Shown one piece after another: positions 1-64,000 of a DNA stretch of 64,000 nucleotides. Positions within the stretch are counted from its first letter, which is position 1. Each line of letters starts with the position of its first letter. The notes beneath the pieces were generated by a model. That model was not told the origin of the DNA and made no database searches. It saw nothing but the letters and a program-made list of their open reading frames with translations. The DNA is taken from NCBI RefSeq assembly GCF_002837275.1, contig NZ_NXIF01000026.1, forward strand, positions 1-64,000. The letters are read 5' to 3'. Both the position numbers and the translations under genes were made by a program. The stretch comes from Malaciobacter halophilus. Lineage in GTDB: Bacteria; Campylobacterota; Campylobacteria; Campylobacterales; Arcobacteraceae.

Positions 1-2
1 AA

Positions 3-164
3 CCAGTGCCTTTTGAAAAAATACAGAATTATATTTATAGGGATGAAATTAATGATATAGGTAGATTAAGAGCATTAATATATAGACTTAAACAAAAATT
101 TGAAATTAATTTCATAGAGAATGTATTTGATTTAGGTTATAAATTAAAACTATTAGATGATTAA
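3..164 (+). CDS. Response regulator, C-terminal fragment (winged helix)
   Basis: Only the last 53 residues are inside the window, so this is the 3' end of a larger gene. The visible part has the recognition-helix and wing pattern of an OmpR/PhoB-type DNA-binding domain: a segment like RLRALIYRLKQK, then a turn and ENVFDLGYKL. The stop codon overlaps the start of the downstream histidine kinase by 8 bases, an arrangement typical of translationally coupled two-component pairs. The receiver domain and its phosphoacceptor aspartate are outside the window, so the family rests on the C-terminal motif and the neighbour. The target genes cannot be inferred from this fragment. Confidence 0.75.
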   Translation, partial: PVPFEKIQNYIYRDEINDIGRLRALIYRLKQKFEINFIENVFDLGYKLKLLDD

Positions 165-1980
165 AATAAACTCTTTAAACTCAAAAATTTTCTTAAGCTT
201 TTTTATTTTAGGTATTTTTTTGTTGTCTTTATTTTTTTTGCAAGTTATTCCTCAAATGAATAAAGAGGAAAAAGAGCATACAATAAAGCAAATAGAGAAT
301 ATGATATATTTAACTAATCAACAAATAAAACTTGTTATGCGTTCAAAAAAGAATAATGGAGAAATTAGAAAAGAAGAGTTGAAGTCTATAATTGAACATG
401 AAGCAATTAGAATCACAAATAGATTAAATTTAGATAATTCAATATCTAAAATAAAAGATAAATCATATCAGTTTAGTTCAAAAAAAATTACTTGTAATAC
501 TTCTATTTTAAACAGTAATAAACATACTCTTTTTCAATTAAAAGATGAGAGTTTCAAAGAGTTTAAAGATGAATTAAAAGATTCGACTTTTTTAAGAAGA
601 GATATAAAAGATAAATATATATGTTCAACTGGAATAAGAAAATTATACTATACAAAAAAGATTAAAAAGCATAATAAGTTTTTAGTTATCTCTTGTGATA
701 TAGATAACTTTTCTACAAAAGGTGAAGAGTTTGAATTAAAATTAAAAAAAGAGATACAAAAGAGCTTTTCATTGCTTGATAGTTTTCATAAAGGTAAAGC
801 ATACTTAATGTGGCTTAATCCAAATATAAAAGATGATAAACCTTTATATAGTAAAGAAGACAGATATTTAAATGAAAAATATTGTTTGAGCAAAATATCA
901 AATTTTACATTTCCCAAAACAGGAGATTTGACACCCAAAGAGATTATACAAGCTATTGATAAAGAACCAATAAATCATTTACTAAATGGAAAAAAGAGTT
1001 TAACATGGGTAAAAAGTATTAATTTAAATAAAGATGAATATTTTTTATATCTTGTAACAATTTACGAAAAAGATTTTTTAAAACATGTAGGTTTAGCTTA
1101 TATGAGTATAATTCCTGCTGCAATTATCTCTTTTTTTATCGCAATAGTTGTTGCGCTTATTATATTTAATAGACTTTTTAAAAGTATAAATATTTTAAAA
1201 AATGTTGCATTTAAAGTTAATAAAGGAGAAAAAAATATAAGAAGTAATATAAAAGGCAAAGATGATATTGCAGTACTTGCAAAAGCTTTTGATAATATGC
1301 TGAACTCTTTAGAGGAAAATATTTCACTTTTAGATAAAAAAGTTGAAATTAAAACAAAACTTTTAAGTGATTCTTTAAAAGAGAAAGAGACTTTACTAAA
1401 AGAGATACATCATAGAGTAAAAAATAATTTAGCAATTACAATAGATTTAATTAAATTAGAAAAATCAAAAATCAAAGATAAAAAGACAAAAGATACTTTA
1501 ACAAATATACAAGAGAAAATTTTTGTAATGGAGCTACTTCATAGAAAATTATATGAATCTAAAGATTTAAATCTTATTCCTTTAAGAAATTTTATTGAAG
1601 AAATTTGCCAAGATTTAACTGCAAGTTATTTTGTTGAAGAAAAAATATCTATTAATACAGATATAGAGCAAATACATATGAATATTGATTATGCATTACC
1701 TTTAGGTCTTATAATAACTGAATTAATAACAAATAGTTTTAAATATGCTTTTAAAGATAAAGGAGAGATATTTGTAAGTTTAAAAAAAAGTGATAAAAGA
1801 TATATTTTGAAAGTAAAAGATAATGGAAAAGGTCTTGATAAAAATATAGATGTTAATAATACTAAAACTTTAGGTTTTCAAATAATTTCAAATATTGCAA
1901 AAGGACAATTATCCAGTAAACTTGAATACTTTTATGAAAAAGGAGCTACCTTTCAAATCATTTTTGAGATTAAAAGATAG
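157..1980 (+). CDS. Membrane sensor histidine kinase (HisKA_2 type)
   Basis: A 607-residue sensor kinase. A first membrane segment lies near residues 10-30. About 280 residues of putative periplasmic sensor follow, then a second membrane segment near 313-338, a HAMP-like linker and coiled coil (about 340-415), a HisKA_2 dimerisation domain and a C-terminal HATPase domain. The H-box reads EIHHRVKNNL with the phosphoacceptor His near residue 418. The ATPase N-box contains ELITNSFKYAF and the G1 box DNGKGL. The sensor region looks Cache-like by its position and a long leading helix, but I cannot name the ligand. It overlaps the upstream response regulator by 8 bases and should phosphorylate it. 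HisKA_2 kinases paired with an OmpR-type regulator are less common than classical HisKA ones. Confidence 0.9.
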   Translation: MIKINSLNSKIFLSFFILGIFLLSLFFLQVIPQMNKEEKEHTIKQIENMIYLTNQQIKLVMRSKKNNGEIRKEELKSIIEHEAIRITNRLNLDNSISKIKDKSYQFSSKKITCNTSILNSNKHTLFQLKDESFKEFKDELKDSTFLRRDIKDKYICSTGIRKLYYTKKIKKHNKFLVISCDIDNFSTKGEEFELKLKKEIQKSFSLLDSFHKGKAYLMWLNPNIKDDKPLYSKEDRYLNEKYCLSKISNFTFPKTGDLTPKEIIQAIDKEPINHLLNGKKSLTWVKSINLNKDEYFLYLVTIYEKDFLKHVGLAYMSIIPAAIISFFIAIVVALIIFNRLFKSINILKNVAFKVNKGEKNIRSNIKGKDDIAVLAKAFDNMLNSLEENISLLDKKVEIKTKLLSDSLKEKETLLKEIHHRVKNNLAITIDLIKLEKSKIKDKKTKDTLTNIQEKIFVMELLHRKLYESKDLNLIPLRNFIEEICQDLTASYFVEEKISINTDIEQIHMNIDYALPLGLIITELITNSFKYAFKDKGEIFVSLKKSDKRYILKVKDNGKGLDKNIDVNNTKTLGFQIISNIAKGQLSSKLEYFYEKGATFQIIFEIKR

Positions 1981-1993
1981 CTTCTATTTAAGA

Positions 1994-2089
1994 CTATTTC
2001 TCTTTTACAAAAAGCCCAACAGTCCAACTAAATCCAACAAATGCTAGAATAGTAAAAACTATAAATAGTAAAATTTCTGCAATAAACAT
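1994..2089 (-). CDS. 31-residue single-span membrane peptide
   Basis: A very short reading frame with strong start signals. On the minus strand an AGGGAAGGAAG purine tract ends directly before the ATG. The product begins MFIAEILLFIVFTILAF, continues with one hydrophobic helix of about 25 residues, and ends in the charged tail VKEK. It resembles small respiratory or transporter accessory peptides in size and layout, but I recognise no specific family. It lies just downstream of the UDG-like gene on the same strand, with a perfect palindrome between them, and converges with the histidine kinase. The good ribosome site, clean membrane profile and operator-like palindrome argue for a real gene; expression is not shown. 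Confidence 0.6.
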   Translation of the reverse strand: MFIAEILLFIVFTILAFVGFSWTVGLFVKEK

Positions 2090-2104
2090 CTTCCTTCCCT
2101 TATT

Positions 2105-2128
2105 ATAAATGAATGCTCATTCATTTAT
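2105..2128. promoter_or_regulatory. 24-bp perfect palindrome, TetR-type operator candidate
   Basis: Two 11-base arms, ATAAATGAATG and CATTCATTTAT, flank a 2-base centre. The core TGAATG-CT-CATTCA resembles operators of TetR-family lipid regulators such as Bacillus FadR. It sits 16 bases upstream of the ATG of the 31-residue peptide, next to its ribosome site, so a bound protein would block transcription into that gene. A TATAAT overlaps its proximal edge but is too near the start codon to be the only promoter. Operator function is inference. Confidence 0.6.
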
Positions 2129-2167
2129 CTAATAATTAATTTTAGGCTATTTTATATTATAGAGTAA

Positions 2168-2824
2168 TTAACTAAATGCTATTTTATATTCATCTACTCT
2201 AAAATCAAATGTTGAATAGTTATAATTACTCATTTTTCTTTTTTTGTAAAGTAAATTAGTAGCTATTGAACGGTTTGCAGCATTTGAAGGCGAAGTTAAA
2301 CTATAAATAGTAATAACTCTATTTTCAAAACTAAGTAGATGTTTTCTAATTTGATTATTTTCAATTTTTTGTAGTTTTAAGTTATTCTTTTTTATAAGTT
2401 TTCTAAAAAAGAATTCTGGTCCATTTTTACTATTTTTCCCTGTAAAAATAATCTTTTTTATATTCTTATATTCTTTTAAATAAGAAATTAAATCTCTTAA
2501 TATAATATCTTGCATTCCTAAATCACTTGCGTCAATATTCTCTCTTTTACATGATGCAACAATATCACAAATACCAATTTTATAAGATTTAAGAAACTCT
2601 TTTCTTTGTTTTATTGCATCTTTTGAATTATCATAAAGAAGATTTAGATTATAAATTTTATCTAATACTTGCCATAAAAGATTATCTTGTGAGCCATAAC
2701 AAAAATCAACATCTTTAGATTTAAAACTTTTTTTTGAGAATCTAAAAGGAGGTAATGTTCCAATAATTAAAGTTTTTGTATTTTTAAAAATAAAAGGTTT
2801 GTATGGATGAAAATGCAAAAACAA
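2168..2824 (-). CDS. Uracil-DNA glycosylase superfamily protein
   Basis: A 218-residue protein with marks of the UDG superfamily. An N-terminal strand leads into GTLPP (about residues 23-27), followed by CYGSQDNLLWQVL, which matches the family pattern of a small motif followed by N-x-L/F-W. Further on are GICDIVASC and a C-terminal LTSPSNAANRS, in the position of the serine/proline DNA-intercalating loop. These proteins excise uracil, hypoxanthine or mismatched bases, and this layout is closest to the branch often annotated DNA-deoxyinosine or mismatch-specific glycosylase. Substrate specificity cannot be read from the sequence. It is transcribed away from murI and may be cotranscribed with the downstream 31-residue peptide. 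Confidence 0.75.
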   Translation of the reverse strand: MFLHFHPYKPFIFKNTKTLIIGTLPPFRFSKKSFKSKDVDFCYGSQDNLLWQVLDKIYNLNLLYDNSKDAIKQRKEFLKSYKIGICDIVASCKRENIDASDLGMQDIILRDLISYLKEYKNIKKIIFTGKNSKNGPEFFFRKLIKKNNLKLQKIENNQIRKHLLSFENRVITIYSLTSPSNAANRSIATNLLYKKRKMSNYNYSTFDFRVDEYKIAFS

Positions 2825-2900
2825 AAATATCCTTATAAATGATTTTAAAAATTTAAATTTTATAGTTTTTATTTTAACAAAGTAGTTATCAAATTTTTGT

Positions 2901-2906
2901 TATAAT
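2901..2906 (+). promoter_or_regulatory. -10 box for murI-dnaX
   Basis: A perfect TATAAT lies 27 bases before the TTG start of murI and is preceded by T-rich sequence. No strong -35 is obvious, which is common in Campylobacterota sigma-70 promoters. A GTAAAAG purine patch lies just before the TTG. Confidence 0.6.
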
Positions 2907-2932
2907 CAGCCAAAATTGATATAAGGTAAAAG

Positions 2933-3730
2933 TTGAAGATTGGAGTATTTGATTCTGGACTAGGTGGTCTTACAGTAGTTAAGGCTATAAAGCAAAGCTT
3001 TAAAGGTGCAGATATTTTATATATTGCAGATACTATTTTTGCTCCATATGGAGATAAAAGCCATGAAGACATAAGAAATAGGTGTATTAAAATCGCTGAT
3101 TTTTTAATAAAAGTTCATAATATACAAGCATTGATTGTAGCTTGTAACACTGCAACTTCAGCTGCAATAAAAGAGTTAAGACAGCAATATCCAAACTTAA
3201 TAGTAATTGGAACAGAGCCTGGAATTAAACCAGCAATTTTATTAACAAAAAGTTTAAATATTGGTGTTTTAGCTACAACAGCAACTTTAAAAGGGGAGAA
3301 GTATCAGCTTTTAGTAGATAAGTTTGCTAAAAATATAGATATTAAATTATATGAGCAAGCTTGTTGTGGTTTAGTAGAACAGATAGAAAAGGGTGAAATT
3401 GACTCTTTAAAAACTAAGCAAATGCTAAAAAATTGGCTTGAGCCTATGAAAAAAAGTGGTGTTGATACTATTGTTTTAGGATGTACTCATTATCCAATTA
3501 TTAGTGATGTTATTAAATCTATTATGGGTGATGAAATTAATTTAATTCAAACAGGTGAAGCAATAGCAAATAGATTAAATTATTTGTGTGAACAAAAGGG
3601 ACATTGTAAAAAACATCCCTTGAAAATATCAATTTTTTACACAGGTATAATTAATAAAAATATGATAAAAAGAATTTTTCAAGATTATAATGATATAGAA
3701 GAAATAGAAGTAAGGAAATGTGAAATATGA
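2933..3730 (+). CDS. murI: Glutamate racemase
   Basis: Converts L-glutamate to D-glutamate for peptidoglycan in the cytoplasm. The 265-residue length is normal. The N-terminal IGVFDSGLGGLTV motif is characteristic. The two catalytic cysteines are seen in VACNTATSAA (Cys71) and GCTHYP (about Cys184). Translation most likely starts at TTG, because the family N-terminus begins exactly there (MKIGVFDSG) and the nearby -10 box leaves no room for an earlier start. The stop codon overlaps the dnaX start in an ATGA junction, so the two genes are probably translationally coupled. Confidence 0.97.
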   Translation: MKIGVFDSGLGGLTVVKAIKQSFKGADILYIADTIFAPYGDKSHEDIRNRCIKIADFLIKVHNIQALIVACNTATSAAIKELRQQYPNLIVIGTEPGIKPAILLTKSLNIGVLATTATLKGEKYQLLVDKFAKNIDIKLYEQACCGLVEQIEKGEIDSLKTKQMLKNWLEPMKKSGVDTIVLGCTHYPIISDVIKSIMGDEINLIQTGEAIANRLNYLCEQKGHCKKHPLKISIFYTGIINKNMIKRIFQDYNDIEEIEVRKCEI

Positions 3731-5871
3731 GTGATGTTAATATAGAGAAAAAAGTTTTAGCTTTAAAGTATAGACCAAAAAGATTTGAAGATTTAGTTGG
3801 ACAAAGTACTATTTCACAAACACTATCACTTGCTTTAGATTCAAATAGATTATCCCATGCATATCTTTTTAGTGGTTTAAGAGGAAGTGGAAAAACAAGT
3901 ACAGCAAGAATTATGGCAAAAGCTTTATTATGCTCAAATGGACCTACTTCAAAACCTTGTGAAACTTGTGAAAATTGTCAAAGTGCAAATGCAAATAGAC
4001 ACTTAGATATTATAGAAATGGATGCTGCTTCAAATAGAGGAATTGATGATATTAAAGATTTGATTGAGCATACTAAGTATAAGCCAAGTAGTGCAAGATT
4101 TAAAGTATTTATTATTGATGAGGTTCATATGCTTACAACGCAAGCTTTTAATGCTTTATTAAAAACATTAGAAGAGCCTCCTTCTTTTGTAAAATTTATT
4201 TTAGCTACAACTGATCCTTTAAAACTTCCTGCAACAATACTAAGTAGAACTCAACATTTTAGATTCAATAAAATCTCAAATGCTGATGTAATTCATCATC
4301 TATCGCATATTTTAAATGAAGAGAATATTGATTATGAAACAGATGCTTTAGAAATTCTTTCAAGAAGTGGACAAGGTAGTTTAAGAGATACTTTAACACT
4401 ACTTGACCAAGCAATTATTTTTTCTAAAGGCAAAATAAATACTATTTCAGTTGTTGAAATGTTAGGTTTAATAGAGCCTAAAGTTATGGATGAAATATTT
4501 GATATTGTTTTAAATAAAAAAGATGTTACAAGCTTAGTAAGAGAGTTAGAAAACTATGAAGTATCACAAGTTTGTGATGAAATGACAATTTATTTAAAGC
4601 AAAGAATGCTAGAAAAAGATGCTAAATTTGACCTTTTATTATTTGATAGATTTTTTAGAATCTTAGCTGATGCTAAGCATTTACTTGCTTTAAATTCTGA
4701 TGCTAGTTTTGTATTGATTTTAACGCTTTTAAAAATGCAAGAGGCTACAAATTTAAAAAGTATTCAAGATATTATAAATCAAGTAGAGCAGTTAGAAGTT
4801 CAACCAGCTGTAAAAGAAGCTATTTCAAAACAAAAAGTAGTTGAACATGCACAAAATGATACAAATCATATTTATGAAGAACCAAAGCAAAATGATACTG
4901 TTCAAGTACAAGAGCAAGAAGAGGTTTTAAAAGTAGAAAAAGAGCATATTGAAGAATTAAAACAAGAACCAGTAAAACAAGAATCTTACTCTTATGAACA
5001 AGATGAAGAAACACAAATACAAGAACCTACGATTGCTGATTTAGCTATGAGTAGCTCAAATACAATTTCTTTAGATAGTATTGATGCAGTTGCTTTTGAA
5101 ACACCATTTGATGAAGATATTGATGAGCTTATTTCAAATAATACACAAAATAGTGAAATAAATAGTAATGAAAATAAAAATAGTTTACAAGAAGAAAATA
5201 AAATAGATAACCAAGATGAATTTTTTGATAAAGTTGAACAAACAACAACTGCTATAAATGAAAATTTAGCTCAAAAGAGTACTCAAATAGAAGAAGACAG
5301 TAGTATAGATGCATTAGATGAGGCTATTAATTCAAGATTGCAACAAGAGCAAGACCCAAATGAAAAACTATATGAACAAGTTATAAATAGAGTTTATGAT
5401 AGGGATGTAAGACTTGGAGAGTGTTTTGAAGATAATTTCGTATATAAAAGTTTTGAAAATAGTAAATTGGAAATTATTTCTTATGCACAAGGAGAAGAGA
5501 GAAAGTTTTTATTTAAGCATTTTGGAATATTGAAAACTTTTATTTATGATGTATTTGGACACGAAACAGAATTAGATTTTATTAAAGATGACTCCTCTTC
5601 TCAAAATCAAAAAAAAAAATCTAATATAGATGAACAAACAAATCAATTAGAAAATACACAAGATGTTGAAGAAGAAAATATTGAAGAACCACAGGCAATA
5701 GAAGAGGATTTAGCAGGTGGTTCTGGATGTGTAGCAACAATGCACAATAGCGCAAATCCAGCACCTTCTTCACAAGAATTACAAATCAATGATATATTAA
5801 ATTCAAAGATGTTAAATAAAGCAAAAGAGCTTTTTGATATAAAAAAAATAACAGTTAAGACAAAAACTTAA
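3727..5871 (+). CDS. dnaX: DNA polymerase III subunit gamma/tau
   Basis: Clamp-loader ATPase of the replicative polymerase. The N-terminal AAA+ module shows Walker A GLRGSGKT (residues 50-57), the zinc ligands Cys69, Cys78, Cys81 and Cys84, Walker B with DE at 131-132, and an ILSRTQHF sensor segment. Domain III follows to about residue 365. The rest is a long Glu/Gln/Asn-rich linker, unlikely to be folded, then a short conserved-looking tail that includes GGSGCVATMHNS and an amphipathic end. Codons 629-631 lie in a run of eleven A residues (5609-5619), a possible slippage site; slippage there would remove only the tail, not yield a classical short gamma. Acid-rich composition of the linker is normal for this subunit. 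Confidence 0.97.
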   Translation: MSDVNIEKKVLALKYRPKRFEDLVGQSTISQTLSLALDSNRLSHAYLFSGLRGSGKTSTARIMAKALLCSNGPTSKPCETCENCQSANANRHLDIIEMDAASNRGIDDIKDLIEHTKYKPSSARFKVFIIDEVHMLTTQAFNALLKTLEEPPSFVKFILATTDPLKLPATILSRTQHFRFNKISNADVIHHLSHILNEENIDYETDALEILSRSGQGSLRDTLTLLDQAIIFSKGKINTISVVEMLGLIEPKVMDEIFDIVLNKKDVTSLVRELENYEVSQVCDEMTIYLKQRMLEKDAKFDLLLFDRFFRILADAKHLLALNSDASFVLILTLLKMQEATNLKSIQDIINQVEQLEVQPAVKEAISKQKVVEHAQNDTNHIYEEPKQNDTVQVQEQEEVLKVEKEHIEELKQEPVKQESYSYEQDEETQIQEPTIADLAMSSSNTISLDSIDAVAFETPFDEDIDELISNNTQNSEINSNENKNSLQEENKIDNQDEFFDKVEQTTTAINENLAQKSTQIEEDSSIDALDEAINSRLQQEQDPNEKLYEQVINRVYDRDVRLGECFEDNFVYKSFENSKLEIISYAQGEERKFLFKHFGILKTFIYDVFGHETELDFIKDDSSSQNQKKKSNIDEQTNQLENTQDVEEENIEEPQAIEEDLAGGSGCVATMHNSANPAPSSQELQINDILNSKMLNKAKELFDIKKITVKTKT

Positions 5872-5942
5872 AAGAGTGCTTTATTTATGGCATTTAAGTC
5901 ATCTTTGAATATAATAATTTGAAATTTATAAAAGGAGATTTT

Positions 5943-6779
5943 ATGTCTTTTCTATCAAAAACACTGCTTGTAAGTACTCTATTTGTAAGTAGTATTTATG
6001 CAAACAGTATTGATGATAAAGTTTTACAGTTTGAAAAAAATCGATTCTCCAATAACAAACGTGTAGAGATTAAAAACTTATCAATTAATTTAAAAAAGAG
6101 TTTACCTGTTAAACAATGGTATGGATTTATTATAGATGTTGAAGCAAAAATTGCAGATAAACAGATTAAAGCAAAGGATATTATTTTTTCAAATGGAGAA
6201 GTAGTAGCACCAGATTTGTTTGATATTAATACAGGAAATTCATTAAAAGAGTTAATGACTCCAACTTTAACAAATAAATATTATGATGAAAAAAGGTTAA
6301 TTGCAGGAAATCATAATGCAAAAGATAAAATTGTAATTTTTTCTGACCCTTTATGCCCTTTTTGTTTAGATTATGTTCCTGATATTATTAGATATGTTAA
6401 GAAGAATAAGAAAAATGTTGCTTTATACTATTATCATTTCCCTTTACTTCAAATACATCAAGCTGCAAATGCTTTATCAAAAGCTATGTTAGTTGCTTCT
6501 AAAAAAGGAGTAAAAGATGTGACTTTAAAAGTTTATGAAGCAGACTTTGAACAATACTTTGAAGCAGATGAAACAGATGAAAAAAAGATTTTAAACGCAT
6601 TTAATAAAGTTATTAAAACAAATATTACACTTGATGAAATTCAAAATAAAGATATTTTAAAAGAAATAGCAACTGATATTACTATGGGCGAAGATGTTTT
6701 AGTTCAAGGAACTCCAACAATCTTTGTAAATGGTGAACAAGACAAAACAAAAAATAGATATAAACAAGTAGGAAAATAG
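5943..6779 (+). CDS. Periplasmic DsbA/DsbC-like thiol-disulfide protein
   Basis: A secreted thioredoxin-fold oxidoreductase. The start chosen is the ATG after AAAGGAGATTTT, giving MSFLSKTLLVSTLFVSSIYA as a signal peptide; an upstream TTG would bury this ribosome site. The mature part has an N-terminal helical and dimerisation-type region, then the redox motif FSDPLCPFC (Cys138 and Cys141) and the cis-proline loop QGTPTIFVNG. These are diagnostic of the DsbA/DsbC/thioredoxin-4 group. It could act as an oxidase or an isomerase; the CPFC dipeptide does not decide. One base separates it from hemC, so the two are probably cotranscribed. Confidence 0.88.
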   Translation: MSFLSKTLLVSTLFVSSIYANSIDDKVLQFEKNRFSNNKRVEIKNLSINLKKSLPVKQWYGFIIDVEAKIADKQIKAKDIIFSNGEVVAPDLFDINTGNSLKELMTPTLTNKYYDEKRLIAGNHNAKDKIVIFSDPLCPFCLDYVPDIIRYVKKNKKNVALYYYHFPLLQIHQAANALSKAMLVASKKGVKDVTLKVYEADFEQYFEADETDEKKILNAFNKVIKTNITLDEIQNKDILKEIATDITMGEDVLVQGTPTIFVNGEQDKTKNRYKQVGK

Positions 6780-6780
6780 A

Positions 6781-7722
6781 ATGAAAAAACTAGTAATAGC
6801 AACAAGAAAAAGTAAATTAGCTTTATGGCAAAGTGAATATATAAAAGAGCAATTAAATAAGCATTATCCTGATATGGAAATTGAGTTAGAAACATTTTCA
6901 ACTAAAGCTGATAAGATTTTAGATGTACCTTTAGCAAAAATTGGTGGAAAAGGACTATTTACTAAAGAGTTAGAAATAGCACTTTTAAATAAACAAGCAG
7001 ATATTGCAGTTCACAGTTTAAAAGATGTTCCAGTAGAGTTTGAAGAAGGGTTTAAACTTGCAGCTGTTACAAAAAGATTTGACCCAAGGGATGCATTTTT
7101 AAGTCAAAACTATGATAGTATTGAAAACTTACCACAAAATGCGGTAGTTGGAACAACTAGTCTTAGAAGAAGAATGGAAATAAAAATGCTAAGACCAGAT
7201 GTTGTATTAAAAGATTTAAGAGGAAATATTAATACTAGAATTGCAAAACTAAAAGCAGGGGAGTATGATGCTATTATTTTAGCAGCAACTGGTGTACAAA
7301 AACTTCAAATTGAAGATGAAGTTAATTATTTTGTACCTGTTTCAACAGAAGATATGACTCCATCAATGGGACAAGCAACACTTGGAATCGAAACTTTAGA
7401 TAATAAAGAATTAATTGAATTATTATCTGTGTTACATGATGATGATGCTCATATTGAATCTACAATTGAAAGAGATTTTGTTAGAGTATTAGAAGGTGGA
7501 TGTCAAGTTCCTATTGGAATAAAAGCAACTTTGAGTGAAGATAAAAAAAGTGTAAAAGTTGATGCAATAGTTGGAATGCCAGATGCAAGTGAATATATAC
7601 AAGATAGTATGACAGTTGATGTAAGTAAATTTGAAACAGTTGGTAAAGAAATGGCACAAAAATTCATACAAAAAGGTGCAAAAGAGTTATTAGCTAAAGC
7701 AGAAAAGGTTGCTTTTCAATAA
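6781..7722 (+). CDS. hemC: Hydroxymethylbilane synthase (porphobilinogen deaminase)
   Basis: Polymerises four porphobilinogen units into hydroxymethylbilane during heme and siroheme synthesis. The 313-residue length is standard. Seen motifs are the N-terminal IATRKSKLALWQ, the HSLKDVP active-site loop, GTTSLRRR, DLRGNINTR, and the cofactor-anchoring cysteine in EGGCQVPIG (Cys241). It directly follows the DsbA-like gene. The window also encodes heme-containing FrdC and a siroheme reductase, which need products of this pathway, but no other heme gene is adjacent. Confidence 0.97.
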   Translation: MKKLVIATRKSKLALWQSEYIKEQLNKHYPDMEIELETFSTKADKILDVPLAKIGGKGLFTKELEIALLNKQADIAVHSLKDVPVEFEEGFKLAAVTKRFDPRDAFLSQNYDSIENLPQNAVVGTTSLRRRMEIKMLRPDVVLKDLRGNINTRIAKLKAGEYDAIILAATGVQKLQIEDEVNYFVPVSTEDMTPSMGQATLGIETLDNKELIELLSVLHDDDAHIESTIERDFVRVLEGGCQVPIGIKATLSEDKKSVKVDAIVGMPDASEYIQDSMTVDVSKFETVGKEMAQKFIQKGAKELLAKAEKVAFQ

Positions 7723-7728
7723 TTTGTG

Positions 7729-7734
7729 TATAAT
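7729..7734 (+). promoter_or_regulatory. -10 box for the cysteine hydrolase
   Basis: TATAAT just after the hemC stop. It overlaps the upstream in-frame ATG at 7737, so transcripts from it must use the ATG at 7767, which has TTAGGAGAGACA before it. This decides the start of the next gene. Confidence 0.55.
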
Positions 7735-7766
7735 TAATGTCAATCTTAAATAAATTAGGAGAGACA

Positions 7767-8309
7767 ATGAGAATAGATGTTGAGCAGAGTTTATTTTGTT
7801 TAGTTGATGTTCAAGAAAAACTTTTCCCTCATATAAGAGAGAATGAGCAGTTAGAAAAGCGTCTTGTTACATTAATAAAGGGTTTAAAAGTATTAAAAGT
7901 TCCTTTTATTGTTAATGAACAATACAAAAAAGGAATAGGAGAAACTATACCTAGTTTAAGAGAGTTTGTTGAAGAAGATCCTCACTTTGAGAAAACAACA
8001 TTTTCTTGTTGTAAAACTGAAACAACATTAGAAGCAATTAAAGCACATAATAAAAAGTTTGTAATTGTAGCTGGTATTGAAACTCATGTTTGTGTTTTAC
8101 AAACTTGTATTGATTTACTTGAAGCTGGATTACAACCTGTGTTAGTTACTGATTGTGTAAGTTCAAGAAAAGAGCATGATACAAAAGTAGCTTTAGATAG
8201 ATTAATTCAAGCTGGAGTAATTCCTACAACTTATGAGTCATTACTTTTTGAATTAACAGTAAATGCAAAAAATCCAGTATTTAAAGAGATTTCCTCTTTA
8301 GTAAAATAA
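7767..8309 (+). CDS. Isochorismatase-family cysteine hydrolase
   Basis: A 180-residue alpha/beta hydrolase-like amidase of the isochorismatase/YcaC group. The catalytic Asp is in LVDVQEKLF near the N-terminus, a Lys lies in EKTTFS, and the nucleophilic Cys in GIETHVCVLQT. The VTDCVSSRKEHD segment is typical of YcaC-like members. The start is set by the TTAGGAGAGACA ribosome site and the overlapping -10 box. The substrate is unknown; family members hydrolyse amides or act on small aromatic or carbamate compounds. It stands alone between hemC and a strong terminator. Confidence 0.88.
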   Translation: MRIDVEQSLFCLVDVQEKLFPHIRENEQLEKRLVTLIKGLKVLKVPFIVNEQYKKGIGETIPSLREFVEEDPHFEKTTFSCCKTETTLEAIKAHNKKFVIVAGIETHVCVLQTCIDLLEAGLQPVLVTDCVSSRKEHDTKVALDRLIQAGVIPTTYESLLFELTVNAKNPVFKEISSLVK

Positions 8310-8337
8310 AAAGGTCTTGATTTTCAAGACCTTTTTT
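8309..8337. terminator. Bidirectional terminator, cysteine hydrolase/prpF
   Basis: A 12-base stem (AAAAGGTCTTGA and its complement) with a 3-base loop is followed by a T run. The A run on its left makes it work for both convergent genes. Confidence 0.9.
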
Positions 8338-8346
8338 ATAAAAGTA

Positions 8347-9522
8347 TTAGTCCATAGTACCTGCTGGTACATGAACATTACCCTCCATGATAATTCTTGC
8401 ACTTCTACTCATGCTAGCTTTTTCTACAATATATTTTCCATCTTTTTGCGATAAAGTTGCTCCAACTTTAATAGTACCACTTGGATGACCAAAAGTAACA
8501 GAATCTTTTTCTCCACCACCACTTGCTAGATTAACTAATGTTCCAGGAATACAAGCAGCAACACCAATTGCAACTGAAGCTGTACCCATCATTGCATGGT
8601 GCAACTGTTGCATAGATAAAGCTCTTACGTGTAAATCCATCTCATTTGCTTTAAGCTCTTTTCCTGAAGAAGTAATAAAGTCTTGTGCAGGAGATACAAA
8701 TGCAATTTTTGGTGTATGTTGTTGAGTTAATGCATCACTTGCATCTTTCATAACACCCATTTTTAAAGCACCTGCAATTCTAATTTTCTCAAATTTTTCT
8801 AAGGCTTTAGTATCTGAGTTAATATCACCTTGAAGTTCAGTTCCTTTGTATCCAATTTCATCAGCATTTACAAATACAGTTGGAATACCAGCTGTAATCA
8901 TAGTAGCTTTTAGTGTTCCTATTCCTTCAACTTCTAAGTCATCTACTAAATTTCCAGTAGGAAATAGCTCTTCACTTGGATCTACTGGCTCAACAAACTC
9001 TAATTTAATCTCTTGGGCAGGGAAAGCAACACCATCAATCTCATAATCACCCATTTCTTTAACCATTCCATTTTCCATTGTTACATAACATAGAATAGTT
9101 TTTTTGATATTTGCTTGCCAAATTCTTACACAGCAAACACCATTTTGGGGTACATTATCAACTAAACCTTCTTTTATAGCAAAAGGTCCAACTGCACTTG
9201 ATAAGTTTCCACAGTTTCCACTCATATCTACAAAGTCTTTGTCAATGGCAACTTGACAAAAATAATAATCAACATCATGATTTGGAACATTTGATTTTCC
9301 AACTAAAATAGCTTTAGATGTAGATGAAGAAGCTCCACCCATACCGTCCATTTGTTTTTTATAAATATCAGGACTTCCCACAACTCTTTGAAGTAACTTA
9401 TCTCTTTTTACTCCATCTTCTTGTGCTTCTTTTGGAAGGTCTGCAATATTAAAAAAAGTTCCTTTTGAAGTACCACCTCTCATATATGTAGCTTTAACTT
9501 TAAATTGTGGTTGATAACTCAT
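8347..9522 (-). CDS. prpF: 2-methylaconitate cis-trans isomerase PrpF
   Basis: Accessory isomerase of the AcnD-type methylcitrate cycle. It converts the trans-type methylaconitate made by AcnD into the cis isomer used by aconitase. The 391-residue length is right and the N-terminus KATYMRGGTSKGTFF is the family signature; MSGNCGNLSSAVGPFA and ASGGGEKDSVTFGHPSG are further conserved patches. It lies downstream of acnD on the same strand after a 124-base gap containing a hairpin without a U run, so it is probably the last gene of the prp cluster. The 3' end faces a strong terminator. Confidence 0.95.
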   Translation of the reverse strand: MSYQPQFKVKATYMRGGTSKGTFFNIADLPKEAQEDGVKRDKLLQRVVGSPDIYKKQMDGMGGASSSTSKAILVGKSNVPNHDVDYYFCQVAIDKDFVDMSGNCGNLSSAVGPFAIKEGLVDNVPQNGVCCVRIWQANIKKTILCYVTMENGMVKEMGDYEIDGVAFPAQEIKLEFVEPVDPSEELFPTGNLVDDLEVEGIGTLKATMITAGIPTVFVNADEIGYKGTELQGDINSDTKALEKFEKIRIAGALKMGVMKDASDALTQQHTPKIAFVSPAQDFITSSGKELKANEMDLHVRALSMQQLHHAMMGTASVAIGVAACIPGTLVNLASGGGEKDSVTFGHPSGTIKVGATLSQKDGKYIVEKASMSRSARIIMEGNVHVPAGTMD

Positions 9523-9621
9523 AATATTTCCTTTTGCTTTATAATAACTCTTAATTTAAGTGTAAAAGTAGATTTTACTAAAAGAAATAAATAGATTTTA
9601 TCTCTGTTAGTAAAATGTATA

Positions 9622-9645
9622 ATTAAAGGGCAAGTGCCCTTTAAT
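9622..9645 (-). terminator. Hairpin between acnD and prpF
   Basis: A 10-base stem ATTAAAGGGC with a 4-base loop lies directly after the acnD stop. There is no U tail, so it may reduce readthrough or stabilise the upstream mRNA rather than terminate fully. Confidence 0.5.
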
Positions 9646-9646
9646 A

Positions 9647-12238
9647 TTATTTTTCTGCAACAACTTCTTTTGCAAATTTTTGTAAAATACCACCAGCTTT
9701 ATAAACTTCAACTTCTGCTGAAGTATCTAATCTACAAGTTACTGGAATATCTACTTTCTCTCCATTTTCTCTTGTCATAACAACAGTTAAATCACATCTT
9801 GGTGTGATTTTGCCTACTACTTCAAAAGTTTCACTACCATCAATATTGTATGTGTGTCTTGTATCACCATCTTTAAATTGAAGAGGTAATACACCCATAC
9901 CAACTAAGTTTGTTCTGTGAATTCTCTCAATTGATTCAGCAATAAGAACTTCAACACCTGCAAGTCTTACACCTTTTGCAGCCCAGTCTCTTGAACTTCC
10001 TTGTCCATAGTTTGTTCCAGCAATAATAATAAGACCTTGACCTCTTTGTCTGTATGTTTCAATTGCTTCCCACATTCTTGACTCAGTACCTTCAGGCATA
10101 ATTTTAGTCAAACTTCCTTGTTTTACATTTCCATTTTCGTCTTTAACCATTTCATTAAATAGTTTTGGATTTGCTAAAGTTGCTCTTGAGGCAGTATTAT
10201 GATCTCCTCTGTGTGTAGCATAAGAGTTTAAATCTTCAACTGGTAATCCCATTTTTAAGCAATACTCTCCTGAAGCAGAATCTGGTAAGATTGCATTAGA
10301 AGGAGAAAGGTGGTCTGTTGTAATATTATCAGGGAATACTCCTAAAGGTCTTAAGTCTTTAAGTGCTGGCATTCCCATAAATTCATCTTCCCAATATGGT
10401 GGTTTTTGAATATATGTAGAGTTTGGATTCCAGTTATAAAATGGTTCAACTTTAATATCTGAAAAAGCATCTCTTTTAAACATTGGTTCATAAATTTCAT
10501 TATACATTTCTGGTTTTACACAAGATTTCTCTACTGCATCTATCTCTTCATCACTTGGCCATAAATCAGCTAATTTAATATCGTTTCCATTTTTATCTTT
10601 TCCTAAAACGTCATTTTCAATATCAAATCTAATTGTTCCTGCTAAGGCATAAGCAATTACAAGTGCAGGACTTGCTAAAAATGCTTCTTTTACATAAGGA
10701 TGAATTCTTCCATCAAAGTTTCTATTACCTGATAAAACAGCTGTTGAGTATATATCTCTATCAATTACTTCTTGTTGGATTTTTGGGTCAAGTGCCCCAC
10801 TCATTCCATTACAAGTTGTACATGCGAAACCAACAACTCCAAATCCTAGTTTTTCCATCTCTTGTAGTAATCCAGCCTCTTTTAAGTAAACTTCAATTAC
10901 TTTTGAACCTGGTGCTAATGAAGACTTAACCCATGGTTTTCTACTAAGTCCTAGTTCATTTGCTTTTTTAGCTAATAATCCAGCTGCAATAACATTTCTT
11001 GGATTTGATGTATTTGTACATGAAGTAATTGCTGCAATTAAAATACCACCATCAGGGATTAAGTCACCTTCTTGAGTCCACTCTTTTACAATACCTTCAT
11101 CTTTTAAAGTTGAAGTTGGAACTAATTTATGTGGTTTTGAAGGTCCTGCTAAACTTCTAGTAACTGAACCTAAATCAAATTTTAATGTTCTTGCATATGT
11201 TGCTTTGTCTAGTTGATTAGCCCATAAACCATTTGCTTTTGCATAAGCTTCCACTAATTCAACTTGTTTTTGCTCACGACCTGTTACTTTTAAGTAAGAG
11301 ATTGTTTGTTCATCAATAGCAAACATTCCAGCACTTGCACCATATTCAGGTGTCATATTTGCAATAGTTGCTCTATCCCCTAAGTTAAGATATTTTATAC
11401 CTTCTCCAAAGAACTCTAAATAAGCAGAAATTACATTATTTTCTCTTAGAAATGAAGTCATAGAAAGTGCAATATCTGTTGCAGTTATTCCAGCAGCTCT
11501 TTCCCCAACAATTTCAACACCAATAATCTCTGGAACTCTCATATAAGAAGGGTTTCCAAGCATTACATTTTCAGCTTCTAGTCCACCTACACCAACTGCA
11601 ATTACTCCAAGTGCATCTACATGTGGAGTATGCGAGTCAGTTCCAACTAAAGTATCAGGACTTGCTATTCCATCATTTAAATGAACAACAGGAGACATTT
11701 TCTCAAGATTGATTTGGTGCATGATACCATTTCCAGGAGGAATAACATCAACATTATTAAATGCTTCTTTTGTCCAGTTTATAAAATGGAATCTATCTGC
11801 ATTTCTTCTATCTTCAATATCTCTATTTTTTTGAAATGCGTCAGGGTCATATCCTCCACACTCAACTGCTAGTGAGTGGTCAACAATCAATTGAGTAGGT
11901 ACAACTGGATTAACTTTATCTGGATTTCCTCCATCTCTTGCTACTGCTTCTCTAAGACCTGCTAAGTCAACAAAGGCAGTTAATCCTAAAATATCATGAC
12001 AGATAACTCTACTTGGATACCAAGGGAAGTCCTTATCTGTTCTTTTTTCAATTAATTGAATAAGTGAGTCTTTTAAGTCTTCACTTGGGCATTTTCTAAT
12101 TAAGTTTTCTGCTAATACTCTTGATGTATAGTTTAATTTTTCAAAAGAGCCTTCTTGAATATCTTCAACAGCTGCTTTTACATCATAATATTGAACATCA
12201 AGTCCATCTAATTTTTTAAGGTACTTCTCATTTGTCAT
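9647..12238 (-). CDS. acnD: Fe/S-dependent 2-methylcitrate dehydratase
   Basis: An aconitase-superfamily enzyme that dehydrates 2-methylcitrate in propionate breakdown. The 863-residue length fits AcnD. The iron-sulfur ligands are seen in AAITSCTNTSNP and FACTTCNGMSG, substrate-loop residues in VGTDSHTPHVDALG, and the swivelling C-terminal domain begins around LGVFPDNITTDHLSP. It is assigned as AcnD rather than AcnA because prpF is directly downstream and prpC/prpB upstream. Two in-frame ATGs occur; the second is chosen because AGGATAG gives it normal spacing and is too close to the first. Activity requires PrpF for the correct isomer. Confidence 0.95.
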   Translation of the reverse strand: MTNEKYLKKLDGLDVQYYDVKAAVEDIQEGSFEKLNYTSRVLAENLIRKCPSEDLKDSLIQLIEKRTDKDFPWYPSRVICHDILGLTAFVDLAGLREAVARDGGNPDKVNPVVPTQLIVDHSLAVECGGYDPDAFQKNRDIEDRRNADRFHFINWTKEAFNNVDVIPPGNGIMHQINLEKMSPVVHLNDGIASPDTLVGTDSHTPHVDALGVIAVGVGGLEAENVMLGNPSYMRVPEIIGVEIVGERAAGITATDIALSMTSFLRENNVISAYLEFFGEGIKYLNLGDRATIANMTPEYGASAGMFAIDEQTISYLKVTGREQKQVELVEAYAKANGLWANQLDKATYARTLKFDLGSVTRSLAGPSKPHKLVPTSTLKDEGIVKEWTQEGDLIPDGGILIAAITSCTNTSNPRNVIAAGLLAKKANELGLSRKPWVKSSLAPGSKVIEVYLKEAGLLQEMEKLGFGVVGFACTTCNGMSGALDPKIQQEVIDRDIYSTAVLSGNRNFDGRIHPYVKEAFLASPALVIAYALAGTIRFDIENDVLGKDKNGNDIKLADLWPSDEEIDAVEKSCVKPEMYNEIYEPMFKRDAFSDIKVEPFYNWNPNSTYIQKPPYWEDEFMGMPALKDLRPLGVFPDNITTDHLSPSNAILPDSASGEYCLKMGLPVEDLNSYATHRGDHNTASRATLANPKLFNEMVKDENGNVKQGSLTKIMPEGTESRMWEAIETYRQRGQGLIIIAGTNYGQGSSRDWAAKGVRLAGVEVLIAESIERIHRTNLVGMGVLPLQFKDGDTRHTYNIDGSETFEVVGKITPRCDLTVVMTRENGEKVDIPVTCRLDTSAEVEVYKAGGILQKFAKEVVAEK

Positions 12239-12402
12239 TATCATCTATCCTATTTTGTTAATCTAATAGTTTGTTTGCCATCTGTGATTAATATTTGTGT
12301 AGGTCTATCCACTTATTAATTGTGGCACTTATCTTTTAGTTAACCTCAAAAGTTTTGAAGCTAACTAAAAACTTCTATTTTCCCAAGGGGGAAGAAGATA
12401 GA

Positions 12403-13512
12403 TTATGCTCTATCTTCTATTGAAACGAATTCTCTTGGTTCAGGCCCTGTATATTCAGAACTAGGTCTAATAATTCTATTATTTGCTCTTTGTTCAAATG
12501 CGTGTGCTGCCCAACCTGCTGCTCTTGACATAATAAATAATGGAGTATAGTATAATCTTTCAATCTCCATGTAGTGATAGATTAAGCCACCAAAGAAATC
12601 AATATTATCTGGTAAACCTTTTTCTGCTTTAACTTTATCTCTAACAGCTGCTGCTATATCATAAAGTTTTGGGTCACTTGTTTCTAACTCTTTTAGCTCA
12701 TCTGCTAATTGGTGACCTATTGGAGATCTTGGGTCTAATTCTCTATAAACTCTGTGTCCAAATCCCATGATTTTTTCTTTTCTAGCAAATAGTTCATCTA
12801 CTTCTTTTAAAGCTTCATTTACATCACTAAATTGTAATACAAACTTAATAGCAACTTCATTTGCTCCACCATGTAAAGGACCTTTTAATGTACCAATACC
12901 AGTAGTCATACAAGAGTAGATATCAGATAGTGTTGATGCTGTAATTCTATTTGCAAAAGTAGATGCATTAAATTCATGCTCTGCATATAGAGTTAACATA
13001 GCATTCATAGCTTTTACTTCAACATCTAAAGGTTTTTTCTCTTTTAATCTTTCTAAAATATATCCTGCAATAGTAGTTTCATCAGAAATTAAATCAATCT
13101 CTTTACCATTTTTATGCCAGTGATGCCAATATACTAAGAAAGATGGGAATGCACCTAATAATCTTGTAATTTTGTCCATTTGGTCAGAGAAATCTTCTGC
13201 TTCTGGCTCAATACATCCAAGTGCAGAAGTTGCAGTTTTCATCACATCCATTGGGTGAGATGAAGCTGGAATTGATTTTAATACATTTTTAACAGAGATT
13301 GGTAATTCTCTACCAGCAATGATTTTTCTTTGAAACATTTTAAGTTCATGTTTATTTGGTAGTTCACCATTTAGTAATAAATATGCTACTTCTTCAAAAT
13401 CAGTTTTTAATGCTAAATCTGCAATATCATAACCTCTATAGTTAAGACCGTTTCCTAAACCACACGTACAAATTGCTGATTGTCCAGCTGTAACACCTGC
13501 TAATCCACTCAT
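12403..13512 (-). CDS. prpC: 2-methylcitrate synthase
   Basis: Condenses propionyl-CoA with oxaloacetate. The 369-residue protein is a short citrate-synthase-family enzyme, clearly smaller than the GltA at about 60 kb. It has the catalytic His in GPLHGGANE, the second His in GFGHRVYRELDPRS, and the catalytic Asp in DFFGGLIYHYM. The N-terminus AGVTAGQSAICTCG is typical of PrpC. It is followed by acnD after 158 bases. Just after the stop, a hairpin built from AGAAGATAGA and a second short G/C-rich stem may process the transcript. The context makes methylcitrate synthase far more likely than a second citrate synthase. Confidence 0.95.
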   Translation of the reverse strand: MSGLAGVTAGQSAICTCGLGNGLNYRGYDIADLALKTDFEEVAYLLLNGELPNKHELKMFQRKIIAGRELPISVKNVLKSIPASSHPMDVMKTATSALGCIEPEAEDFSDQMDKITRLLGAFPSFLVYWHHWHKNGKEIDLISDETTIAGYILERLKEKKPLDVEVKAMNAMLTLYAEHEFNASTFANRITASTLSDIYSCMTTGIGTLKGPLHGGANEVAIKFVLQFSDVNEALKEVDELFARKEKIMGFGHRVYRELDPRSPIGHQLADELKELETSDPKLYDIAAAVRDKVKAEKGLPDNIDFFGGLIYHYMEIERLYYTPLFIMSRAAGWAAHAFEQRANNRIIRPSSEYTGPEPREFVSIEDRA

Positions 13513-13550
13513 TTTTTCTCCTTCTTTATAGTGTAATTATTATACTTTTA

Positions 13551-14435
13551 TTAACAAGATTTGCTTTTTGCGAAAAGCTCATCCATTTTTTGCTCATATT
13601 CATGGTACCCTAACATATCGTAAAGCTCCATTCTTGTTTGCATAGTATCAAGAACACCTTCTTGTGTACCTTTTTCTCTTAATTCTTGATATACATTTAA
13701 AGCAGCTTTATTCATAGCTCTAAATGCTGATAATGGATAAAGTACCATATCAATACCAACTGAACCTAACTCTTCAGTTGTAAACATTGGAGTTGCACCA
13801 AACTCTGTAATATTTGCTAATACAGGAACATCAATAGCATCAGTAAACTCTTTATACTCTTTTAAAGTATGAATTGCTTCTGCAAAAATTGCATCTGCAC
13901 CAGCTTCAACATAAGCTTTTGCTCTACTTATAGCAGACTCTTGTCCTTCACTTGCATGTGCATCAGTTCTAGCGATGATATAAAAATCAGGGTCTAAATC
14001 TTTTTTTGCATCCACAGCAGCTCTAATTCTGTCACACATCTCTTCTGTTGATACTAACTCTTTATTTGGTCTATGTCCACATCTTTTAGCAGCAACTTGG
14101 TCTTCTATATGAAGTCCAGCAGCACCAGCTCTAATGAATTCTTTAACAGTTCTAGCAACATTAAAAGCATGTCCCCAACCTGTATCTGCATCAACTATTA
14201 AAGGAGTATCACAAATAGATGTTACTCTTCTTATATCAATACATACATCTTCAATCATAGTCATACCTAAATCTGGTAAACCATAAGAAGCATTTGCAAT
14301 TCCACCACCTGATAAATAGATAGCTTTAAATCCAACTTTTGTAGCTTGTAATGCTTGGTATGCATTAATAGTTCCTACAATTTGTAAAGGAGTTTCTTCC
14401 TTAAGGGCTTCTTTAAATCTTTTTCCTGCGCTCAT
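13551..14435 (-). CDS. prpB: 2-methylisocitrate lyase
   Basis: Splits 2-methylisocitrate into pyruvate and succinate, the last step of the methylcitrate cycle. The 294-residue protein has the PEP mutase/isocitrate lyase fold signature: [12 protein letters not shown] for metal binding, [14 protein letters not shown] with catalytic Cys119, and ARTDAH. The KRCGH motif (117-121) matches the KKCGH of the family. It is the promoter-proximal gene of the cluster and divergent from a putative regulator. The succinate formed can feed the fumarate reductase and succinyl-CoA ligase steps also encoded in this window. Confidence 0.96.
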
Positions 14436-14471
14436 ATAAAAGTTCCTTCATTTTAAATTTCAGTCAAACTA

Positions 14472-14541
14472 TTATACATCATTAGAAGTGTAATGGATTG
14501 TATAATAACTGTATAATAAAACTCAATTTTATTGCGATAAA
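14472..14541. promoter_or_regulatory. Divergent prp control region
   Basis: The gap between prpB and the regulator holds two head-to-tail 11-base units, TGTATAATAAC and TGTATAATAAA (14499-14520). An inverted TTATACA lies at 14472-14478 and an imperfect palindrome TTTATTGCGATAAA at 14528-14541. The units double as -10 boxes toward the regulator. Further GTACAA half-sites occur at 14551 and 14581. The spacing of one helical turn suggests cooperative binding, perhaps by the adjacent regulator; this is inference. Confidence 0.5.
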
Positions 14542-14617
14542 GGTAAATATGTACAAAATTTGTTTTTATGTTTAGAAATAGTACAATGAGAGATAAAATT
14601 TGTTTAAGGATTCTAAT

Positions 14618-15595
14618 ATGTCATTTAAAACAGGAATAGAAAAGATTATAGAAATTTATAAAAGGTCTCATTTAAGTATATCAAAATTTTCCTCATTAAT
14701 CCAAAAAGATAGAAGAACTGTAACTTCATGGGTTGATGGTCTAACTGATGTAGAACCAAATGATGATGTAAAAAAAAGAATTTGTAGTCTATTTAGATAT
14801 CCAGATTATATTTGGGAAGATGGCTGTGTAGGAGAAGAGTTTTTAAAATCAATTACACAAATTCCACAAAAAGAAGTACGAATAATAGATGAAGATTATC
14901 AAGGTCGTCTTGAGTATATAATGGATATAGAAAGAAATAGAAGATTTGTGATACAAGCACAATTTCCTGGGCCTATGTACAGAGATACGGCTGTTCAAAG
15001 AGTTTATAGAGCAAGAACAGATAAAAATATTGAAGAGCTTAAACAAAAAAGAATTGACCAAATGCTTAGATATGATTATGATACTACGGAGTGGTATTCA
15101 ATAAAATCAGTACTTAGTTTTTGTTATGCTGAGATTGGTAACTTTTTTACAAAAGAAGAAAAAATTAAGATTTTAGAGTTGATTTATGAACTTTTTAATA
15201 ATAACTACAATAAAAAACTTTTTCTTTTTGACTCATTTTCAAGAAAAATATATGGAATGGAAACTACATATATCTCTATAAATGTAAAGCAAAAAATTCT
15301 ATTTTTTAAATCTCCAATAGAGTCTGTTTTTATAGAGATTAGAAATAGAAATTTAGTAGAAAGAATGCATAGATACTACTCTTCTCCAATAGAAGCACCA
15401 AGTCATGTAAACTTTTTAGAATCAGTCAAAATTATTAAGATATTGCAAGATGCCTTAAAGTATAACAACTCTTTAGCACAAGCATATGAAACAATAAACA
15501 GAACAACTGATTATGGGGAACTTTTTTTTAATAACTTATCTTTGGATTTACAAAAACAAGTTAGTTCTCCAAAACAAGGACAAAGAAGAAATTAA
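14618..15595 (+). CDS. Putative HTH regulator divergent from the prp genes
   Basis: A 325-residue protein. The first 60 residues fit an XRE-like helix-turn-helix (ISKFSSLIQKDRRTVTSWVDG). The larger remainder is basic and tyrosine-rich, with no HEXXH peptidase motif and no recognisable ligand domain. Notable stretches are FPGPMYRDTAVQRVYRAR and LVERMHRYYSSPIEAP. It differs from sigma-54 PrpR and, as far as I can see, from the ImmA-domain PrpR of actinobacteria. Divergence from prpB suggests it controls the prp genes, perhaps sensing a methylcitrate intermediate. The ATG after AAGGATTCTAAT is preferred to a TTG 18 bases upstream. It overlaps the next exporter gene by one base. Confidence 0.6.
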   Translation: MSFKTGIEKIIEIYKRSHLSISKFSSLIQKDRRTVTSWVDGLTDVEPNDDVKKRICSLFRYPDYIWEDGCVGEEFLKSITQIPQKEVRIIDEDYQGRLEYIMDIERNRRFVIQAQFPGPMYRDTAVQRVYRARTDKNIEELKQKRIDQMLRYDYDTTEWYSIKSVLSFCYAEIGNFFTKEEKIKILELIYELFNNNYNKKLFLFDSFSRKIYGMETTYISINVKQKILFFKSPIESVFIEIRNRNLVERMHRYYSSPIEAPSHVNFLESVKIIKILQDALKYNNSLAQAYETINRTTDYGELFFNNLSLDLQKQVSSPKQGQRRN

Positions 15596-16224
15596 TGCAA
15601 TATTTAGACCAGTTTTTATTAATAGCAGTTGCACATATAATAGCACTTATGTCCCCTGGACCTGATTTTGCTGTTATATTAAAACAAAGTATTACTCATG
15701 GAAGAGAAAAATCTTTATGGACTAGTTTTGGAATAAGCATAGGAATTCTGGTACATGTAACTTATACAGTATTGGGAATAGGTTTGATTATTTCAAAGTC
15801 TATAGTTATTTATACAATTATAAAATATTTAGCAGCTATATACTTAATATACTTAGGAATAAAAGCTTTAAAATCAAACTCTTTTAAACTAAATAAGTTT
15901 GAAAAAAGCAAAACACAAAAAGAGATAACAAAATTTAAAGCATTTAGTATAGGGTTTTTTACAAATGCACTAAATCCAAAAGCAACACTATTTTTCTTAT
16001 CTTTATTTACTGTTATTGTGGATATAAATACTCCTTTATATATCCAAGGTTTTTATGCAATCTTTTTTGTAATATCTACTTTTTTATGGTTTGGTTTTTT
16101 ATCATTTGTTTTAACAGGGAAAAAAGTAAGAGGTTTTTTTAACTCTTTTGGAAAGATATTTGATAAAGTAATAGGAGTGATATTAATTGCTTTAGGAATA
16201 AAAGTAGCGATGAGTGAAATGTGA
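15595..16224 (+). CDS. LysE/RhtB-family exporter
   Basis: A 209-residue inner-membrane exporter of the RhtB branch, which usually exports homoserine, threonine or other amino-acid-like metabolites. The N-terminal MSPGPDFAVILKQSITHGR matches the family SPGP motif, and about six hydrophobic segments follow, with FFTNALNPKATLFF in the middle. The start overlaps the stop of the putative prp regulator (TAATG), so the two are cotranscribed. That association hints at export of a metabolite linked to propionate or its amino-acid precursors, but the substrate is not shown. Confidence 0.9.
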   Translation: MQYLDQFLLIAVAHIIALMSPGPDFAVILKQSITHGREKSLWTSFGISIGILVHVTYTVLGIGLIISKSIVIYTIIKYLAAIYLIYLGIKALKSNSFKLNKFEKSKTQKEITKFKAFSIGFFTNALNPKATLFFLSLFTVIVDINTPLYIQGFYAIFFVISTFLWFGFLSFVLTGKKVRGFFNSFGKIFDKVIGVILIALGIKVAMSEM

Positions 16225-16225
16225 T

Positions 16226-16256
16226 AAAATAACGAAGTATATACTTCGCTATTTTT
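16226..16256. terminator. Bidirectional terminator, exporter/lipoprotein
   Basis: AAATAACGAAGTA pairs with TACTTCGCTATTT (one A/C mismatch, read as G/U on the minus strand) and is followed by T residues. It serves the convergent exporter and lipoprotein genes and overlaps the lipoprotein stop. Confidence 0.85.
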
Positions 16257-16803
16257 ATTGTATTAAATTTTTAAATTTTTGATTTTTAATAATATCACCA
16301 ATAAGTTTTTGTACTGCTGGTACGAAACTTCGTTGCATTTCAGAGCAAGCAGATGAAGCTAAATAGCTTGATTCATAATCATATCTTGATTTAACTGTCA
16401 TTTCTTCTTTATTTGATGAAGTAACTGTTACATCAAATTCCCAGTAAGCATTACCAAATACTGTACTTCCATAAATATCATTTAATCTCATTCCAATTAC
16501 TGTTGTTGAATTGTTATCTAATATATCTGCAACAACTAATTCTTTTTTAAATGCCTCTTTTATATAAGAAATAAATGTTACTCCTTTAGCTGTTCCAACT
16601 GGAGTAGAAAGTCTGCACATTAAAGTAGATTCATTATTTTTATCTGTAAACTCACCAAGATTAATTGTTTTTCCATCTTTTGCAATTGATTTTAAGTTTA
16701 GAATGTTATCTGTAGACATTGAATAGTCATAAACTTTATTAGCACAACCAGAGAATAAAAGTACCCCTAGTAACCCTACAATAATAATTCTAAATTTTTT
16801 CAT
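16255..16803 (-). CDS. Predicted lipoprotein of unknown function
   Basis: A 182-residue protein with a type II signal peptide: MKKF, a hydrophobic core and a lipobox LFSGC that places the acylated Cys at residue 19. The mature part contains alternating strands (VIGMRLNDIYGSTVFGNAYWEFDVTV) like small beta-rich outer-membrane-associated lipoproteins, and only two more cysteines. I do not recognise the family. It is monocistronic, convergent with the exporter, and has a TTTTTTCC patch, seen as GGAAAAAA on its own strand, before the ATG. Confidence 0.75.
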   Translation of the reverse strand: MKKFRIIIVGLLGVLLFSGCANKVYDYSMSTDNILNLKSIAKDGKTINLGEFTDKNNESTLMCRLSTPVGTAKGVTFISYIKEAFKKELVVADILDNNSTTVIGMRLNDIYGSTVFGNAYWEFDVTVTSSNKEEMTVKSRYDYESSYLASSACSEMQRSFVPAVQKLIGDIIKNQKFKNLIQ

Positions 16804-16955
16804 TTTTTTCCTTTGTGTTAATTGTGAGATGAATTTTACTTATTTAATTATAAAATTATAATTAAAATCAATTAAATTATTTAAAATTATTTAAACTGTA
16901 AATATGGATAGTATAAAAGTTATTTTAATAATAAGTGAAGAGTTAAGGTTTAGAT

Positions 16956-16987
16956 ATTGTTTAAAGAACAAATGTTCTCTAAACAAT
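16956..16987 (-). terminator. Terminator-like hairpin after the VOC gene
   Basis: A 15-base stem with one mismatch (ATTGTTTAAAGAACA and its partner) lies directly after the VOC stop. No long U tail follows. Confidence 0.6.
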
Positions 16988-17347
16988 TTATGATATTTTT
17001 TTACTAGGTCGCTTAGTTGCTAATTCAAGAATATAGCATGGAAAACCATCTGGATCTCTTACTCCAAATACTTTTCCAAAAGGAACTTCTTGTATTGCTA
17101 GACAAATTTCAGCTTTTTGTGAAAGAAAATCAAACACATTATCTATATCATTTACAAGCCAATATATTTCTTGTTTTGTTTCTGCACCCATTGGTTCATC
17201 TGTAGCAATAGCAAAAGTATCAAATTGTATATAATTTGGATGTTCTCTTTGAATATCAAGATTCATAGTTTCAACATAAAATTTTTTTGCTATATTTATA
17301 TCTTTTACATACTCAACAACAAAGCCAAATTTTGGTTTTTCATTCAT
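16988..17347 (-). CDS. VOC-family (glyoxalase/dioxygenase-fold) protein
   Basis: A 119-residue single-unit vicinal oxygen chelate protein. The fold signature is seen in FVVEYVKDINIAKKFYVETM at the start, IQFDTFAIATDE in the middle and FGVRDPDGFPCYILEL at the end. The C-terminal Glu and an internal position would be metal ligands if active. Members include glyoxalases, antibiotic-binding proteins and many of unknown role; nothing here selects among them. It is monocistronic, between a lipoprotein and a long non-coding stretch. Confidence 0.85.
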   Translation of the reverse strand: MNEKPKFGFVVEYVKDINIAKKFYVETMNLDIQREHPNYIQFDTFAIATDEPMGAETKQEIYWLVNDIDNVFDFLSQKAEICLAIQEVPFGKVFGVRDPDGFPCYILELATKRPSKKIS

Positions 17348-17447
17348 TTTAACTCCATAATATAAATTTGTATTATTATATTAAAATTTATTTAGTAAGT
17401 ATAAAAATATGGCAATATGCAAGATTAATATCATACCTTTTAGCTTT

Positions 17448-17473
17448 CTTACTTTTTAGTTGTAAAAAGTAAG
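17448..17473. repeat. Hairpin with CTTACTTTTT arms
   Basis: CTTACTTTTT and AAAAAGTAAG separated by AGTTGT; the stem extends by one T/A pair. No U run follows on either side. It resembles the hairpin at 17879-17900, which has TTACTTTGT arms, as if the two mark the ends of one element. Confidence 0.6.
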
Positions 17474-17611
17474 ATAAAAAGCAACCAGACAAGTTGATGA
17501 AGGCAAAGCTACCTTACAGTTAAATATTTATTTTTGCCCTGCAAAACTCGCTAAAGAGTGCATTTAGCACTCTTTTTTACGCTCAAACAGTTTCGGGCTT
17601 TACCAAAATAA

Positions 17612-17773
17612 ATATATAACTTCCAGCTTCATCAAAGTCTGGGAAGAAGAGAGTTTGAGCTATCATATGTAAATTTACAAAAGAAAATTGCTTCATTCTT
17701 TTTTATTCCAACATCTACAGAAGCTGAGCGTTTGTTTTCTCTTTTTGGAAAAGGCTTGCAATTGTTTGAGTAA
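17612..17773 (+). pseudogene. Possible 3' remnant of a lost gene
   Basis: A 53-codon open frame without a good start or ribosome site. It ends PTSTEAERLFSLFGKGLQ and then LFE-stop. The stop TAA is the first triplet of a perfect 14-base hairpin, as for real gene ends in this genome. I do not recognise a family with confidence. It may be the tail of a degraded mobile or repeat-associated gene, or chance. Confidence 0.3.
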
Positions 17774-17802
17774 ATAAGTATGCTAAAAAGCATACTTATT
17801 TA
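17771..17802. terminator. Perfect 14-bp hairpin at the end of the relic
   Basis: TAAATAAGTATGCT, a loop of AAAA, then AGCATACTTATTTA. Symmetric, with weak T-rich flanks; it begins exactly at the relic's stop codon. Confidence 0.55.
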
Positions 17803-17878
17803 TGAGTTTTGCAAGACAAAAAAGATAAAACAATAAGTGAAGGAACCCGAAGGGCTTCGAAGCCGTTGGTGGTTTTGT

Positions 17879-17900
17879 TTACTTTGTCCACACAAAGTAA
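17879..17900. repeat. Hairpin with TTACTTTGT arms
   Basis: TTACTTTGT, loop CCAC, ACAAAGTAA. It lies next to the G+C-rich patch ACCCGAAGGGCTTCGAAGCC and probably forms the second edge of the repeat-like stretch. Confidence 0.55.
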
Positions 17901-18069
17901 GAGGTGCGAATACCTTTAGGTGTTTATGAGTTATTTTCTTGTGTCTTTTCTTACTGACATCAAAATTGATAATATGAATAACCTAGTGAAACTTTTAAAT
18001 GAGAAAATAATTAATCTACTAAAATAATCTTTCATGCACCCATAACCCAAGCTATGCTAGTATCACAAA

Positions 18070-20178
18070 ATGAATAACAAACACAAAATACTAAAAGATA
18101 TATTTGGCCATGAACACTTTAGAAGTTTCCAAGAAGAAGTTGTAGATAGTATTATCCAAAAAAAAGATGTTTTAACTATCTTGCCAACTGGTGGCGGTAA
18201 GTCACTTTGCTACCAATTACCAACTTTGCTTATGGATGGTGTAACAGTAGTAATCTCTCCACTTATTGCACTTATGCAAGACCAAGTAAAAGCACTAAAT
18301 GATTTAAATATAAAAGCAGAGATGATAAGTTCTTCTCAAACAAATGATGAAAATAGTTTTACAATGCAAAAACTTTTAGAAGGTAAACTAAAATTTATCT
18401 ATGTAGCACCTGAAAGATTTACTTCAAATGAGTTTATAGCAGTATTACAGCGAATCAATATTAACTATTTTGTTATAGATGAAGCCCATTGTGTAAGTGC
18501 TTGGGGACATGAGTTTAGAGCAGAGTATAGAAATCTTGATAAGTTAAAAAGATTTTTCCCAGATACTTGTATTGCTGCATTTACTGCAACTGCAACTAAA
18601 AAAGTAGAAGCTGATATTGCTTCAAGTTTAAAACTCAATGATGCTAAACATTTTCGTGCTAAAACACATAGAAACAATCTTGATATAAAAGTAGAACCAC
18701 GAATTACAAATGGTAGAAAGCAAATACTAAATTTTCTTAAAACTCACAAAGGCTTATGTGGTATTATTTATACTTTTACAAGAAAAGAAGCAGAATCAAC
18801 AGCGCAGTTTTTGTGTGAAAATGGCTACTCTTCAAAGGCATATCATGCAGGATTAAACCCAAGTATTAAAGATGAGGTTTATGATGATTTTGTATATGAA
18901 AAGATTGATATTGTAGTAGCTACTATTGCTTTTGGTATGGGTATTGATAAGTCAAATATTAGATTTGTAATACATACAAGTTTACCTAAAACCTTAGAGA
19001 ACTATTATCAAGAAATAGGTCGTGCAGGTCGTGATGGTGATATGTCTTATGTTTATTTACTTTATTCAAAAGCTGATGAGGTAAAAAGAAAAATACAAAT
19101 AGAAGATGCAATTGATACAGGCTATAAACAAAATGGACTTGATAAACTTGAAGCTATGTATAGATATTGTGTATCAAATAATTGTCGTCATAAGATTATT
19201 GCTTCTTATTTTGAAGATGAGATTGATGCTTGCAAAACTTTGTGTGATAACTGTACAAAAGGTGAGATTGAACAAGTTGATGTAAGTGTTGATGCACAAA
19301 AGTTTTTAAGTGCAGTTTATAGAAGCGAACAGCGTTTTGGAACAAATCATATTATTGATATTTTAAGAGGCTCAAAAAATCAAAAGCTTCTTGAGTTTGG
19401 ACATGACAAACTAAATGTTTATGGTTTAGGAAGTGATAAAAGTAAAAATGAATGGATAGCAATTGCTGATAAACTAATAGATATAAAAGCAGTTAATTTA
19501 GGCGAATTTAGAGTCTTAAAAATAAGTGGTTTAGGAATGCAAATCCTTAAAGGCAAAGAAAAACTTCTAATAGATAGTGATAAGTTAGGTATTGCTCAAA
19601 AATTTGAAGAAGAGAATACACAGCTTAGTTTTGATGAAAAGTTATATGAAAAGTTTAAAAACTTAAGAAGAGAGTTAGCACAAGAGTATGAAGTACCAGC
19701 TTATGTTATATTTGGGGATAAAACTTTAAAGGAGTTAGCTTCAAAACTACCTCTTACAAAAGAAAATATGCTTGATATAAACGGAGTTGGTCTTGTAAAA
19801 TTTGAAAAATATGGTAAGAGTTTTTTAAGTCTATGTAAAAGTATAAAAGAAGAGTTTGGTGAAAAGTTAGAAGATAAAATCCCTTTAAAAAAACTTACAA
19901 AAACCTACTTAGAAACTTTTGAATTAATACAAGATGAAAAAACTTTAGAAGAAATATCTCAAATTAGAGATTTATCAATAACTTCTATACTTTCTCATAT
20001 CTCACTTTTATTTGAACATGGTAAAATATCAAAAGAGAAAAAAACAAAACTTTTAGAACCTTTAACTATCCCAAGTGAAATTCAACGATGGATTCAAACT
20101 GGATTAGAGTATGAAAGTTTAAAAGAATTAAGAAAATACTTGTATTTGTACGAATACTTAAATAAGGAAGATAATTGA
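18070..20178 (+). CDS. recQ: ATP-dependent DNA helicase RecQ
   Basis: A 702-residue superfamily 2 helicase for recombination and fork repair. Visible in order: Q-motif region FRSFQEEVV, Walker [13 protein letters not shown] (about residue 40), DEAHC, a TATA motif [13 protein letters not shown] motif VI, the RecQ zinc site ([10 protein letters not shown] and CKTLCDNC), an RQC winged helix, and an HRDC domain beginning near [16 protein letters not shown]. The last ~90 residues form an extra helical HTH-like tail ([16 protein letters not shown]), found in longer RecQ proteins. It overlaps thyA by 4 bases (TTGA). Confidence 0.97.
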
Positions 20179-21038
20179 AACAATATTTAGATTTATTACA
20201 ACATATCTTAGATAATGGAATAAAAAAAGAAGATAGAACTGGAACTGGTACAACTTCTGTTTTTGGATACCAAATGAGATTTGATTTAAGTGAAGGTTTT
20301 CCTTTAGTAACTACAAAAAAGACACATTTAAAAGCAATTATTAGTGAACTTTTATGGTTTATTGAAGGAAGTACAGATGAAAGAAGACTTGCAGAAATTC
20401 ATTTTGGTGATAAAAGAGAAAATTTAATAGATAAAAAAACAGTATGGACTGCAAATGCCAATAAACAAGGTAAAGATTTAGGTTACACAAATACTGAAAC
20501 TATAAAAGAATTAGGGCCAGTTTATGGAAGTCAATGGAGAAGTTGGGAAGGTGCAAATGGCAAGAAAGTTGACCAACTTGCAGATGTAATTAATCAAATT
20601 AAAACAAATCCAGATAGTAGAAGAATTATTTTAAATGCATGGAATGCAGCAGAAATTGAAAATATGGCATTACCACCTTGTCATACTTTTTTTCAGTTTT
20701 ATGTAGCCAATAACAAACTATCTTGTCAGTTATATCAAAGAAGTGCAGATGTATTTTTAGGAGTTCCATTTAATATCGCTTCTTATGCACTTTTAACTAT
20801 GATGATAGCTCAGGTATGTGAACTTGAAGTAGGGGATTTTGTACATACTTTTGGAGATGCACATATCTATTCAAATCATATGGAGCAAGTAAAACTACAA
20901 CTTACAAGAACACCATATGAAAAACCAGAAATGAAAATAAATAAAGATATAAAAAATATAAATGATTTTAAAATGAGTGATTTTGAACTTGTAAATTACA
21001 AGTGTCATGAAGCAATTAAAGGGGAGATGGCAGTATAA
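20175..21038 (+). CDS. thyA: Thymidylate synthase
   Basis: Methylates dUMP to dTMP using methylene-tetrahydrofolate and releases dihydrofolate. The protein has 287 residues. The catalytic Cys lies in [12 protein letters not shown], the phosphate-binding Arg in [14 protein letters not shown], and the folate/nucleotide segment is [13 protein letters not shown]. The start is TTG inside the end of recQ, supported by AAGGAAG just upstream and by the family N-terminus [11 protein letters not shown]. The dihydrofolate produced explains the directly overlapping folA. Many Campylobacter and Helicobacter species use the flavin-dependent ThyX instead, so this pair helps set the lineage apart. Confidence 0.97.
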
Positions 21039-21541
21039 TGAAAATTTCAATGATAGTTGCATATGGTAAAAATTGGGAGATTGGTTTAGACAATAAAATG
21101 CTTTGGCATATCTCAGAGGATTTTAAAAACTTTAAAAATATTACTTCTGGACATCATCTTTTAATGGGAAGAAAAACTTTTGAAAGTATTGGAAAACCTC
21201 TTCCAAATAGAACTTCATTAGTATTAAGTAAAACTGGCTTTAGCCATGAGGGTGTACATACTTTTAGTGAAGTTCAAGATGCTTTTGATTTTGCAAGAGC
21301 AAATGGCGAAGAAGAGCTTTTTATAATAGGTGGAGCAAATATCTATGAAACACTATTTCCTTATGTTGATAAAATGTATTTAAGTGAGGTTGATTTTGAA
21401 GGTAAAGCAGATGCTTATCTTAAACAGATTGATTTTTCTTCTTGGGATTTAATTGAGCAAAAAGATTATGAAGCTATTTTAGAAGAAGATAAAATCAAAA
21501 GCCCAGCTTGGAGTTTTAAAGTCTATACAAAAAAAGATTAA
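21038..21541 (+). CDS. folA: Dihydrofolate reductase
   Basis: Reduces dihydrofolate to tetrahydrofolate with NADPH. The 167-residue length is standard. The N-terminus MISMIVAY-type strand is present as [21 protein letters not shown], followed by LMGRKTFESIGKPLPNRTS (NADPH loop) and FIIGGANIYETLFPYVDKMYL. The start codon shares one base with the thyA stop, a functionally sensible coupling because ThyA consumes the reduced cofactor. The catalytic acidic residue is in the HISEDFKNFK region. Confidence 0.96.
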   Translation: MKISMIVAYGKNWEIGLDNKMLWHISEDFKNFKNITSGHHLLMGRKTFESIGKPLPNRTSLVLSKTGFSHEGVHTFSEVQDAFDFARANGEEELFIIGGANIYETLFPYVDKMYLSEVDFEGKADAYLKQIDFSSWDLIEQKDYEAILEEDKIKSPAWSFKVYTKKD

Positions 21542-21550
21542 GAATTTAGT

Positions 21551-22120
21551 ATGAATAATACAAGAGAAAAACTTCTAACAGTAGCCTTTGATGAGATATA
21601 TCATCATGGCTACTCTGCAACTTCTGTTGATAAGATTTTAAAAAAAGCAAATATGAACAAAGGAAGTATGTATCACTTTTTTAAGTCTAAAAAAGAGTTA
21701 GCTCTTGCTGTTATAAATGAAAAAGTAAATGCTTATATTGAAGATAAATATAGTGTATTATTAGAGTATGAAGAGAATATCTGTGATGAAATGATGCAGA
21801 TGATAAAAAAAAGAGATAATTTTGATTTTACATCTGGATGTAAACTAAATAATCTTATGCAAGAATTATCTCCTATTGACAAAGATTTTAAAGTAGCTTT
21901 AGAGATTGTTTATAAAAAATTTGAAAATATTTTTGAAAAAGTATTAGATAAAGCAATAGCAAAAAATGAAATTTCTCACAATGACACAAAAGCACTCTCT
22001 ATGTATATAGTAGCTTCAATTGAAGGGTGTATAGGCACAGCAAAAAAATCTCAAGATGCAAGTTGTTTTACAACTTGTATTTCTCAACTAGAACTATTTT
22101 TAAACACACTTAAAAAATAA
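21551..22120 (+). CDS. TetR-family transcriptional regulator
   Basis: A 189-residue repressor-type protein. The N-terminal helix-turn-helix is clear (GYSATSVDKILKKANMNKGS, then MYHFFKSKKELAL). The C-terminal ligand domain includes SGCKLNNLMQELSPIDKDF, a pattern shared with the NemR/YezE-like branch that senses electrophiles or small aromatics. It lies 9 bases after folA but reads toward a promoter with two palindromes, which is probably its own target. A four-cysteine content (including CFTTC) is compatible with thiol-based sensing, but this is inference. Confidence 0.9.
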   Translation: MNNTREKLLTVAFDEIYHHGYSATSVDKILKKANMNKGSMYHFFKSKKELALAVINEKVNAYIEDKYSVLLEYEENICDEMMQMIKKRDNFDFTSGCKLNNLMQELSPIDKDFKVALEIVYKKFENIFEKVLDKAIAKNEISHNDTKALSMYIVASIEGCIGTAKKSQDASCFTTCISQLELFLNTLKK

Positions 22121-22132
22121 ATTTTAAAAAGC

Positions 22133-22184
22133 CTTGACTAAACAGTCAAGACTTTGCTATACTTTTACTTGACTAGTTGGTCAA
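22133..22184 (+). promoter_or_regulatory. Promoter with twin palindromic operators
   Basis: A -35 TTGACT (22134-22139) and -10 TATACT (22158-22163) with 18-base spacing. Palindrome 1, CTTGACTAAACAGTCAAG (22133-22150), covers the -35. Palindrome 2, TTGACTAGTTGGTCAA (22169-22184), covers the start region. Their centres are 35 bases apart. The shared half-site TTGACTA and the upstream TetR gene strongly suggest autologous repression of the cysteine hydrolase. Confidence 0.75.
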
Positions 22185-22199
22185 ATGAAAGGAAAATTT

Positions 22200-22748
22200 A
22201 TGAATAAAGCATTATTAATTATAGATATTCAAAATGACTATTTTGAAAAAGGAAAAAATCCATTAGTGAACTCTAATGAAGCTAGTTTAAAAGCAAAAGA
22301 AGTTTTAACACACTTTAGAAAAAATAAATTACCAGTTTTTCATATTCAACATATAAATACAAAAAAAGATGCAACTTTTTTTGTTTGTGATACAAAAGGA
22401 GTAAATATACATGAAAATGTAGCTCCTTTATCAAGTGAAGTAGTAATAAAGAAAAACTTTCCAAATAGTTTTTTAAAAACAAAATTAAAAGAAGAACTTG
22501 AAAAAAAAGATATAAAAGAGTTAGTTATTTGTGGTATGATGAGTCATATGTGTATTGATTCTACAACAAGAGCAGCTTTTGATTTAGCTTATAAATGCAC
22601 AGTTTTAAGTGATGCTTGTGCTACAAAAGATTTGGAGTTTTTAGGTGAGAAAATTCCTGCAAAAACAGTTCACAACTCTTATATGGCAGCATTAAAAACT
22701 GTTTTTTCACAAGTAATTAGTGTAAAAGAGTACATTAATCAATCATAA
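22200..22748 (+). CDS. Isochorismatase-family cysteine hydrolase (TetR-controlled)
   Basis: A 182-residue hydrolase. The Asp of the triad is in LLIIDIQNDYF, the Lys in VIKKNFPNSF, and the Cys in GMMSHMCIDSTTRAAFDLAY. Translation should begin at the ATG after AAAGGAAAATTT; an ATG 15 bases upstream touches the second operator and lacks a ribosome site. It is a distinct paralogue of the hydrolase at 7.8 kb. Placement behind a TetR-type twin operator suggests induction by its substrate or a related toxic compound. The substrate is not known. Confidence 0.9.
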   Translation: MNKALLIIDIQNDYFEKGKNPLVNSNEASLKAKEVLTHFRKNKLPVFHIQHINTKKDATFFVCDTKGVNIHENVAPLSSEVVIKKNFPNSFLKTKLKEELEKKDIKELVICGMMSHMCIDSTTRAAFDLAYKCTVLSDACATKDLEFLGEKIPAKTVHNSYMAALKTVFSQVISVKEYINQS

Positions 22749-22813
22749 AAGCAATATTATACAAGAAAGTTTAAATCTTTTTTTGTAAAATATGAAAAAA
22801 TTTTGGATAGATT

Positions 22814-23719
22814 ATGGTTAAAAAAATTTCAATGTTATTTCCTCTATGGGCAATTTTAGCATCATTTTTTGCGTATTTCCAACCTGAGGTTGTGGTAGGT
22901 TTTAAAAGTTGGATTATTCCACTTTTAGTTTTTATTATGTTTTGTATGGGTATTACTTTAAAAATAGAAGATTTTAAAAGAGTTTTAAAAAGACCAAAGA
23001 TAATTGCAATAACTACATTATTGCAATTTTTACTTATGCCATTGGCTGCTTTTATTATCTCTAAATTTTTAAATTTTTCTACAGAGTTATTAGTGGGTAT
23101 GGTTTTAGTTGGTGCAGTTTCAGGTGGAACAGCTTCAAATGTAATTGCTTTTTTAGCAAAAGCTGATGTTGCTTTATCTATAACAATGACAGTAGTTTCA
23201 ACACTATTATCAATTGTTGTAACTCCTTATTTAGCACTTTTATATGTAGGACAAACTGTACCAGTACCAGTTTTAAGTATGCTTTTAAGTACTATGAAGA
23301 TAGTTCTTTTACCTGTTCTTTTAGGAGTTATAATAAATCACTTTTTTCATAAATATATTGCAAAAAGAGAAGAATTATTTGCACTTTTATCGATAGTTTC
23401 TATTATATTTATTATTGCAATTGTTATTGGTTTAAATCAAGAAAGAATTAGTACTATTGCAATTTCTATGTTTATTGGAGTAATATTACATAATTTTATT
23501 GGACTTTTTGGAGGATACTATATAGCAAAACTTTTAGGGTATGAGCATAAAGTATGCAAAACAGTTGCAATTGAAGTTGGTATGCAAAACTCAGGTTTAG
23601 CAGTTGCTCTTGCTACAAAGTATTTTACACCATTAAGTGCTTTACCAGGAGCTATATTTAGTATTTGGCATAATATCTCAGGTTCAATTATTGCAGGATA
23701 TTGGTCAAAAAAAGCATAA
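22814..23719 (+). CDS. BASS-family (bile acid:sodium symporter-like) transporter
   Basis: A 301-residue inner-membrane protein with about nine to ten hydrophobic segments. The family core motif is seen as GAVSGGTASNVIAFLAKADVALS (crossover region 1) and EVGMQNSGLAVALA (crossover region 2). Bacterial BASS proteins take up or release organic anions such as bile salts, pantoate or keto acids, usually with sodium. The substrate here is unknown. It follows the TetR-controlled hydrolase by 65 bases and precedes a methyltransferase by 12, so the three genes could be one response unit. Confidence 0.9.
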   Translation: MVKKISMLFPLWAILASFFAYFQPEVVVGFKSWIIPLLVFIMFCMGITLKIEDFKRVLKRPKIIAITTLLQFLLMPLAAFIISKFLNFSTELLVGMVLVGAVSGGTASNVIAFLAKADVALSITMTVVSTLLSIVVTPYLALLYVGQTVPVPVLSMLLSTMKIVLLPVLLGVIINHFFHKYIAKREELFALLSIVSIIFIIAIVIGLNQERISTIAISMFIGVILHNFIGLFGGYYIAKLLGYEHKVCKTVAIEVGMQNSGLAVALATKYFTPLSALPGAIFSIWHNISGSIIAGYWSKKA

Positions 23720-23731
23720 TAAGGATTTAGC

Positions 23732-24526
23732 GTGAAATATGAAGATATAGATTTTAATGAACTTTATAAAAAACAAAAAGAGCTTACAACTTTCAAACCA
23801 AAAGAAAAACAAGCTTGGGATGAAAAAGCTAGTTCTATGAATCAAAGGGTACACAAATCAATTTATAATGAACAGTTTATTCAAAGATTAGACTTACAAG
23901 GAATTGAGTCACTATTAGATGTGGGGTGTGGAGTTGGAAATTTATCTTTAAAATTAGCGCCAAAATTAAAAAATGTTTATAGTTTAGATTATTCAACAAA
24001 GATGCTAGAACTACTAAATGAAAATGCAAAAAAAAGTGATATAACAAATATTAAAACAATCAATAAATCATGGTATGATGATTGGAGTGATGTCCCAAAT
24101 GCAGATTTAGTTATTGCTTCACGCTCAATGGAAGTAAAAGATATGAAAAAAGCTTTAATAAAATTAAATGATAAAGCAAATAAAAAAGTTGTTATTTCAT
24201 ATAAAAAAGGTGGCTCTTTTGTAAGTGATGAAATCTTAGATGTATTAAACAAAGATATAATAAAAAAACCTGATTATATTTATGTGGTAAATATATTGTA
24301 TTCATTAGGAATAAAAGCAGAAGTTAATTTTATTGATAGTGAGGGAAGAAATACTATTTATAAGTCAAAACAGAAGTTTATTGATTCTATTTCTTGGAGT
24401 TTAGGCTCTTTAAACGATAAAGAGATAAAACGCTTGGAAGAGTATTATGACTCTTTGGATTTAACAAAAAAACAAGAGCAAGATTATGTGCAATGGGCAT
24501 TGATTTCATGGGATAAGAAGGATTAA
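23732..24526 (+). CDS. Class I SAM-dependent methyltransferase
   Basis: A 264-residue Rossmann-type methyltransferase. Motif I is LLDVGCGVGNLSLKL and motif II YSLDYSTKMLELLNENA; a motif IV-like NADLVIASRSMEV replaces the usual acidic tetrad, so the acceptor is unclear. The N-terminal 45 residues contain WDEKASSMNQRVHKS, a signature often seen in methyltransferases that act on small molecules. It starts with GTG after AAGGATTTA. It is next to the BASS transporter and could modify the same compound, but this is conjecture. Confidence 0.85.
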   Translation: MKYEDIDFNELYKKQKELTTFKPKEKQAWDEKASSMNQRVHKSIYNEQFIQRLDLQGIESLLDVGCGVGNLSLKLAPKLKNVYSLDYSTKMLELLNENAKKSDITNIKTINKSWYDDWSDVPNADLVIASRSMEVKDMKKALIKLNDKANKKVVISYKKGGSFVSDEILDVLNKDIIKKPDYIYVVNILYSLGIKAEVNFIDSEGRNTIYKSKQKFIDSISWSLGSLNDKEIKRLEEYYDSLDLTKKQEQDYVQWALISWDKKD

Positions 24527-24537
24527 TTCCTTCTTAT
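24513..24537. terminator. Shared hairpin over both stop codons
   Basis: ATAAGAAGGA pairs with TCCTTCTTAT around TTAAT. It overlaps the ends of the convergent methyltransferase and glycosyltransferase genes. Confidence 0.65.
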
Positions 24538-25646
24538 AATAAGTCTAATTCTAAAGCAAAGTTTTTAGCAATTTTGTCATAATTTCTAATATCTAATAAT
24601 CTTTTTTGCCCTTCAATCCCGACCTTTGCAACCTCTTCTTTTGATAAAGTGATTATTTGTTCAAGTTTATGTTTTATTGACTCTTTGTCAAAATTACAAA
24701 ACCAAGCTTGTTTATCATCTTCAAATAGCTCTTGATTATTTTTATTATTTGTCATAATACAAGGAATAGCACTTGAGTAATAATCAAGAATTTTTACAGG
24801 TGTTGAGCTATTAAATATGGCAATACTAGGTAAAATTGATAAACCTATATCTGCTTTTGCAATCAAAGATAATAACTCATCTTTTGTTTTTGCATTATAT
24901 ATTTCAACACAATTTGTAAGATTAGGAAATTTTGAAAGCATCTTTTTTGCATATTCTGGGTCTTTTGTAGAGATACATAGTCTAAACTGGTTACTATTAA
25001 TCTCACTAAAAGCTTCTAAAATTGTTTCAAAGCTTCTTAATTTATCTAGTGTTCCTGCATAAAAAAATCTTTTGAAGTCTTCAACATGTTGTACGTTTTC
25101 ATGTAAAACTTCTGGGTCAATTGATGGAGGAATTATAAAAGTTTTTGTGTTTACATTTGGGAAAAAATCCTCTTTTATAAATTTTGATGTGGGAATAAAA
25201 ATATCACACTCATTTACTAAATTCGTCTCTGTTATAGTTTTTATACTATTTCCTATTACATCAAAAATGCTTTTTTTATTATTTATCTCATCTTCTTGTA
25301 GTTTTGCTGCTCTTTTAGGAAAAGACAATCTAAAACCAGCTTTGTAATTATGTTTGATTTTTCTTTTTAATATATGCTTTAATATATCAAAATCATTTCT
25401 TACAACAATATAATCATAAGAGTCTATATCTATACCATTTTTTGATAACTCATCTAGTAAATTCTTTTTTAATTTAAAAGGTAAAATAAATCTTTGTTCA
25501 TCTTTTTTTTCAAAGTCTGATTTAAATTGCGAAAAATAAAGGATATTTGTATCAAAATACTTTCCTAAATATTTTTCAAAAAAGGCACCAATAAAACTGT
25601 GGTCAGTATATTCATCTTGGTCTGTTATATATAAAAACTTCTTCAT
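24534..25646 (-). CDS. Glycosyltransferase (GT4-like)
   Basis: A 370-residue protein with the two-Rossmann architecture of GT-B glycosyltransferases. The C-terminal half has KRFFYAGTLDKLRSFETILEA, then the donor-site stretch LSLIAKADIGLSILPSIAIFNSSTPVK and LDYYSSAIPCIMTNNKNNQELF, matching the GT4 group with a conserved Glu near residue 320. The N-terminal acceptor half is less conserved. Donor and acceptor are unknown and no polysaccharide locus surrounds it. It is monocistronic, with AAGGAAAA before the ATG. Confidence 0.8.
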   Translation of the reverse strand: MKKFLYITDQDEYTDHSFIGAFFEKYLGKYFDTNILYFSQFKSDFEKKDEQRFILPFKLKKNLLDELSKNGIDIDSYDYIVVRNDFDILKHILKRKIKHNYKAGFRLSFPKRAAKLQEDEINNKKSIFDVIGNSIKTITETNLVNECDIFIPTSKFIKEDFFPNVNTKTFIIPPSIDPEVLHENVQHVEDFKRFFYAGTLDKLRSFETILEAFSEINSNQFRLCISTKDPEYAKKMLSKFPNLTNCVEIYNAKTKDELLSLIAKADIGLSILPSIAIFNSSTPVKILDYYSSAIPCIMTNNKNNQELFEDDKQAWFCNFDKESIKHKLEQIITLSKEEVAKVGIEGQKRLLDIRNYDKIAKNFALELDLL

Positions 25647-25820
25647 GAATTTTCCTTTTTTAAAAGTTAATCAATAATTATACAGCTTAATAGTTGCATT
25701 AAAAAAGCATTTTTTATTAATTGGTGTAATCCTTTTAGTTTCACATAAATTATCCATTAATTTGCCTTTAAATGACTCTACAGTAAAATAATAGCTTCTA
25801 TTTATCAAAAAAGAGAGCTA

Positions 25821-26564
25821 ATGGATAATAACGAAATTATAAAAATGAATAAAATCAATAAATATTTTGATGATTTTCATGTATTAAAAAATATAGATTT
25901 TTCAGTAAAACAAGGTGAAATTGTAGTTATATGTGGACCAAGTGGGTCAGGTAAATCTACACTTATTAGATGTATTAATGGTCTTGAAGAGATTGATGAA
26001 GGTGAGATTATTGTAGATGATTTACACATACATAATAATAAAAAGAATTTAAAAGAGATTAGAAGTGAAGTTGGAATGGTATTTCAACACTTTAATCTAT
26101 TCCCTCATTTAACAATATTAGAAAATATTACAATAGCTCCAACTTTAGTTAAAAGTATTTCAAAAAAAGACGCTCATGAAATAGCTATGGAACTTCTTAA
26201 GAAAGTTAAGCTAGAAGATAAAGCAAATGCTTATCCAGCAGATTTAAGTGGTGGACAAAAACAAAGGGTTGCAATTGCAAGAAGTTTAGCAATGAAACCT
26301 AAAGTTATATTATTTGATGAACCAACTTCGGCACTTGACCCTGAAACTATTGGTGATGTTCTTTCAGTTATGAAAGATTTAGCAAAAGAGAATTTTACTT
26401 TAGTTTGTGTTACACATGAAATGGGATTTGCAAAAGAGGTTGGAGATAGGATTGTTTTTATGGACCATGGTGTTATTGTTGAAGAAAACAACCCATCAGA
26501 ATTTTTTAAAAATCCAAAAAGTCAAAGAGCTAAAAAATTTTTAAATGAGATTTTAATTCACTAA
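25821..26564 (+). CDS. Polar amino-acid ABC transporter, ATP-binding subunit
   Basis: Powers uptake of a polar amino acid. The 247-residue ATPase has Walker [10 protein letters not shown] (near residue 39), Q-loop [12 protein letters not shown], signature LSGGQKQR, Walker [15 protein letters not shown] and H-loop VTHE. These features and the length match the GlnQ/HisP/PEB1C group. It is the first gene of an operon with a binding protein and a permease. A weak AGAGAGC ribosome site precedes the ATG. Whether the substrate is glutamate/aspartate, glutamine or another amino acid is not resolved. Confidence 0.94.
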
Positions 26565-26584
26565 ATAAAACAAGGAGAAAATGA

Positions 26585-27400
26585 ATGAAAAAACTTTTAG
26601 TAGTTTTGATGTTGCTATTTACTGCATCTTTATTTGCAAGTGACATTAATGTATGGAAAAACTCTACTTTAAATAAAATTGTGCAAAGAGGAGAGTTAAG
26701 AGTAGGGCTAGACCCTGGATATATGCCTTTTGAAATGAAAGATAAAAAAGGAAGAATTATTGGGTATGATGTAGATATGGCTAGAAAAATGGCTAGAGAT
26801 ATGGGTGTAAAATTAAAAATTATTCCTACATCATTTGATGGAATTATTGGAGGTTTATTATCAGAAAAATTTGATATTATTATCTCTGGTATGACTATTA
26901 CTCAAAAAAGAAATTTAAAAGTAAATTTTGCAACACCATATGTAATTATTGGACAAACTATCCTTATGAAAAAAGAGCATAAAGGAAAAATTAAATCATA
27001 TAAAGATTTAGATAAAAAAGGTTTTGTAATCTCAACAAGAACAGGTGTAACAGGTGAAATTGTTGCTAGAAAATTCTTTAAAGATGCAAAAATAATTACA
27101 TTTGAAACAGAAGCAGATGCAGTATCTGAAGTATTAAATGGTAAAGCAGATGCATTTATTTATGACCAACCTTACAATGTTTTATTTATGTCAAATAAAG
27201 GTAAAGGAAGATTAGTACACTTAGATAAACCTTTAACTTATGAGCCTTTAGGATTTGCTATTAGAAAAGGTGACCCAGATTTTCTTAATTGGTTAAACAA
27301 TTTTATGAGACAAATTAAAGAAGATAAACTATTAGATTTCCACCAAAAATTATATGAAAAATGGTTAGTTGATACAAACTGGCTAAAAAGAGTTCAGTAA
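26585..27400 (+). CDS. Polar amino-acid ABC transporter, periplasmic binding protein
   Basis: Captures the substrate for the ABC importer. A signal peptide (MKKLLVVLMLLFTASLFA) is followed by a mature SBP family 3 domain: ELRVGLDPGYMPFEM, GYDVDMARKMARDMG, DIIISGMTITQKR and TGVTGEIVARKFF. The Arg in ITQKR and Asp in YDQPYN are at amino-acid-contact positions. The 271-residue length is normal. It follows the ATPase gene by 20 bases with AAGGAGAAAATG. No lipobox is present, so it should be freely periplasmic. Confidence 0.94.
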   Translation: MKKLLVVLMLLFTASLFASDINVWKNSTLNKIVQRGELRVGLDPGYMPFEMKDKKGRIIGYDVDMARKMARDMGVKLKIIPTSFDGIIGGLLSEKFDIIISGMTITQKRNLKVNFATPYVIIGQTILMKKEHKGKIKSYKDLDKKGFVISTRTGVTGEIVARKFFKDAKIITFETEADAVSEVLNGKADAFIYDQPYNVLFMSNKGKGRLVHLDKPLTYEPLGFAIRKGDPDFLNWLNNFMRQIKEDKLLDFHQKLYEKWLVDTNWLKRVQ

Positions 27401-27403
27401 ATA

Positions 27404-28369
27404 ATGAGTAAAAAACAATCATTGGCACAAAATAAAACGTTAGGGCATTTTATTGCCTTTGCGTTTTATATTGCAGTTGGATATTTTTTATATTCTGCTG
27501 CATCTGGTATGAATTATGAGTGGAAGTGGACTTCTATTCCAAAATACTTTGTATATGAACAAAATATTAATGTAACTGCACCAACTGGTGGAGTATTAAT
27601 GGAAGAAGAAGGAAAGTATTTTTTAAAAAATGATGATGGCAAAACATATTTAGATATAGATAGTAGTTATGAACTTGAGTATAATATAGGTGCTGATATT
27701 TATGAATTTGATTATGTAGCTTCTAAAACAATAACAAAAGCTGGTCCAGTACTAATTGGACTTTGGACAACACTTAAGATTTCATTTTTTGCTGCAATTT
27801 TAACTTTTATTATTGGTATTGTAACTGCATTGATGAAGTTATCATCATATGTGTTTTTAAAAGATATTGCTACTGTATATATTACTTTAGTTAGAGGAAC
27901 GCCTTTACTTGTACAAATCTTTTTATTCTATTTTATCGTTGCAAATATTTTTGAACTAGATAGATTTGTTGCAGGGGTTTTATCTCTTGGTATTTTCTTT
28001 GGTGCTTATATGGCAGAAGTTTTAAGAGGTGCAATTCAGTCAATTGACAAAGGTCAGTTAGAAGCTGCAAACTCTTTAGGTATTTCACATTTTCAAGCTA
28101 TGAGATATATTATTTTCCCTCAAGCTTTAAAAAGAGCTTTACCAACTTTAGTTGGTGAGATGATTGCTTTAGTTAAAGATTCATCTTTAGTATCAGTAAT
28201 TGCAATTACTGATTTAACAAAAGTAGGTCGTGAAATAGTTGCAAATACTTTCTCTCCTTTTGAAACATGGATAGTAATTGCATTGGTTTATTTAAGTATA
28301 ACTTTCTCTTTAAGTTACTTAGGTCATCTATTAGAAAAAAAATATAATGCCAAAGGTGGGATGGCATAA
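27404..28369 (+). CDS. Polar amino-acid ABC transporter permease with extended N-terminus
   Basis: The membrane subunit of the importer. The C-terminal ~200 residues form the usual HisMQ permease with the EAA loop EAANSLGISHFQAMRYIIFPQ. The first ~115 residues are additional: one membrane span (AFAFYIAVGYFLYSAA), then about 75 residues rich in acidic and aromatic positions that should lie outside the cytoplasm. Typical permeases are about 220-240 residues. Only one permease gene is present, so it probably works as a homodimer. It starts 3 bases after the binding protein. Confidence 0.9.
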   Translation: MSKKQSLAQNKTLGHFIAFAFYIAVGYFLYSAASGMNYEWKWTSIPKYFVYEQNINVTAPTGGVLMEEEGKYFLKNDDGKTYLDIDSSYELEYNIGADIYEFDYVASKTITKAGPVLIGLWTTLKISFFAAILTFIIGIVTALMKLSSYVFLKDIATVYITLVRGTPLLVQIFLFYFIVANIFELDRFVAGVLSLGIFFGAYMAEVLRGAIQSIDKGQLEAANSLGISHFQAMRYIIFPQALKRALPTLVGEMIALVKDSSLVSVIAITDLTKVGREIVANTFSPFETWIVIALVYLSITFSLSYLGHLLEKKYNAKGGMA

Positions 28370-28996
28370 GTGGATTACTACTTATCAAATTTTTTACAAG
28401 AAGCAATTACATTTTTTGCTATTATGGATCCAATAGGAATTAGTGCGATTGCTTTATCTATTTTAAGTCCAAATATTACAAAAAATGAGATAAATAAAGT
28501 AGCATATAAAACTACTTTAACTATTATTATTGCTTTTTTTGTAGTTATTATAAGTGGAGAGTTTGTATTAAAAGTTTTTGGTATAGATGTAAACTCTTTA
28601 AAAGTTATGGGTGGTTTAGTTCTTTTACTTATGGCAATATCTATGATAAATGGTTCAAGTGGACTTATTTCAAATAGTGATGGAAAACCAAATGAAGAGT
28701 TAGCAATAATACCTATTGCAATTCCTATTGTGTTTGGAACAGGACTATTCTCAACTATAATTATTTTTAAACATGAAGCTAATAATATTGCTGATTTAGC
28801 TTCAATTAGCATTGCATATTGCTTAAATGCAGTAATTTTTTATTTTATTTTTAAAAACTCTATTCACATAAAAAGATACTTAGGTGAAACAGGACAGAAT
28901 GTTATTACAAAACTAATGGGATTAATTGTTGGAGCTTTGTCTATACAGTTTATAATTAGTGGAGTTGTAACTTTAGCAAAGAGTTACTTAAATTGA
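28370..28996 (+). CDS. MarC-family membrane protein
   Basis: A 208-residue protein with about six membrane segments. It matches the MarC/UPF0056 family in AIMDPIGISAIALSIL at the start, FGIDVNSLKVMGGLVLLLMAISM in the middle and IAIPIVFGTG later. The biochemical role of this family is unsettled; some members are discussed as amino-acid exporters. It uses a GTG that directly follows the ABC permease stop, and its own stop overlaps the LysE-type gene (TTGA), so it belongs to the amino-acid transport operon. Confidence 0.85.
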   Translation: MDYYLSNFLQEAITFFAIMDPIGISAIALSILSPNITKNEINKVAYKTTLTIIIAFFVVIISGEFVLKVFGIDVNSLKVMGGLVLLLMAISMINGSSGLISNSDGKPNEELAIIPIAIPIVFGTGLFSTIIIFKHEANNIADLASISIAYCLNAVIFYFIFKNSIHIKRYLGETGQNVITKLMGLIVGALSIQFIISGVVTLAKSYLN

Positions 28997-29610
28997 TAGA
29001 GCTTTATACAAAAGGCTTCTTTGTAACACTATCTTTAATAGTTGCAATAGGAGCTCAAAATGCTTATATTTTAAAGCTTGGTTTATTAAGACAGTATGTT
29101 TTTCCTGCAGTAATTTTATGTACATTTTTTGATTTAATTTTAATCTCTCTTGGAGTTTTTGGTTTAGGTTTTTTTATAAAAGGAAATCAATCACTAATAA
29201 ATATTATTGCAATTATTGGGATTGTTTTTTTATCTTCATATGCTTTTTTATCTTTTAAAAAAGCACTAAAAAGTGATACTTTACTAATAGAAAAATCTAA
29301 AGATAAAAAGAGTTTCAAAGAGGTTTTGTCACTACTTTTAGTTTTTACTTTTTTAAACCCACATACATATTTGGATACTGTTCTTTTAATTGGAGGAATT
29401 GGTGCAAATATAATAAATTTTGACGAAAAATTAGCTTTTTTATTTGGTACAGTTAGTGGTTCTTTTGTATGGTTTTTCTCTTTAGGATTTTTCTCAAAAT
29501 TTTTAATTCCTTTATTTAAAAAGAGTATTACATGGAAAATACTTGATACAATAATAGGTATAGTTATGTTAATAATTGCATACTCATTAATTGAATTAAT
29601 CTCATTTTAA
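28993..29610 (+). CDS. LysE/ArgO-type amino-acid exporter
   Basis: A 205-residue exporter with the LysE/ArgO hallmark VAIGAQNAYILKLGLLR near the N-terminus, a conserved FLNPHTYLDTVLLIGGIG and about six membrane spans. LysE and ArgO export basic amino acids. The start is TTG within the marC stop. Together with the ABC importer this makes one operon with import and export functions, as could be needed when cells take up peptides or amino acids in excess. It is a different subgroup from the RhtB-type protein at 15.6 kb. Confidence 0.9.
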   Translation: MIELYTKGFFVTLSLIVAIGAQNAYILKLGLLRQYVFPAVILCTFFDLILISLGVFGLGFFIKGNQSLINIIAIIGIVFLSSYAFLSFKKALKSDTLLIEKSKDKKSFKEVLSLLLVFTFLNPHTYLDTVLLIGGIGANIINFDEKLAFLFGTVSGSFVWFFSLGFFSKFLIPLFKKSITWKILDTIIGIVMLIIAYSLIELISF

Positions 29611-29621
29611 AAGGCTTTTTA

Positions 29622-30392
29622 GTGGATGATTATATAGAAACAGTAGGTTGCTTTGATATAGTTTTAGACCCATACAATGGAATTACAATTGAAAAAAATA
29701 GTGTTCCTAATGAGTGTATAGAGTTTGAAAAAAATTTATTAAATTTGATTAGTCACTGTTTGAAAAAGAAAAGAAGATTAATTTGGATAACAATTGATAT
29801 TTCAAAAAGTAATTTAATACCAGTTGCAGTTAAGCATGGCTTTGAATTTCATACTTGTGAACATGATTATGTATTTGTGGTAAAAAGATTGGTTCAAGAT
29901 GCGATTATTCCAACAGCGTCAAATCACACTTTAGGAGTTGGAATAGTTGTTATAAATGATAATGATGAAATATTGGTAATAAAAGAGAGAATTTCAAGAA
30001 TAGGGTATAAACTCCCAGGTGGACATATTGATAATGGTGAGTTAATATCTAATGCAGTTGTAAGAGAGACTTATGAAGAAACGGGTATAGAAGTAGAGTT
30101 TGAATCTATTATTAGTTTAGGTCATTTTTATCCACACCAATTTGGACAATCAAATTTGTATATTTTATGTAATGCAAAACCTTTAACTTATGAGATTGAT
30201 ATAAAAGATATTGCTGAAATTGAAGATGCAAAATGGGTTAATGTTTATGAATTCTTATTAGATGAGAATGTTTTTGAGTATAATAAAGTAATTATAAATG
30301 CTGTTTTAAATAAAAGTGGGTTTATAAATCAAGAGTTAGAGAGTTTTAAAAATATTCCAAAAGATTATGAACTGTTTTTTCCAAAAAAATAG
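29622..30392 (+). CDS. Nudix hydrolase with N-terminal extra domain
   Basis: A 256-residue protein. Residues ~100-230 hold the Nudix fold, with the box GGHIDNGELISNAVVRETYE followed by ETGIE, matching GX5EX7REUXEEXGU with all catalytic Glu residues. The first ~95 residues (IWITIDISKSNLIPVAVKHGFEFHTCEHDYV) look like the pre-Nudix, GNAT-like domain of the NUDT6 group. Substrates of that group are unclear. It uses GTG after AAAAGGC and closes the transport operon; no hairpin is seen after it. Confidence 0.85.
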   Translation: MDDYIETVGCFDIVLDPYNGITIEKNSVPNECIEFEKNLLNLISHCLKKKRRLIWITIDISKSNLIPVAVKHGFEFHTCEHDYVFVVKRLVQDAIIPTASNHTLGVGIVVINDNDEILVIKERISRIGYKLPGGHIDNGELISNAVVRETYEETGIEVEFESIISLGHFYPHQFGQSNLYILCNAKPLTYEIDIKDIAEIEDAKWVNVYEFLLDENVFEYNKVIINAVLNKSGFINQELESFKNIPKDYELFFPKK

Positions 30393-30413
30393 TTTTATCT
30401 TAGTTATTTTATG

Positions 30414-30440
30414 AGTTATTTAATAACTACTTGATATAAA
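30414..30440 (+). promoter_or_regulatory. Palindrome and -10 box before the thioesterase
   Basis: AGTTATT-T-AATAACT (30414-30428) is followed by TATAAA (30435-30440), so the palindrome overlaps the expected -35. A repressor site is possible; AT-richness makes chance plausible too. Confidence 0.35.
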
Positions 30441-30468
30441 TACACAACAAAAAGAAAGGTTAGACAAT

Positions 30469-30837
30469 ATGATGGAATATGGAACACAAAGATTAGTTAT
30501 GTATCCTCATTTAAATGCTGCTGGGATTTTGTTTGGTGGACAAGCTTTAGCTTGGATTGATGAAGAGGTAATTATCTTTGCAGCAAATAAATTGGGTACG
30601 ACTAGATTAGCATTAGTAAAGATGAGTGAAGTAAAGTTTAAAAATCCAGCAAATATTGGAGATATTCTTATTATTGGTACAGAGCTTGTAAAAATAGGAA
30701 GAACTTCAATAACTGTTAAATGTGAACTAAGAAATAAAACAACTGATAAAGTAATTGTTAAAGTCGATGAAGTTGTTATGGTTGCATTAGATTATAATAA
30801 ACAACCCACTCCTCATGGTTTACCAGAACCAGATTGA
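30469..30837 (+). CDS. Acyl-CoA thioesterase (hotdog fold, YciA-like)
   Basis: A 122-residue single hotdog domain. The motif NAAGILFGGQALAWIDEEVIIFAA matches the acyl-CoA hydrolase group (BFIT/BACH/YciA), with the catalytic Asp in WIDEE. VKFKNPANIGDILIIG-type strands follow. Such enzymes release free acids from CoA esters. It has its own likely promoter and GAAAGGTTAG before two adjacent ATGs; either could be used. Its 3' end is convergent with the dioxygenase-like gene and shares a hairpin. Confidence 0.9.
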   Translation: MMEYGTQRLVMYPHLNAAGILFGGQALAWIDEEVIIFAANKLGTTRLALVKMSEVKFKNPANIGDILIIGTELVKIGRTSITVKCELRNKTTDKVIVKVDEVVMVALDYNKQPTPHGLPEPD

Positions 30838-30861
30838 TTAAAGAGATGTCTCTCTTTAATC
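30836..30861. terminator. Shared hairpin over both stop codons
   Basis: GATTAAAGAGA, loop TGTC, TCTCTTTAATC. It covers the stop of the thioesterase and of the convergent dioxygenase-like gene. Confidence 0.7.
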
Positions 30862-31590
30862 TAAAATCACTTCTTTAAAATCGCTTCTTGTATTTTTTAT
30901 AGCCTTATTTTTTTGAGCTTTCACTGTATAAACAAAAGATATTTTTGGTTTTTGTGTATTGTTTTTATGTGCATGATGTAGCGTTTTACAATGAAATAGT
31001 ACAATATCACCTTTATGTAAATCGTAATGTACAGCTTTGTTTATTAATTGCTTATTTATTTTTAAATCATCTCTAAAGCTAATAGATTCATCAAATTGCT
31101 CTTTTTTAAGATTTAGCTTATGTGAGCCTGGTATAAACTCTAAAAGACCATTTTGTAAATATTCATCATCTAAACTTAACCAAACACTAATTAAATCATC
31201 ATTTTCAAAATTCCAATATCTTCTATCTTGATGCCAAGTTGTCCTTGAACTATCTTTTGGCATTTTTGTCATAATAGAGTTATGATGAGCTAATGTTAAT
31301 ACAGGAGTATCATTTAAAAGTTGTTTTAAAATTGGTCTTATCTTTTCATATTTCATCCATCTTCTAAAGATTTCAGCTCTATTATATACTTGTCTTAATC
31401 TTCTAACTGTTGTAGTTTGTTCATTTATTTTTAAATACTCTTGCTCACTCTCAATTGGTGAACTTTTTTTATCAAGATGTTTTTTTGCTTCTTCTAAAAT
31501 CTCATCACATAAATAAGTTGGTGCAAAATTCCTAATAAGTAAAAATCCATCTTTATTAAATTTATTAATCTGTTCTTCTGATAGTTTCAT
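30856..31590 (-). CDS. Phytanoyl-CoA dioxygenase-family protein
   Basis: A 244-residue Fe(II)/2-oxoglutarate oxygenase-like protein. The facial triad appears intact: HQD in TTWHQDRRYW, and a distal His in KTLHHAHKNNTQKP, followed by the 2-oxoglutarate-binding basic stretch. The N-terminus EEQINKFNKDGFLLIRNF is the family start. I chose the inner ATG, which has GGAAAC at good spacing; an ATG four codons earlier lacks a site. The substrate is unknown; bacterial members hydroxylate lipids, osmolytes or antibiotics. A hairpin separates it from sucD, so it is probably independent. Confidence 0.88.
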   Translation of the reverse strand: MKLSEEQINKFNKDGFLLIRNFAPTYLCDEILEEAKKHLDKKSSPIESEQEYLKINEQTTTVRRLRQVYNRAEIFRRWMKYEKIRPILKQLLNDTPVLTLAHHNSIMTKMPKDSSRTTWHQDRRYWNFENDDLISVWLSLDDEYLQNGLLEFIPGSHKLNLKKEQFDESISFRDDLKINKQLINKAVHYDLHKGDIVLFHCKTLHHAHKNNTQKPKISFVYTVKAQKNKAIKNTRSDFKEVILD

Positions 31591-31624
31591 TATAGTTTCC
31601 ATTTGTTTGCATTGTATGCAAATA

Positions 31625-31649
31625 AAAATAGAAGTGTAACTTCTATTTT
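31625..31649 (-). terminator. Terminator of sucCD
   Basis: AAAATAGAAGT, loop GTA, ACTTCTATTTT, overlapping the sucD stop. A/T-rich but perfect; a T-rich tail exists on the minus strand. Confidence 0.7.
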
Positions 31650-32517
31650 ATCTATTTACCTCTAATAAGGCATCTTTGATATGAGTAATTGTTTTAACAG
31701 TTGAAACACCTGCTGCTTCTAAAGCTTTGTATTTATCCTCTGCTTTTCCACTTCCTCCATCAATTATTGCACCTGCATGTCCCATTCTTTTTCCTTTAGG
31801 TGCAGTAACTCCAGCAATATATGATACAACAGGTTTAGTAATATGATTTTTTATATATTCTGCTGCTTGTTCTTCTTTTGTTCCACCAATTTCCCCAATC
31901 ATAACAATTGATTTAGTTTGTTCATCTTCTTCAAAAAGTTTAAGCATATCAATAAAATCACTTCCTGGAATTGGGTCACCACCAATTCCTACACAAGTGC
32001 TTTGTCCAAGTCCTGCAATAGTTGATTGATTAACAGCTTCATAAGTTAAAGTACCAGACCTTGATACAATCCCAACACTACCAACTTTATGAATATTTGC
32101 AGGCATAATACCCATCTTACCAATACCAGGAGTTATAACTCCTGGACAATTAGGTCCTATAAGTCTTGCTCCATTTGCATCAACAGCAGCTTTTGCATCT
32201 AGCATATCCTGAACAGGAATCCCTTCTGTAATACAAACAATAAGTTCAATACCATTTTCAGCTGCTTCAATAATAGAGTCTTTACAAAATGGTGCAGGTA
32301 CATAAATAACACTTGCATTTGCACCAGTTAAATCAATTCCACATCTAACACTATTGTACATAGGAAGACCAAGATGAGTTAAACCTCTTTTTTTAGGTAC
32401 AACTCCACAAACCATATTTGTGCCATATTCAAGTGCTTTTTGAGTATGAAAGCTACCTTGTGAACCTGTCATACCTTGACACATTATTTTAGTATTTTCA
32501 TCAAGTAAAATAGCCAT
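31648..32517 (-). CDS. sucD: Succinyl-CoA ligase, alpha subunit
   Basis: Carries the phosphohistidine of the enzyme that interconverts succinyl-CoA and succinate with nucleotide phosphorylation. The 289-residue length is standard. CoA-binding residues lie in [18 protein letters not shown], the nucleotide segment in [17 protein letters not shown], and the phosphorylated His in [15 protein letters not shown]. It shares one base with the sucC stop, so the subunits are translationally coupled. It connects the oxidative TCA branch with the methylcitrate product succinate. Confidence 0.97.
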
Positions 32518-33683
32518 TACTTCCCTTTTGTTAATTCAATAATTTTTAAAGTAGCTTTATCTAAATCTTGCTCTTCAATAATATTTAGCCCTGATTGTCT
32601 AATAAGCTTTAAACCTTCTTCTACATTTGTACCTTCTAGTCTTACAACTATTGGAATATCTATTTTCATCTTTTGTACTGCTGCTATAATACCACTTGCA
32701 ATTACATCACATCTTACAATTCCACCAAAAATATTAATAAGAATTCCATTAACTTTTCTATCTGATAGAATTATTTTAAAAGCTTCAATTACTCTTTGTT
32801 CATTTGTACTTCCACCAACATCTAAGAAGTTTGCAGGCTCCCCTCCATATGTTTGGATTAAATCCATAGTTGCCATAGCAAGTCCAGCTCCATTAACCAT
32901 ACAACCAATATTTCCATCTAATGAAACATAATTTAATTGCATTTTTTCAGCTTGAAGTTCTCTACTATCTTCTTGTGTTTCATCTCTGATTTCATTTAAT
33001 TTTTTCTGTCTATATAAAGCTGAATTATCAACTTGTACCTTTCCATCTAAACAGATTAAATCCCCTTGCTTTGTTATTACTAAGGGGTTTACTTCAATTA
33101 AAGATAAATCATTATCTAAAAACATTTTGTACATATTTTGAAGTAGTGGAATCATTTGTTGAACTTGATTATCATCTAATCCTAAATCAAATGCAATCTG
33201 TCTACATTGGTAAGGCATAATTCCAACAACTGGATTTATTTTGTTTTTCATTATTTTTTTTGGGTCATTTTTAGCAACCTCTTCAATCTCAACTCCACCT
33301 TCAATTGAAGTCATTATAGTTACTCTTTGGCTACTTCTATCAATAATAAAAGCTAAATATAGTTGTTTATCTATATCACAAGGCTTTTCAATATAAATTG
33401 AGTTAACAGGTTGTCCTTGGGAAGTTGTTTGATAAGTAACTAGCCTAGTACCTAATAGTCTATTTACCGCCTCTTTTGCTTCTTTTTTATCTTTTGTTAG
33501 TACAACTCCTCCAGATTTTCCTCTTCCCCCTGCATGAACTTGTGCTTTAATTACTAAATTTTCTTCACCTAAAGTGTTTAAAATATCATCTAATTGTGAA
33601 GAGTGAGTAAGAAGTTTTCCTGTGGTTGTTGGGATACCATACTTTTTAAAAAGATTTTTTGCTTGATATTCATGTAAATTCAT
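32517..33683 (-). CDS. sucC: Succinyl-CoA ligase, beta subunit
   Basis: ATP-grasp subunit of succinyl-CoA ligase. The 388-residue protein begins [18 protein letters not shown]. It has the ATP-grasp [15 protein letters not shown] segment and the C-terminal subunit-interface motif [18 protein letters not shown], then [14 protein letters not shown]. It is the first gene of the sucCD operon and lies after the small DUF1653-like gene on the same strand, separated by a short palindrome. Confidence 0.97.
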
Positions 33684-33705
33684 TATAATTTTACTCCATA
33701 ATTTA

Positions 33706-33722
33706 AAAGCATTTAATGCTTT
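33706..33722 (-). terminator. Short palindrome before sucC
   Basis: AAAGCATT-T-AATGCTTT lies between the DUF1653-like stop and sucC. The minus strand continues with TTTTAAAT, so it may be a weak terminator. Confidence 0.4.
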
Positions 33723-33732
33723 GTTAAAGTTA

Positions 33733-33927
33733 CTAATTTTTGATAGAAAATTTTGCTATAAACTCCTCTTTTTCTCGTACATATAGGCTATTGTCATCTG
33801 CTTTATAAAGTACTGCATCAACCCAAATATCATCTTTTTGAATTTTACAAAAATCAATTGGAATATAAGTTTTAAGGTTTTTATAGTGAATGTATTCTTG
33901 ATGTAACTTTAGATTTTTCTCTTTCAT
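33733..33927 (-). CDS. DUF1653-like small protein
   Basis: A 64-residue protein from the inner ATG (a longer 76-residue form begins with an out-of-place hydrophobic stretch). EYIHYKNLKTYIPIDFCKIQ and AVLYKADDNSLYVREKEEFI match the short DUF1653 pattern HYKG...VLY...LYVR..EEF. The biochemical function of that family is not known to me. It lies between the aldehyde dehydrogenase/ThDP-enzyme pair and sucCD on the same strand. Confidence 0.7.
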   Translation of the reverse strand: MKEKNLKLHQEYIHYKNLKTYIPIDFCKIQKDDIWVDAVLYKADDNSLYVREKEEFIAKFSIKN

Positions 33928-34011
33928 GAAGCTAATAATAACAAAAAAAAGATTAATAACCATAGAAGTCTAATTTATATATAAAAGTAAAGGATAGTGT
34001 AGAATTTGAGA

Positions 34012-34041
34012 AAAGAATAGAAGTAAAATCTTCTATTCTTT
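34012..34041 (-). terminator. Terminator after the aldehyde dehydrogenase
   Basis: A 12-base stem AAAGAATAGAAG with loop TAAAAT directly follows the stop on the minus strand. A short T run follows. Confidence 0.75.
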
Positions 34042-34045
34042 AAAA

Positions 34046-35440
34046 TTATAATACTGGTGATTTAATAACCATCATTTTTTCATTTGACATCTCTTCCATT
34101 GAGTGGTGAATTCCTCCAAGACCAAGTCCTGAAGCTTTTGCTCCACCAAATGGCATCCAGTCAACTCTAAATGCAGTATGGTCATTTACCATTACAGCTG
34201 TACCATTTAATCTTTTTACAGCATTTAAAGCAGTATCAATATTTTTAGTAAACACAGCAGCTTGGAAAGATACTTCAAGTGCATTTGCTCTATTGATTAC
34301 TTCATCAATATTAGAGTAAGAATAAACCATAACAACTGGTCCAAATACTTCTTTTGTTGATACTAAAGCGTCATCTGCTGGATTTAAAATAACTGTTGGT
34401 TCAAAGCAAGAAGCAGAAATTCTTTTCCCACCTGTTAGGATTTTTCCACCTTTTTCAACAGCTTCATTAACCCATTGTTCAACTCTATCTACTTCACTAT
34501 TATTAATTAGTGGACCAACTTCAGTTTTAGGGTCTAACTGGTCACCTACAACTAATTTTGAAGCATAATCAGCTAATTTTGTAGATACTTCATCTACTAT
34601 TGATTCATGTACATAAACTCTTTGTACTGATACACAAACTTGACCTGCGTGGTAAAAACCACCTTTTCCTAAGTCTGGAATCATTGCATCAATATCTGCA
34701 TCTGGTTCAACAATTACAGGTGCAACACCACCATGTTCTAGTGCAACTCTTGTTCCATTTGATACTTTTGAGTTTAAGTACCAACCAACTGCACCTGAAC
34801 CAATAAATGTTAGGAAATCAACTTTTTCAGATGTTGCTAAAAGTTCACCAGCATCTCTTCCACAAACTACAGCTTGTGCCCAACCTTTAGGAAGTCCAGC
34901 TTCTTCTAAAATCTCTACTAATCTAATTGCACTCATTGGAGTTTGAGTTGCTGGTTTAATAATTACAGGACAACCAACAGCAATTGCAGGAATTACTTGG
35001 TGTACTGCTAAGTTAAATGGGTGATTAAATGCAGAAATTGCTGCAACTACACCAATTGGTTCTTTAAAAGTATAAGCCATTCTATTTGCACTAGATGCAG
35101 TATGACCCATTGCTATTTCTTTACCTTCAAAAGCACCTAAGTGTTCAATAGCAAGTTGTACACCATTTATTGCTCTATTTACTTCAACTTTAGAGTCCAT
35201 ATAAGGCTTACCACCTTCACTAGCGCAAAGTTGTGTTAACTCTTCTACTTGTGAAGACATGATTTTCATTACGTTTTCTAAAATCTCAATTCTTTTAAAT
35301 TTTGGTAAAGCATTTTTGTGGTCTAAAAAAGTTTTTTGTGCTAAATCTATAGCTGCTTGTACGTCTTGTGTTGTACTAAATGGAACTTCTCCAACTACTT
35401 TACCATCAAATGGTGATGTAACTTCTATTGTTTTACTCAT
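34046..35440 (-). CDS. NAD(P)-dependent aldehyde dehydrogenase
   Basis: Oxidises an aldehyde to its acid. The 464-residue protein has the ALDH catalytic Cys in GQVCVSVQRVYVH, the general-base Glu in ALEHGGVAP (the usual LELGG is LEHGG here), NADP/NAD-binding AFNHPFN and FIGSGAVG, and the C-terminal PFGGAKASGLGLGG. Sequence style is closest to lactaldehyde or phosphonoacetaldehyde dehydrogenases. It overlaps the upstream ThDP enzyme by 8 bases, so the substrate is probably an aldehyde related to that enzyme's chemistry. Confidence 0.9.
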   Translation of the reverse strand: MSKTIEVTSPFDGKVVGEVPFSTTQDVQAAIDLAQKTFLDHKNALPKFKRIEILENVMKIMSSQVEELTQLCASEGGKPYMDSKVEVNRAINGVQLAIEHLGAFEGKEIAMGHTASSANRMAYTFKEPIGVVAAISAFNHPFNLAVHQVIPAIAVGCPVIIKPATQTPMSAIRLVEILEEAGLPKGWAQAVVCGRDAGELLATSEKVDFLTFIGSGAVGWYLNSKVSNGTRVALEHGGVAPVIVEPDADIDAMIPDLGKGGFYHAGQVCVSVQRVYVHESIVDEVSTKLADYASKLVVGDQLDPKTEVGPLINNSEVDRVEQWVNEAVEKGGKILTGGKRISASCFEPTVILNPADDALVSTKEVFGPVVMVYSYSNIDEVINRANALEVSFQAAVFTKNIDTALNAVKRLNGTAVMVNDHTAFRVDWMPFGGAKASGLGLGGIHHSMEEMSNEKMMVIKSPVL

Positions 35441-37103
35441 TATCTACTCCTTCTTCTTCTAGTAATGTTTCAGCATTTTTTACAAGGTCATTTAAAATTG
35501 CGTGGTTTAAAGAGTAATCAACAGCTAAATCAATTATATGAACACCTTTAGAATTAACGCATTTATCTAAAGTTTCTGTGAACTCTTCGCAAGATTCTGG
35601 CCTATGACCAACTGCTCCGTAAGCTTCTGCATATTTTACAAAATCTGGGTTATTGTAATCTAAACCATAAGTATCAAATCCCATTCCTGTTTGCTTCCAC
35701 TTAATCATACCATAAGCGTTGTCATTTAATATTATAACAGTTAAATCTAATCCTAATCTTACAGCAGTTTCAATTTCTTGTGAATTCATCATAAATCCAC
35801 CATCTCCACATACAGAAATAACTTTTCTATCTGGATTTACCATTTTTGCTGCCATTGCAGATGGAAGACCTGCACCCATTGTTGCTAGCGCATTATCTAA
35901 TAATAAAGTGTTTGGTCTAGCACATTTATAGTTTCTTGCAAACCAAATTTTATATACACCATTATCTAATGTTAGAATATCTTCTGGAGCTAAAATATCT
36001 CTAATTGTTTTAACGGCTCTTTGAGGTAAGATTGGAAATCTCATATCACCAAAATATTTAGTTAATCTTTTGTTTATTGTTTTGATTATTAGTTTATAAA
36101 AATCAAAATCCCAATGTGGTTGTGGAGATAAAGCTCTAGTTAAGTCTTCAATACTTCCTGCAATATCACCAATTACATCTAAGTGTGGGAAATAAGTTGG
36201 GTCAACTTCAGATGGGAAAAAGTTAAAGTGAATTACTTTAGTTGCATCTGGGCCTTCTTTCATAAAAAATGGTGGTTTTTCAATTACATCATGACCTACG
36301 TTGATAATTAAGTCAGCTTTTACAATTGCACCATGAATAAAGTCTTCATCAGATAGTGCTGCTGTTCCTAAACATAATTTGTGATTATCATCAACTACAC
36401 CTTTACCCATTTGTGTAGTAAAAAATGGAATACCTGTTTCATTAACTAATTCAGTTAGTGCATTTCCTATTCTATTTCTATTTGCACCTGCACCGATTAG
36501 AATTAATGGACTTTTTGCTGCTTCTATCATTTTTACAGCTTCTAATACTGCAGTTTTATCAGCTCTTGGGTATCTAACTTCTCTTACTGGATATACTCCA
36601 TCATCTGCTTCTTCTTCAGCTATATCCTCTGGTAATTCAATATGTACAGCCCCTGGTCTTTCTGCAGTTGCAATTTTGAATGCATCTCTTACCATAGAAG
36701 AGATATTATTTCCATTTACAACCTGTTTTGCATATTTTGTCATAGGTCTCATCATATCTACAATATCAATGATTTGAAATCTACCTTGTTTTGACTTTTT
36801 GATTGGTTTTTGCCCAGTAATCATCATCATAGGCATTCCACCAAGTTGCGCATATGCAGCACTTGTAGCAAAGTTAGTAGCTCCAGGGCCTAAAGTTGAT
36901 AAACATACTCCAACTTTTCCTGTTAATCTTCCATAAGTTGCAGCCATAAATCCTGCACCTTGCTCATGTCTTGTCAATATTAATTTGATAGGTGATTTTC
37001 TTAATGACTCAAGTAGGTCTAAATTCTCTTCACCTGGAATACCAAAAATATATTCAACACCTTCGTTTTCTAAAGCCTTGATAAATAAATCAGATGCTTT
37101 CAT
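35433..37103 (-). CDS. ThDP-dependent acetolactate synthase-like enzyme
   Basis: A 556-residue ThDP enzyme of the acetolactate synthase large-subunit superfamily. The catalytic Glu is in LTRHEQGAGFMAA, the FAD/UbQ-type middle domain spans about 190-330, and the ThDP-binding motif GDGGFMMNSQEIETAVRLGL continues to LNDNAYG. No small regulatory subunit is adjacent, which favours a catabolic AlsS-like or other 2-oxoacid carboligase/decarboxylase role over branched-chain amino-acid synthesis. It is the first gene of a two-gene operon with an aldehyde dehydrogenase. It might instead be an annotated homologue acting on another 2-oxoacid. Confidence 0.85.
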   Translation of the reverse strand: MKASDLFIKALENEGVEYIFGIPGEENLDLLESLRKSPIKLILTRHEQGAGFMAATYGRLTGKVGVCLSTLGPGATNFATSAAYAQLGGMPMMMITGQKPIKKSKQGRFQIIDIVDMMRPMTKYAKQVVNGNNISSMVRDAFKIATAERPGAVHIELPEDIAEEEADDGVYPVREVRYPRADKTAVLEAVKMIEAAKSPLILIGAGANRNRIGNALTELVNETGIPFFTTQMGKGVVDDNHKLCLGTAALSDEDFIHGAIVKADLIINVGHDVIEKPPFFMKEGPDATKVIHFNFFPSEVDPTYFPHLDVIGDIAGSIEDLTRALSPQPHWDFDFYKLIIKTINKRLTKYFGDMRFPILPQRAVKTIRDILAPEDILTLDNGVYKIWFARNYKCARPNTLLLDNALATMGAGLPSAMAAKMVNPDRKVISVCGDGGFMMNSQEIETAVRLGLDLTVIILNDNAYGMIKWKQTGMGFDTYGLDYNNPDFVKYAEAYGAVGHRPESCEEFTETLDKCVNSKGVHIIDLAVDYSLNHAILNDLVKNAETLLEEEGVDNE

Positions 37104-37654
37104 CTTATCTCCAAATTATTGATTTAAAATTTAATTTGTGTTAGTTTCCCACAAAAAGTTTTAAACTGAAATTAAAGTTATAATATACTTTAAATACGTA
37201 ATACTATTTGAATGCAAATGGATAGTTTTTGACCATTTTTTGAGTAATTACTATATAAAAAATATACAATAATTATTTATTATATCAAAAAAAAAGTTTT
37301 TAAAGCTTTACAAAGACCTAAAATAGGTATTTCTAGCCATAAAATTTGATAAAAATTTTTTTCTAATTTTCAATTGTTACTTTTTTATACAAAAATCATA
37401 ACTAATTTTATCATGATAAAAATAGATAAGTAGCTTCTAGTGTAAAAATAGTGAATATTTATAAAAAACTAATCTTAAATATTAAGAAATATTAAAGTAT
37501 TGCTTAAATAATCTTTTGAAGGTAGTAATTTCTTTAAAATAAGTAAAAATAAACTATAATATCTTTTACTTATAATAAAAATAAATTTATTTTATATATA
37601 ATTAAAAAGTGTTAGTATAAAATATTGAAAACTTAAGAAAATTTAGGATTGCAA
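37104..37654. other. 551-base AT-rich divergent control region
   Basis: No gene is visible. The region separates the ThDP-enzyme operon from the siroheme reductase. It contains a perfect 16-base palindrome TTTTATCATGATAAAA (37406-37421), direct repeats AAATATTAA near 37480, and TATAAT boxes at 37555 and 37571 suited to the reductase. A small RNA cannot be excluded but no terminator-like hairpin supports one. Confidence 0.5.
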
Positions 37655-39232
37655 ATGGAAAAAGAGTTATCAAAACTTGAACAACTAAAAGCATCAAGAA
37701 ACCCATTAAGAGTAATTGATGATATATATAAAGAAGCAAATGAAGGTGTGCCATTAAGTGAAGATTATATTGGTTTATTGAAGTGGTATGGAATGTATCC
37801 ACATATAAATCATGATGACTTAGAAGATAAAAAATACTTCATGAAAAGAATAAAACTAGTAGATGCTTCTATGAATCTTGAACAACTTAAAGTTATGGGT
37901 AAAATTGGAACACAGTTTGCTCAAGGTTTAATAGATTTTACAACAAGAGAGAATGTACAGTTTCATTATATTCAAATAAAAGATTTACCTAAAATTTTTG
38001 AGATGCTTGAATCTGTTGGCTTAACATCAAGAATGGCATCAGGAGATGGTCCAAGACCAATTGTAACATGTCCAGTAAGTGGTTTAGATGCTACTGAGAT
38101 ATTAGATGTAAGAGATATAGTAAAAGAAATAGATACATATTTTGACACAAATGAAGATGAATTTTGTAATTTTCCTAGAAAATATAAAATATCAATTAGT
38201 GGATGTTCTTGTCATTGCTGTGGTCATGAGATACAAGATATTGCATTTACAGCTTTTAAAGATAATGAAGAGGTTCTTTTTGATTTAACTATTGGTGGTG
38301 GATTAGCAAAATCAAAACAGATAGCTTATAGAGCAAATAGATATGTAAAAAAAGAACAAATAAAAGATGTAGCAGTAGCTGTTGCAGAAATTTTTAGAGA
38401 TAATGGAAATAGACATAATAGAAATAAAGCAAGAGTAAGACACTTGATTAATGAATGGGGTGTTGAGAAATTTGTAAATGAAATAGAAAATAAAATTGGA
38501 TATAAACTTCAAGTTGGATTACAAGAGCCTCAAATCACTCCAATACAGAAAAGAAATCATTTTGGAATTAATAAATCAAAAATCAAAGGTGAAAGCTTTA
38601 TTGGGTTTGCAACAATTGCAGGAAGAGTATCTGGAGAAGATTTTGTAAATTTTGCTAATATTTTAGAAAAATATGATGCAAAAGGTATAAGACTTACAAC
38701 TACACAAAACTTTATTGTATATGGAGTAAAAGATGAAGTTGCCAAGCAGTTAGCAGATGAGTTTGATGCTTTGGGTTATCCTTATGAACCTAATACTTTT
38801 AGAGCAAGAACACAAAGCTGTACAGGAAAACAATACTGTAAATTTGGAATTACAGAAACTAAAAACTATACAAAATCTTTGATTAAATATTTAGAAGAAA
38901 AACATAGTGATTTTGATGAAAGCGTAATGATTTCAGTATCAGGTTGTGGAAATGCTTGTTCTCATCCACAAGTTTCAGATATTGGACTTATTGGTTGTAA
39001 AACTAGAATAGATGGACAAAGAGTTGAAGCTTATGATATTCATTTAGCAGGACACTTAGAAGGTACACAAAATAGTAAATTTAGTCAATCACAAAAACTA
39101 AAAGTTGCAGCAAATGAAGTTCCACGTTTTCTTGAAAATTTAATTAATGAATATAAAAAAAATAATTTAAATAGTAGTAGCTTTAAAGAGTATCTAACAA
39201 AAGTTGATTTACATACAATACAAAAGAGTTAA
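37655..39232 (+). CDS. Siroheme nitrite/sulfite reductase
   Basis: A 525-residue assimilatory-type reductase with duplicated ferredoxin-like halves. The 4Fe-4S/siroheme ligands are seen as SCTGKQYC and VSGCGNACSHP (C-x5-C and C-x3-C). Substrate-site Arg/Lys positions appear in GIRLTTTQNFIVYG. It reduces nitrite to ammonia or sulfite to sulfide by six electrons; the sequence alone does not separate them by eye. An additional cysteine cluster GCSCHCCGHE lies in the middle, unusual in position. The ATG after TTTAGGATTGCAA is chosen. It is convergent with, and overlaps, the CLC gene. Confidence 0.88.
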   Translation: MEKELSKLEQLKASRNPLRVIDDIYKEANEGVPLSEDYIGLLKWYGMYPHINHDDLEDKKYFMKRIKLVDASMNLEQLKVMGKIGTQFAQGLIDFTTRENVQFHYIQIKDLPKIFEMLESVGLTSRMASGDGPRPIVTCPVSGLDATEILDVRDIVKEIDTYFDTNEDEFCNFPRKYKISISGCSCHCCGHEIQDIAFTAFKDNEEVLFDLTIGGGLAKSKQIAYRANRYVKKEQIKDVAVAVAEIFRDNGNRHNRNKARVRHLINEWGVEKFVNEIENKIGYKLQVGLQEPQITPIQKRNHFGINKSKIKGESFIGFATIAGRVSGEDFVNFANILEKYDAKGIRLTTTQNFIVYGVKDEVAKQLADEFDALGYPYEPNTFRARTQSCTGKQYCKFGITETKNYTKSLIKYLEEKHSDFDESVMISVSGCGNACSHPQVSDIGLIGCKTRIDGQRVEAYDIHLAGHLEGTQNSKFSQSQKLKVAANEVPRFLENLINEYKKNNLNSSSFKEYLTKVDLHTIQKS

Positions 39233-39245
39233 TCCTCTTTTGTAT
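39218..39245. terminator. Shared hairpin in overlapping convergent genes
   Basis: ATACAAAAGAG, loop TTAATC, CTCTTTTGTAT. It covers the 4-base overlap of the reductase and CLC stop codons. Confidence 0.65.
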
Positions 39246-40605
39246 GTCTTATAATATTTTTCAATCTTCTTCTCATTTTTACAATTTTTTCTTTACTTTT
39301 GGATGAGAGGTCAATATCGTTGTTTTCAAAATCTTTTCCAAATTCAATACTAAGCATATCTGATTTTTTCATTTTTAGTATTTGTGAAAAGAATACACTT
39401 CTATGCCCAGTAATTAAAAAACTAATTACTGCACTAATAGCTGCATAATGGGCAATCTCTATACCAAAGAGTTCAACTGCCATAATAGTAGCTGCTATTG
39501 GAGCATTTGCCGCACCTGCTAAAACACTTGTAAATCCAAGTGCTGCAAATAGTGCAAGATTGTCTCCAAATATTTCTCCTAAAAAGTGTCCACTAGTAGC
39601 ACCAATATAAAAAATAGGAGTAATAACTCCACCACTACCACCAGCAGATAGAGTTATGGAGGTGAAAATAGTTTTCATTATAAATGCATACCAAGGTATA
39701 TCTTCTGCAATACTTGGGTCAGAATAAAGTACATCTGAAATAGTATTTAATCCTAATCCAAAGTATCTATCTCCCACAAAAAAAGATAAAATAACTAGTA
39801 TTAATCCTCCTAAAAAGGCTTTAGTATAAATATTTATATCTATTCTTTTTATATAATAATCAGATTTTTTAAAAGCAGTAATTAAAAAGTCTGATACTAT
39901 ACCAAAAAATAGACCTGCTATAATAACTTGAAATACTAATGTTAAATCTAAAGGAATAGTTTGAGAAAAATGCAAATTAAAGTAAGTATAATTAACTCCA
40001 AGCATTTTTGCTGTTGTATATGCAGCAAATCCAGAGATAAATGAAGGAAGAAGCACATCATACATAATAATACCTACAATTAATACTTCTACACCAAATA
40101 TTGCACCTGAAATTGGAGTACCAAAAACAGAAGCAAAACCTGCACTAATTCCACAAATTACTAATTTTTTTCTATCTTTTTTTGAAAATTTAAAAAGGTC
40201 TGATAGGAAAGAAGCACTTCCTGCACCTATTTGTGCACCTGGTCCTTCTTTTCCCGCAGACCCACCTGCAAAAAGAGTTATTATTGTTGCAAGCAACTTT
40301 ATAGGTATAACTGCAACTTCAATTTTCCCATCTTTTTTATGAACAGCTTCAATAACTTTTTCTGTTCCATGTCCTTTTGCATTGGGTGCGAATTTTTTAA
40401 CAAGATAAACACTTAACATCAAAGCAAAAGGTAATAAATAATAATAATCAAAAGGTAGGAAACTTCTACTTACTTCTGCTTGATGAATTGTGTTTAAAAA
40501 GAATGTGATTATAAACCCAATTGTAACACCTATAAAAGATGATAATAAAACCCATTTTGTAACACTAAAAAATATAACTGATTGTTCTAAAATATGTTTT
40601 CTCAT
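39229..40605 (-). CDS. CLC-family anion transport protein with altered filter motifs
   Basis: A 458-residue inner-membrane protein with the CLC fold. The gating Glu lies in GSAGKEGPGAQIG (Glu120). GSGGVITP near residue 320 stands for the third filter motif. Two differences stand out: the first filter motif, usually GSGIP, reads GHGTE (78-82), and the pair matching Glu202-Glu203 of the E. coli exchanger is Glu-Val (173-174). Loss of the second, intracellular proton glutamate is typical of CLC channels rather than exchangers. No CBS domains are present. Ion selectivity is uncertain. It is monocistronic. Confidence 0.88.
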   Translation of the reverse strand: MRKHILEQSVIFFSVTKWVLLSSFIGVTIGFIITFFLNTIHQAEVSRSFLPFDYYYLLPFALMLSVYLVKKFAPNAKGHGTEKVIEAVHKKDGKIEVAVIPIKLLATIITLFAGGSAGKEGPGAQIGAGSASFLSDLFKFSKKDRKKLVICGISAGFASVFGTPISGAIFGVEVLIVGIIMYDVLLPSFISGFAAYTTAKMLGVNYTYFNLHFSQTIPLDLTLVFQVIIAGLFFGIVSDFLITAFKKSDYYIKRIDINIYTKAFLGGLILVILSFFVGDRYFGLGLNTISDVLYSDPSIAEDIPWYAFIMKTIFTSITLSAGGSGGVITPIFYIGATSGHFLGEIFGDNLALFAALGFTSVLAGAANAPIAATIMAVELFGIEIAHYAAISAVISFLITGHRSVFFSQILKMKKSDMLSIEFGKDFENNDIDLSSKSKEKIVKMRRRLKNIIRHTKED

Positions 40606-40767
40606 GTAAGTACTTAATAATTGGTTTTTCTTTGATTTTAACTTATTTAATATGAATTTAAGATTAGAAAATGAAAAAATTTCAATATTTGGTGCCTATT
40701 TTTAGGTACTTTGTAAAAAAAAGTAAAAAAAAATCAAAAATCAATCACAAAAATCCTTAAATTTTGC

Positions 40768-40773
40768 TATAAT
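40768..40773 (+). promoter_or_regulatory. -10 box for the 144-residue gene
   Basis: TATAAT preceded by TTTTGC, as in extended -10 promoters. It lies 31 bases before the GTG start of the next gene. Confidence 0.6.
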
Positions 40774-40803
40774 ATATATAATTACTACAAAAAAAGGGTA
40801 AGA

Positions 40804-41238
40804 GTGGAGAATTTAGCGAAAGAAATTTCTGAAGTTATAGTTTCAAGTAGAATCACAAATATTACAGATAATATGGATGATGTTATAGATATACTACAAA
40901 AGGATGAGGACCTATTTTATAAAGTAGAAAATCTATTAACAAAAGATGATATTGTTTGGGTAAATAAAAATAATAATAAAATTTTCTTTGAAGTATCTTT
41001 TGAAAATGATTATCCAAAATCTGTAAATAGTAAAATATTGGACTTAGAAACTGAGGTAAAATGGATTGAGAATCAAGTATGTAAAGATGAAGACTCAATT
41101 AATTGGGAAAATGTTAAGTATAGATATAAAAGAGCATTAAAAGAGTTAGGCTTCAAAAATGTTACTTATTATCAAAAAGTAAGAGAAGTAATCTTAACAC
41201 ATAAACCAAAAAAGTGGAGATTTCTAAACAATAACTAA
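40804..41238 (+). CDS. Hypothetical protein
   Basis: A 144-residue, soluble, mixed-charge protein that I do not recognise. The N-terminal half is acidic with helices (EISEVIVSSRITNITDNMDDVIDIL), the C-terminal half basic (YRYKRALKELGFKNVTYYQKVREVI). A tryptophan-containing WIENQV and one cysteine occur. The start is GTG after AAAAAGGGTAA, with a clear -10 box upstream. Downstream lies a GNAT gene behind a structured leader, so cotranscription is possible. No function is proposed. Confidence 0.7.
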   Translation: MENLAKEISEVIVSSRITNITDNMDDVIDILQKDEDLFYKVENLLTKDDIVWVNKNNNKIFFEVSFENDYPKSVNSKILDLETEVKWIENQVCKDEDSINWENVKYRYKRALKELGFKNVTYYQKVREVILTHKPKKWRFLNNN

Positions 41239-41242
41239 AAAC

Positions 41243-41309
41243 TATTCCTACATATACATATTCTAAGAATATTTAGAGTAGATTAATACATAAAAATTAT
41301 GTAGGAATA
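41243..41309 (+). promoter_or_regulatory. Leader stem that hides the GNAT ribosome site
   Basis: TATTCCTACATA (41243-41254) pairs perfectly with TATGTAGGAATA (41298-41309), which contains the AGGAA Shine-Dalgarno sequence 5 bases from the ATG. The 43-base loop includes a small palindrome, ATATTCT-A-AGAATAT. In RNA this would block the ribosome site until melted or remodelled. It has no U tail, so a terminator is less likely. Confidence 0.6.
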
Positions 41310-41312
41310 TCT

Positions 41313-41837
41313 ATGCAAGAAATATTATTAAATTCAATAAATTCAAAATATTTTGACACTTCATGGAGTCTTTACCAAGACTCTTTTCCATCAAATGAAA
41401 AAAGAGAATTAAAATCACAAGAAAAAGCTTTTCAAAATCATAATTATAATGCTTTATGTTATATAGATGATAAAAATGAGTTTATTGCTTTACTTTTTTA
41501 TTGGCAATTACATAAGTTTATTTTTATAGAACATTTTGCTGTGAATCCTAAACTTAGAGGACAATCTTATGGTTCTAAAATTCTAAACAAGTTTTTAGAA
41601 AATAAAGAGAATATTGTATTAGAAATTGAGCCTGTTTGTGATGAAATGACACAAAAAAGATTGAACTTTTATAAAAGATTAGAGTTTTTTGAAAACGAGT
41701 ATGAACACTATCAAATTCCTTTAAAAAAGGATGATAAACCAATTAAGCTATCATTATTATCTTATAAAAAAGCAATCAATAATGAAGAGTATAGTAAACT
41801 TCATAAAATGATGCAAGAAAATCTTGCAATTTATTAG
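41313..41837 (+). CDS. GNAT-family N-acetyltransferase
   Basis: A 174-residue acetyltransferase. The acetyl-CoA-binding motif A is visible as EHFAVNPKLRGQSYGSKILNKFL (Q/R-x-x-G-x-A-like, here RGQSYG). The preceding strand ALLFYWQLHKFIFI and the following ENKENIVLEIEPVCDEM complete the fold core. The acceptor substrate is unknown. Its ribosome site is sequestered in a perfect 12-base stem, which predicts translational control. It precedes a glycerate kinase by 21 bases on the same strand. Confidence 0.85.
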   Translation: MQEILLNSINSKYFDTSWSLYQDSFPSNEKRELKSQEKAFQNHNYNALCYIDDKNEFIALLFYWQLHKFIFIEHFAVNPKLRGQSYGSKILNKFLENKENIVLEIEPVCDEMTQKRLNFYKRLEFFENEYEHYQIPLKKDDKPIKLSLLSYKKAINNEEYSKLHKMMQENLAIY

Positions 41838-41858
41838 GATAATATTTTAGGAGAAGTT

Positions 41859-43010
41859 ATGAATATATTGATTGCTAGTGATTCATTTAAAGACTCATTA
41901 AGTTCAATAGAAGTTGCAAATAGTATTCAAAAAGGCTTTAAAAGAGTCTTCTATGATGCAAAATATGAAAAAGTTTTTTTAGCAGATGGTGGAGAAGGTA
42001 CTCTTGAAGCTGTTTGTTCACAAATTTCAGATTGTGAAATAAAAAAACATGAAGTGTTAAATCCTATTGATGAAAAAATAGAAGCAAAATATGCTTTTAT
42101 AAATGAATCAACTGCATTAATAGAAATGGCACAAGCAAGTGGATTAGAACTTGTTCCAAGAGATAAAAGAGATATAATTAACTCTACAAGCTTTGGCTTT
42201 GGACAATTAATCGCTGATGCTGTAAAGAATGGAGCAAAGAAATTAATTTTAGCAATTGGTGGTAGTGCCACAAATGATGTTGGAATTGGAATGCTTCAAG
42301 CTTTAGGTGTAAAGTTTTATGATGAGCATAATGAGGAGTTGTCTTCTAAAAAAATCCTTACTGCTAAAGATATTTTTAAAATTGAGAGTTTTGATATAAG
42401 TGCATTAAGAAGTTTTAGAGATATTAAGATTGTAATAGCTAGTGATGTAACAAATCCTTTATGTGGTAAACAAGGAGCTACTCATATTTTTGCAAAACAA
42501 AAAGGTGCAACTTCAAAACATATTGATTTTTTAGAAGAGAGTATTTTTAAGTTTGCAAAAATCTGTGAAAAAAAACTTGCAAAAAAAACAAAAGACAAGC
42601 AAGGTGCTGGTGCTGCTGGAGGAGTAGGATTTGCTTTAAATACTTTTTTAAATGCAAAATTTAAAAGTGGGATTGATACTGTAAGTGAGTTGATCTTTTT
42701 AGAAGATAGAATTAAAAATGCAGATTTAGTTATCACAGGAGAAGGAAGAGTTGATTCTCAAACAGCATATGGTAAAACAATCACGGGAGTTTTAAAACTT
42801 TCTAAAAGTTATAAAAAGCCAGCAATTATAATTGCTGGGAGCCTAGATGAAGGATATGAAAAACTATATACATTAGGAGCTACATCAATTTTTGATATTA
42901 CGCCAGCTCCTCTTGATATAGAAGATTTATTATCACAAGCTGATAAAAATTTAAGTGCAACTGCATACTCAATTGCAAGTATGCTGCATTTAGGGCAAAC
43001 TTTAAAATAA
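41859..43010 (+). CDS. Glycerate kinase (GarK/GlxK type)
   Basis: Phosphorylates D-glycerate, feeding C2/C3 carbon into lower glycolysis. The 383-residue length fits glycerate kinase family 1. Visible patches are IASDSFKDSLSSIEVANSI, FLADGGEGTLEAV, LAIGGSATNDVGIGMLQALG, DKQGAGAAGGVGFAL and VITGEGRVDSQTAYGK. The product is 2-phosphoglycerate for this family. It follows the GNAT gene after TTTAGGAGAAGTT, and ends in a hairpin shared with the convergent dynamin-like gene. Confidence 0.95.
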   Translation: MNILIASDSFKDSLSSIEVANSIQKGFKRVFYDAKYEKVFLADGGEGTLEAVCSQISDCEIKKHEVLNPIDEKIEAKYAFINESTALIEMAQASGLELVPRDKRDIINSTSFGFGQLIADAVKNGAKKLILAIGGSATNDVGIGMLQALGVKFYDEHNEELSSKKILTAKDIFKIESFDISALRSFRDIKIVIASDVTNPLCGKQGATHIFAKQKGATSKHIDFLEESIFKFAKICEKKLAKKTKDKQGAGAAGGVGFALNTFLNAKFKSGIDTVSELIFLEDRIKNADLVITGEGRVDSQTAYGKTITGVLKLSKSYKKPAIIIAGSLDEGYEKLYTLGATSIFDITPAPLDIEDLLSQADKNLSATAYSIASMLHLGQTLK

Positions 43011-43035
43011 AAGAGAGTTAAATACTCTCTTTTAT
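43007..43035. terminator. Shared hairpin over both stop codons
   Basis: ATAAAAGAGAGT, loop TAAAT, ACTCTCTTTTAT. It overlaps the stops of glycerate kinase and the dynamin-like gene. Confidence 0.7.
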
Positions 43036-45039
43036 CTCATATAGCTTTTTAATCTTATTATTATATATGTCTTTCTTTGATTCAACAAATCTAATTCTAT
43101 CTTCATTTATCTCTAAATATTGTTGTTTAGAGTATTTTATAATTTTAAATAAATAGTTTCTTTTTGATGTTAGAAAATCTTCGATTTTTTCAAACCCGAA
43201 ATTAACTTTTAATTTTGTAAGAATTTCATCTTCTCTTGGATGAACAACATTGAATTTAGTAGGTTCTTTTTTATGTAGTTCTTCAGACTCTTTTATTTGT
43301 TGTTCAAAGTGAGCTATCGTTGCTTGAGTTGTTTGTATATAAGAGTATGATAAAGCTCCATTAAAATATGCAAACTTTTTTCTAAGTGCAGAAATGTTTT
43401 CTAAAATTGCTCTATGAAAGTCAATTAATACATTTTCATAAACTTTTGCAGCAAAGTGTCTAGTATTTGAGAACTCTAAATCAGATGAAATTTCTCTATG
43501 TTTTTTTATTTTTTCATAAGCTTCTTGCCATTTATGAACTTCTGATTTTAATATTCTATATACATCTCTAAAGGCTTCATCTGTTTGCAATTCATTATTT
43601 TTTAACATTTTAATTGAACGTTTAAACATTTTATCAATTGTTTGATCATCATAAAAAAGATTTTTATACACATTATCACTATCTATCCAATATGTAGTAA
43701 ATTCTACTTTTTCTATTTTATCTGAAGTTAAAAATTTACCTTTTTTTTCTTGGTATCTATAATCTGTGATTTTTTTTACATTTTTAAATGTCTCGCTAGC
43801 CATTTTTTCCATAATTGTTTCAAGTGAATTATATATATTAAATAAATCTTTAGAGTATTTTTTATGAATATTATCAAAAGCTTCTAAGATTGCTTCTTCT
43901 TTAGATTTTAATATCTCTATTAAAGAGTCATATGTTCCAATTATTGTTTCATACTCTTTTATCAAAATATCACATACATTTCTTAAATCTTTTTTTATTG
44001 CAAACTCTTTTGCTTCTTTAGCTTTAGGTCGAATTGTATTTTCAATAAACTCTAAAACAGCATTTATATTAGACTCTTCTAGTTGTTTTAAATCTATTGA
44101 AACATCTTTTGATTGAATTTTTTTAACTTCATTTTTAAAACTTTCAAAGTTTTTTGAAAAGAATTGTAAAGAATCAACTTCTAAGTTTTCACTTAGTTTT
44201 GATTTAAATTCATTTGTAATTTGCTCATAAGCACTCTCTAAAAGTATATTTTTTTGATGTTTTCTTGAATCAAGTGCTTGTTTAGCAGAAATAGGAATAA
44301 CTTCTGCAAAATATTTTCCAAATCTATCTTTTATATAATTTGTAGTTGTTTGAATCTGTTCTTGTGTAAACTTATCTTTTTGGTTTAGAACGCATAGTGA
44401 TTTATCTTTAAAGTGTTGCATATACTCTTCAAGTACTTCTGCTTCACTTAATTTACCTGCATTATCAATAAGAGTAAGCCAAATAATTCCACCAACATCT
44501 CTTAAAACTCTTCTTGTAGTCTCTGTATCACTTTGACTTTGAGAATTTAAACCAGGAGTATCAACAAAAGATATATCTCGTAAAATATCCATAGGAGCAT
44601 ATAAAGTTAGATATTTTACTTCTTCTAATTCTTCTTTTCTTTGGTCTGTAAATTCAGCAATAGCATCAATACTATAATACTCTTCTGCTCCAGATTTATA
44701 TGTAATTTTTAGTTTATACTCTTCACCATAATTAATAAAATTTACTTTTGATGTTACAGGTGTTATTCCAGTTGGAAGAATATTTCTTGATAATAATGCA
44801 TTTAAAAAAGTTGATTTTCCAGCACTAAATTGACCTGTTATAGCAACTTCCATAGGATATCTTGCTCTTCTTGTAAATTTATCTAGTATGGATTTTAGTT
44901 GAACAGAAGGCAAAAAATCATCATCTAATAAAAGATCTTTTACTCTTCTTATTTCTCCTACTATACTATTTTCATATGCAACTTCTTTTTTTATATATGC
45001 TTGTTTGTACTCTTCTATAAATTGTTGTAATAACCTCAT
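43018..45039 (-). CDS. Bacterial dynamin-like GTPase, second of a pair
   Basis: A 673-residue large GTPase. The P-loop is GQFSAGKSTFLNALLS (near residues 67-80), switch II VDTPGLNS, and the G4 motif NQKDKF. Long helical neck and trunk segments follow, rich in Lys and Glu, as in dynamin-like proteins that remodel membranes. Its start overlaps the stop of the upstream, also dynamin-like, gene by 4 bases, so the two are made together. By gene order it matches the second member of the C. jejuni DLP1/DLP2 tether; assignment to that type is by context and size. Confidence 0.92.
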   Translation of the reverse strand: MRLLQQFIEEYKQAYIKKEVAYENSIVGEIRRVKDLLLDDDFLPSVQLKSILDKFTRRARYPMEVAITGQFSAGKSTFLNALLSRNILPTGITPVTSKVNFINYGEEYKLKITYKSGAEEYYSIDAIAEFTDQRKEELEEVKYLTLYAPMDILRDISFVDTPGLNSQSQSDTETTRRVLRDVGGIIWLTLIDNAGKLSEAEVLEEYMQHFKDKSLCVLNQKDKFTQEQIQTTTNYIKDRFGKYFAEVIPISAKQALDSRKHQKNILLESAYEQITNEFKSKLSENLEVDSLQFFSKNFESFKNEVKKIQSKDVSIDLKQLEESNINAVLEFIENTIRPKAKEAKEFAIKKDLRNVCDILIKEYETIIGTYDSLIEILKSKEEAILEAFDNIHKKYSKDLFNIYNSLETIMEKMASETFKNVKKITDYRYQEKKGKFLTSDKIEKVEFTTYWIDSDNVYKNLFYDDQTIDKMFKRSIKMLKNNELQTDEAFRDVYRILKSEVHKWQEAYEKIKKHREISSDLEFSNTRHFAAKVYENVLIDFHRAILENISALRKKFAYFNGALSYSYIQTTQATIAHFEQQIKESEELHKKEPTKFNVVHPREDEILTKLKVNFGFEKIEDFLTSKRNYLFKIIKYSKQQYLEINEDRIRFVESKKDIYNNKIKKLYEIKESI

Positions 45040-47363
45040 TTTTTACAAGCCTTTTTAATTGTCTCTAATCTTTTTAGTTTTTTATGTATTTCAATTGAGA
45101 TTTTATCTTTATTTTTATCATTTTCTTCAAATGACTTAAGTTGTTCTTTCAAAATCTGTTCATCACTTAATAGTTTTGCTTCAAAGCTTTTAAGTGGGGC
45201 ATTTAGTGTTTCAAAAAAACTATCTATTAACTGCTCAGAAACCTCTTTTGCTTTTATTTTTATTGACTCTTCAATTAGTTTAAACTCCTCTTCTAAGAAG
45301 CTTTTTATTTGTGCATCTAAACTTTCAAGTTTTGATACTTTTATTTTTGAAACTGCATTAACGATTTTAGATATTAAAACATCATTTGAAGCAGTCAAAA
45401 AACCACTTTTAAAATCTTGTTGGAAGAAGCCTCTTGCATCAAAGTTATCATTATCATGTTTTAAAGTAAAACCAAAATCATGATATTTTTGTTCACAAAT
45501 TTCACCAATACTTTGAGATTTTTTTATGAATTTATATCTATAATCTCTTACAACATCAATAATTCCATCTTTTATTGCAGTTTCTACTATACTTTTTGTT
45601 CTATCTTTTGGTGGCTTTTGTTTTTGTTTTTCAAAAGTATATCTTACATCACTTATAACTCTTTGTCTTATTATGTTTTGTAAATCAATTAATTCTGCAC
45701 TTAAAAAAGCTTCTAAAGATTCAATATAGTTTTTTGCATCGCTTTTATAATATATAATATCTTCTTGCATTGCTTGAAATATTTTTTCGTTTGTTGTTTT
45801 TTTCTTATTAAACTCTTTTAATTCAGCTTCTAATTCATCTTTTGACTTTGATAAGAGTTGTAATTCATAATTTAGTGCTGAATATTGTTTATCAATAGTT
45901 TTAATAAGTTGTGATTTTGCACTTTTTACAATTAAGTCAGTTTTTGAACTATTTTTACCAAAAAGTGATTCAAAAAGATACTCTTCTATTTCTAATATTC
46001 CTGTATCTTCAATTTTAAAACCAGATTTTATTGCTTCATTTTCTCTTCCTGTTCTATGAAGTAAAGCCATTTTCCCTGATATTGGTATAAACTTTATTGT
46101 TTTTAAAATATAGTCTAATTGACTATCTTTATTTAATTTATGAAGTTGTCTTTTTATAGAAGTTTTAGTGTAGTTTATTACTTCTTCTAACTCCTCTTTT
46201 GTTACTGTGTCTGCTCTTGTAATTACTATTAATAATTTTGAAATATTTTGATAAAGTAATGCATCTACAATAAATTCCACATCTTTTAAAGTAGCACTTT
46301 GACTTACGTTCATTAAGTGTAGCATCATATCACAGTTTGATAAGTACTCTTTAGTTATCTCTTCTCTTTGAATAACTGGGTCATCAAGACCTGGAGTATC
46401 TACTATTTCAATACCATCTTTTAAAAACTCTAAATCTGATTTTAGTTCTACATATTTTACTAAATTACATTTTTTTCCACTTGCTTCTGCTGAAGTAAAG
46501 TTTGCCAAACTATTTATATCAACACTATCACTTCTTGATTCATCTTTTATATAATTATCTAGTTCATCTTTAAATAAAGTTTTTGTTTCTTCTACAAACT
46601 CTTTTATTGATTCTATCTCTTTAGCACTGTTTTCTATTCTATTCCATTCTTGTTTATTCCAATAAAATACATTTGCACTTGGTGTTTTATTGTATTTTAC
46701 AATTGTTAAATTTGCTGTTTCTGGAACAACTGCACTTCCTAGTATCTCTTTTCCCATAAGTGCATTTAACATTGTAGATTTTCCTGCATTCATAACACCA
46801 GTAATTCCAATAGAGAATTTTTGAGTATTTACATAGTTGATAGTTTCGTCTAACTCTTCTTTTAAGTTTTGTTTAGTAAAAATCTCTTTTAATTCATTTA
46901 TAGTATTAAAAATTTCATCTTTATGCTCTTTAAAACTTAGGTTATTATCTACAAAAATATCAGACTCTTTTTTTGTAACTGTTATTTCAGTAGGGTCAAA
47001 AAGAGAGATTAGTTTTTCATTATCAGCAATAGTAATAATCTCTTGACTTTTTAGGTATTCAAAGGCATTATGAAGTAATTTTATATCATCATGATTATTC
47101 TGTTTAGAGATAATTTCTACAATATTAAATTGTAATTGATATAATTCATTTAAATTTGTTGGTAAATCTTTTGTTACATATTTGCAAATATCTTTAAAAG
47201 ATTTTAAAGGTAAATATTTTTCATAATTTTTTCTTGTTGCACTTAATATAAGTGCTGCGATTTCAAAGAATTCAGCTTCATTTGATTTTGTTATTTCATG
47301 GTAAATCTCTTTTTTTATTTGAATCCCATGATATAGTAAAAAATAGTCATTTGCTAGGTTCAT
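45036..47363 (-). CDS. Bacterial dynamin-like GTPase, first of a pair
   Basis: A 775-residue large GTPase. It has about 185 residues ahead of the G domain, unlike its partner. The P-loop is GVMNAGKSTMLNALMG (near residues 190-205), switch II VDTPGLDDP, and the G4-like TRADTV. The remainder is predicted coiled-coil/helical (KSKDELEAELKEFNKKKT). As with the C. jejuni pair, a heteromeric complex that tethers or curves membranes is the best model. It lies downstream of the frd terminator and has an AGGCAGG purine patch before the ATG. Confidence 0.92.
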   Translation of the reverse strand: MNLANDYFLLYHGIQIKKEIYHEITKSNEAEFFEIAALILSATRKNYEKYLPLKSFKDICKYVTKDLPTNLNELYQLQFNIVEIISKQNNHDDIKLLHNAFEYLKSQEIITIADNEKLISLFDPTEITVTKKESDIFVDNNLSFKEHKDEIFNTINELKEIFTKQNLKEELDETINYVNTQKFSIGITGVMNAGKSTMLNALMGKEILGSAVVPETANLTIVKYNKTPSANVFYWNKQEWNRIENSAKEIESIKEFVEETKTLFKDELDNYIKDESRSDSVDINSLANFTSAEASGKKCNLVKYVELKSDLEFLKDGIEIVDTPGLDDPVIQREEITKEYLSNCDMMLHLMNVSQSATLKDVEFIVDALLYQNISKLLIVITRADTVTKEELEEVINYTKTSIKRQLHKLNKDSQLDYILKTIKFIPISGKMALLHRTGRENEAIKSGFKIEDTGILEIEEYLFESLFGKNSSKTDLIVKSAKSQLIKTIDKQYSALNYELQLLSKSKDELEAELKEFNKKKTTNEKIFQAMQEDIIYYKSDAKNYIESLEAFLSAELIDLQNIIRQRVISDVRYTFEKQKQKPPKDRTKSIVETAIKDGIIDVVRDYRYKFIKKSQSIGEICEQKYHDFGFTLKHDNDNFDARGFFQQDFKSGFLTASNDVLISKIVNAVSKIKVSKLESLDAQIKSFLEEEFKLIEESIKIKAKEVSEQLIDSFFETLNAPLKSFEAKLLSDEQILKEQLKSFEENDKNKDKISIEIHKKLKRLETIKKACKK

Positions 47364-47390
47364 CCTGCCTCCTATACTAGCGTTAAATAT

Positions 47391-47427
47391 AAAAAGCTAA
47401 TTACCAAGTTTTGGTAATTAACTTTTT
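47391..47427 (-). terminator. Terminator of frdCAB
   Basis: On the minus strand TAATTACCA pairs with TGGTAATTA (9 bp) and is flanked by AAAAAGT and GCTTTTT, ending in a T run. A classical intrinsic terminator. Confidence 0.9.
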
Positions 47428-47438
47428 ATATTAGATTT

Positions 47439-47475
47439 TTTATGTGAAGAGGGAGGTCAGGTCTCTTCACATAAA
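47439..47475. repeat. 13-bp hairpin after frdB
   Basis: TTTATGTGAAGAG, an 11-base loop and CTCTTCACATAAA. It lies between the frdB stop and the terminator, with no U run in the frd direction, so it may protect the mRNA 3' end. Confidence 0.55.
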
Positions 47476-47481
47476 GTAGTT

Positions 47482-48213
47482 TTACTTAAGTGATACTAGT
47501 TTTCTTCTTAAGTAAGCGATTTTATTTTGTAATGGTAAGTGTTTTGGACAATGGTCTTCACAAGCCATTAATGACATACAACCAAAAATTCCATCATCAT
47601 CACCAATTAATTCATAATAGTCCTCTGTTGTTCTATTATCATGAGGATCCACTTCAAATCTTGCAACTCTGTTTAATCCAACAGGACCAACAAAATCAGG
47701 TCTCATAAGCATAGTACCACAAGAAGCAACACAAATACCACACTCAATACATCTATCTAACTCAAAAGTTTCATCAGCTACATCTGGGTCAACTCTTTCT
47801 TCTATTTTAGAAATATCAGGTTTTTCATTTGTATGAATCCATGATTCAACTCTTTTAGACATAGAATCCATCCATTTACCAGTATTAACTGATAAATCTT
47901 TTATAAGTTCAAATGCTGGCATAGGCATTAATTTTAATTTTCCTTCAGGATAATTTGAAGTTAATGTTCTACAAGCTAAACTTGGTTTACCATTTACTAC
48001 CATACCACAAGAACCACAAATACCAGCTCTACAAACAAAGTCAAAAGATAAGTCTGGGTCAATGTTTTCTCTAATATAGTTTAAAGCAATAAAAAGAGTC
48101 ATACCAGGAGTCTCTTCAAGTTTATAATCTACAAAGTGAGGTTTTGAAACCTTACTTCTAGGGTTGAATTTAAGAACTGATATAGTTATTTCTCTACCTT
48201 TTTCTACACTCAT
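47482..48213 (-). CDS. frdB: Fumarate reductase iron-sulfur subunit
   Basis: Transfers electrons between the heme-bearing membrane subunit and the flavoprotein. The 243-residue protein has the [2Fe-2S] ligands Cys61, Cys66, Cys69 and Cys81 ([10 protein letters not shown]), the [4Fe-4S] motif [11 protein letters not shown] and a C-terminal [13 protein letters not shown] for the [3Fe-4S]/[4Fe-4S] set. Its start overlaps the frdA stop by one base. The frdCAB order and spacing match Wolinella-type quinol:fumarate reductases. A terminator follows. Confidence 0.96.
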
Positions 48214-50198
48214 TACTTATCTCCTACTCTTTCATTTTTCTCTTTATAATTCATTGGTAATTCAAATGGCATTAATGCATCTTGAATCTCATGTCTATCT
48301 TTACCCTCAGCTTCAAGTTTTTCTCTTATTGAGTCAACTTCATCTTGTCTTTTAGCAGATAGCTCATTTTCAATAATCATACCCTTAGCACCATAACCTC
48401 TAAATGCTGGTGGCATTTCCATTTTCATAATATCAAGTGGTGCATACTCAAGTGTTGGTTCTAAATCATCGCTATTTGGCCAAGTGCATAATGTTCTATT
48501 TAACCAATTTGCATCATCTCTTTTTAGATAATCTTCTCTATAGTGTGCCCCTCTTGATTCAGTTCTATCTCTAGCCCCTTTAGCTACACATAATGCAACT
48601 TTTAGCATTTTTGGAACTCTATATGCTTCTTCAAGTTCAGGATTTCCAGCTTTTTCTTTAGATTTAACAGTAATTTGTTTAGTTTTAGCTAATAACTCTT
48701 TTAATTCTTCAACAGCTTCTGCTAATGGTTCACCAGATCTAAAGATACCAACTTTTTCATCCATAATATCTTTCATTCTATTTTTTATTTTGAAAATATC
48801 TTCATTTCCATTATAAGATAGAATTTCATCAATATATGCTTCTTCTTTATCAACAAACTTTTGAATTGTAGAAGTAGGAATAGTAACATCATTTTCTTTA
48901 CAAAAATCAGCAAAATAGTTACCAATAATCATACCTGCAACAACAGTTTCAGATACAGAATTTCCTCCAAGTCTATTAAATCCATGCATATCCCAACAAG
49001 CAGCTTCACCACAAGCAAATAGACCTCTTAATCTTGTAGATTCACCAGTTGGTTTTGTTCTAATACCACCCATAGAGTAGTGTTGCATTGGTAAAACTGG
49101 AGCCCATCCTTTTTTACCTTCATCTGCTGGGTCAATACCATTAAAGATTTGACAAATTTCTTGTACATCTCTTAAGTTTTTCTCAATATGCTCTCTACCA
49201 AGAATAGAGATATCTAGCCATACATGATAACCATAAGGAGATGGAACACCTTTACCATTTCTAATATGCTCAATCATTCTTCTTGAAACAACATCTCTTG
49301 AAGCAAGCTCTTTCTTCTCAGGCTCATAATCAGGCATAAATCTGTGTCCATCCACATCTCTTAAAATACCACCATCACCTCTACAACCTTCAGTTAATAA
49401 AATACCTGATGGTACAATTGGAGTTGGGTGGAATTGTACTGCTTCCATATTTGAAAGTGTTGCAATACCAGTTTCAAGTGCAATTGCTGCACCAATACCT
49501 TCACAAATTACAGCATTTGTAGTTTGTTTAAATACTCTTCCATATCCACCAGTTGCAATACATGTACCTTTTGCAACATAAGCTTCTAATTCACCAGTAA
49601 TTAAATCTCTTACTACTGCTCCATAACATCTACCATCTTCATGAATTAATGAGATTGCTTCTTTTCTATCTCTAATATCAACTTCATGTTTTAAAGCCTC
49701 ATTTGCAACACCAAATAACATAGTATGTCCAGTTGCATCTGCTGTATAACATGTTCTCCATTTTTTTGTTCCACCAAAGTCTCTTGATGTAATAAGTCCA
49801 TGTCTATCTTCATCTTCTGTAATAGTTGTTTTTTTAGCATTGATAACTGCTTCTCTTGAACCTGCTCTAACTCTAGTCCAAGGTACACCCCATCCAGCTA
49901 ATTCTCTAATAGCTTTTGGTGCAGTATGTACAAACATTCTTGCAACTTCTTGGTCACATCCCCAATCACTTCCTTTTACAGTATCTGCAAAGTGTAAATC
50001 TTCATTATCTCCATCAGACATTTTTGAGTTACCTAAAGAAGCCTGCATACCACCTTGTGCTGCAGCACTGTGTGATCTTTTTACTGGAACTAATGATAAA
50101 ACGATAGTACTAAGTCCTTTTTTTTGTGCAGCAACAGAAGCTCTAAGTCCTGCTAGTCCTCCACCAATAACTAATGCATCACAGTAATTAATCTTCAT
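48213..50198 (-). CDS. frdA: Fumarate reductase flavoprotein subunit
   Basis: Catalytic subunit that interconverts fumarate and succinate. The 661-residue protein has [13 protein letters not shown] for FAD binding and the covalent FAD-linking His43 in [11 protein letters not shown], exactly where Wolinella FrdA has it. [21 protein letters not shown] is the dicarboxylate site, and SRDVVSRRM follows. The C-terminal [16 protein letters not shown] is typical. It lies directly after frdC. Direction of use in vivo (respiration with fumarate or succinate oxidation) is not decidable from the gene. Confidence 0.97.
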
Positions 50199-50199
50199 A

Positions 50200-50982
50200 T
50201 TATGCTAGCCTCCCAGTATTATCAATTTTCATAATTTTTGCAGTTGGTACGTATCTTTCACCATAATTAGCTTTATGCTCAAGACCAATTTTCATATAAG
50301 CTGCTAATGAAGCAAAACCTAATACAAGGAAAAATACAGTTAACGCCCATTTAACTTTTTTAAGAGATTTTCTAGTTTCTCTTGGGTTATTTCCATCAAA
50401 CCATCCCCATTTAACACATAGTCTATAAAGACCAATTGTTCCATGGAATTCAACAGCTAATAATAAAAGGATATATAAAGGCCACATCCAATCACTAACA
50501 ACTCTATCAGAAGATGCATATGGTCCAATTTCTCCTGGATTACTTAACATAATATATAAGTGTACAGAACCTAAGAAGAACATTGCAAAACCAGTGAATG
50601 CTTGTATAAACCATAACTTAGTATCATCATGCCCCATATTCTTAGCGTGTGCTCTCATTACTTGATATTGTTTAAAGTTACCAGGTAACTTTCTCATACC
50701 TAACGCAGCATGAACAATAAATATAACAAAAATTACAGCAACAGCTGCAGATACGAATAGTGGGTGTCCTCCCTCAATTATAAAACTTCCCTCTAATGCT
50801 TTTGTCACACTATACATAAAGTCTTTACTAATTAATATCGAAGATACTAATAGCATGTGAGCCCACATAAAAAGAGCTAAAAATAGACCAGTAGCACTTT
50901 GAACATAGTCAAGTTTTGCTGGAAGTCTACTCTTTTTTCTTTCCGTCGTAGTACCAATATAACCTTCTATTAGGTCACTCAT
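50200..50982 (-). CDS. frdC: Fumarate reductase di-heme cytochrome b subunit
   Basis: Membrane anchor that exchanges electrons with menaquinol. The 260-residue protein has five hydrophobic segments. Axial heme ligands His42, His91, His141 and His180 occur at a constant offset of two from His44, His93, His143 and His182 of Wolinella succinogenes. Glu64 and Glu178 correspond to the menaquinol-site Glu66 and E-pathway Glu180 of that enzyme, which implies the same electroneutral coupling. It is the first gene of the operon, with AGAAAGGATG before the ATG. Confidence 0.96.
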
Positions 50983-51028
50983 TTTACATCCTTTCTAGTG
51001 ATATTACTAATGTTTTAAACGTAGCGCT

Positions 51029-51096
51029 ATAATAGCAAAAGTCATCTTCAAAATTAATTATAAAATAAAAATTGGGGTATGTACAATTGTTGTACA
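51029..51096 (-). promoter_or_regulatory. frdCAB promoter with upstream palindrome
   Basis: On the minus strand TATTAT (51034-51029) is the likely -10, about 46 bases before the frdC start. A 17-base palindrome TGTACAA-TTG-TTGTACA (51080-51096) is centred near -66 of that promoter, a typical activator position. The binding protein is unknown. Confidence 0.5.
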
Positions 51097-51117
51097 CTTA
51101 AAAGATTTAAGCATAAA

Positions 51118-51141
51118 AAAAGCCCTATTTCTAGGGCTTTT
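51118..51141 (-). terminator. Terminator of the nuo operon
   Basis: On the minus strand AAAAGCCCTA, loop GAAA, TAGGGCTTTT is followed by a run of T residues. Perfect 10-base stem, 66 bases after the nuoN stop. Confidence 0.93.
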
Positions 51142-51207
51142 GAAAGAAAGTTAATTTCTTAGTAAAATTAAAATGTCATACGTGTTTTTGTTACATAATA
51201 ACACATT

Positions 51208-52710
51208 TTAGTTAAGTAGTAGTGACTTAACTGTCATTTGTGAGATTTCTATTATTGTATCAATTCCTGGCATTGGAATAAAAAATACAATTGCACTACC
51301 AATACCACCTAAAATTGTAAGTATTGCTAAGAATGCAATAACATATGTTGATACTCTTTTATCATTAAAACCTTCACTTTTACAAGATGCATTTGCTGGA
51401 TAAAAATACATCATTGCAATTAATCTAAAATAGTAATAAACTGATACTATTGTAGCAAAAATTGCTAATACTGCAAGTGCTGCAAAACCTGCGTTTATTG
51501 CTTCAGTAAATACATAAAATTTACCAATAAATCCAATAGTTGAAGGAATACCTGCTAAACTTAAAAGGAAAATAGTCATCATAGCTGCTAAGAAAGGTCT
51601 TTCTTTTGATAAACCTTTAAAATCATCATAAGTAACTCTTACACTTGTTTCTGAAATAATATGAGAAATTAGTCCAAATGAACCAATTGCTGTAACTAAA
51701 TATGCAATCAAATAAAACATTGTTGCATATGCTGCTTCAACATTTTGTCCTAATGCTAAAAATGCTAATAGTAAGTATCCTGTATGTACAATAGAAGATG
51801 CTGCTAGCATTCTTTTTACAATTTTTTGAGTTACTGCTAACCATGTTCCAAAAATTAAAGTTAAGATAACTAATACATACATAATAGTATCCCAAAAATC
51901 AATAATAGAAGCTATATCTTGTAAAAATATTCTTAAGAAAAATGAGAATATTGCAATTTTAAATACTGATGCCATGTACGCAGTAATAATCATTGGCGCA
52001 CCTCTATAAACATCTAGTACCCAAGATTGGAATGGGAATGCTGCAATTTTAAAAAGAAAAGTAAATAAAATTAATGTAATACCTATATAAACTAAATTTA
52101 ATTCAGCACCAGAGTGTGTAGAGATAAATGTTGAAATTTCACTTAAGTTTGTTGTTTGTGTTGCACCATAAATTAATACAGTACCTAATAAGTAAAATGC
52201 TCCAATAAATGAACCTAAAACTAAATATTTAAAAATAGCTTCAACTCTTTTACTATCATCACTATTATATCCAACCATTACATAAACAGAAAATGAAGCA
52301 ATTTCAAGTGCAATAAAAGCTGTTACTAATTCATTTGCATTTGCTAATAAAATCATTCCAAATAAAGCAAACATTAAAATAGTAAAAAATTCACCTTTAA
52401 AATATTTTCTATGTAAAAAGTAATGTTCTCCTATTAGTATTGTTAGTAAAGTACCTAATATAAGTAAAATACTAAAAAAGTTAGAGAAAGAATCAAATAT
52501 AACTACATTATTGAAAATATCACTATAAACTTTTATAGAATAACTACCTGAAAATGAGTAAATTGAAAAACCTAATGCGATGATTAGAAAAATTGATGCA
52601 AATGTAATAAAGTTCTTAGTAGAAAACTTATCATACATACTTAAAAGCATCAATACAATACTAGCTGTTAAAACTGTTAAAATTGGCATTATTAAGATTA
52701 GTTGATTCAT
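51208..52710 (-). CDS. nuoN: NADH:quinone oxidoreductase subunit N
   Basis: One of three antiporter-like proton-pumping subunits of complex I. The 500-residue protein has about 14 hydrophobic segments. Conserved membrane charged residues are seen in [14 protein letters not shown] (the helix-5 Glu), [20 protein letters not shown] (helix-7 Lys and following Asp), and a Lys in [17 protein letters not shown]. It is the last nuo gene and overlaps nuoM by 4 bases, with a strong terminator after it. Confidence 0.95.
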
Positions 52711-54188
52711 TTCATCGCTCCAATTTTTAAGATGTCATTGATATAGTGAGTTACAGTTGGCTCAAATTTATCTATGAATATATCTGGGTAAATACCCATT
52801 AAAAATACTAAAATAACCCATGGAGTTAAACCAACAATCTCTTTGATTTTTAAATCTCTCATTTTTAAGCATTCACCATCTCTTTTTTGTAATATAGCTC
52901 TTTGAAACATCCATAACATATAAGATGCACCAATAATTACTGTAAGAGCTGAAATATAGCCTAAGGTATGATTAAACTCATATATACCAAAAATAATTAA
53001 TAGTTCAGATACAAATCCATTTGTTCCTGGTAAACCTACATTTGCAAATAGCATAATTGCAAAAATAACTGTAAATATTGGTGCAGTTTTTGCTATACCA
53101 CCTAATTTTTTAATAGATTTTGTTCCTGTTTCATCATGGATTATTCCAACTAATAAAAATAGGGCACCTGTTGCAATTGCATGAGCAATTATTAGGTATA
53201 AAGCACCATTTATTCCATACTCATTTAATGAAAAAATACCAGCAGATATAAAACTTAAGTGTGATGCTGAAGAGTATGCAAACATTCTTTTAATATCATC
53301 TTGCATAAGTGCTGCAATACCAAAGTAAATAAGACCAAATAATCCAAATATCACAAACCACATAGAAAACTCTACATATATATCAGGAAAAATTGGAATC
53401 ATAAATCTTACAATTGCATAAACACCTAATTTAGCCATAATAGATGATAATAAAAATACTGCACCTGTTGGAGCATTTTTATATGTTTCCATAATCCATG
53501 TATGTAAAGGAAAAATTGGAATTTTTATAGCAAATGCTGCAAGAAATGCTAAAAATAACCAAATACTCTCTTCATAGCTTAGTGTAGTTATTTTCATTAA
53601 GTCATTGTATTGAAACGACCAATAGCCATATTCAGAATTAAATGCAACACCAAGATAAAGAATAGCTACAAACATTAATAGTGAACCTGCCATTGTATAA
53701 ACAGTAACTTTTATTGTTGTAAATACTTTGTCTGCAAATCCATATATACCAATTAATAAGAATACTGGTAAAAGCATAACTTCCCAAAAGAAGTAAAATA
53801 GTACAACATCAAGTGCTAAAAGTGAACCTGTAACACCAGTTTGTACTAAAAGCAAATTAATCCAATAACCCTTTGTTCTTCCTTCCCATAAAAGTAAATA
53901 TGAAGTAGGAATTAAAATGGCAATCATCATTAGAATTGTTAATGAAAAACCATCAACACCAATATAGTAATTAATACCATAACTACTAATCCATGAGGCA
54001 TTTGTTACAAACTGCATACCTGCACTTGGTTCAAACTCTAAATATAGCTTTAAAACTAAAGCTAAAACAACTGTAGTTGTTAAAAAAGCTATATTTCTAA
54101 CAGCTTCAACATTCTTTGTTGTAACCATTAATCCAAAAGCTACAACAGCTGGTAAAAATATTATAAAAGATAAAACATCTGCACTCAT
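52707..54188 (-). CDS. nuoM: NADH:quinone oxidoreductase subunit M
   Basis: Antiporter-like membrane subunit. The 493-residue protein shows the key Glu in [20 protein letters not shown], a Lys in [19 protein letters not shown], and [20 protein letters not shown], all standard in NuoM. About 14 spans are present. It overlaps nuoN by 4 bases and begins 1 base after nuoL, so the three pump subunits are translationally linked. Confidence 0.96.
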
Positions 54189-54189
54189 A

Positions 54190-56076
54190 CTACAATCCTA
54201 ACGAAATATATAAATATACAAAGATACAACTCATTCCAACTAACATAAATCCTGCGTAGAATCTTACATTTGCATTTTGAATAGTTGCAACTTTTTTCCC
54301 AAATGAAACAAACTCATTACATACAGTCATAATAAATCCATCAATGATTTTTTCATCAACTACTTTATCAATAAATGTACTTAATTTTTTACTTGATTGA
54401 ACAAATAATTTATCGTAAAGTTCATCTATATAGAATTTGTTTGCAATGATTCCTTCTTCACTCTCTGGTTTATAAATATCAAATTTAGCATACTTTTTAT
54501 AAGCAACTACAATACCAGCAGCTGCAATAATAATTGAGGCTGCCATTAGTATATATTCTGTTGAGTGAGACATATGTATAGCATTTGAGTTTAATTGAGA
54601 AAGCCAAGTATCAACCCTTGCTTCTCCACCAAATATTGCTGGTAGATTTAAAAATCCTGCTGCTATTGCTCCAATAGATAAAATTAATAAAGGGAAAGTT
54701 ATAGTTTTTGATGTATATATATGCTTTGTAACATTTTTTGTTGGCGCTACAAAAACAATAAAATATAATCTAAACATATAAAATGCAGTTAGAAATGCTG
54801 TAAACATTCCAATTCCCCAAATTAAATATTCACCCTCTTGAAAAGCTGCTGCTAAAATAGCATCTTTTGAAAAGAAACCTGAAAATGGAGGAATACCAGA
54901 AATTGCTATTACACCTACTAAAAAAGTAAAGTGAATAATAGGTAATTGGGCTCTATGTTGTGCAATTTTAAAAATATTTTGTTCATGATGAAGGGCTATA
55001 ATTATTCCTCCAGCACCCATGAATAGCATAGCTTTAAAAAATGCGTGTGTAAATACATGAAATAGTCCTGAACTATAAAATCCAAGTCCAACAGCTATAA
55101 ACATATATCCTAATTGAGACATAGTAGAGTAAGCAAGTATTTTCTTAATATCTTGTTGTTTTGTTGCAATTACTGCAGCAAATAAAGCTGAAAATGCACC
55201 AATGTAAGCAATAAATAGACCAATGTTCTCAATACCACTATATAAAAAGTGAAATCTTGCAACCATATAAACACCAGCAGTTACCATTGTTGCTGCGTGA
55301 ATAAGTGCTGAGATTGGTGTTGGCCCTGCCATAGCATCAGGAAGCCATACATATAATGGAATTTGTGCTGATTTACCCATAGCACCAACAAATAATAAAA
55401 AGCCTGATAATATTAGTAATTCTGTTGAGGCATTAGAGATATTTGCTTCAATTGCAGAAAAGCTTAAAGAATCTGCACCTATTGCAAAGAATAGTGTAAC
55501 AACACCTAAAAGAAAACCAAAATCTCCCACTCTATTTGCAATAAAAGCTTTATTCCCTGCAATTACATTTTCTTTGTCTTGATAATAAAATGCAATTAGA
55601 AGGTATGAACATAGCCCAACACCTTCCCATCCAATAAAAAGAATAATAGGGTTATCTGCTAGAACTAAAATTAACATCGAAGCTAAAAATAGATTAAAAT
55701 ATGCAAAAAACTTACCAAATCCATCATCACCTTTCATATATCCAATAGCATAGATATGAATTAGCCATCCAACAAAAGTAATAAACATAGACATGAAAAT
55801 TGCTAAGTTATCTCCTAACAAACTCATTTGTATAGTTAAATTACCAATTGAAAGCCAAGTAAATAGATTTTGAGTAAAAATTATACTATTTTCTTCCATT
55901 TGTAAAAAAAGATTTAATGTTATTAAAAAAGCAATTAAAGGTGTTCCTGTCCCAATAATTGAAAATATTTTATCAGAAACTTTTTGCTTTTTTATATGAT
56001 AAAAATAGAATCCTGCATTTAATATTGCACCTAATAAAGGGGCTAATATTATCCATACTAATAAAGGAGTACTCAT
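54190..56076 (-). CDS. nuoL: NADH:quinone oxidoreductase subunit L
   Basis: Distal pump subunit that also supplies the long lateral helix. The 628-residue protein has LFIGWEGVGLCSYLLIAFYY with the helix-5 Glu, GAMGKSAQIPLYVWLPDAMAG with the helix-7 Lys, HAATMVTAGVYM, and KKILAYSTMSQLGYMF. The C-terminal part (KFYIDELYDKLFVQSSKKLSTF) forms the lateral helix region. It overlaps nuoK by 4 bases. Confidence 0.96.
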   Translation of the reverse strand: MSTPLLVWIILAPLLGAILNAGFYFYHIKKQKVSDKIFSIIGTGTPLIAFLITLNLFLQMEENSIIFTQNLFTWLSIGNLTIQMSLLGDNLAIFMSMFITFVGWLIHIYAIGYMKGDDGFGKFFAYFNLFLASMLILVLADNPIILFIGWEGVGLCSYLLIAFYYQDKENVIAGNKAFIANRVGDFGFLLGVVTLFFAIGADSLSFSAIEANISNASTELLILSGFLLFVGAMGKSAQIPLYVWLPDAMAGPTPISALIHAATMVTAGVYMVARFHFLYSGIENIGLFIAYIGAFSALFAAVIATKQQDIKKILAYSTMSQLGYMFIAVGLGFYSSGLFHVFTHAFFKAMLFMGAGGIIIALHHEQNIFKIAQHRAQLPIIHFTFLVGVIAISGIPPFSGFFSKDAILAAAFQEGEYLIWGIGMFTAFLTAFYMFRLYFIVFVAPTKNVTKHIYTSKTITFPLLILSIGAIAAGFLNLPAIFGGEARVDTWLSQLNSNAIHMSHSTEYILMAASIIIAAAGIVVAYKKYAKFDIYKPESEEGIIANKFYIDELYDKLFVQSSKKLSTFIDKVVDEKIIDGFIMTVCNEFVSFGKKVATIQNANVRFYAGFMLVGMSCIFVYLYISLGL

Positions 56077-56387
56077 GATTTTTCTCCTTGTGTAAGTGTA
56101 GTAAAGATATCAGTATCTAAAGATTTTTTTGATCTAAATAGTAAAATAATTACTGATAAGAAAATAGCAGCTTCAGCAGCAGCTATTGCAATCACAAGTA
56201 CAGTCATAACTTGTGCATCTAAATTGAAATGGTATCTAGCAAATGTAACTAAAAATAGTGTAATACCATTTAACATTAGCTCTATTGACATATAAATAAC
56301 AAAAATATTTTTTCTTGCAATAACACCAATAACACCTATTGAAAATAGTATCATTGAAACAAATGCATATGATGATAAACTTATCAT
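56073..56387 (-). CDS. nuoK: NADH:quinone oxidoreductase subunit K
   Basis: Small three-span subunit of the proton path. The 104-residue length is usual. Two conserved membrane glutamates are seen in YMSIELMLNGITLFLV and AIAAAEAAIFLSVIIL. It starts one base inside the nuoJ stop and ends in a 4-base overlap with nuoL. Confidence 0.95.
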   Translation of the reverse strand: MISLSSYAFVSMILFSIGVIGVIARKNIFVIYMSIELMLNGITLFLVTFARYHFNLDAQVMTVLVIAIAAAEAAIFLSVIILLFRSKKSLDTDIFTTLTQGEKS

Positions 56388-56911
56388 TATTGTTCTCCTT
56401 TATTTTCTTTAGGTTTTCTTCTTTTTGCAAGAACAATTGAACCTACTAAAGCAACTAAAAGTAGTATAGAAATAAGTTCAAATGAAACTAACCAGTTATT
56501 ATAAAGTGCCATACCAACAGGTTTTATGTCTCCAAAATTACCTTCTACAATATTTAAATCTTTTTCAGGTAGATTTGCTACTGCTTTTAAAACTAAAATA
56601 TTTAAAGGTAAAACTAAAAGAACACCTAAACCAATTAGTGAGTATTTTTTTGGTTCTTTTGGTAAATCTTCTTCTTTAATATTAAGAAACATTAAAATAA
56701 AAAGAATAAGAGTCATAATTGCCCCTGCATAAACAATTATTTGAACCATAAATAAGAAGCTTGCACTTAATAAAGCAAATAATCCACCAATTGATAGCAT
56801 AGTTATTAATAGACCCAATGCACTATATATTGGACTTTTGTTTATTAACATTGCAACTGCACCTGCAATTGCAAATGCACTTAGTGCTACAAAAACTATA
56901 TCAGCCATCAT
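56387..56911 (-). CDS. nuoJ: NADH:quinone oxidoreductase subunit J
   Basis: Membrane subunit with five spans; 174 residues. Family features are SPIYSALGLLITMLSIGGLFALLSASFL and IVYAGAIMTLILFILMFLN, which contains the pi-bulge helix. An ATGATG start lies over the end of nuoI (11-base overlap) with AGGATTTAA upstream. The C-terminus is charged (AKRRKPKENKGEQ), as expected for the cytoplasmic side. Confidence 0.95.
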   Translation of the reverse strand: MMADIVFVALSAFAIAGAVAMLINKSPIYSALGLLITMLSIGGLFALLSASFLFMVQIIVYAGAIMTLILFILMFLNIKEEDLPKEPKKYSLIGLGVLLVLPLNILVLKAVANLPEKDLNIVEGNFGDIKPVGMALYNNWLVSFELISILLLVALVGSIVLAKRRKPKENKGEQ

Positions 56912-57407
56912 TTAAATCCTTTGAACGTTCATTTGACATTAAGTACTCTTTATCAACTACAAACTCTTCTCTTGATGAGCCAGTAAATGAAAAGATTCCT
57001 GTATCCATTCTAATTGCATCGCAAGGGCAAGCTTCAACACAATACCCACAATAAACACACTCTAAAAGGTCAATTTTGAACTGTTTTGGTCTTTTTTCAG
57101 CAACTCCATCAAATCTCTCTTCTGCATCAATAAAAATACAGTTTGCTGGACAAGCAGTTGCACACATATAACATGCAACACACTTTTCACTTCCATCATC
57201 CCATTTTGTAAGTCTGTGTACACCTCTGTATCTTTCACTTAAGTCTTCAGGTTGTACTTCTGGGTATGACATTGTTTTAAGATTTGATGTATCTTTTAAA
57301 TTCTTAACAAAGTGCGTAAAAGTTGTTTTCATTCCACCTGCAATTGCAGGTAAATAGAGTTTATCTTTTAGCGACTTTCCGTGTCTAGGTACTATTTTTA
57401 TTCCCAT
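56901..57407 (-). CDS. nuoI: NADH:quinone oxidoreductase subunit I
   Basis: Peripheral 8Fe ferredoxin-like subunit that carries clusters N6a and N6b to the quinone site. The 168-residue protein has two classical motifs: CVACYMCATACPANCI and CVYCGYCVEACPCDAI. The N-terminal ~60 residues anchor it to the membrane arm. It follows nuoH by one base and overlaps nuoJ by 11. Confidence 0.96.
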   Translation of the reverse strand: MGIKIVPRHGKSLKDKLYLPAIAGGMKTTFTHFVKNLKDTSNLKTMSYPEVQPEDLSERYRGVHRLTKWDDGSEKCVACYMCATACPANCIFIDAEERFDGVAEKRPKQFKIDLLECVYCGYCVEACPCDAIRMDTGIFSFTGSSREEFVVDKEYLMSNERSKDLNDG

Positions 57408-57408
57408 C

Positions 57409-58692
57409 TTAACTTCCTGTAACTACAATATATGTTGCTGTTATTACAATATTTAATAGTGATAAAGGTAATAACACTTTCCAACCTAACATTTGAAGTT
57501 GGTCATATCTAAATCTTAATAGAGTCCATCTAATCCAGATAAAAACTAAAGCAACAAGTAAAAACTTAATAAGAAAAGTTAAAACTTGAAGTACTGCAAC
57601 AGTAATAGCTATACCATTTTGAGTTAGTCCTGTTGCTAAAAACCATCCAAATAAAGCTACTGTACCTATGGCAAGTGCCCAAAATATTTTATTTAAAATA
57701 GCTGTTTCTTTTGCTCTTACATTACTTGAATCTTTCCAGTTATTATTTTTTTTCATCCAAGTTGTTAAAATATATATTTTTAAAGGTACAAGAATTATTA
57801 TTGCAATCATCACATAATCAATATTATTTTTTAATGCTTGTGTATCTAACCAAGGTATTTGATATCCACCAAAAAACAGTGTTACAATTATGGCACTTGC
57901 AGCACATAGTGCAGCTAATTCTCCAACTTGAAAAAGTCCAAATCTCATTGCTGAATATTCTGTGTGATACCCTGCAACAATCTCTGATTCACCTTCAGCT
58001 AAATCAAATGGAGCTCTATTAGCTTCTGCAAAAGCAGTAACAATAAAAATCAATGCTGCTAAAGGTTGTAGAAAAATTCCCCATGCTGGTATAAATCCAA
58101 ATACTAACTCTCCTTGCGCTACAACAATATCACCTAAATGAATTGAACCATAAGTTAAAAGCATAGAGATAACAGATAAAGCCATGGCCGCTTCATAAGA
58201 GATAACTTGTGCAGTTGCTCTAATAGAACTTAAAATACCATATTTACTTCCTGATGAATAACCACCTAAGATGATTCCATATGTAGATAAACCTGCAAAT
58301 GCTAAAAACCACATTATTCCAAGTTCCATAGGTAATGCTTGCATCATATGTGATTGACCATCTATAACTAAATCATCAGCAAAAGGAATTACACCAAATG
58401 TTAAGAATATACAAAAAAATAGTATTACAGGAGCTAAAGTAAAGAAAAGTTTATATCTAATATGTGTAGGCATAAAATCTTCTTTAAATACAAGCTTTAA
58501 CATATCTGCAATACTTTGTATAAGTCCTCCAAGTCTAATTGGACCAATATTACATCTATTTGGCCCAGCTCTATCTTGAATAAAACCAGCAACTCTTCTT
58601 TCCCACCATACTAAAATAGGAGTCATTCCTGTTGCTAAAATCAATGCAATATGAATATTAATGATTATAACTACTAAAGAAACCGTTGTCAT
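57409..58692 (-). CDS. nuoH: NADH:quinone oxidoreductase subunit H, enlarged
   Basis: Membrane subunit that forms much of the quinone channel. Typical landmarks are WWERRVAGFIQDRAGPNRCNIGP, ISYEAAMALSVISML, and EANRAPFDLAEGESEIVAGYHTEYS. At 427 residues it is about 90 longer than the usual ~330. The extra part lies between GGYQIPWL and LIKFLLVALVFIWIRWTLLRFRYD and contains two further hydrophobic helices (VMIAIIILVPLKIYIL and IFWALAIGTVALFGWFLATG) joined by a charged loop. Its ATG overlaps the nuoG stop (ATGA). Confidence 0.95.
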   Translation of the reverse strand: MTTVSLVVIIINIHIALILATGMTPILVWWERRVAGFIQDRAGPNRCNIGPIRLGGLIQSIADMLKLVFKEDFMPTHIRYKLFFTLAPVILFFCIFLTFGVIPFADDLVIDGQSHMMQALPMELGIMWFLAFAGLSTYGIILGGYSSGSKYGILSSIRATAQVISYEAAMALSVISMLLTYGSIHLGDIVVAQGELVFGFIPAWGIFLQPLAALIFIVTAFAEANRAPFDLAEGESEIVAGYHTEYSAMRFGLFQVGELAALCAASAIIVTLFFGGYQIPWLDTQALKNNIDYVMIAIIILVPLKIYILTTWMKKNNNWKDSSNVRAKETAILNKIFWALAIGTVALFGWFLATGLTQNGIAITVAVLQVLTFLIKFLLVALVFIWIRWTLLRFRYDQLQMLGWKVLLPLSLLNIVITATYIVVTGS

Positions 58693-60125
58693 ATATTTCC
58701 TTTTTCCACCATACTTTTCATCTCTTCAATTAATGAAGTAATTGATAAAGCAGGATTCTCTTTACTCATTTTTGATATAACTTTTTGTTTTATACCATCA
58801 CAATTAATATAAGTACCACTTTTTTCAAAGAAAGAAGATATTGCTATTGCAACATTAGAGTTTTTAATTGTTAAGCAGTTATGTGAAAAACAACTAACAA
58901 CTTTTTTATTTTCCAATAAATCTAAGTTGTCTTCAAAAAAGCTATTATCTAAAACAACAACCAGTGAAGCTTTTGCTAAATTATTTTTAAACTCTTCTTC
59001 ATCTTCACTAATTTCATACTCTTTAAATGCAGCTCTATTTGTACTTCTATCATTTGTTTTTAAATAATCATCTTTAAAAGAGTCATCAAAATAGTTTGGT
59101 GAATAACCAGTTACATTTGCACCAATCATATTTGCAAGAGCTTTTACATTTTGCATCTCTTCACATGAAAGATTTGGGCTTAATACAAAAAGCACATCTT
59201 TATTTGTTGCAATTAGTTTAAACATTGAAGCAATACTATTTTCAATTGTTGACTCTTTTGAATCTACAATTGTATTTGTGAATCTATTTTTATTTTCATT
59301 GTGATAAGAGAGTCTTCCTTCATCACAAATAAAATGTCCATTAACATTTTTATTAACTCTTGGTCTGAATCTAAAGATTTGGTCATCTTTATATTTCTCT
59401 TTTCTATGATCAACATGAATGTTACAACCTTTTGAACACCCATTACAGATAGCATCAAAGCTCTCAAGGAACCATACTCTTTGTTGGAATCTAAAATCTT
59501 TTGATGTTAATGCTCCCACAGGACATAAATCAACCACATTCATTGCATACGGATTAGAAAGTGGTTTTCCTGGGAATGTTCCAATAACAGAGTGGTCAGC
59601 TCTATTTATTACACCTAACTCATTTGTTCCTGTTATATCTGAACAAAATCTAACACATCTAGTACAAAGAACGCATCTCTCTTGGTCAAGCATAACATTT
59701 GCCCCAAGGTCAACTCTTTTTCTTGCATGATTTTTACTATCAACATTCACTCTTGAGTCATAGAAACCTGATTCCATATAGTAGTCTTGTAGTTTACACT
59801 CTCCTGCTTGGTCACAAGTAGGACAGTCAATTGGGTGATTAATAAGTTGAAGTTCTAAAATATCTCTTCGAACTTTTTCTATATTTTCACCTTTTGTTCT
59901 TACAATCATACCATCTTTAATAGGTGTGTCACATGCAATTTGAGGTCTTTTTTGTCCCTCAATTTCTACCATGCACATTCTACAATTTCCATCTTTCCCT
60001 AGTGCTTGGTGATAGCAAAAATGAGGAATATGAATATTCTCATCTAATAAAGTATCAATTAGAAGGCTACCTTTTGTAGCTTCTAATTCTTCCCCGTTTA
60101 CTGATATTTTTACCATTTCACTCAT
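58689..60125 (-). CDS. nuoG: NADH:quinone oxidoreductase subunit G, short form
   Basis: Iron-sulfur subunit of the peripheral arm. The 478-residue protein keeps the N-terminal cluster region: FCYHQALGKDGNCRMC for N1b, CPTCDQAGECKLQDYY for N5, CVLCTRCVRFC for N4, and CNGCSKGCN with FICDEGR for N7. The molybdopterin-type C-terminal domain, which makes most NuoG proteins 680-900 residues, is reduced to about 200 degenerate residues. The clean ATGA overlap with nuoH and the AGGAGATAAC ribosome site argue against a sequencing frameshift. Confidence 0.94.
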   Translation of the reverse strand: MSEMVKISVNGEELEATKGSLLIDTLLDENIHIPHFCYHQALGKDGNCRMCMVEIEGQKRPQIACDTPIKDGMIVRTKGENIEKVRRDILELQLINHPIDCPTCDQAGECKLQDYYMESGFYDSRVNVDSKNHARKRVDLGANVMLDQERCVLCTRCVRFCSDITGTNELGVINRADHSVIGTFPGKPLSNPYAMNVVDLCPVGALTSKDFRFQQRVWFLESFDAICNGCSKGCNIHVDHRKEKYKDDQIFRFRPRVNKNVNGHFICDEGRLSYHNENKNRFTNTIVDSKESTIENSIASMFKLIATNKDVLFVLSPNLSCEEMQNVKALANMIGANVTGYSPNYFDDSFKDDYLKTNDRSTNRAAFKEYEISEDEEEFKNNLAKASLVVVLDNSFFEDNLDLLENKKVVSCFSHNCLTIKNSNVAIAISSFFEKSGTYINCDGIKQKVISKMSKENPALSITSLIEEMKSMVEKGNI

Positions 60126-60154
60126 ATTTTGTTATCTCCTTTAGTAACTTCTTT

Positions 60155-61441
60155 TTAGTTACCAGTATATAATTGTCTTGGTCTAGCAATTTTATGGCTT
60201 GGGTCTTGTTTTAATTCAGACCATTGAGAAATCCATCCTGGAATTCTTCCAATAACAAAGATTGGAGTAAACATTTCAACTGGGATTTTAAGAGCAGTTA
60301 AAATTACACCAGAATAGAAATCAATATTTGGATATAAACCTCTATCTCTAAAATAACTATCACTTAATGCAGCATCTTCAACAGCAGCAGCAATATCTAA
60401 TAGTTTTGAATCTAAATTCAACTCTTCTCTTAATTGGTCTTGTAATTTTTTAAGAGTTTCTGCTCTTGGGTCTCTATTTTTATAAACTCTATGTCCAAAT
60501 CCCATTAATCTAAATGGGTCATTTTTATCTTTTGCTTTTGCAATATAAGATGGAACATTTTTTACATCACCAATTAATCTTAATTGGTCCATTACTTTTT
60601 CATTTGCTCCACCGTGTGCACTTCCCCATAAAGCAGAAATACCAGAAGCAATTGCAACATAAGGGTGAGCTTCAGTTGAACCTACGTTTCTAACAGTAGT
60701 AGTTGAAGCATTTTGTTCATGGTCAGCATGTAGAGTTAATATTGCATCAAGAGCATCAACTTCAACTTGTTTAATCTCTTCATTTAATCCTCCACCTAGG
60801 TATTTCATCTTTCCACCTGGATATGCTCTTAGCATATATAAGAAGTTTTCAGTAAAATATCTATTTACATCAGGGTAAATTAGTGGTGTACCAATTGAAT
60901 TTCTATAAGCCATAGCTGCAATTGTAGGCATTTTAGCTAAGATTCTTCTTCTCATAGTTTTAAACTCTTCTTCATCTTCTAAATGTAAGTGGTCTTTATA
61001 AAAAGCAGAAAGAGCCATAGTAGCTGCTCCCATTGTAGCCATAGGATGGGCACCATCTGGTAAAGCATCAAATAGTCTAATTATTCCTTCATTTAAAAAT
61101 GATCTATGTCTAATCTCTAAATCAAAATCTTTAGACTCCTCTTTTGTAGGAAGTTTTCCCATCATTAGTAGATGACAAACATCAAGGTATGACTTTTTAC
61201 CAGCAAGCTCAGAAATCTCATATCCTCTATATCTTAACTCAGAGTTTTCACCATCAATAAAAGTAATTTTTGACTCACAAGAAGCCGTTGAAGTATAACC
61301 TGGGTCATAAGTAAACATTCCTGAGTCTTTATAAAAGCTTCTAATATCTACAACACTTGGTCCTCTTGTACCATCAATTATATTATATTCATAAGATTTA
61401 CCGTTTCTGTTGTCAGTTAATGTCATTGTATTTTTTGCCAT
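60155..61441 (-). CDS. gltA: Citrate synthase (type II, GltA)
   Basis: Condenses acetyl-CoA and oxaloacetate at the entry of the TCA cycle. The 428-residue protein is of the long, GltA-like type. Catalytic residues are seen in WGSAHGGANEKV, GFGHRVYKNRDPRA and DFYSGVILTALK. HADHEQNASTTTVR is a conserved patch. It lies between nuoF (16-base gap) and nuoG (29-base gap), same strand, with AAGGAGAAAAATT before the ATG, so it is expressed with complex I. PrpC at 12.4 kb is the methylcitrate paralogue. Confidence 0.96.
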   Translation of the reverse strand: MAKNTMTLTDNRNGKSYEYNIIDGTRGPSVVDIRSFYKDSGMFTYDPGYTSTASCESKITFIDGENSELRYRGYEISELAGKKSYLDVCHLLMMGKLPTKEESKDFDLEIRHRSFLNEGIIRLFDALPDGAHPMATMGAATMALSAFYKDHLHLEDEEEFKTMRRRILAKMPTIAAMAYRNSIGTPLIYPDVNRYFTENFLYMLRAYPGGKMKYLGGGLNEEIKQVEVDALDAILTLHADHEQNASTTTVRNVGSTEAHPYVAIASGISALWGSAHGGANEKVMDQLRLIGDVKNVPSYIAKAKDKNDPFRLMGFGHRVYKNRDPRAETLKKLQDQLREELNLDSKLLDIAAAVEDAALSDSYFRDRGLYPNIDFYSGVILTALKIPVEMFTPIFVIGRIPGWISQWSELKQDPSHKIARPRQLYTGN

Positions 61442-61457
61442 AATTTTTCTCCTTGAT

Positions 61458-62702
61458 TTATTTAAATTCTTTTACAAATTCATCTCTAAATTTGATAATT
61501 ATACTTTTTATAATATCTTTAACAGCAGGTGCAAAAACACATATTGTTTTACCATTCATTGTTTCACAAACATCTAAAATAGTATCTAAATCTTCTTTTG
61601 TACCTTCACCAGCTAATACTTTTGCAAGTATTTTATCAATCCAACCACAACCCTCTCTACAAGGTGTACATTGACCACAAGATTCATGATGATAAAACTC
61701 AATTAAATTTTTTGCTACATCAATCATACTCATGTCTTCATCAATTATTATCATACCTCCTGTACCAAGTGTTGAACCTATGTCCCACATTGATTCATAA
61801 TCTAATACTGCTTCTTCAACCTCTTTTGCAGTTAAAATTGGACAAGATGAACCTCCAGGAATCACAGCTTTAAGCTTTTTACCTTCTTTCATTCCTCCAC
61901 CAATTTTATTAATTACATCAATCATTTTATTACCAAATGCTAACTCATAAACACCTGGATTTTTAACAGGACCACTCATAGCAAAAAGCATAGTTCCTGG
62001 TGATTTCTCCGTTCCATATGCTGTATAAGCTTCATACCCTTTTTCAACAATAAAAGGAACAGTAGCAATTGTTTCTACATTGTTTACTGTTGCAGGATTA
62101 TCAAAAAACCACTCACACTCTTTTTGGTGTGGCTTTAGTCTTGGATGTCCACGTTTACCTTCAAGTGACTCAATAAGTGCTGATTTTTCTCCACAAATAT
62201 ATGCTCCACCACCTCTATGAACTGTTATATCCATTCTATAATCATGACCCATAACTTTTTCACCAATAATCCCAGCATCATATGCCTCTTTGATAGCTTC
62301 ATTTAATCTATCAATAAACCATTTATATTCACCTCTTACATAAATATAAGCATCATGTGCGTTCATTGCATAAGATGAACAAATTATTCCTTCTATTAAA
62401 AGGTGTGGGTCATATTGGAAAATTTGTCTATCTTTGAAAGTTCCTGGTTCTGATTCATCTCCATTTACTATTAGGTATGATGGTCTTGGATCATCTTTTG
62501 GCATAAGTTTCCACTTTGGTCCACATGGTGCACCCCCACCACCTTTACCTCTAAGACCTGATTTTGTAACTTCTTCTATTACATCATCTGGTGCCATAGT
62601 AAATAGTTTTTCTATTGAAGAGTATCTTCCATTTGCTTTTGCTACTTCTAATTTATGTGAATTAGGAATATCAAAATTTTCACTTACTACTTTTACTAGC
62701 AT
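61458..62702 (-). CDS. nuoF: NADH:quinone oxidoreductase subunit F
   Basis: NADH-oxidising FMN subunit. The 414-residue protein has the FMN/NADH motif GLRGKGGGGAPCGPKW (the usual phenylalanine-threonine pair is Ala-Pro-Cys here), YLIVNGDESEPGTFKDR, and the N3 cluster ligands in SCGQCTPCREG with GKTICVFAPA. The start at CAGGAGTGCAAAA-ATG gives a 23-base overlap with nuoE. Presence of NuoF means electrons can come from NADH, unlike Campylobacter and Helicobacter complex I. Confidence 0.96.
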   Translation of the reverse strand: MLVKVVSENFDIPNSHKLEVAKANGRYSSIEKLFTMAPDDVIEEVTKSGLRGKGGGGAPCGPKWKLMPKDDPRPSYLIVNGDESEPGTFKDRQIFQYDPHLLIEGIICSSYAMNAHDAYIYVRGEYKWFIDRLNEAIKEAYDAGIIGEKVMGHDYRMDITVHRGGGAYICGEKSALIESLEGKRGHPRLKPHQKECEWFFDNPATVNNVETIATVPFIVEKGYEAYTAYGTEKSPGTMLFAMSGPVKNPGVYELAFGNKMIDVINKIGGGMKEGKKLKAVIPGGSSCPILTAKEVEEAVLDYESMWDIGSTLGTGGMIIIDEDMSMIDVAKNLIEFYHHESCGQCTPCREGCGWIDKILAKVLAGEGTKEDLDTILDVCETMNGKTICVFAPAVKDIIKSIIIKFRDEFVKEFK

Positions 62703-63177
62703 TTTTGCACTCCTGAATTACATTTTTTAAAGATTCAACACTTTGATTTTCATGATATTGACCATTTAGTGCAAACATTGGAGCACCTCCACATGCACCT
62801 AAACATTCAACTTCACTAAAATGGAAAAGACCATCTTCACTTGTTTCTCCTGGACCAATACCAATTGTCTCTTTTATAAATTTTTTAAGTTCAGGAGCAC
62901 CCATTACCATACATGATAGAGTTTTACATAATTCGATATGATATGTTCCAATAGGTTTTAAATTAAACATTGTATAAAATGTTGCAAACTCATAAACTTC
63001 AATAGGTGTCTTATTTAGCTTATCAGCAACATAAATCATTGCATCTGGACTTACCCAACCTTCTTGTTCTTGAACTAACCATAAAGCTGGAAGCATCATA
63101 GAGTCACTGTTTGGGTATCTTTTTATTTGCTCTTGAAACTTTGCTTCATTTTCAGGTGTATATTTAAATTTACTCAT
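62680..63177 (-). CDS. nuoE: NADH:quinone oxidoreductase subunit E
   Basis: Thioredoxin-like [2Fe-2S] subunit (cluster N1a) that binds next to NuoF. The 165-residue protein has C-x4-C in ELCKTLSCMVMG and C-x3-C in VECLGACGGAPM, at family spacing. The N-terminal helix bundle (RYPNSDSMMLPALWLVQEQEGW) is typical. It overlaps nuoF by 23 bases and touches nuoD at one base. Confidence 0.95.
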   Translation of the reverse strand: MSKFKYTPENEAKFQEQIKRYPNSDSMMLPALWLVQEQEGWVSPDAMIYVADKLNKTPIEVYEFATFYTMFNLKPIGTYHIELCKTLSCMVMGAPELKKFIKETIGIGPGETSEDGLFHFSEVECLGACGGAPMFALNGQYHENQSVESLKNVIQECKNASKSSK

Positions 63178-64000
63178 TATCTATCAAACTCCCCTGCAAT
63201 AAAGTTCATACTTGCCATTGTAATAATTGCATCTGCTAACATTCCACCTTCAACAATCCTTGAATATGCTCCAAGAGAGTAAAAACTAGGTGGACGACAT
63301 TTTACTTTATAAGGTGTTCCAGAACCATCACTTGTTACATGAAAACCTAATTCTCCATTTGCACCTTCAGTATATCCATAGTATTCACCTTTAGGAACTT
63401 TAATACCTTCAAATGTAAGTTTAAATTGATTCATCAATCCTTCAATATTTCCATAAACATCTTTTTTGTCAGGTAAAAATACACCTTGATGGTCAACATT
63501 TAAAGGTCCGTCTGGAAGCTCTTTCATAGCTTGCTTAATGATTCTCATTGATTGTCTTATCTCTTCAAATTTAACCATTATTCTATCGTAAACATCTCCA
63601 TGACTTCCTATTGCTACATCAAAATCAAAATTTTCATATCCATAATATGGAGCATCTTTTCTTAAATCAAATGCAACTCCAGAAGCCCTTAAGTTTGGTC
63701 CAGTAACACCTGCACTTATTGCAAACTCATCATTTATTACACCTACATCTTGTGTTCTATCATGAAATATTCTATTGTGTTCAACTAAAGATAAAGCATC
63801 ATTTATACCTTTTTCTACTTCTTTTAATACTTCATCTAAATCTGCTTCAAAGCCATCATATAAATCAAACTCTAAACCACCAATTCTTGTATAAGAGTTT
63901 GTTAATCTTGCTCCTGTTAATCTTGATAATAAATCATAACTTTTATCTCTTGGAGCAAATAAGTACCAAAAGTTTGTAAGTCCACCAAGGTCAACCATAT
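63177..64000 (-). CDS. nuoD: NADH:quinone oxidoreductase subunit D (5' part cut off)
   Basis: The 49-kDa-type subunit that lines the quinone site. Only about 274 C-terminal residues are in the window; the gene continues past base 64000, so the Met near the edge is internal. GARLTNSYTRIGGLEFDLYDG, GITGPNLRASGV-like VTGPNLRASGVAFDLRKDAPYYGYENFDFDV-type patches and GELGFHVTSDGSGTPYKVKCRPPSF are diagnostic. Whether nuoC is fused cannot be seen here. Confidence 0.95.
   Translation of the reverse strand, partial: MVDLGGLTNFWYLFAPRDKSYDLLSRLTGARLTNSYTRIGGLEFDLYDGFEADLDEVLKEVEKGINDALSLVEHNRIFHDRTQDVGVINDEFAISAGVTGPNLRASGVAFDLRKDAPYYGYENFDFDVAIGSHGDVYDRIMVKFEEIRQSMRIIKQAMKELPDGPLNVDHQGVFLPDKKDVYGNIEGLMNQFKLTFEGIKVPKGEYYGYTEGANGELGFHVTSDGSGTPYKVKCRPPSFYSLGAYSRIVEGGMLADAIITMASMNFIAGEFDR

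Follow-up and report, generated by a model that had tools for sequence, protein, structure and literature searches.

The micropeptide locus

The window (the whole stretch of DNA analysed, 64,000 nucleotides) contains a gene for a 31-aa peptide with one predicted transmembrane (TM) helix, MFIAEILLFIVFTILAFVGFSWTVGLFVKEK, encoded at 2089-1994 on the minus strand. The sequence-only reading had placed a small open frame and a perfect 11-2-11 palindrome at 1994-2128. Both are present there, and the strand, which it had omitted, is the minus strand. The features are as follows.

1994..2089, minus strand: gene of the 31-aa single-TM peptide, type A paralogue (start ATG 2089-2087, stop TAG 1996-1994), recognised from the open reading frame and its conservation
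2090..2100, minus strand: ribosome-binding site AGGGAAGGAAG, recognised from sequence, purine-rich and abutting the ATG; a purine-rich site is kept in orthologues
2105..2128, no strand: operator palindrome ATAAATGAATG-CT-CATTCATTTAT with core ATGAATGNNYRTTCAT, perfect, with 11-bp arms and a 2-bp spacer
2139..2144, minus strand: candidate -10 box TAAAAT, with the operator edge 10 bp downstream; the upstream alignment was judged by eye
2168..2824, minus strand: upstream neighbour, a uracil/hypoxanthine-DNA-glycosylase-like (UDG-like) gene (TIGR04274, E 8.8e-15, below cut-off)

The palindrome is placed between the leftward-reading peptide gene and the UDG-like gene. The latter is on the same strand, is probably not part of the same unit, and is absent beside the operator-peptide unit of genome G014. 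A gene encoding a HisKA_2-type sensor histidine kinase (157-1980, plus strand) converges on the peptide gene.

Conservation and coding status of the peptide

Each of the six genomes of the genus has the peptide (65-81% identical to the window copy), as do two other genera of the family, g19 and g10; the relatives of the window include Arcobacter sp. CECT 8985. Among 397 genomes of the class, no convincing match was found outside the family, and two marginal matches in other families lie in long frames. Within the genus, dN was 0.01-0.22 and dS 0.10-3.4 (one pair saturated), and the pairwise differences at codon positions 1, 2 and 3 were 78, 37 and 178. Since dN is far below dS and third-position changes dominate, the reading frame is indicated to be coding and under purifying selection. 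M1, E5, I6, F9, F17, S21, F27 and V28 were invariant in the first nine peptide sequences. Scans of nine members against Pfam and NCBIfam gave only chance-level matches, none above cut-off; the models for CydX/YbgT, CcoS and other small respiratory subunits in Pfam gave no match, nor did any family of the stress peptide/type I toxin class (TisB/Ldr/Hok). From its pattern of substitution, the 31-residue frame is almost certainly a real coding gene. The search of relatives had been set beforehand as the test that could refute the sequence-only reading, and start, stop and palindrome were all found conserved; the view that this is an easily missed micropeptide gene with its own ribosome site thus stands, as the frame is coding and a purine-rich site precedes the ATG.

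Paralogues with and without the operator

Two kinds of paralogue were distinguished among 40 copies in the fetched loci (duplicates removed). Type A, comprising 20 of the 40, has the operator 13-29 bp ahead of the ATG, with no more than one mismatch, and TGAAT and TTCAT are invariant in all 20 sites. In the remaining 20 copies the best operator match has 4-6 mismatches, that is, nothing resembling the operator. The proposal of a TetR-style operator was upheld, the palindrome being present in every one of the 20 type A copies and in none of the 20 other paralogues. Many of the operator-free copies (type B) adjoin hisIE in several genera, and in g19 a further operator-free set is found close to the metNIQ-rho region. 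In loci L141, L142, L143 and L144 of that genus, these extra paralogues (MFLTEIAIFVxCGL...) are flanked by metNIQ-like genes and rho, at a distance of about 3-4 kb from the type A copy. The peptide family thus comprises three lineages or more.

The type A copies were found in at least three settings: beside the DNA-glycosylase-like gene in most genomes, near murI and a metQ-like gene in G023, and at an unrelated place in G014, where they form a tandem pair with an operator each. Because the neighbourhoods differ, the operator travels with the peptide and not with the neighbour. A spurious frame, with an operator acting only for a neighbouring gene or a small RNA, might be suspected from the short length and the missing family, but it is extremely improbable given the substitution pattern (dN far below dS, third-position changes prevailing), the fact that start, stop and ribosome site are all conserved, and the persistence of the operator-peptide unit while its neighbours vary.

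When the intergenic stretch was base-shuffled, 18 of 20,000 versions contained an arm of at least 11, and perfect palindromes of this length occur at about ten other places in the window. With so many others as long, the palindrome alone is not compelling, and conservation must carry the case. TAAAAT (most of the genus) or TATACT (several other genomes) was seen by eye about 10-14 bp ahead of the operator, and a positional TATAAT scan over all peptide copies gave no clear peak. With this -10 box, judged by eye, the operator is predicted to overlap the expected transcription start of the peptide gene, and the arrangement would therefore be repressor-like.

Operator sites at other promoters

Operator sites in the own genome, from which the window derives, were located by pattern searches. 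With one mismatch allowed, the pattern was no commoner than its backward control, so the number of sites proves nothing and position is what counts. The best sites were that of the peptide gene and a pair, 67 bp apart, in the promoter region of the [NiFe]-hydrogenase (hya) operon; next came sites before hypB and before a molybdoenzyme (Mo-enzyme) operon. A repeated ATAAAAGTTTGTTCATTCAT match (C57:49535) was dropped, as it falls within a long coding sequence resembling that of an efflux pump.

Across the family, the palindrome marks the promoters of [NiFe]-hydrogenases in about ten genera, and hydrogenase small-subunit promoters with one to three sites were observed in g1, g6, g9, g10, g11, g14 and g19 and in genera with a divergent TetR. 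The promoter of the Psr/Phs-like molybdoenzyme carries a site with at most two mismatches, 75-96 bp before the start, in 11/11 loci of g1 and g19, and 0/8 loci checked from other genera had one. Sites were also found in single genomes before nrfH, dcuA and an NrfD operon. In G003, perfect-match operators precede the NrfD operon and a gene for a DcuA/DcuB-type C4-dicarboxylate transporter (L113:9527 and L115:9688), which suggests regulon extensions in single species.

Since the same palindrome stands at the hydrogenase, hypB, molybdoenzyme, nrfH and tetR promoters, it is not private to the peptide gene, contrary to the expectation of a dedicated operator. Nor did the supposed lipid, efflux or stress link hold, as the operator marks genes of hydrogen metabolism and anaerobic respiration. 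Judged from the placement of these sites, the peptide is very probably a member of a hydrogenase regulon. A specific tie between the peptide and the Psr/Phs-like molybdoenzyme was rejected, because several genomes have the peptide without that enzyme.

Candidate TetR-family regulator

The regulator had been expected not to be adjacent to the peptide gene, and the candidate is indeed encoded elsewhere, beside hupSL and the hydrogenases. It is a 197-residue TetR-family protein (TetR_N domain PF00440, E 8.4e-14), and its gene lies directly before a hydrogenase small/large subunit pair (hupSL) and two membrane hydrogenase operons. This TetR was present in 67/104 genomes of the family and in 19/19 genomes with the type A peptide, a co-occurrence that is phylogenetic, the genomes not being independent. 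The TetR scan of the collection returned four named loci. The window has a TetR gene of its own (21572-21712), which is not an orthologue of the hydrogenase-linked one.

A site in the tetR promoter itself was found in G000, G001, G003 and six g19 loci, with near-matches in a few others; it lies about 52-60 bp before the start in part of g1 and in g19. G002, G004, G005 and most of g11 have a poor site there or none. The contrast rated as the best single test is that of the nrfH promoters of genus g11, where a site with at most two mismatches was present in 4/4 genomes with TetR and in 0/2 without it (background matches of four and five mismatches), although these numbers are small. At least three of the four TetR-positive g11 nrfH promoters also contain, apart from the operator, a TTGA-N6-TCAA box that on inspection looks Fnr-like.

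The hydrogenase-linked TetR is thus the likely regulator of the operator, to which it is predicted to bind. It is unlikely that the operator belongs to another regulator of general anaerobic respiration, for example of the Crp/Fnr type, with this TetR as a bystander. The target genes are anaerobic-respiration genes, the inner TGAAT-N4-ATTCA can be read as a Crp/Fnr-like site, and several genomes have a weak tetR promoter site or none, all of which would fit such a regulator. However, the nrfH operator accompanies TetR in g11, next to a distinct Fnr-like box in at least three genomes, and is missing from the two TetR-negative ones; the length (16-24 bp) and palindromic form of the operator suit TetR; and the sites cluster in the tetR-hydrogenase region.

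The start codon of tetR varies: it is TTG in g1 and most of g19 and ATG in two g19 loci, and in many genomes of g11 and some other genera (L167-L190) ATT or ATA seems to serve as the start. Such rare start codons may limit the amount of repressor. In the own genome, the tetR orthologue (G000:C97:2982-3569, L191), 91% identical to that of G003, has an in-frame TAA at codon 20 (ALKLF*TKGFYN) ahead of an intact hupSL; this could be a nonsense mutation or stem from an assembly error. If the stop is real, regulation would be lost or altered in this strain, and its peptide copy may be deregulated.

Hydrogenase pair encoded next to the regulator

In the own genome, the small subunit of the HupSL pair has no Tat signal peptide (by eye), and the large subunit ends ...CSVCTTH without a processed extension. 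In this pair (L191:3562-5810) and its orthologues, the small subunit has CNGN where CxxC is usual, and the large subunit stops at the CTTH motif. Such features are reminiscent of H2-sensing hydrogenases. The HupUV/HoxBC-like traits are not decisive, because other cytoplasmic group 2 hydrogenases may share them. The pair is named as the uptake hydrogenase hupSL in the Arcobacter butzleri genome paper (PMC2147049). A new H2-signalling design, in which a HupUV-like pair would report H2 directly to a TetR repressor and so replace the kinase/NtrC pathway, with a micropeptide as an output that retunes the respiratory membrane, is conceivable, though we regard it as speculative.

Proposed mechanism and function of the peptide

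On balance, we favour the explanation that the peptide is an inner-membrane component of a TetR-repressed hydrogen/anaerobic-respiration regulon of Arcobacteraceae, where it would tune a membrane complex. The repressor, whose gene immediately precedes hupSL and the hydrogenase operons, would bind the ATGAATGNNYRTTCAT sites, and at the peptide promoter, with the site lying over the presumed transcription start, it would block initiation. Its release by H2 or by a redox or metabolite signal would then allow the [NiFe]-hydrogenase operons, hypB and the peptide to be made together, along with the Psr/Phs-like molybdoenzyme and nrfH in some genomes. The peptide would insert into the membrane as a single helix followed by a charged C-terminal tail, and would tune or stabilise a membrane complex under the conditions of the regulon. 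The type B paralogue beside hisIE, operator-free and constitutive-looking, would do the same job at other times. This scheme predicts that the peptide is produced during H2 oxidation or at low oxygen.

As to what the peptide does, a small modulator of respiratory membrane complexes is our best guess, a tentative one, with the membrane location being predicted. The main alternative is a toxic or membrane-depolarising stress peptide like TisB or YohP, whose repressor-controlled production would slow the cell upon a change of conditions. Its size and one-helix layout resemble TisB and YohP, and the operator lies over the presumed promoter, but a regulon of energy-conserving enzymes would be odd company for a depolarising peptide, and both the strong conservation and the constitutive-looking paralogues in a stable position speak against this role, which we consider improbable.

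Slightly less probable still is a structural small subunit of a hydrogenase or of its cytochrome b. The operator is common to both membrane hydrogenase operons, as would suit such a subunit, but the gene is located away from the hydrogenase clusters and paralogues without the operator exist. Many genomes with TetR and the same hydrogenase cluster have no type A peptide (genus g11), and g9 and g14 have type B only. Because so many hydrogenase-bearing genomes do without it, the peptide is not a required hydrogenase subunit.

With the regulon reading, an anonymous micro-ORF becomes a testable member of a defined regulon. Micropeptides seldom have a functional context, and here the regulon would tell when the peptide is made and with what. 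A regulator and an operator are also predicted for hydrogen oxidation across much of Arcobacteraceae, and within the open-licence literature available, a candidate repressor for this hydrogenase gene set was previously unreported.

Comparison with known systems

Known hydrogenase regulators include HoxA/HupR, which work with HupUV/HoxBC sensors. In Helicobacter, the hydrogenase is under nickel and iron control through NikR and Fur, according to a review on respiratory regulation in Campylobacterota (PMC6682613). The system described here resembles HoxA/HupR, NikR and Fur in the coordinate control of hydrogenase and in the sensor-like hydrogenase pair adjoining the regulator, but differs in that the candidate regulator is of the TetR family, with a palindrome of 16-24 bp. 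A TetR regulator of hydrogenase was not found in the accessible text of that review nor in the other open-licence literature available. The hydrogenase cluster of A. butzleri, hupSL-hydABC-hyaABC (PMC2147049), is the same cluster of three [NiFe]-hydrogenases, whereas no link to a TetR, an operator or a peptide is mentioned in the available text of that paper.

Among small membrane peptides, YohP of Escherichia coli (27 aa) lowers the membrane potential and causes metabolic silencing, as described in PMC12719787. The window peptide is like YohP and similar E. coli membrane stress peptides of fewer than 50 residues in having about 30 residues, one predicted helix and expression controlled by conditions, but no sequence relation was found with the libraries used, and its operator is common with hydrogenases. 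TisB is likewise similar to the window peptide in size and one-helix layout. CydX and AppX are small accessory subunits of bd oxidase, and the E. coli gene for AppX lies in a hydrogenase-linked regulon. Although the window peptide has no Pfam match to such families and is not in the operon of a complex, it is, like them, a one-helix peptide of about 30 aa that would be made together with respiratory enzymes.
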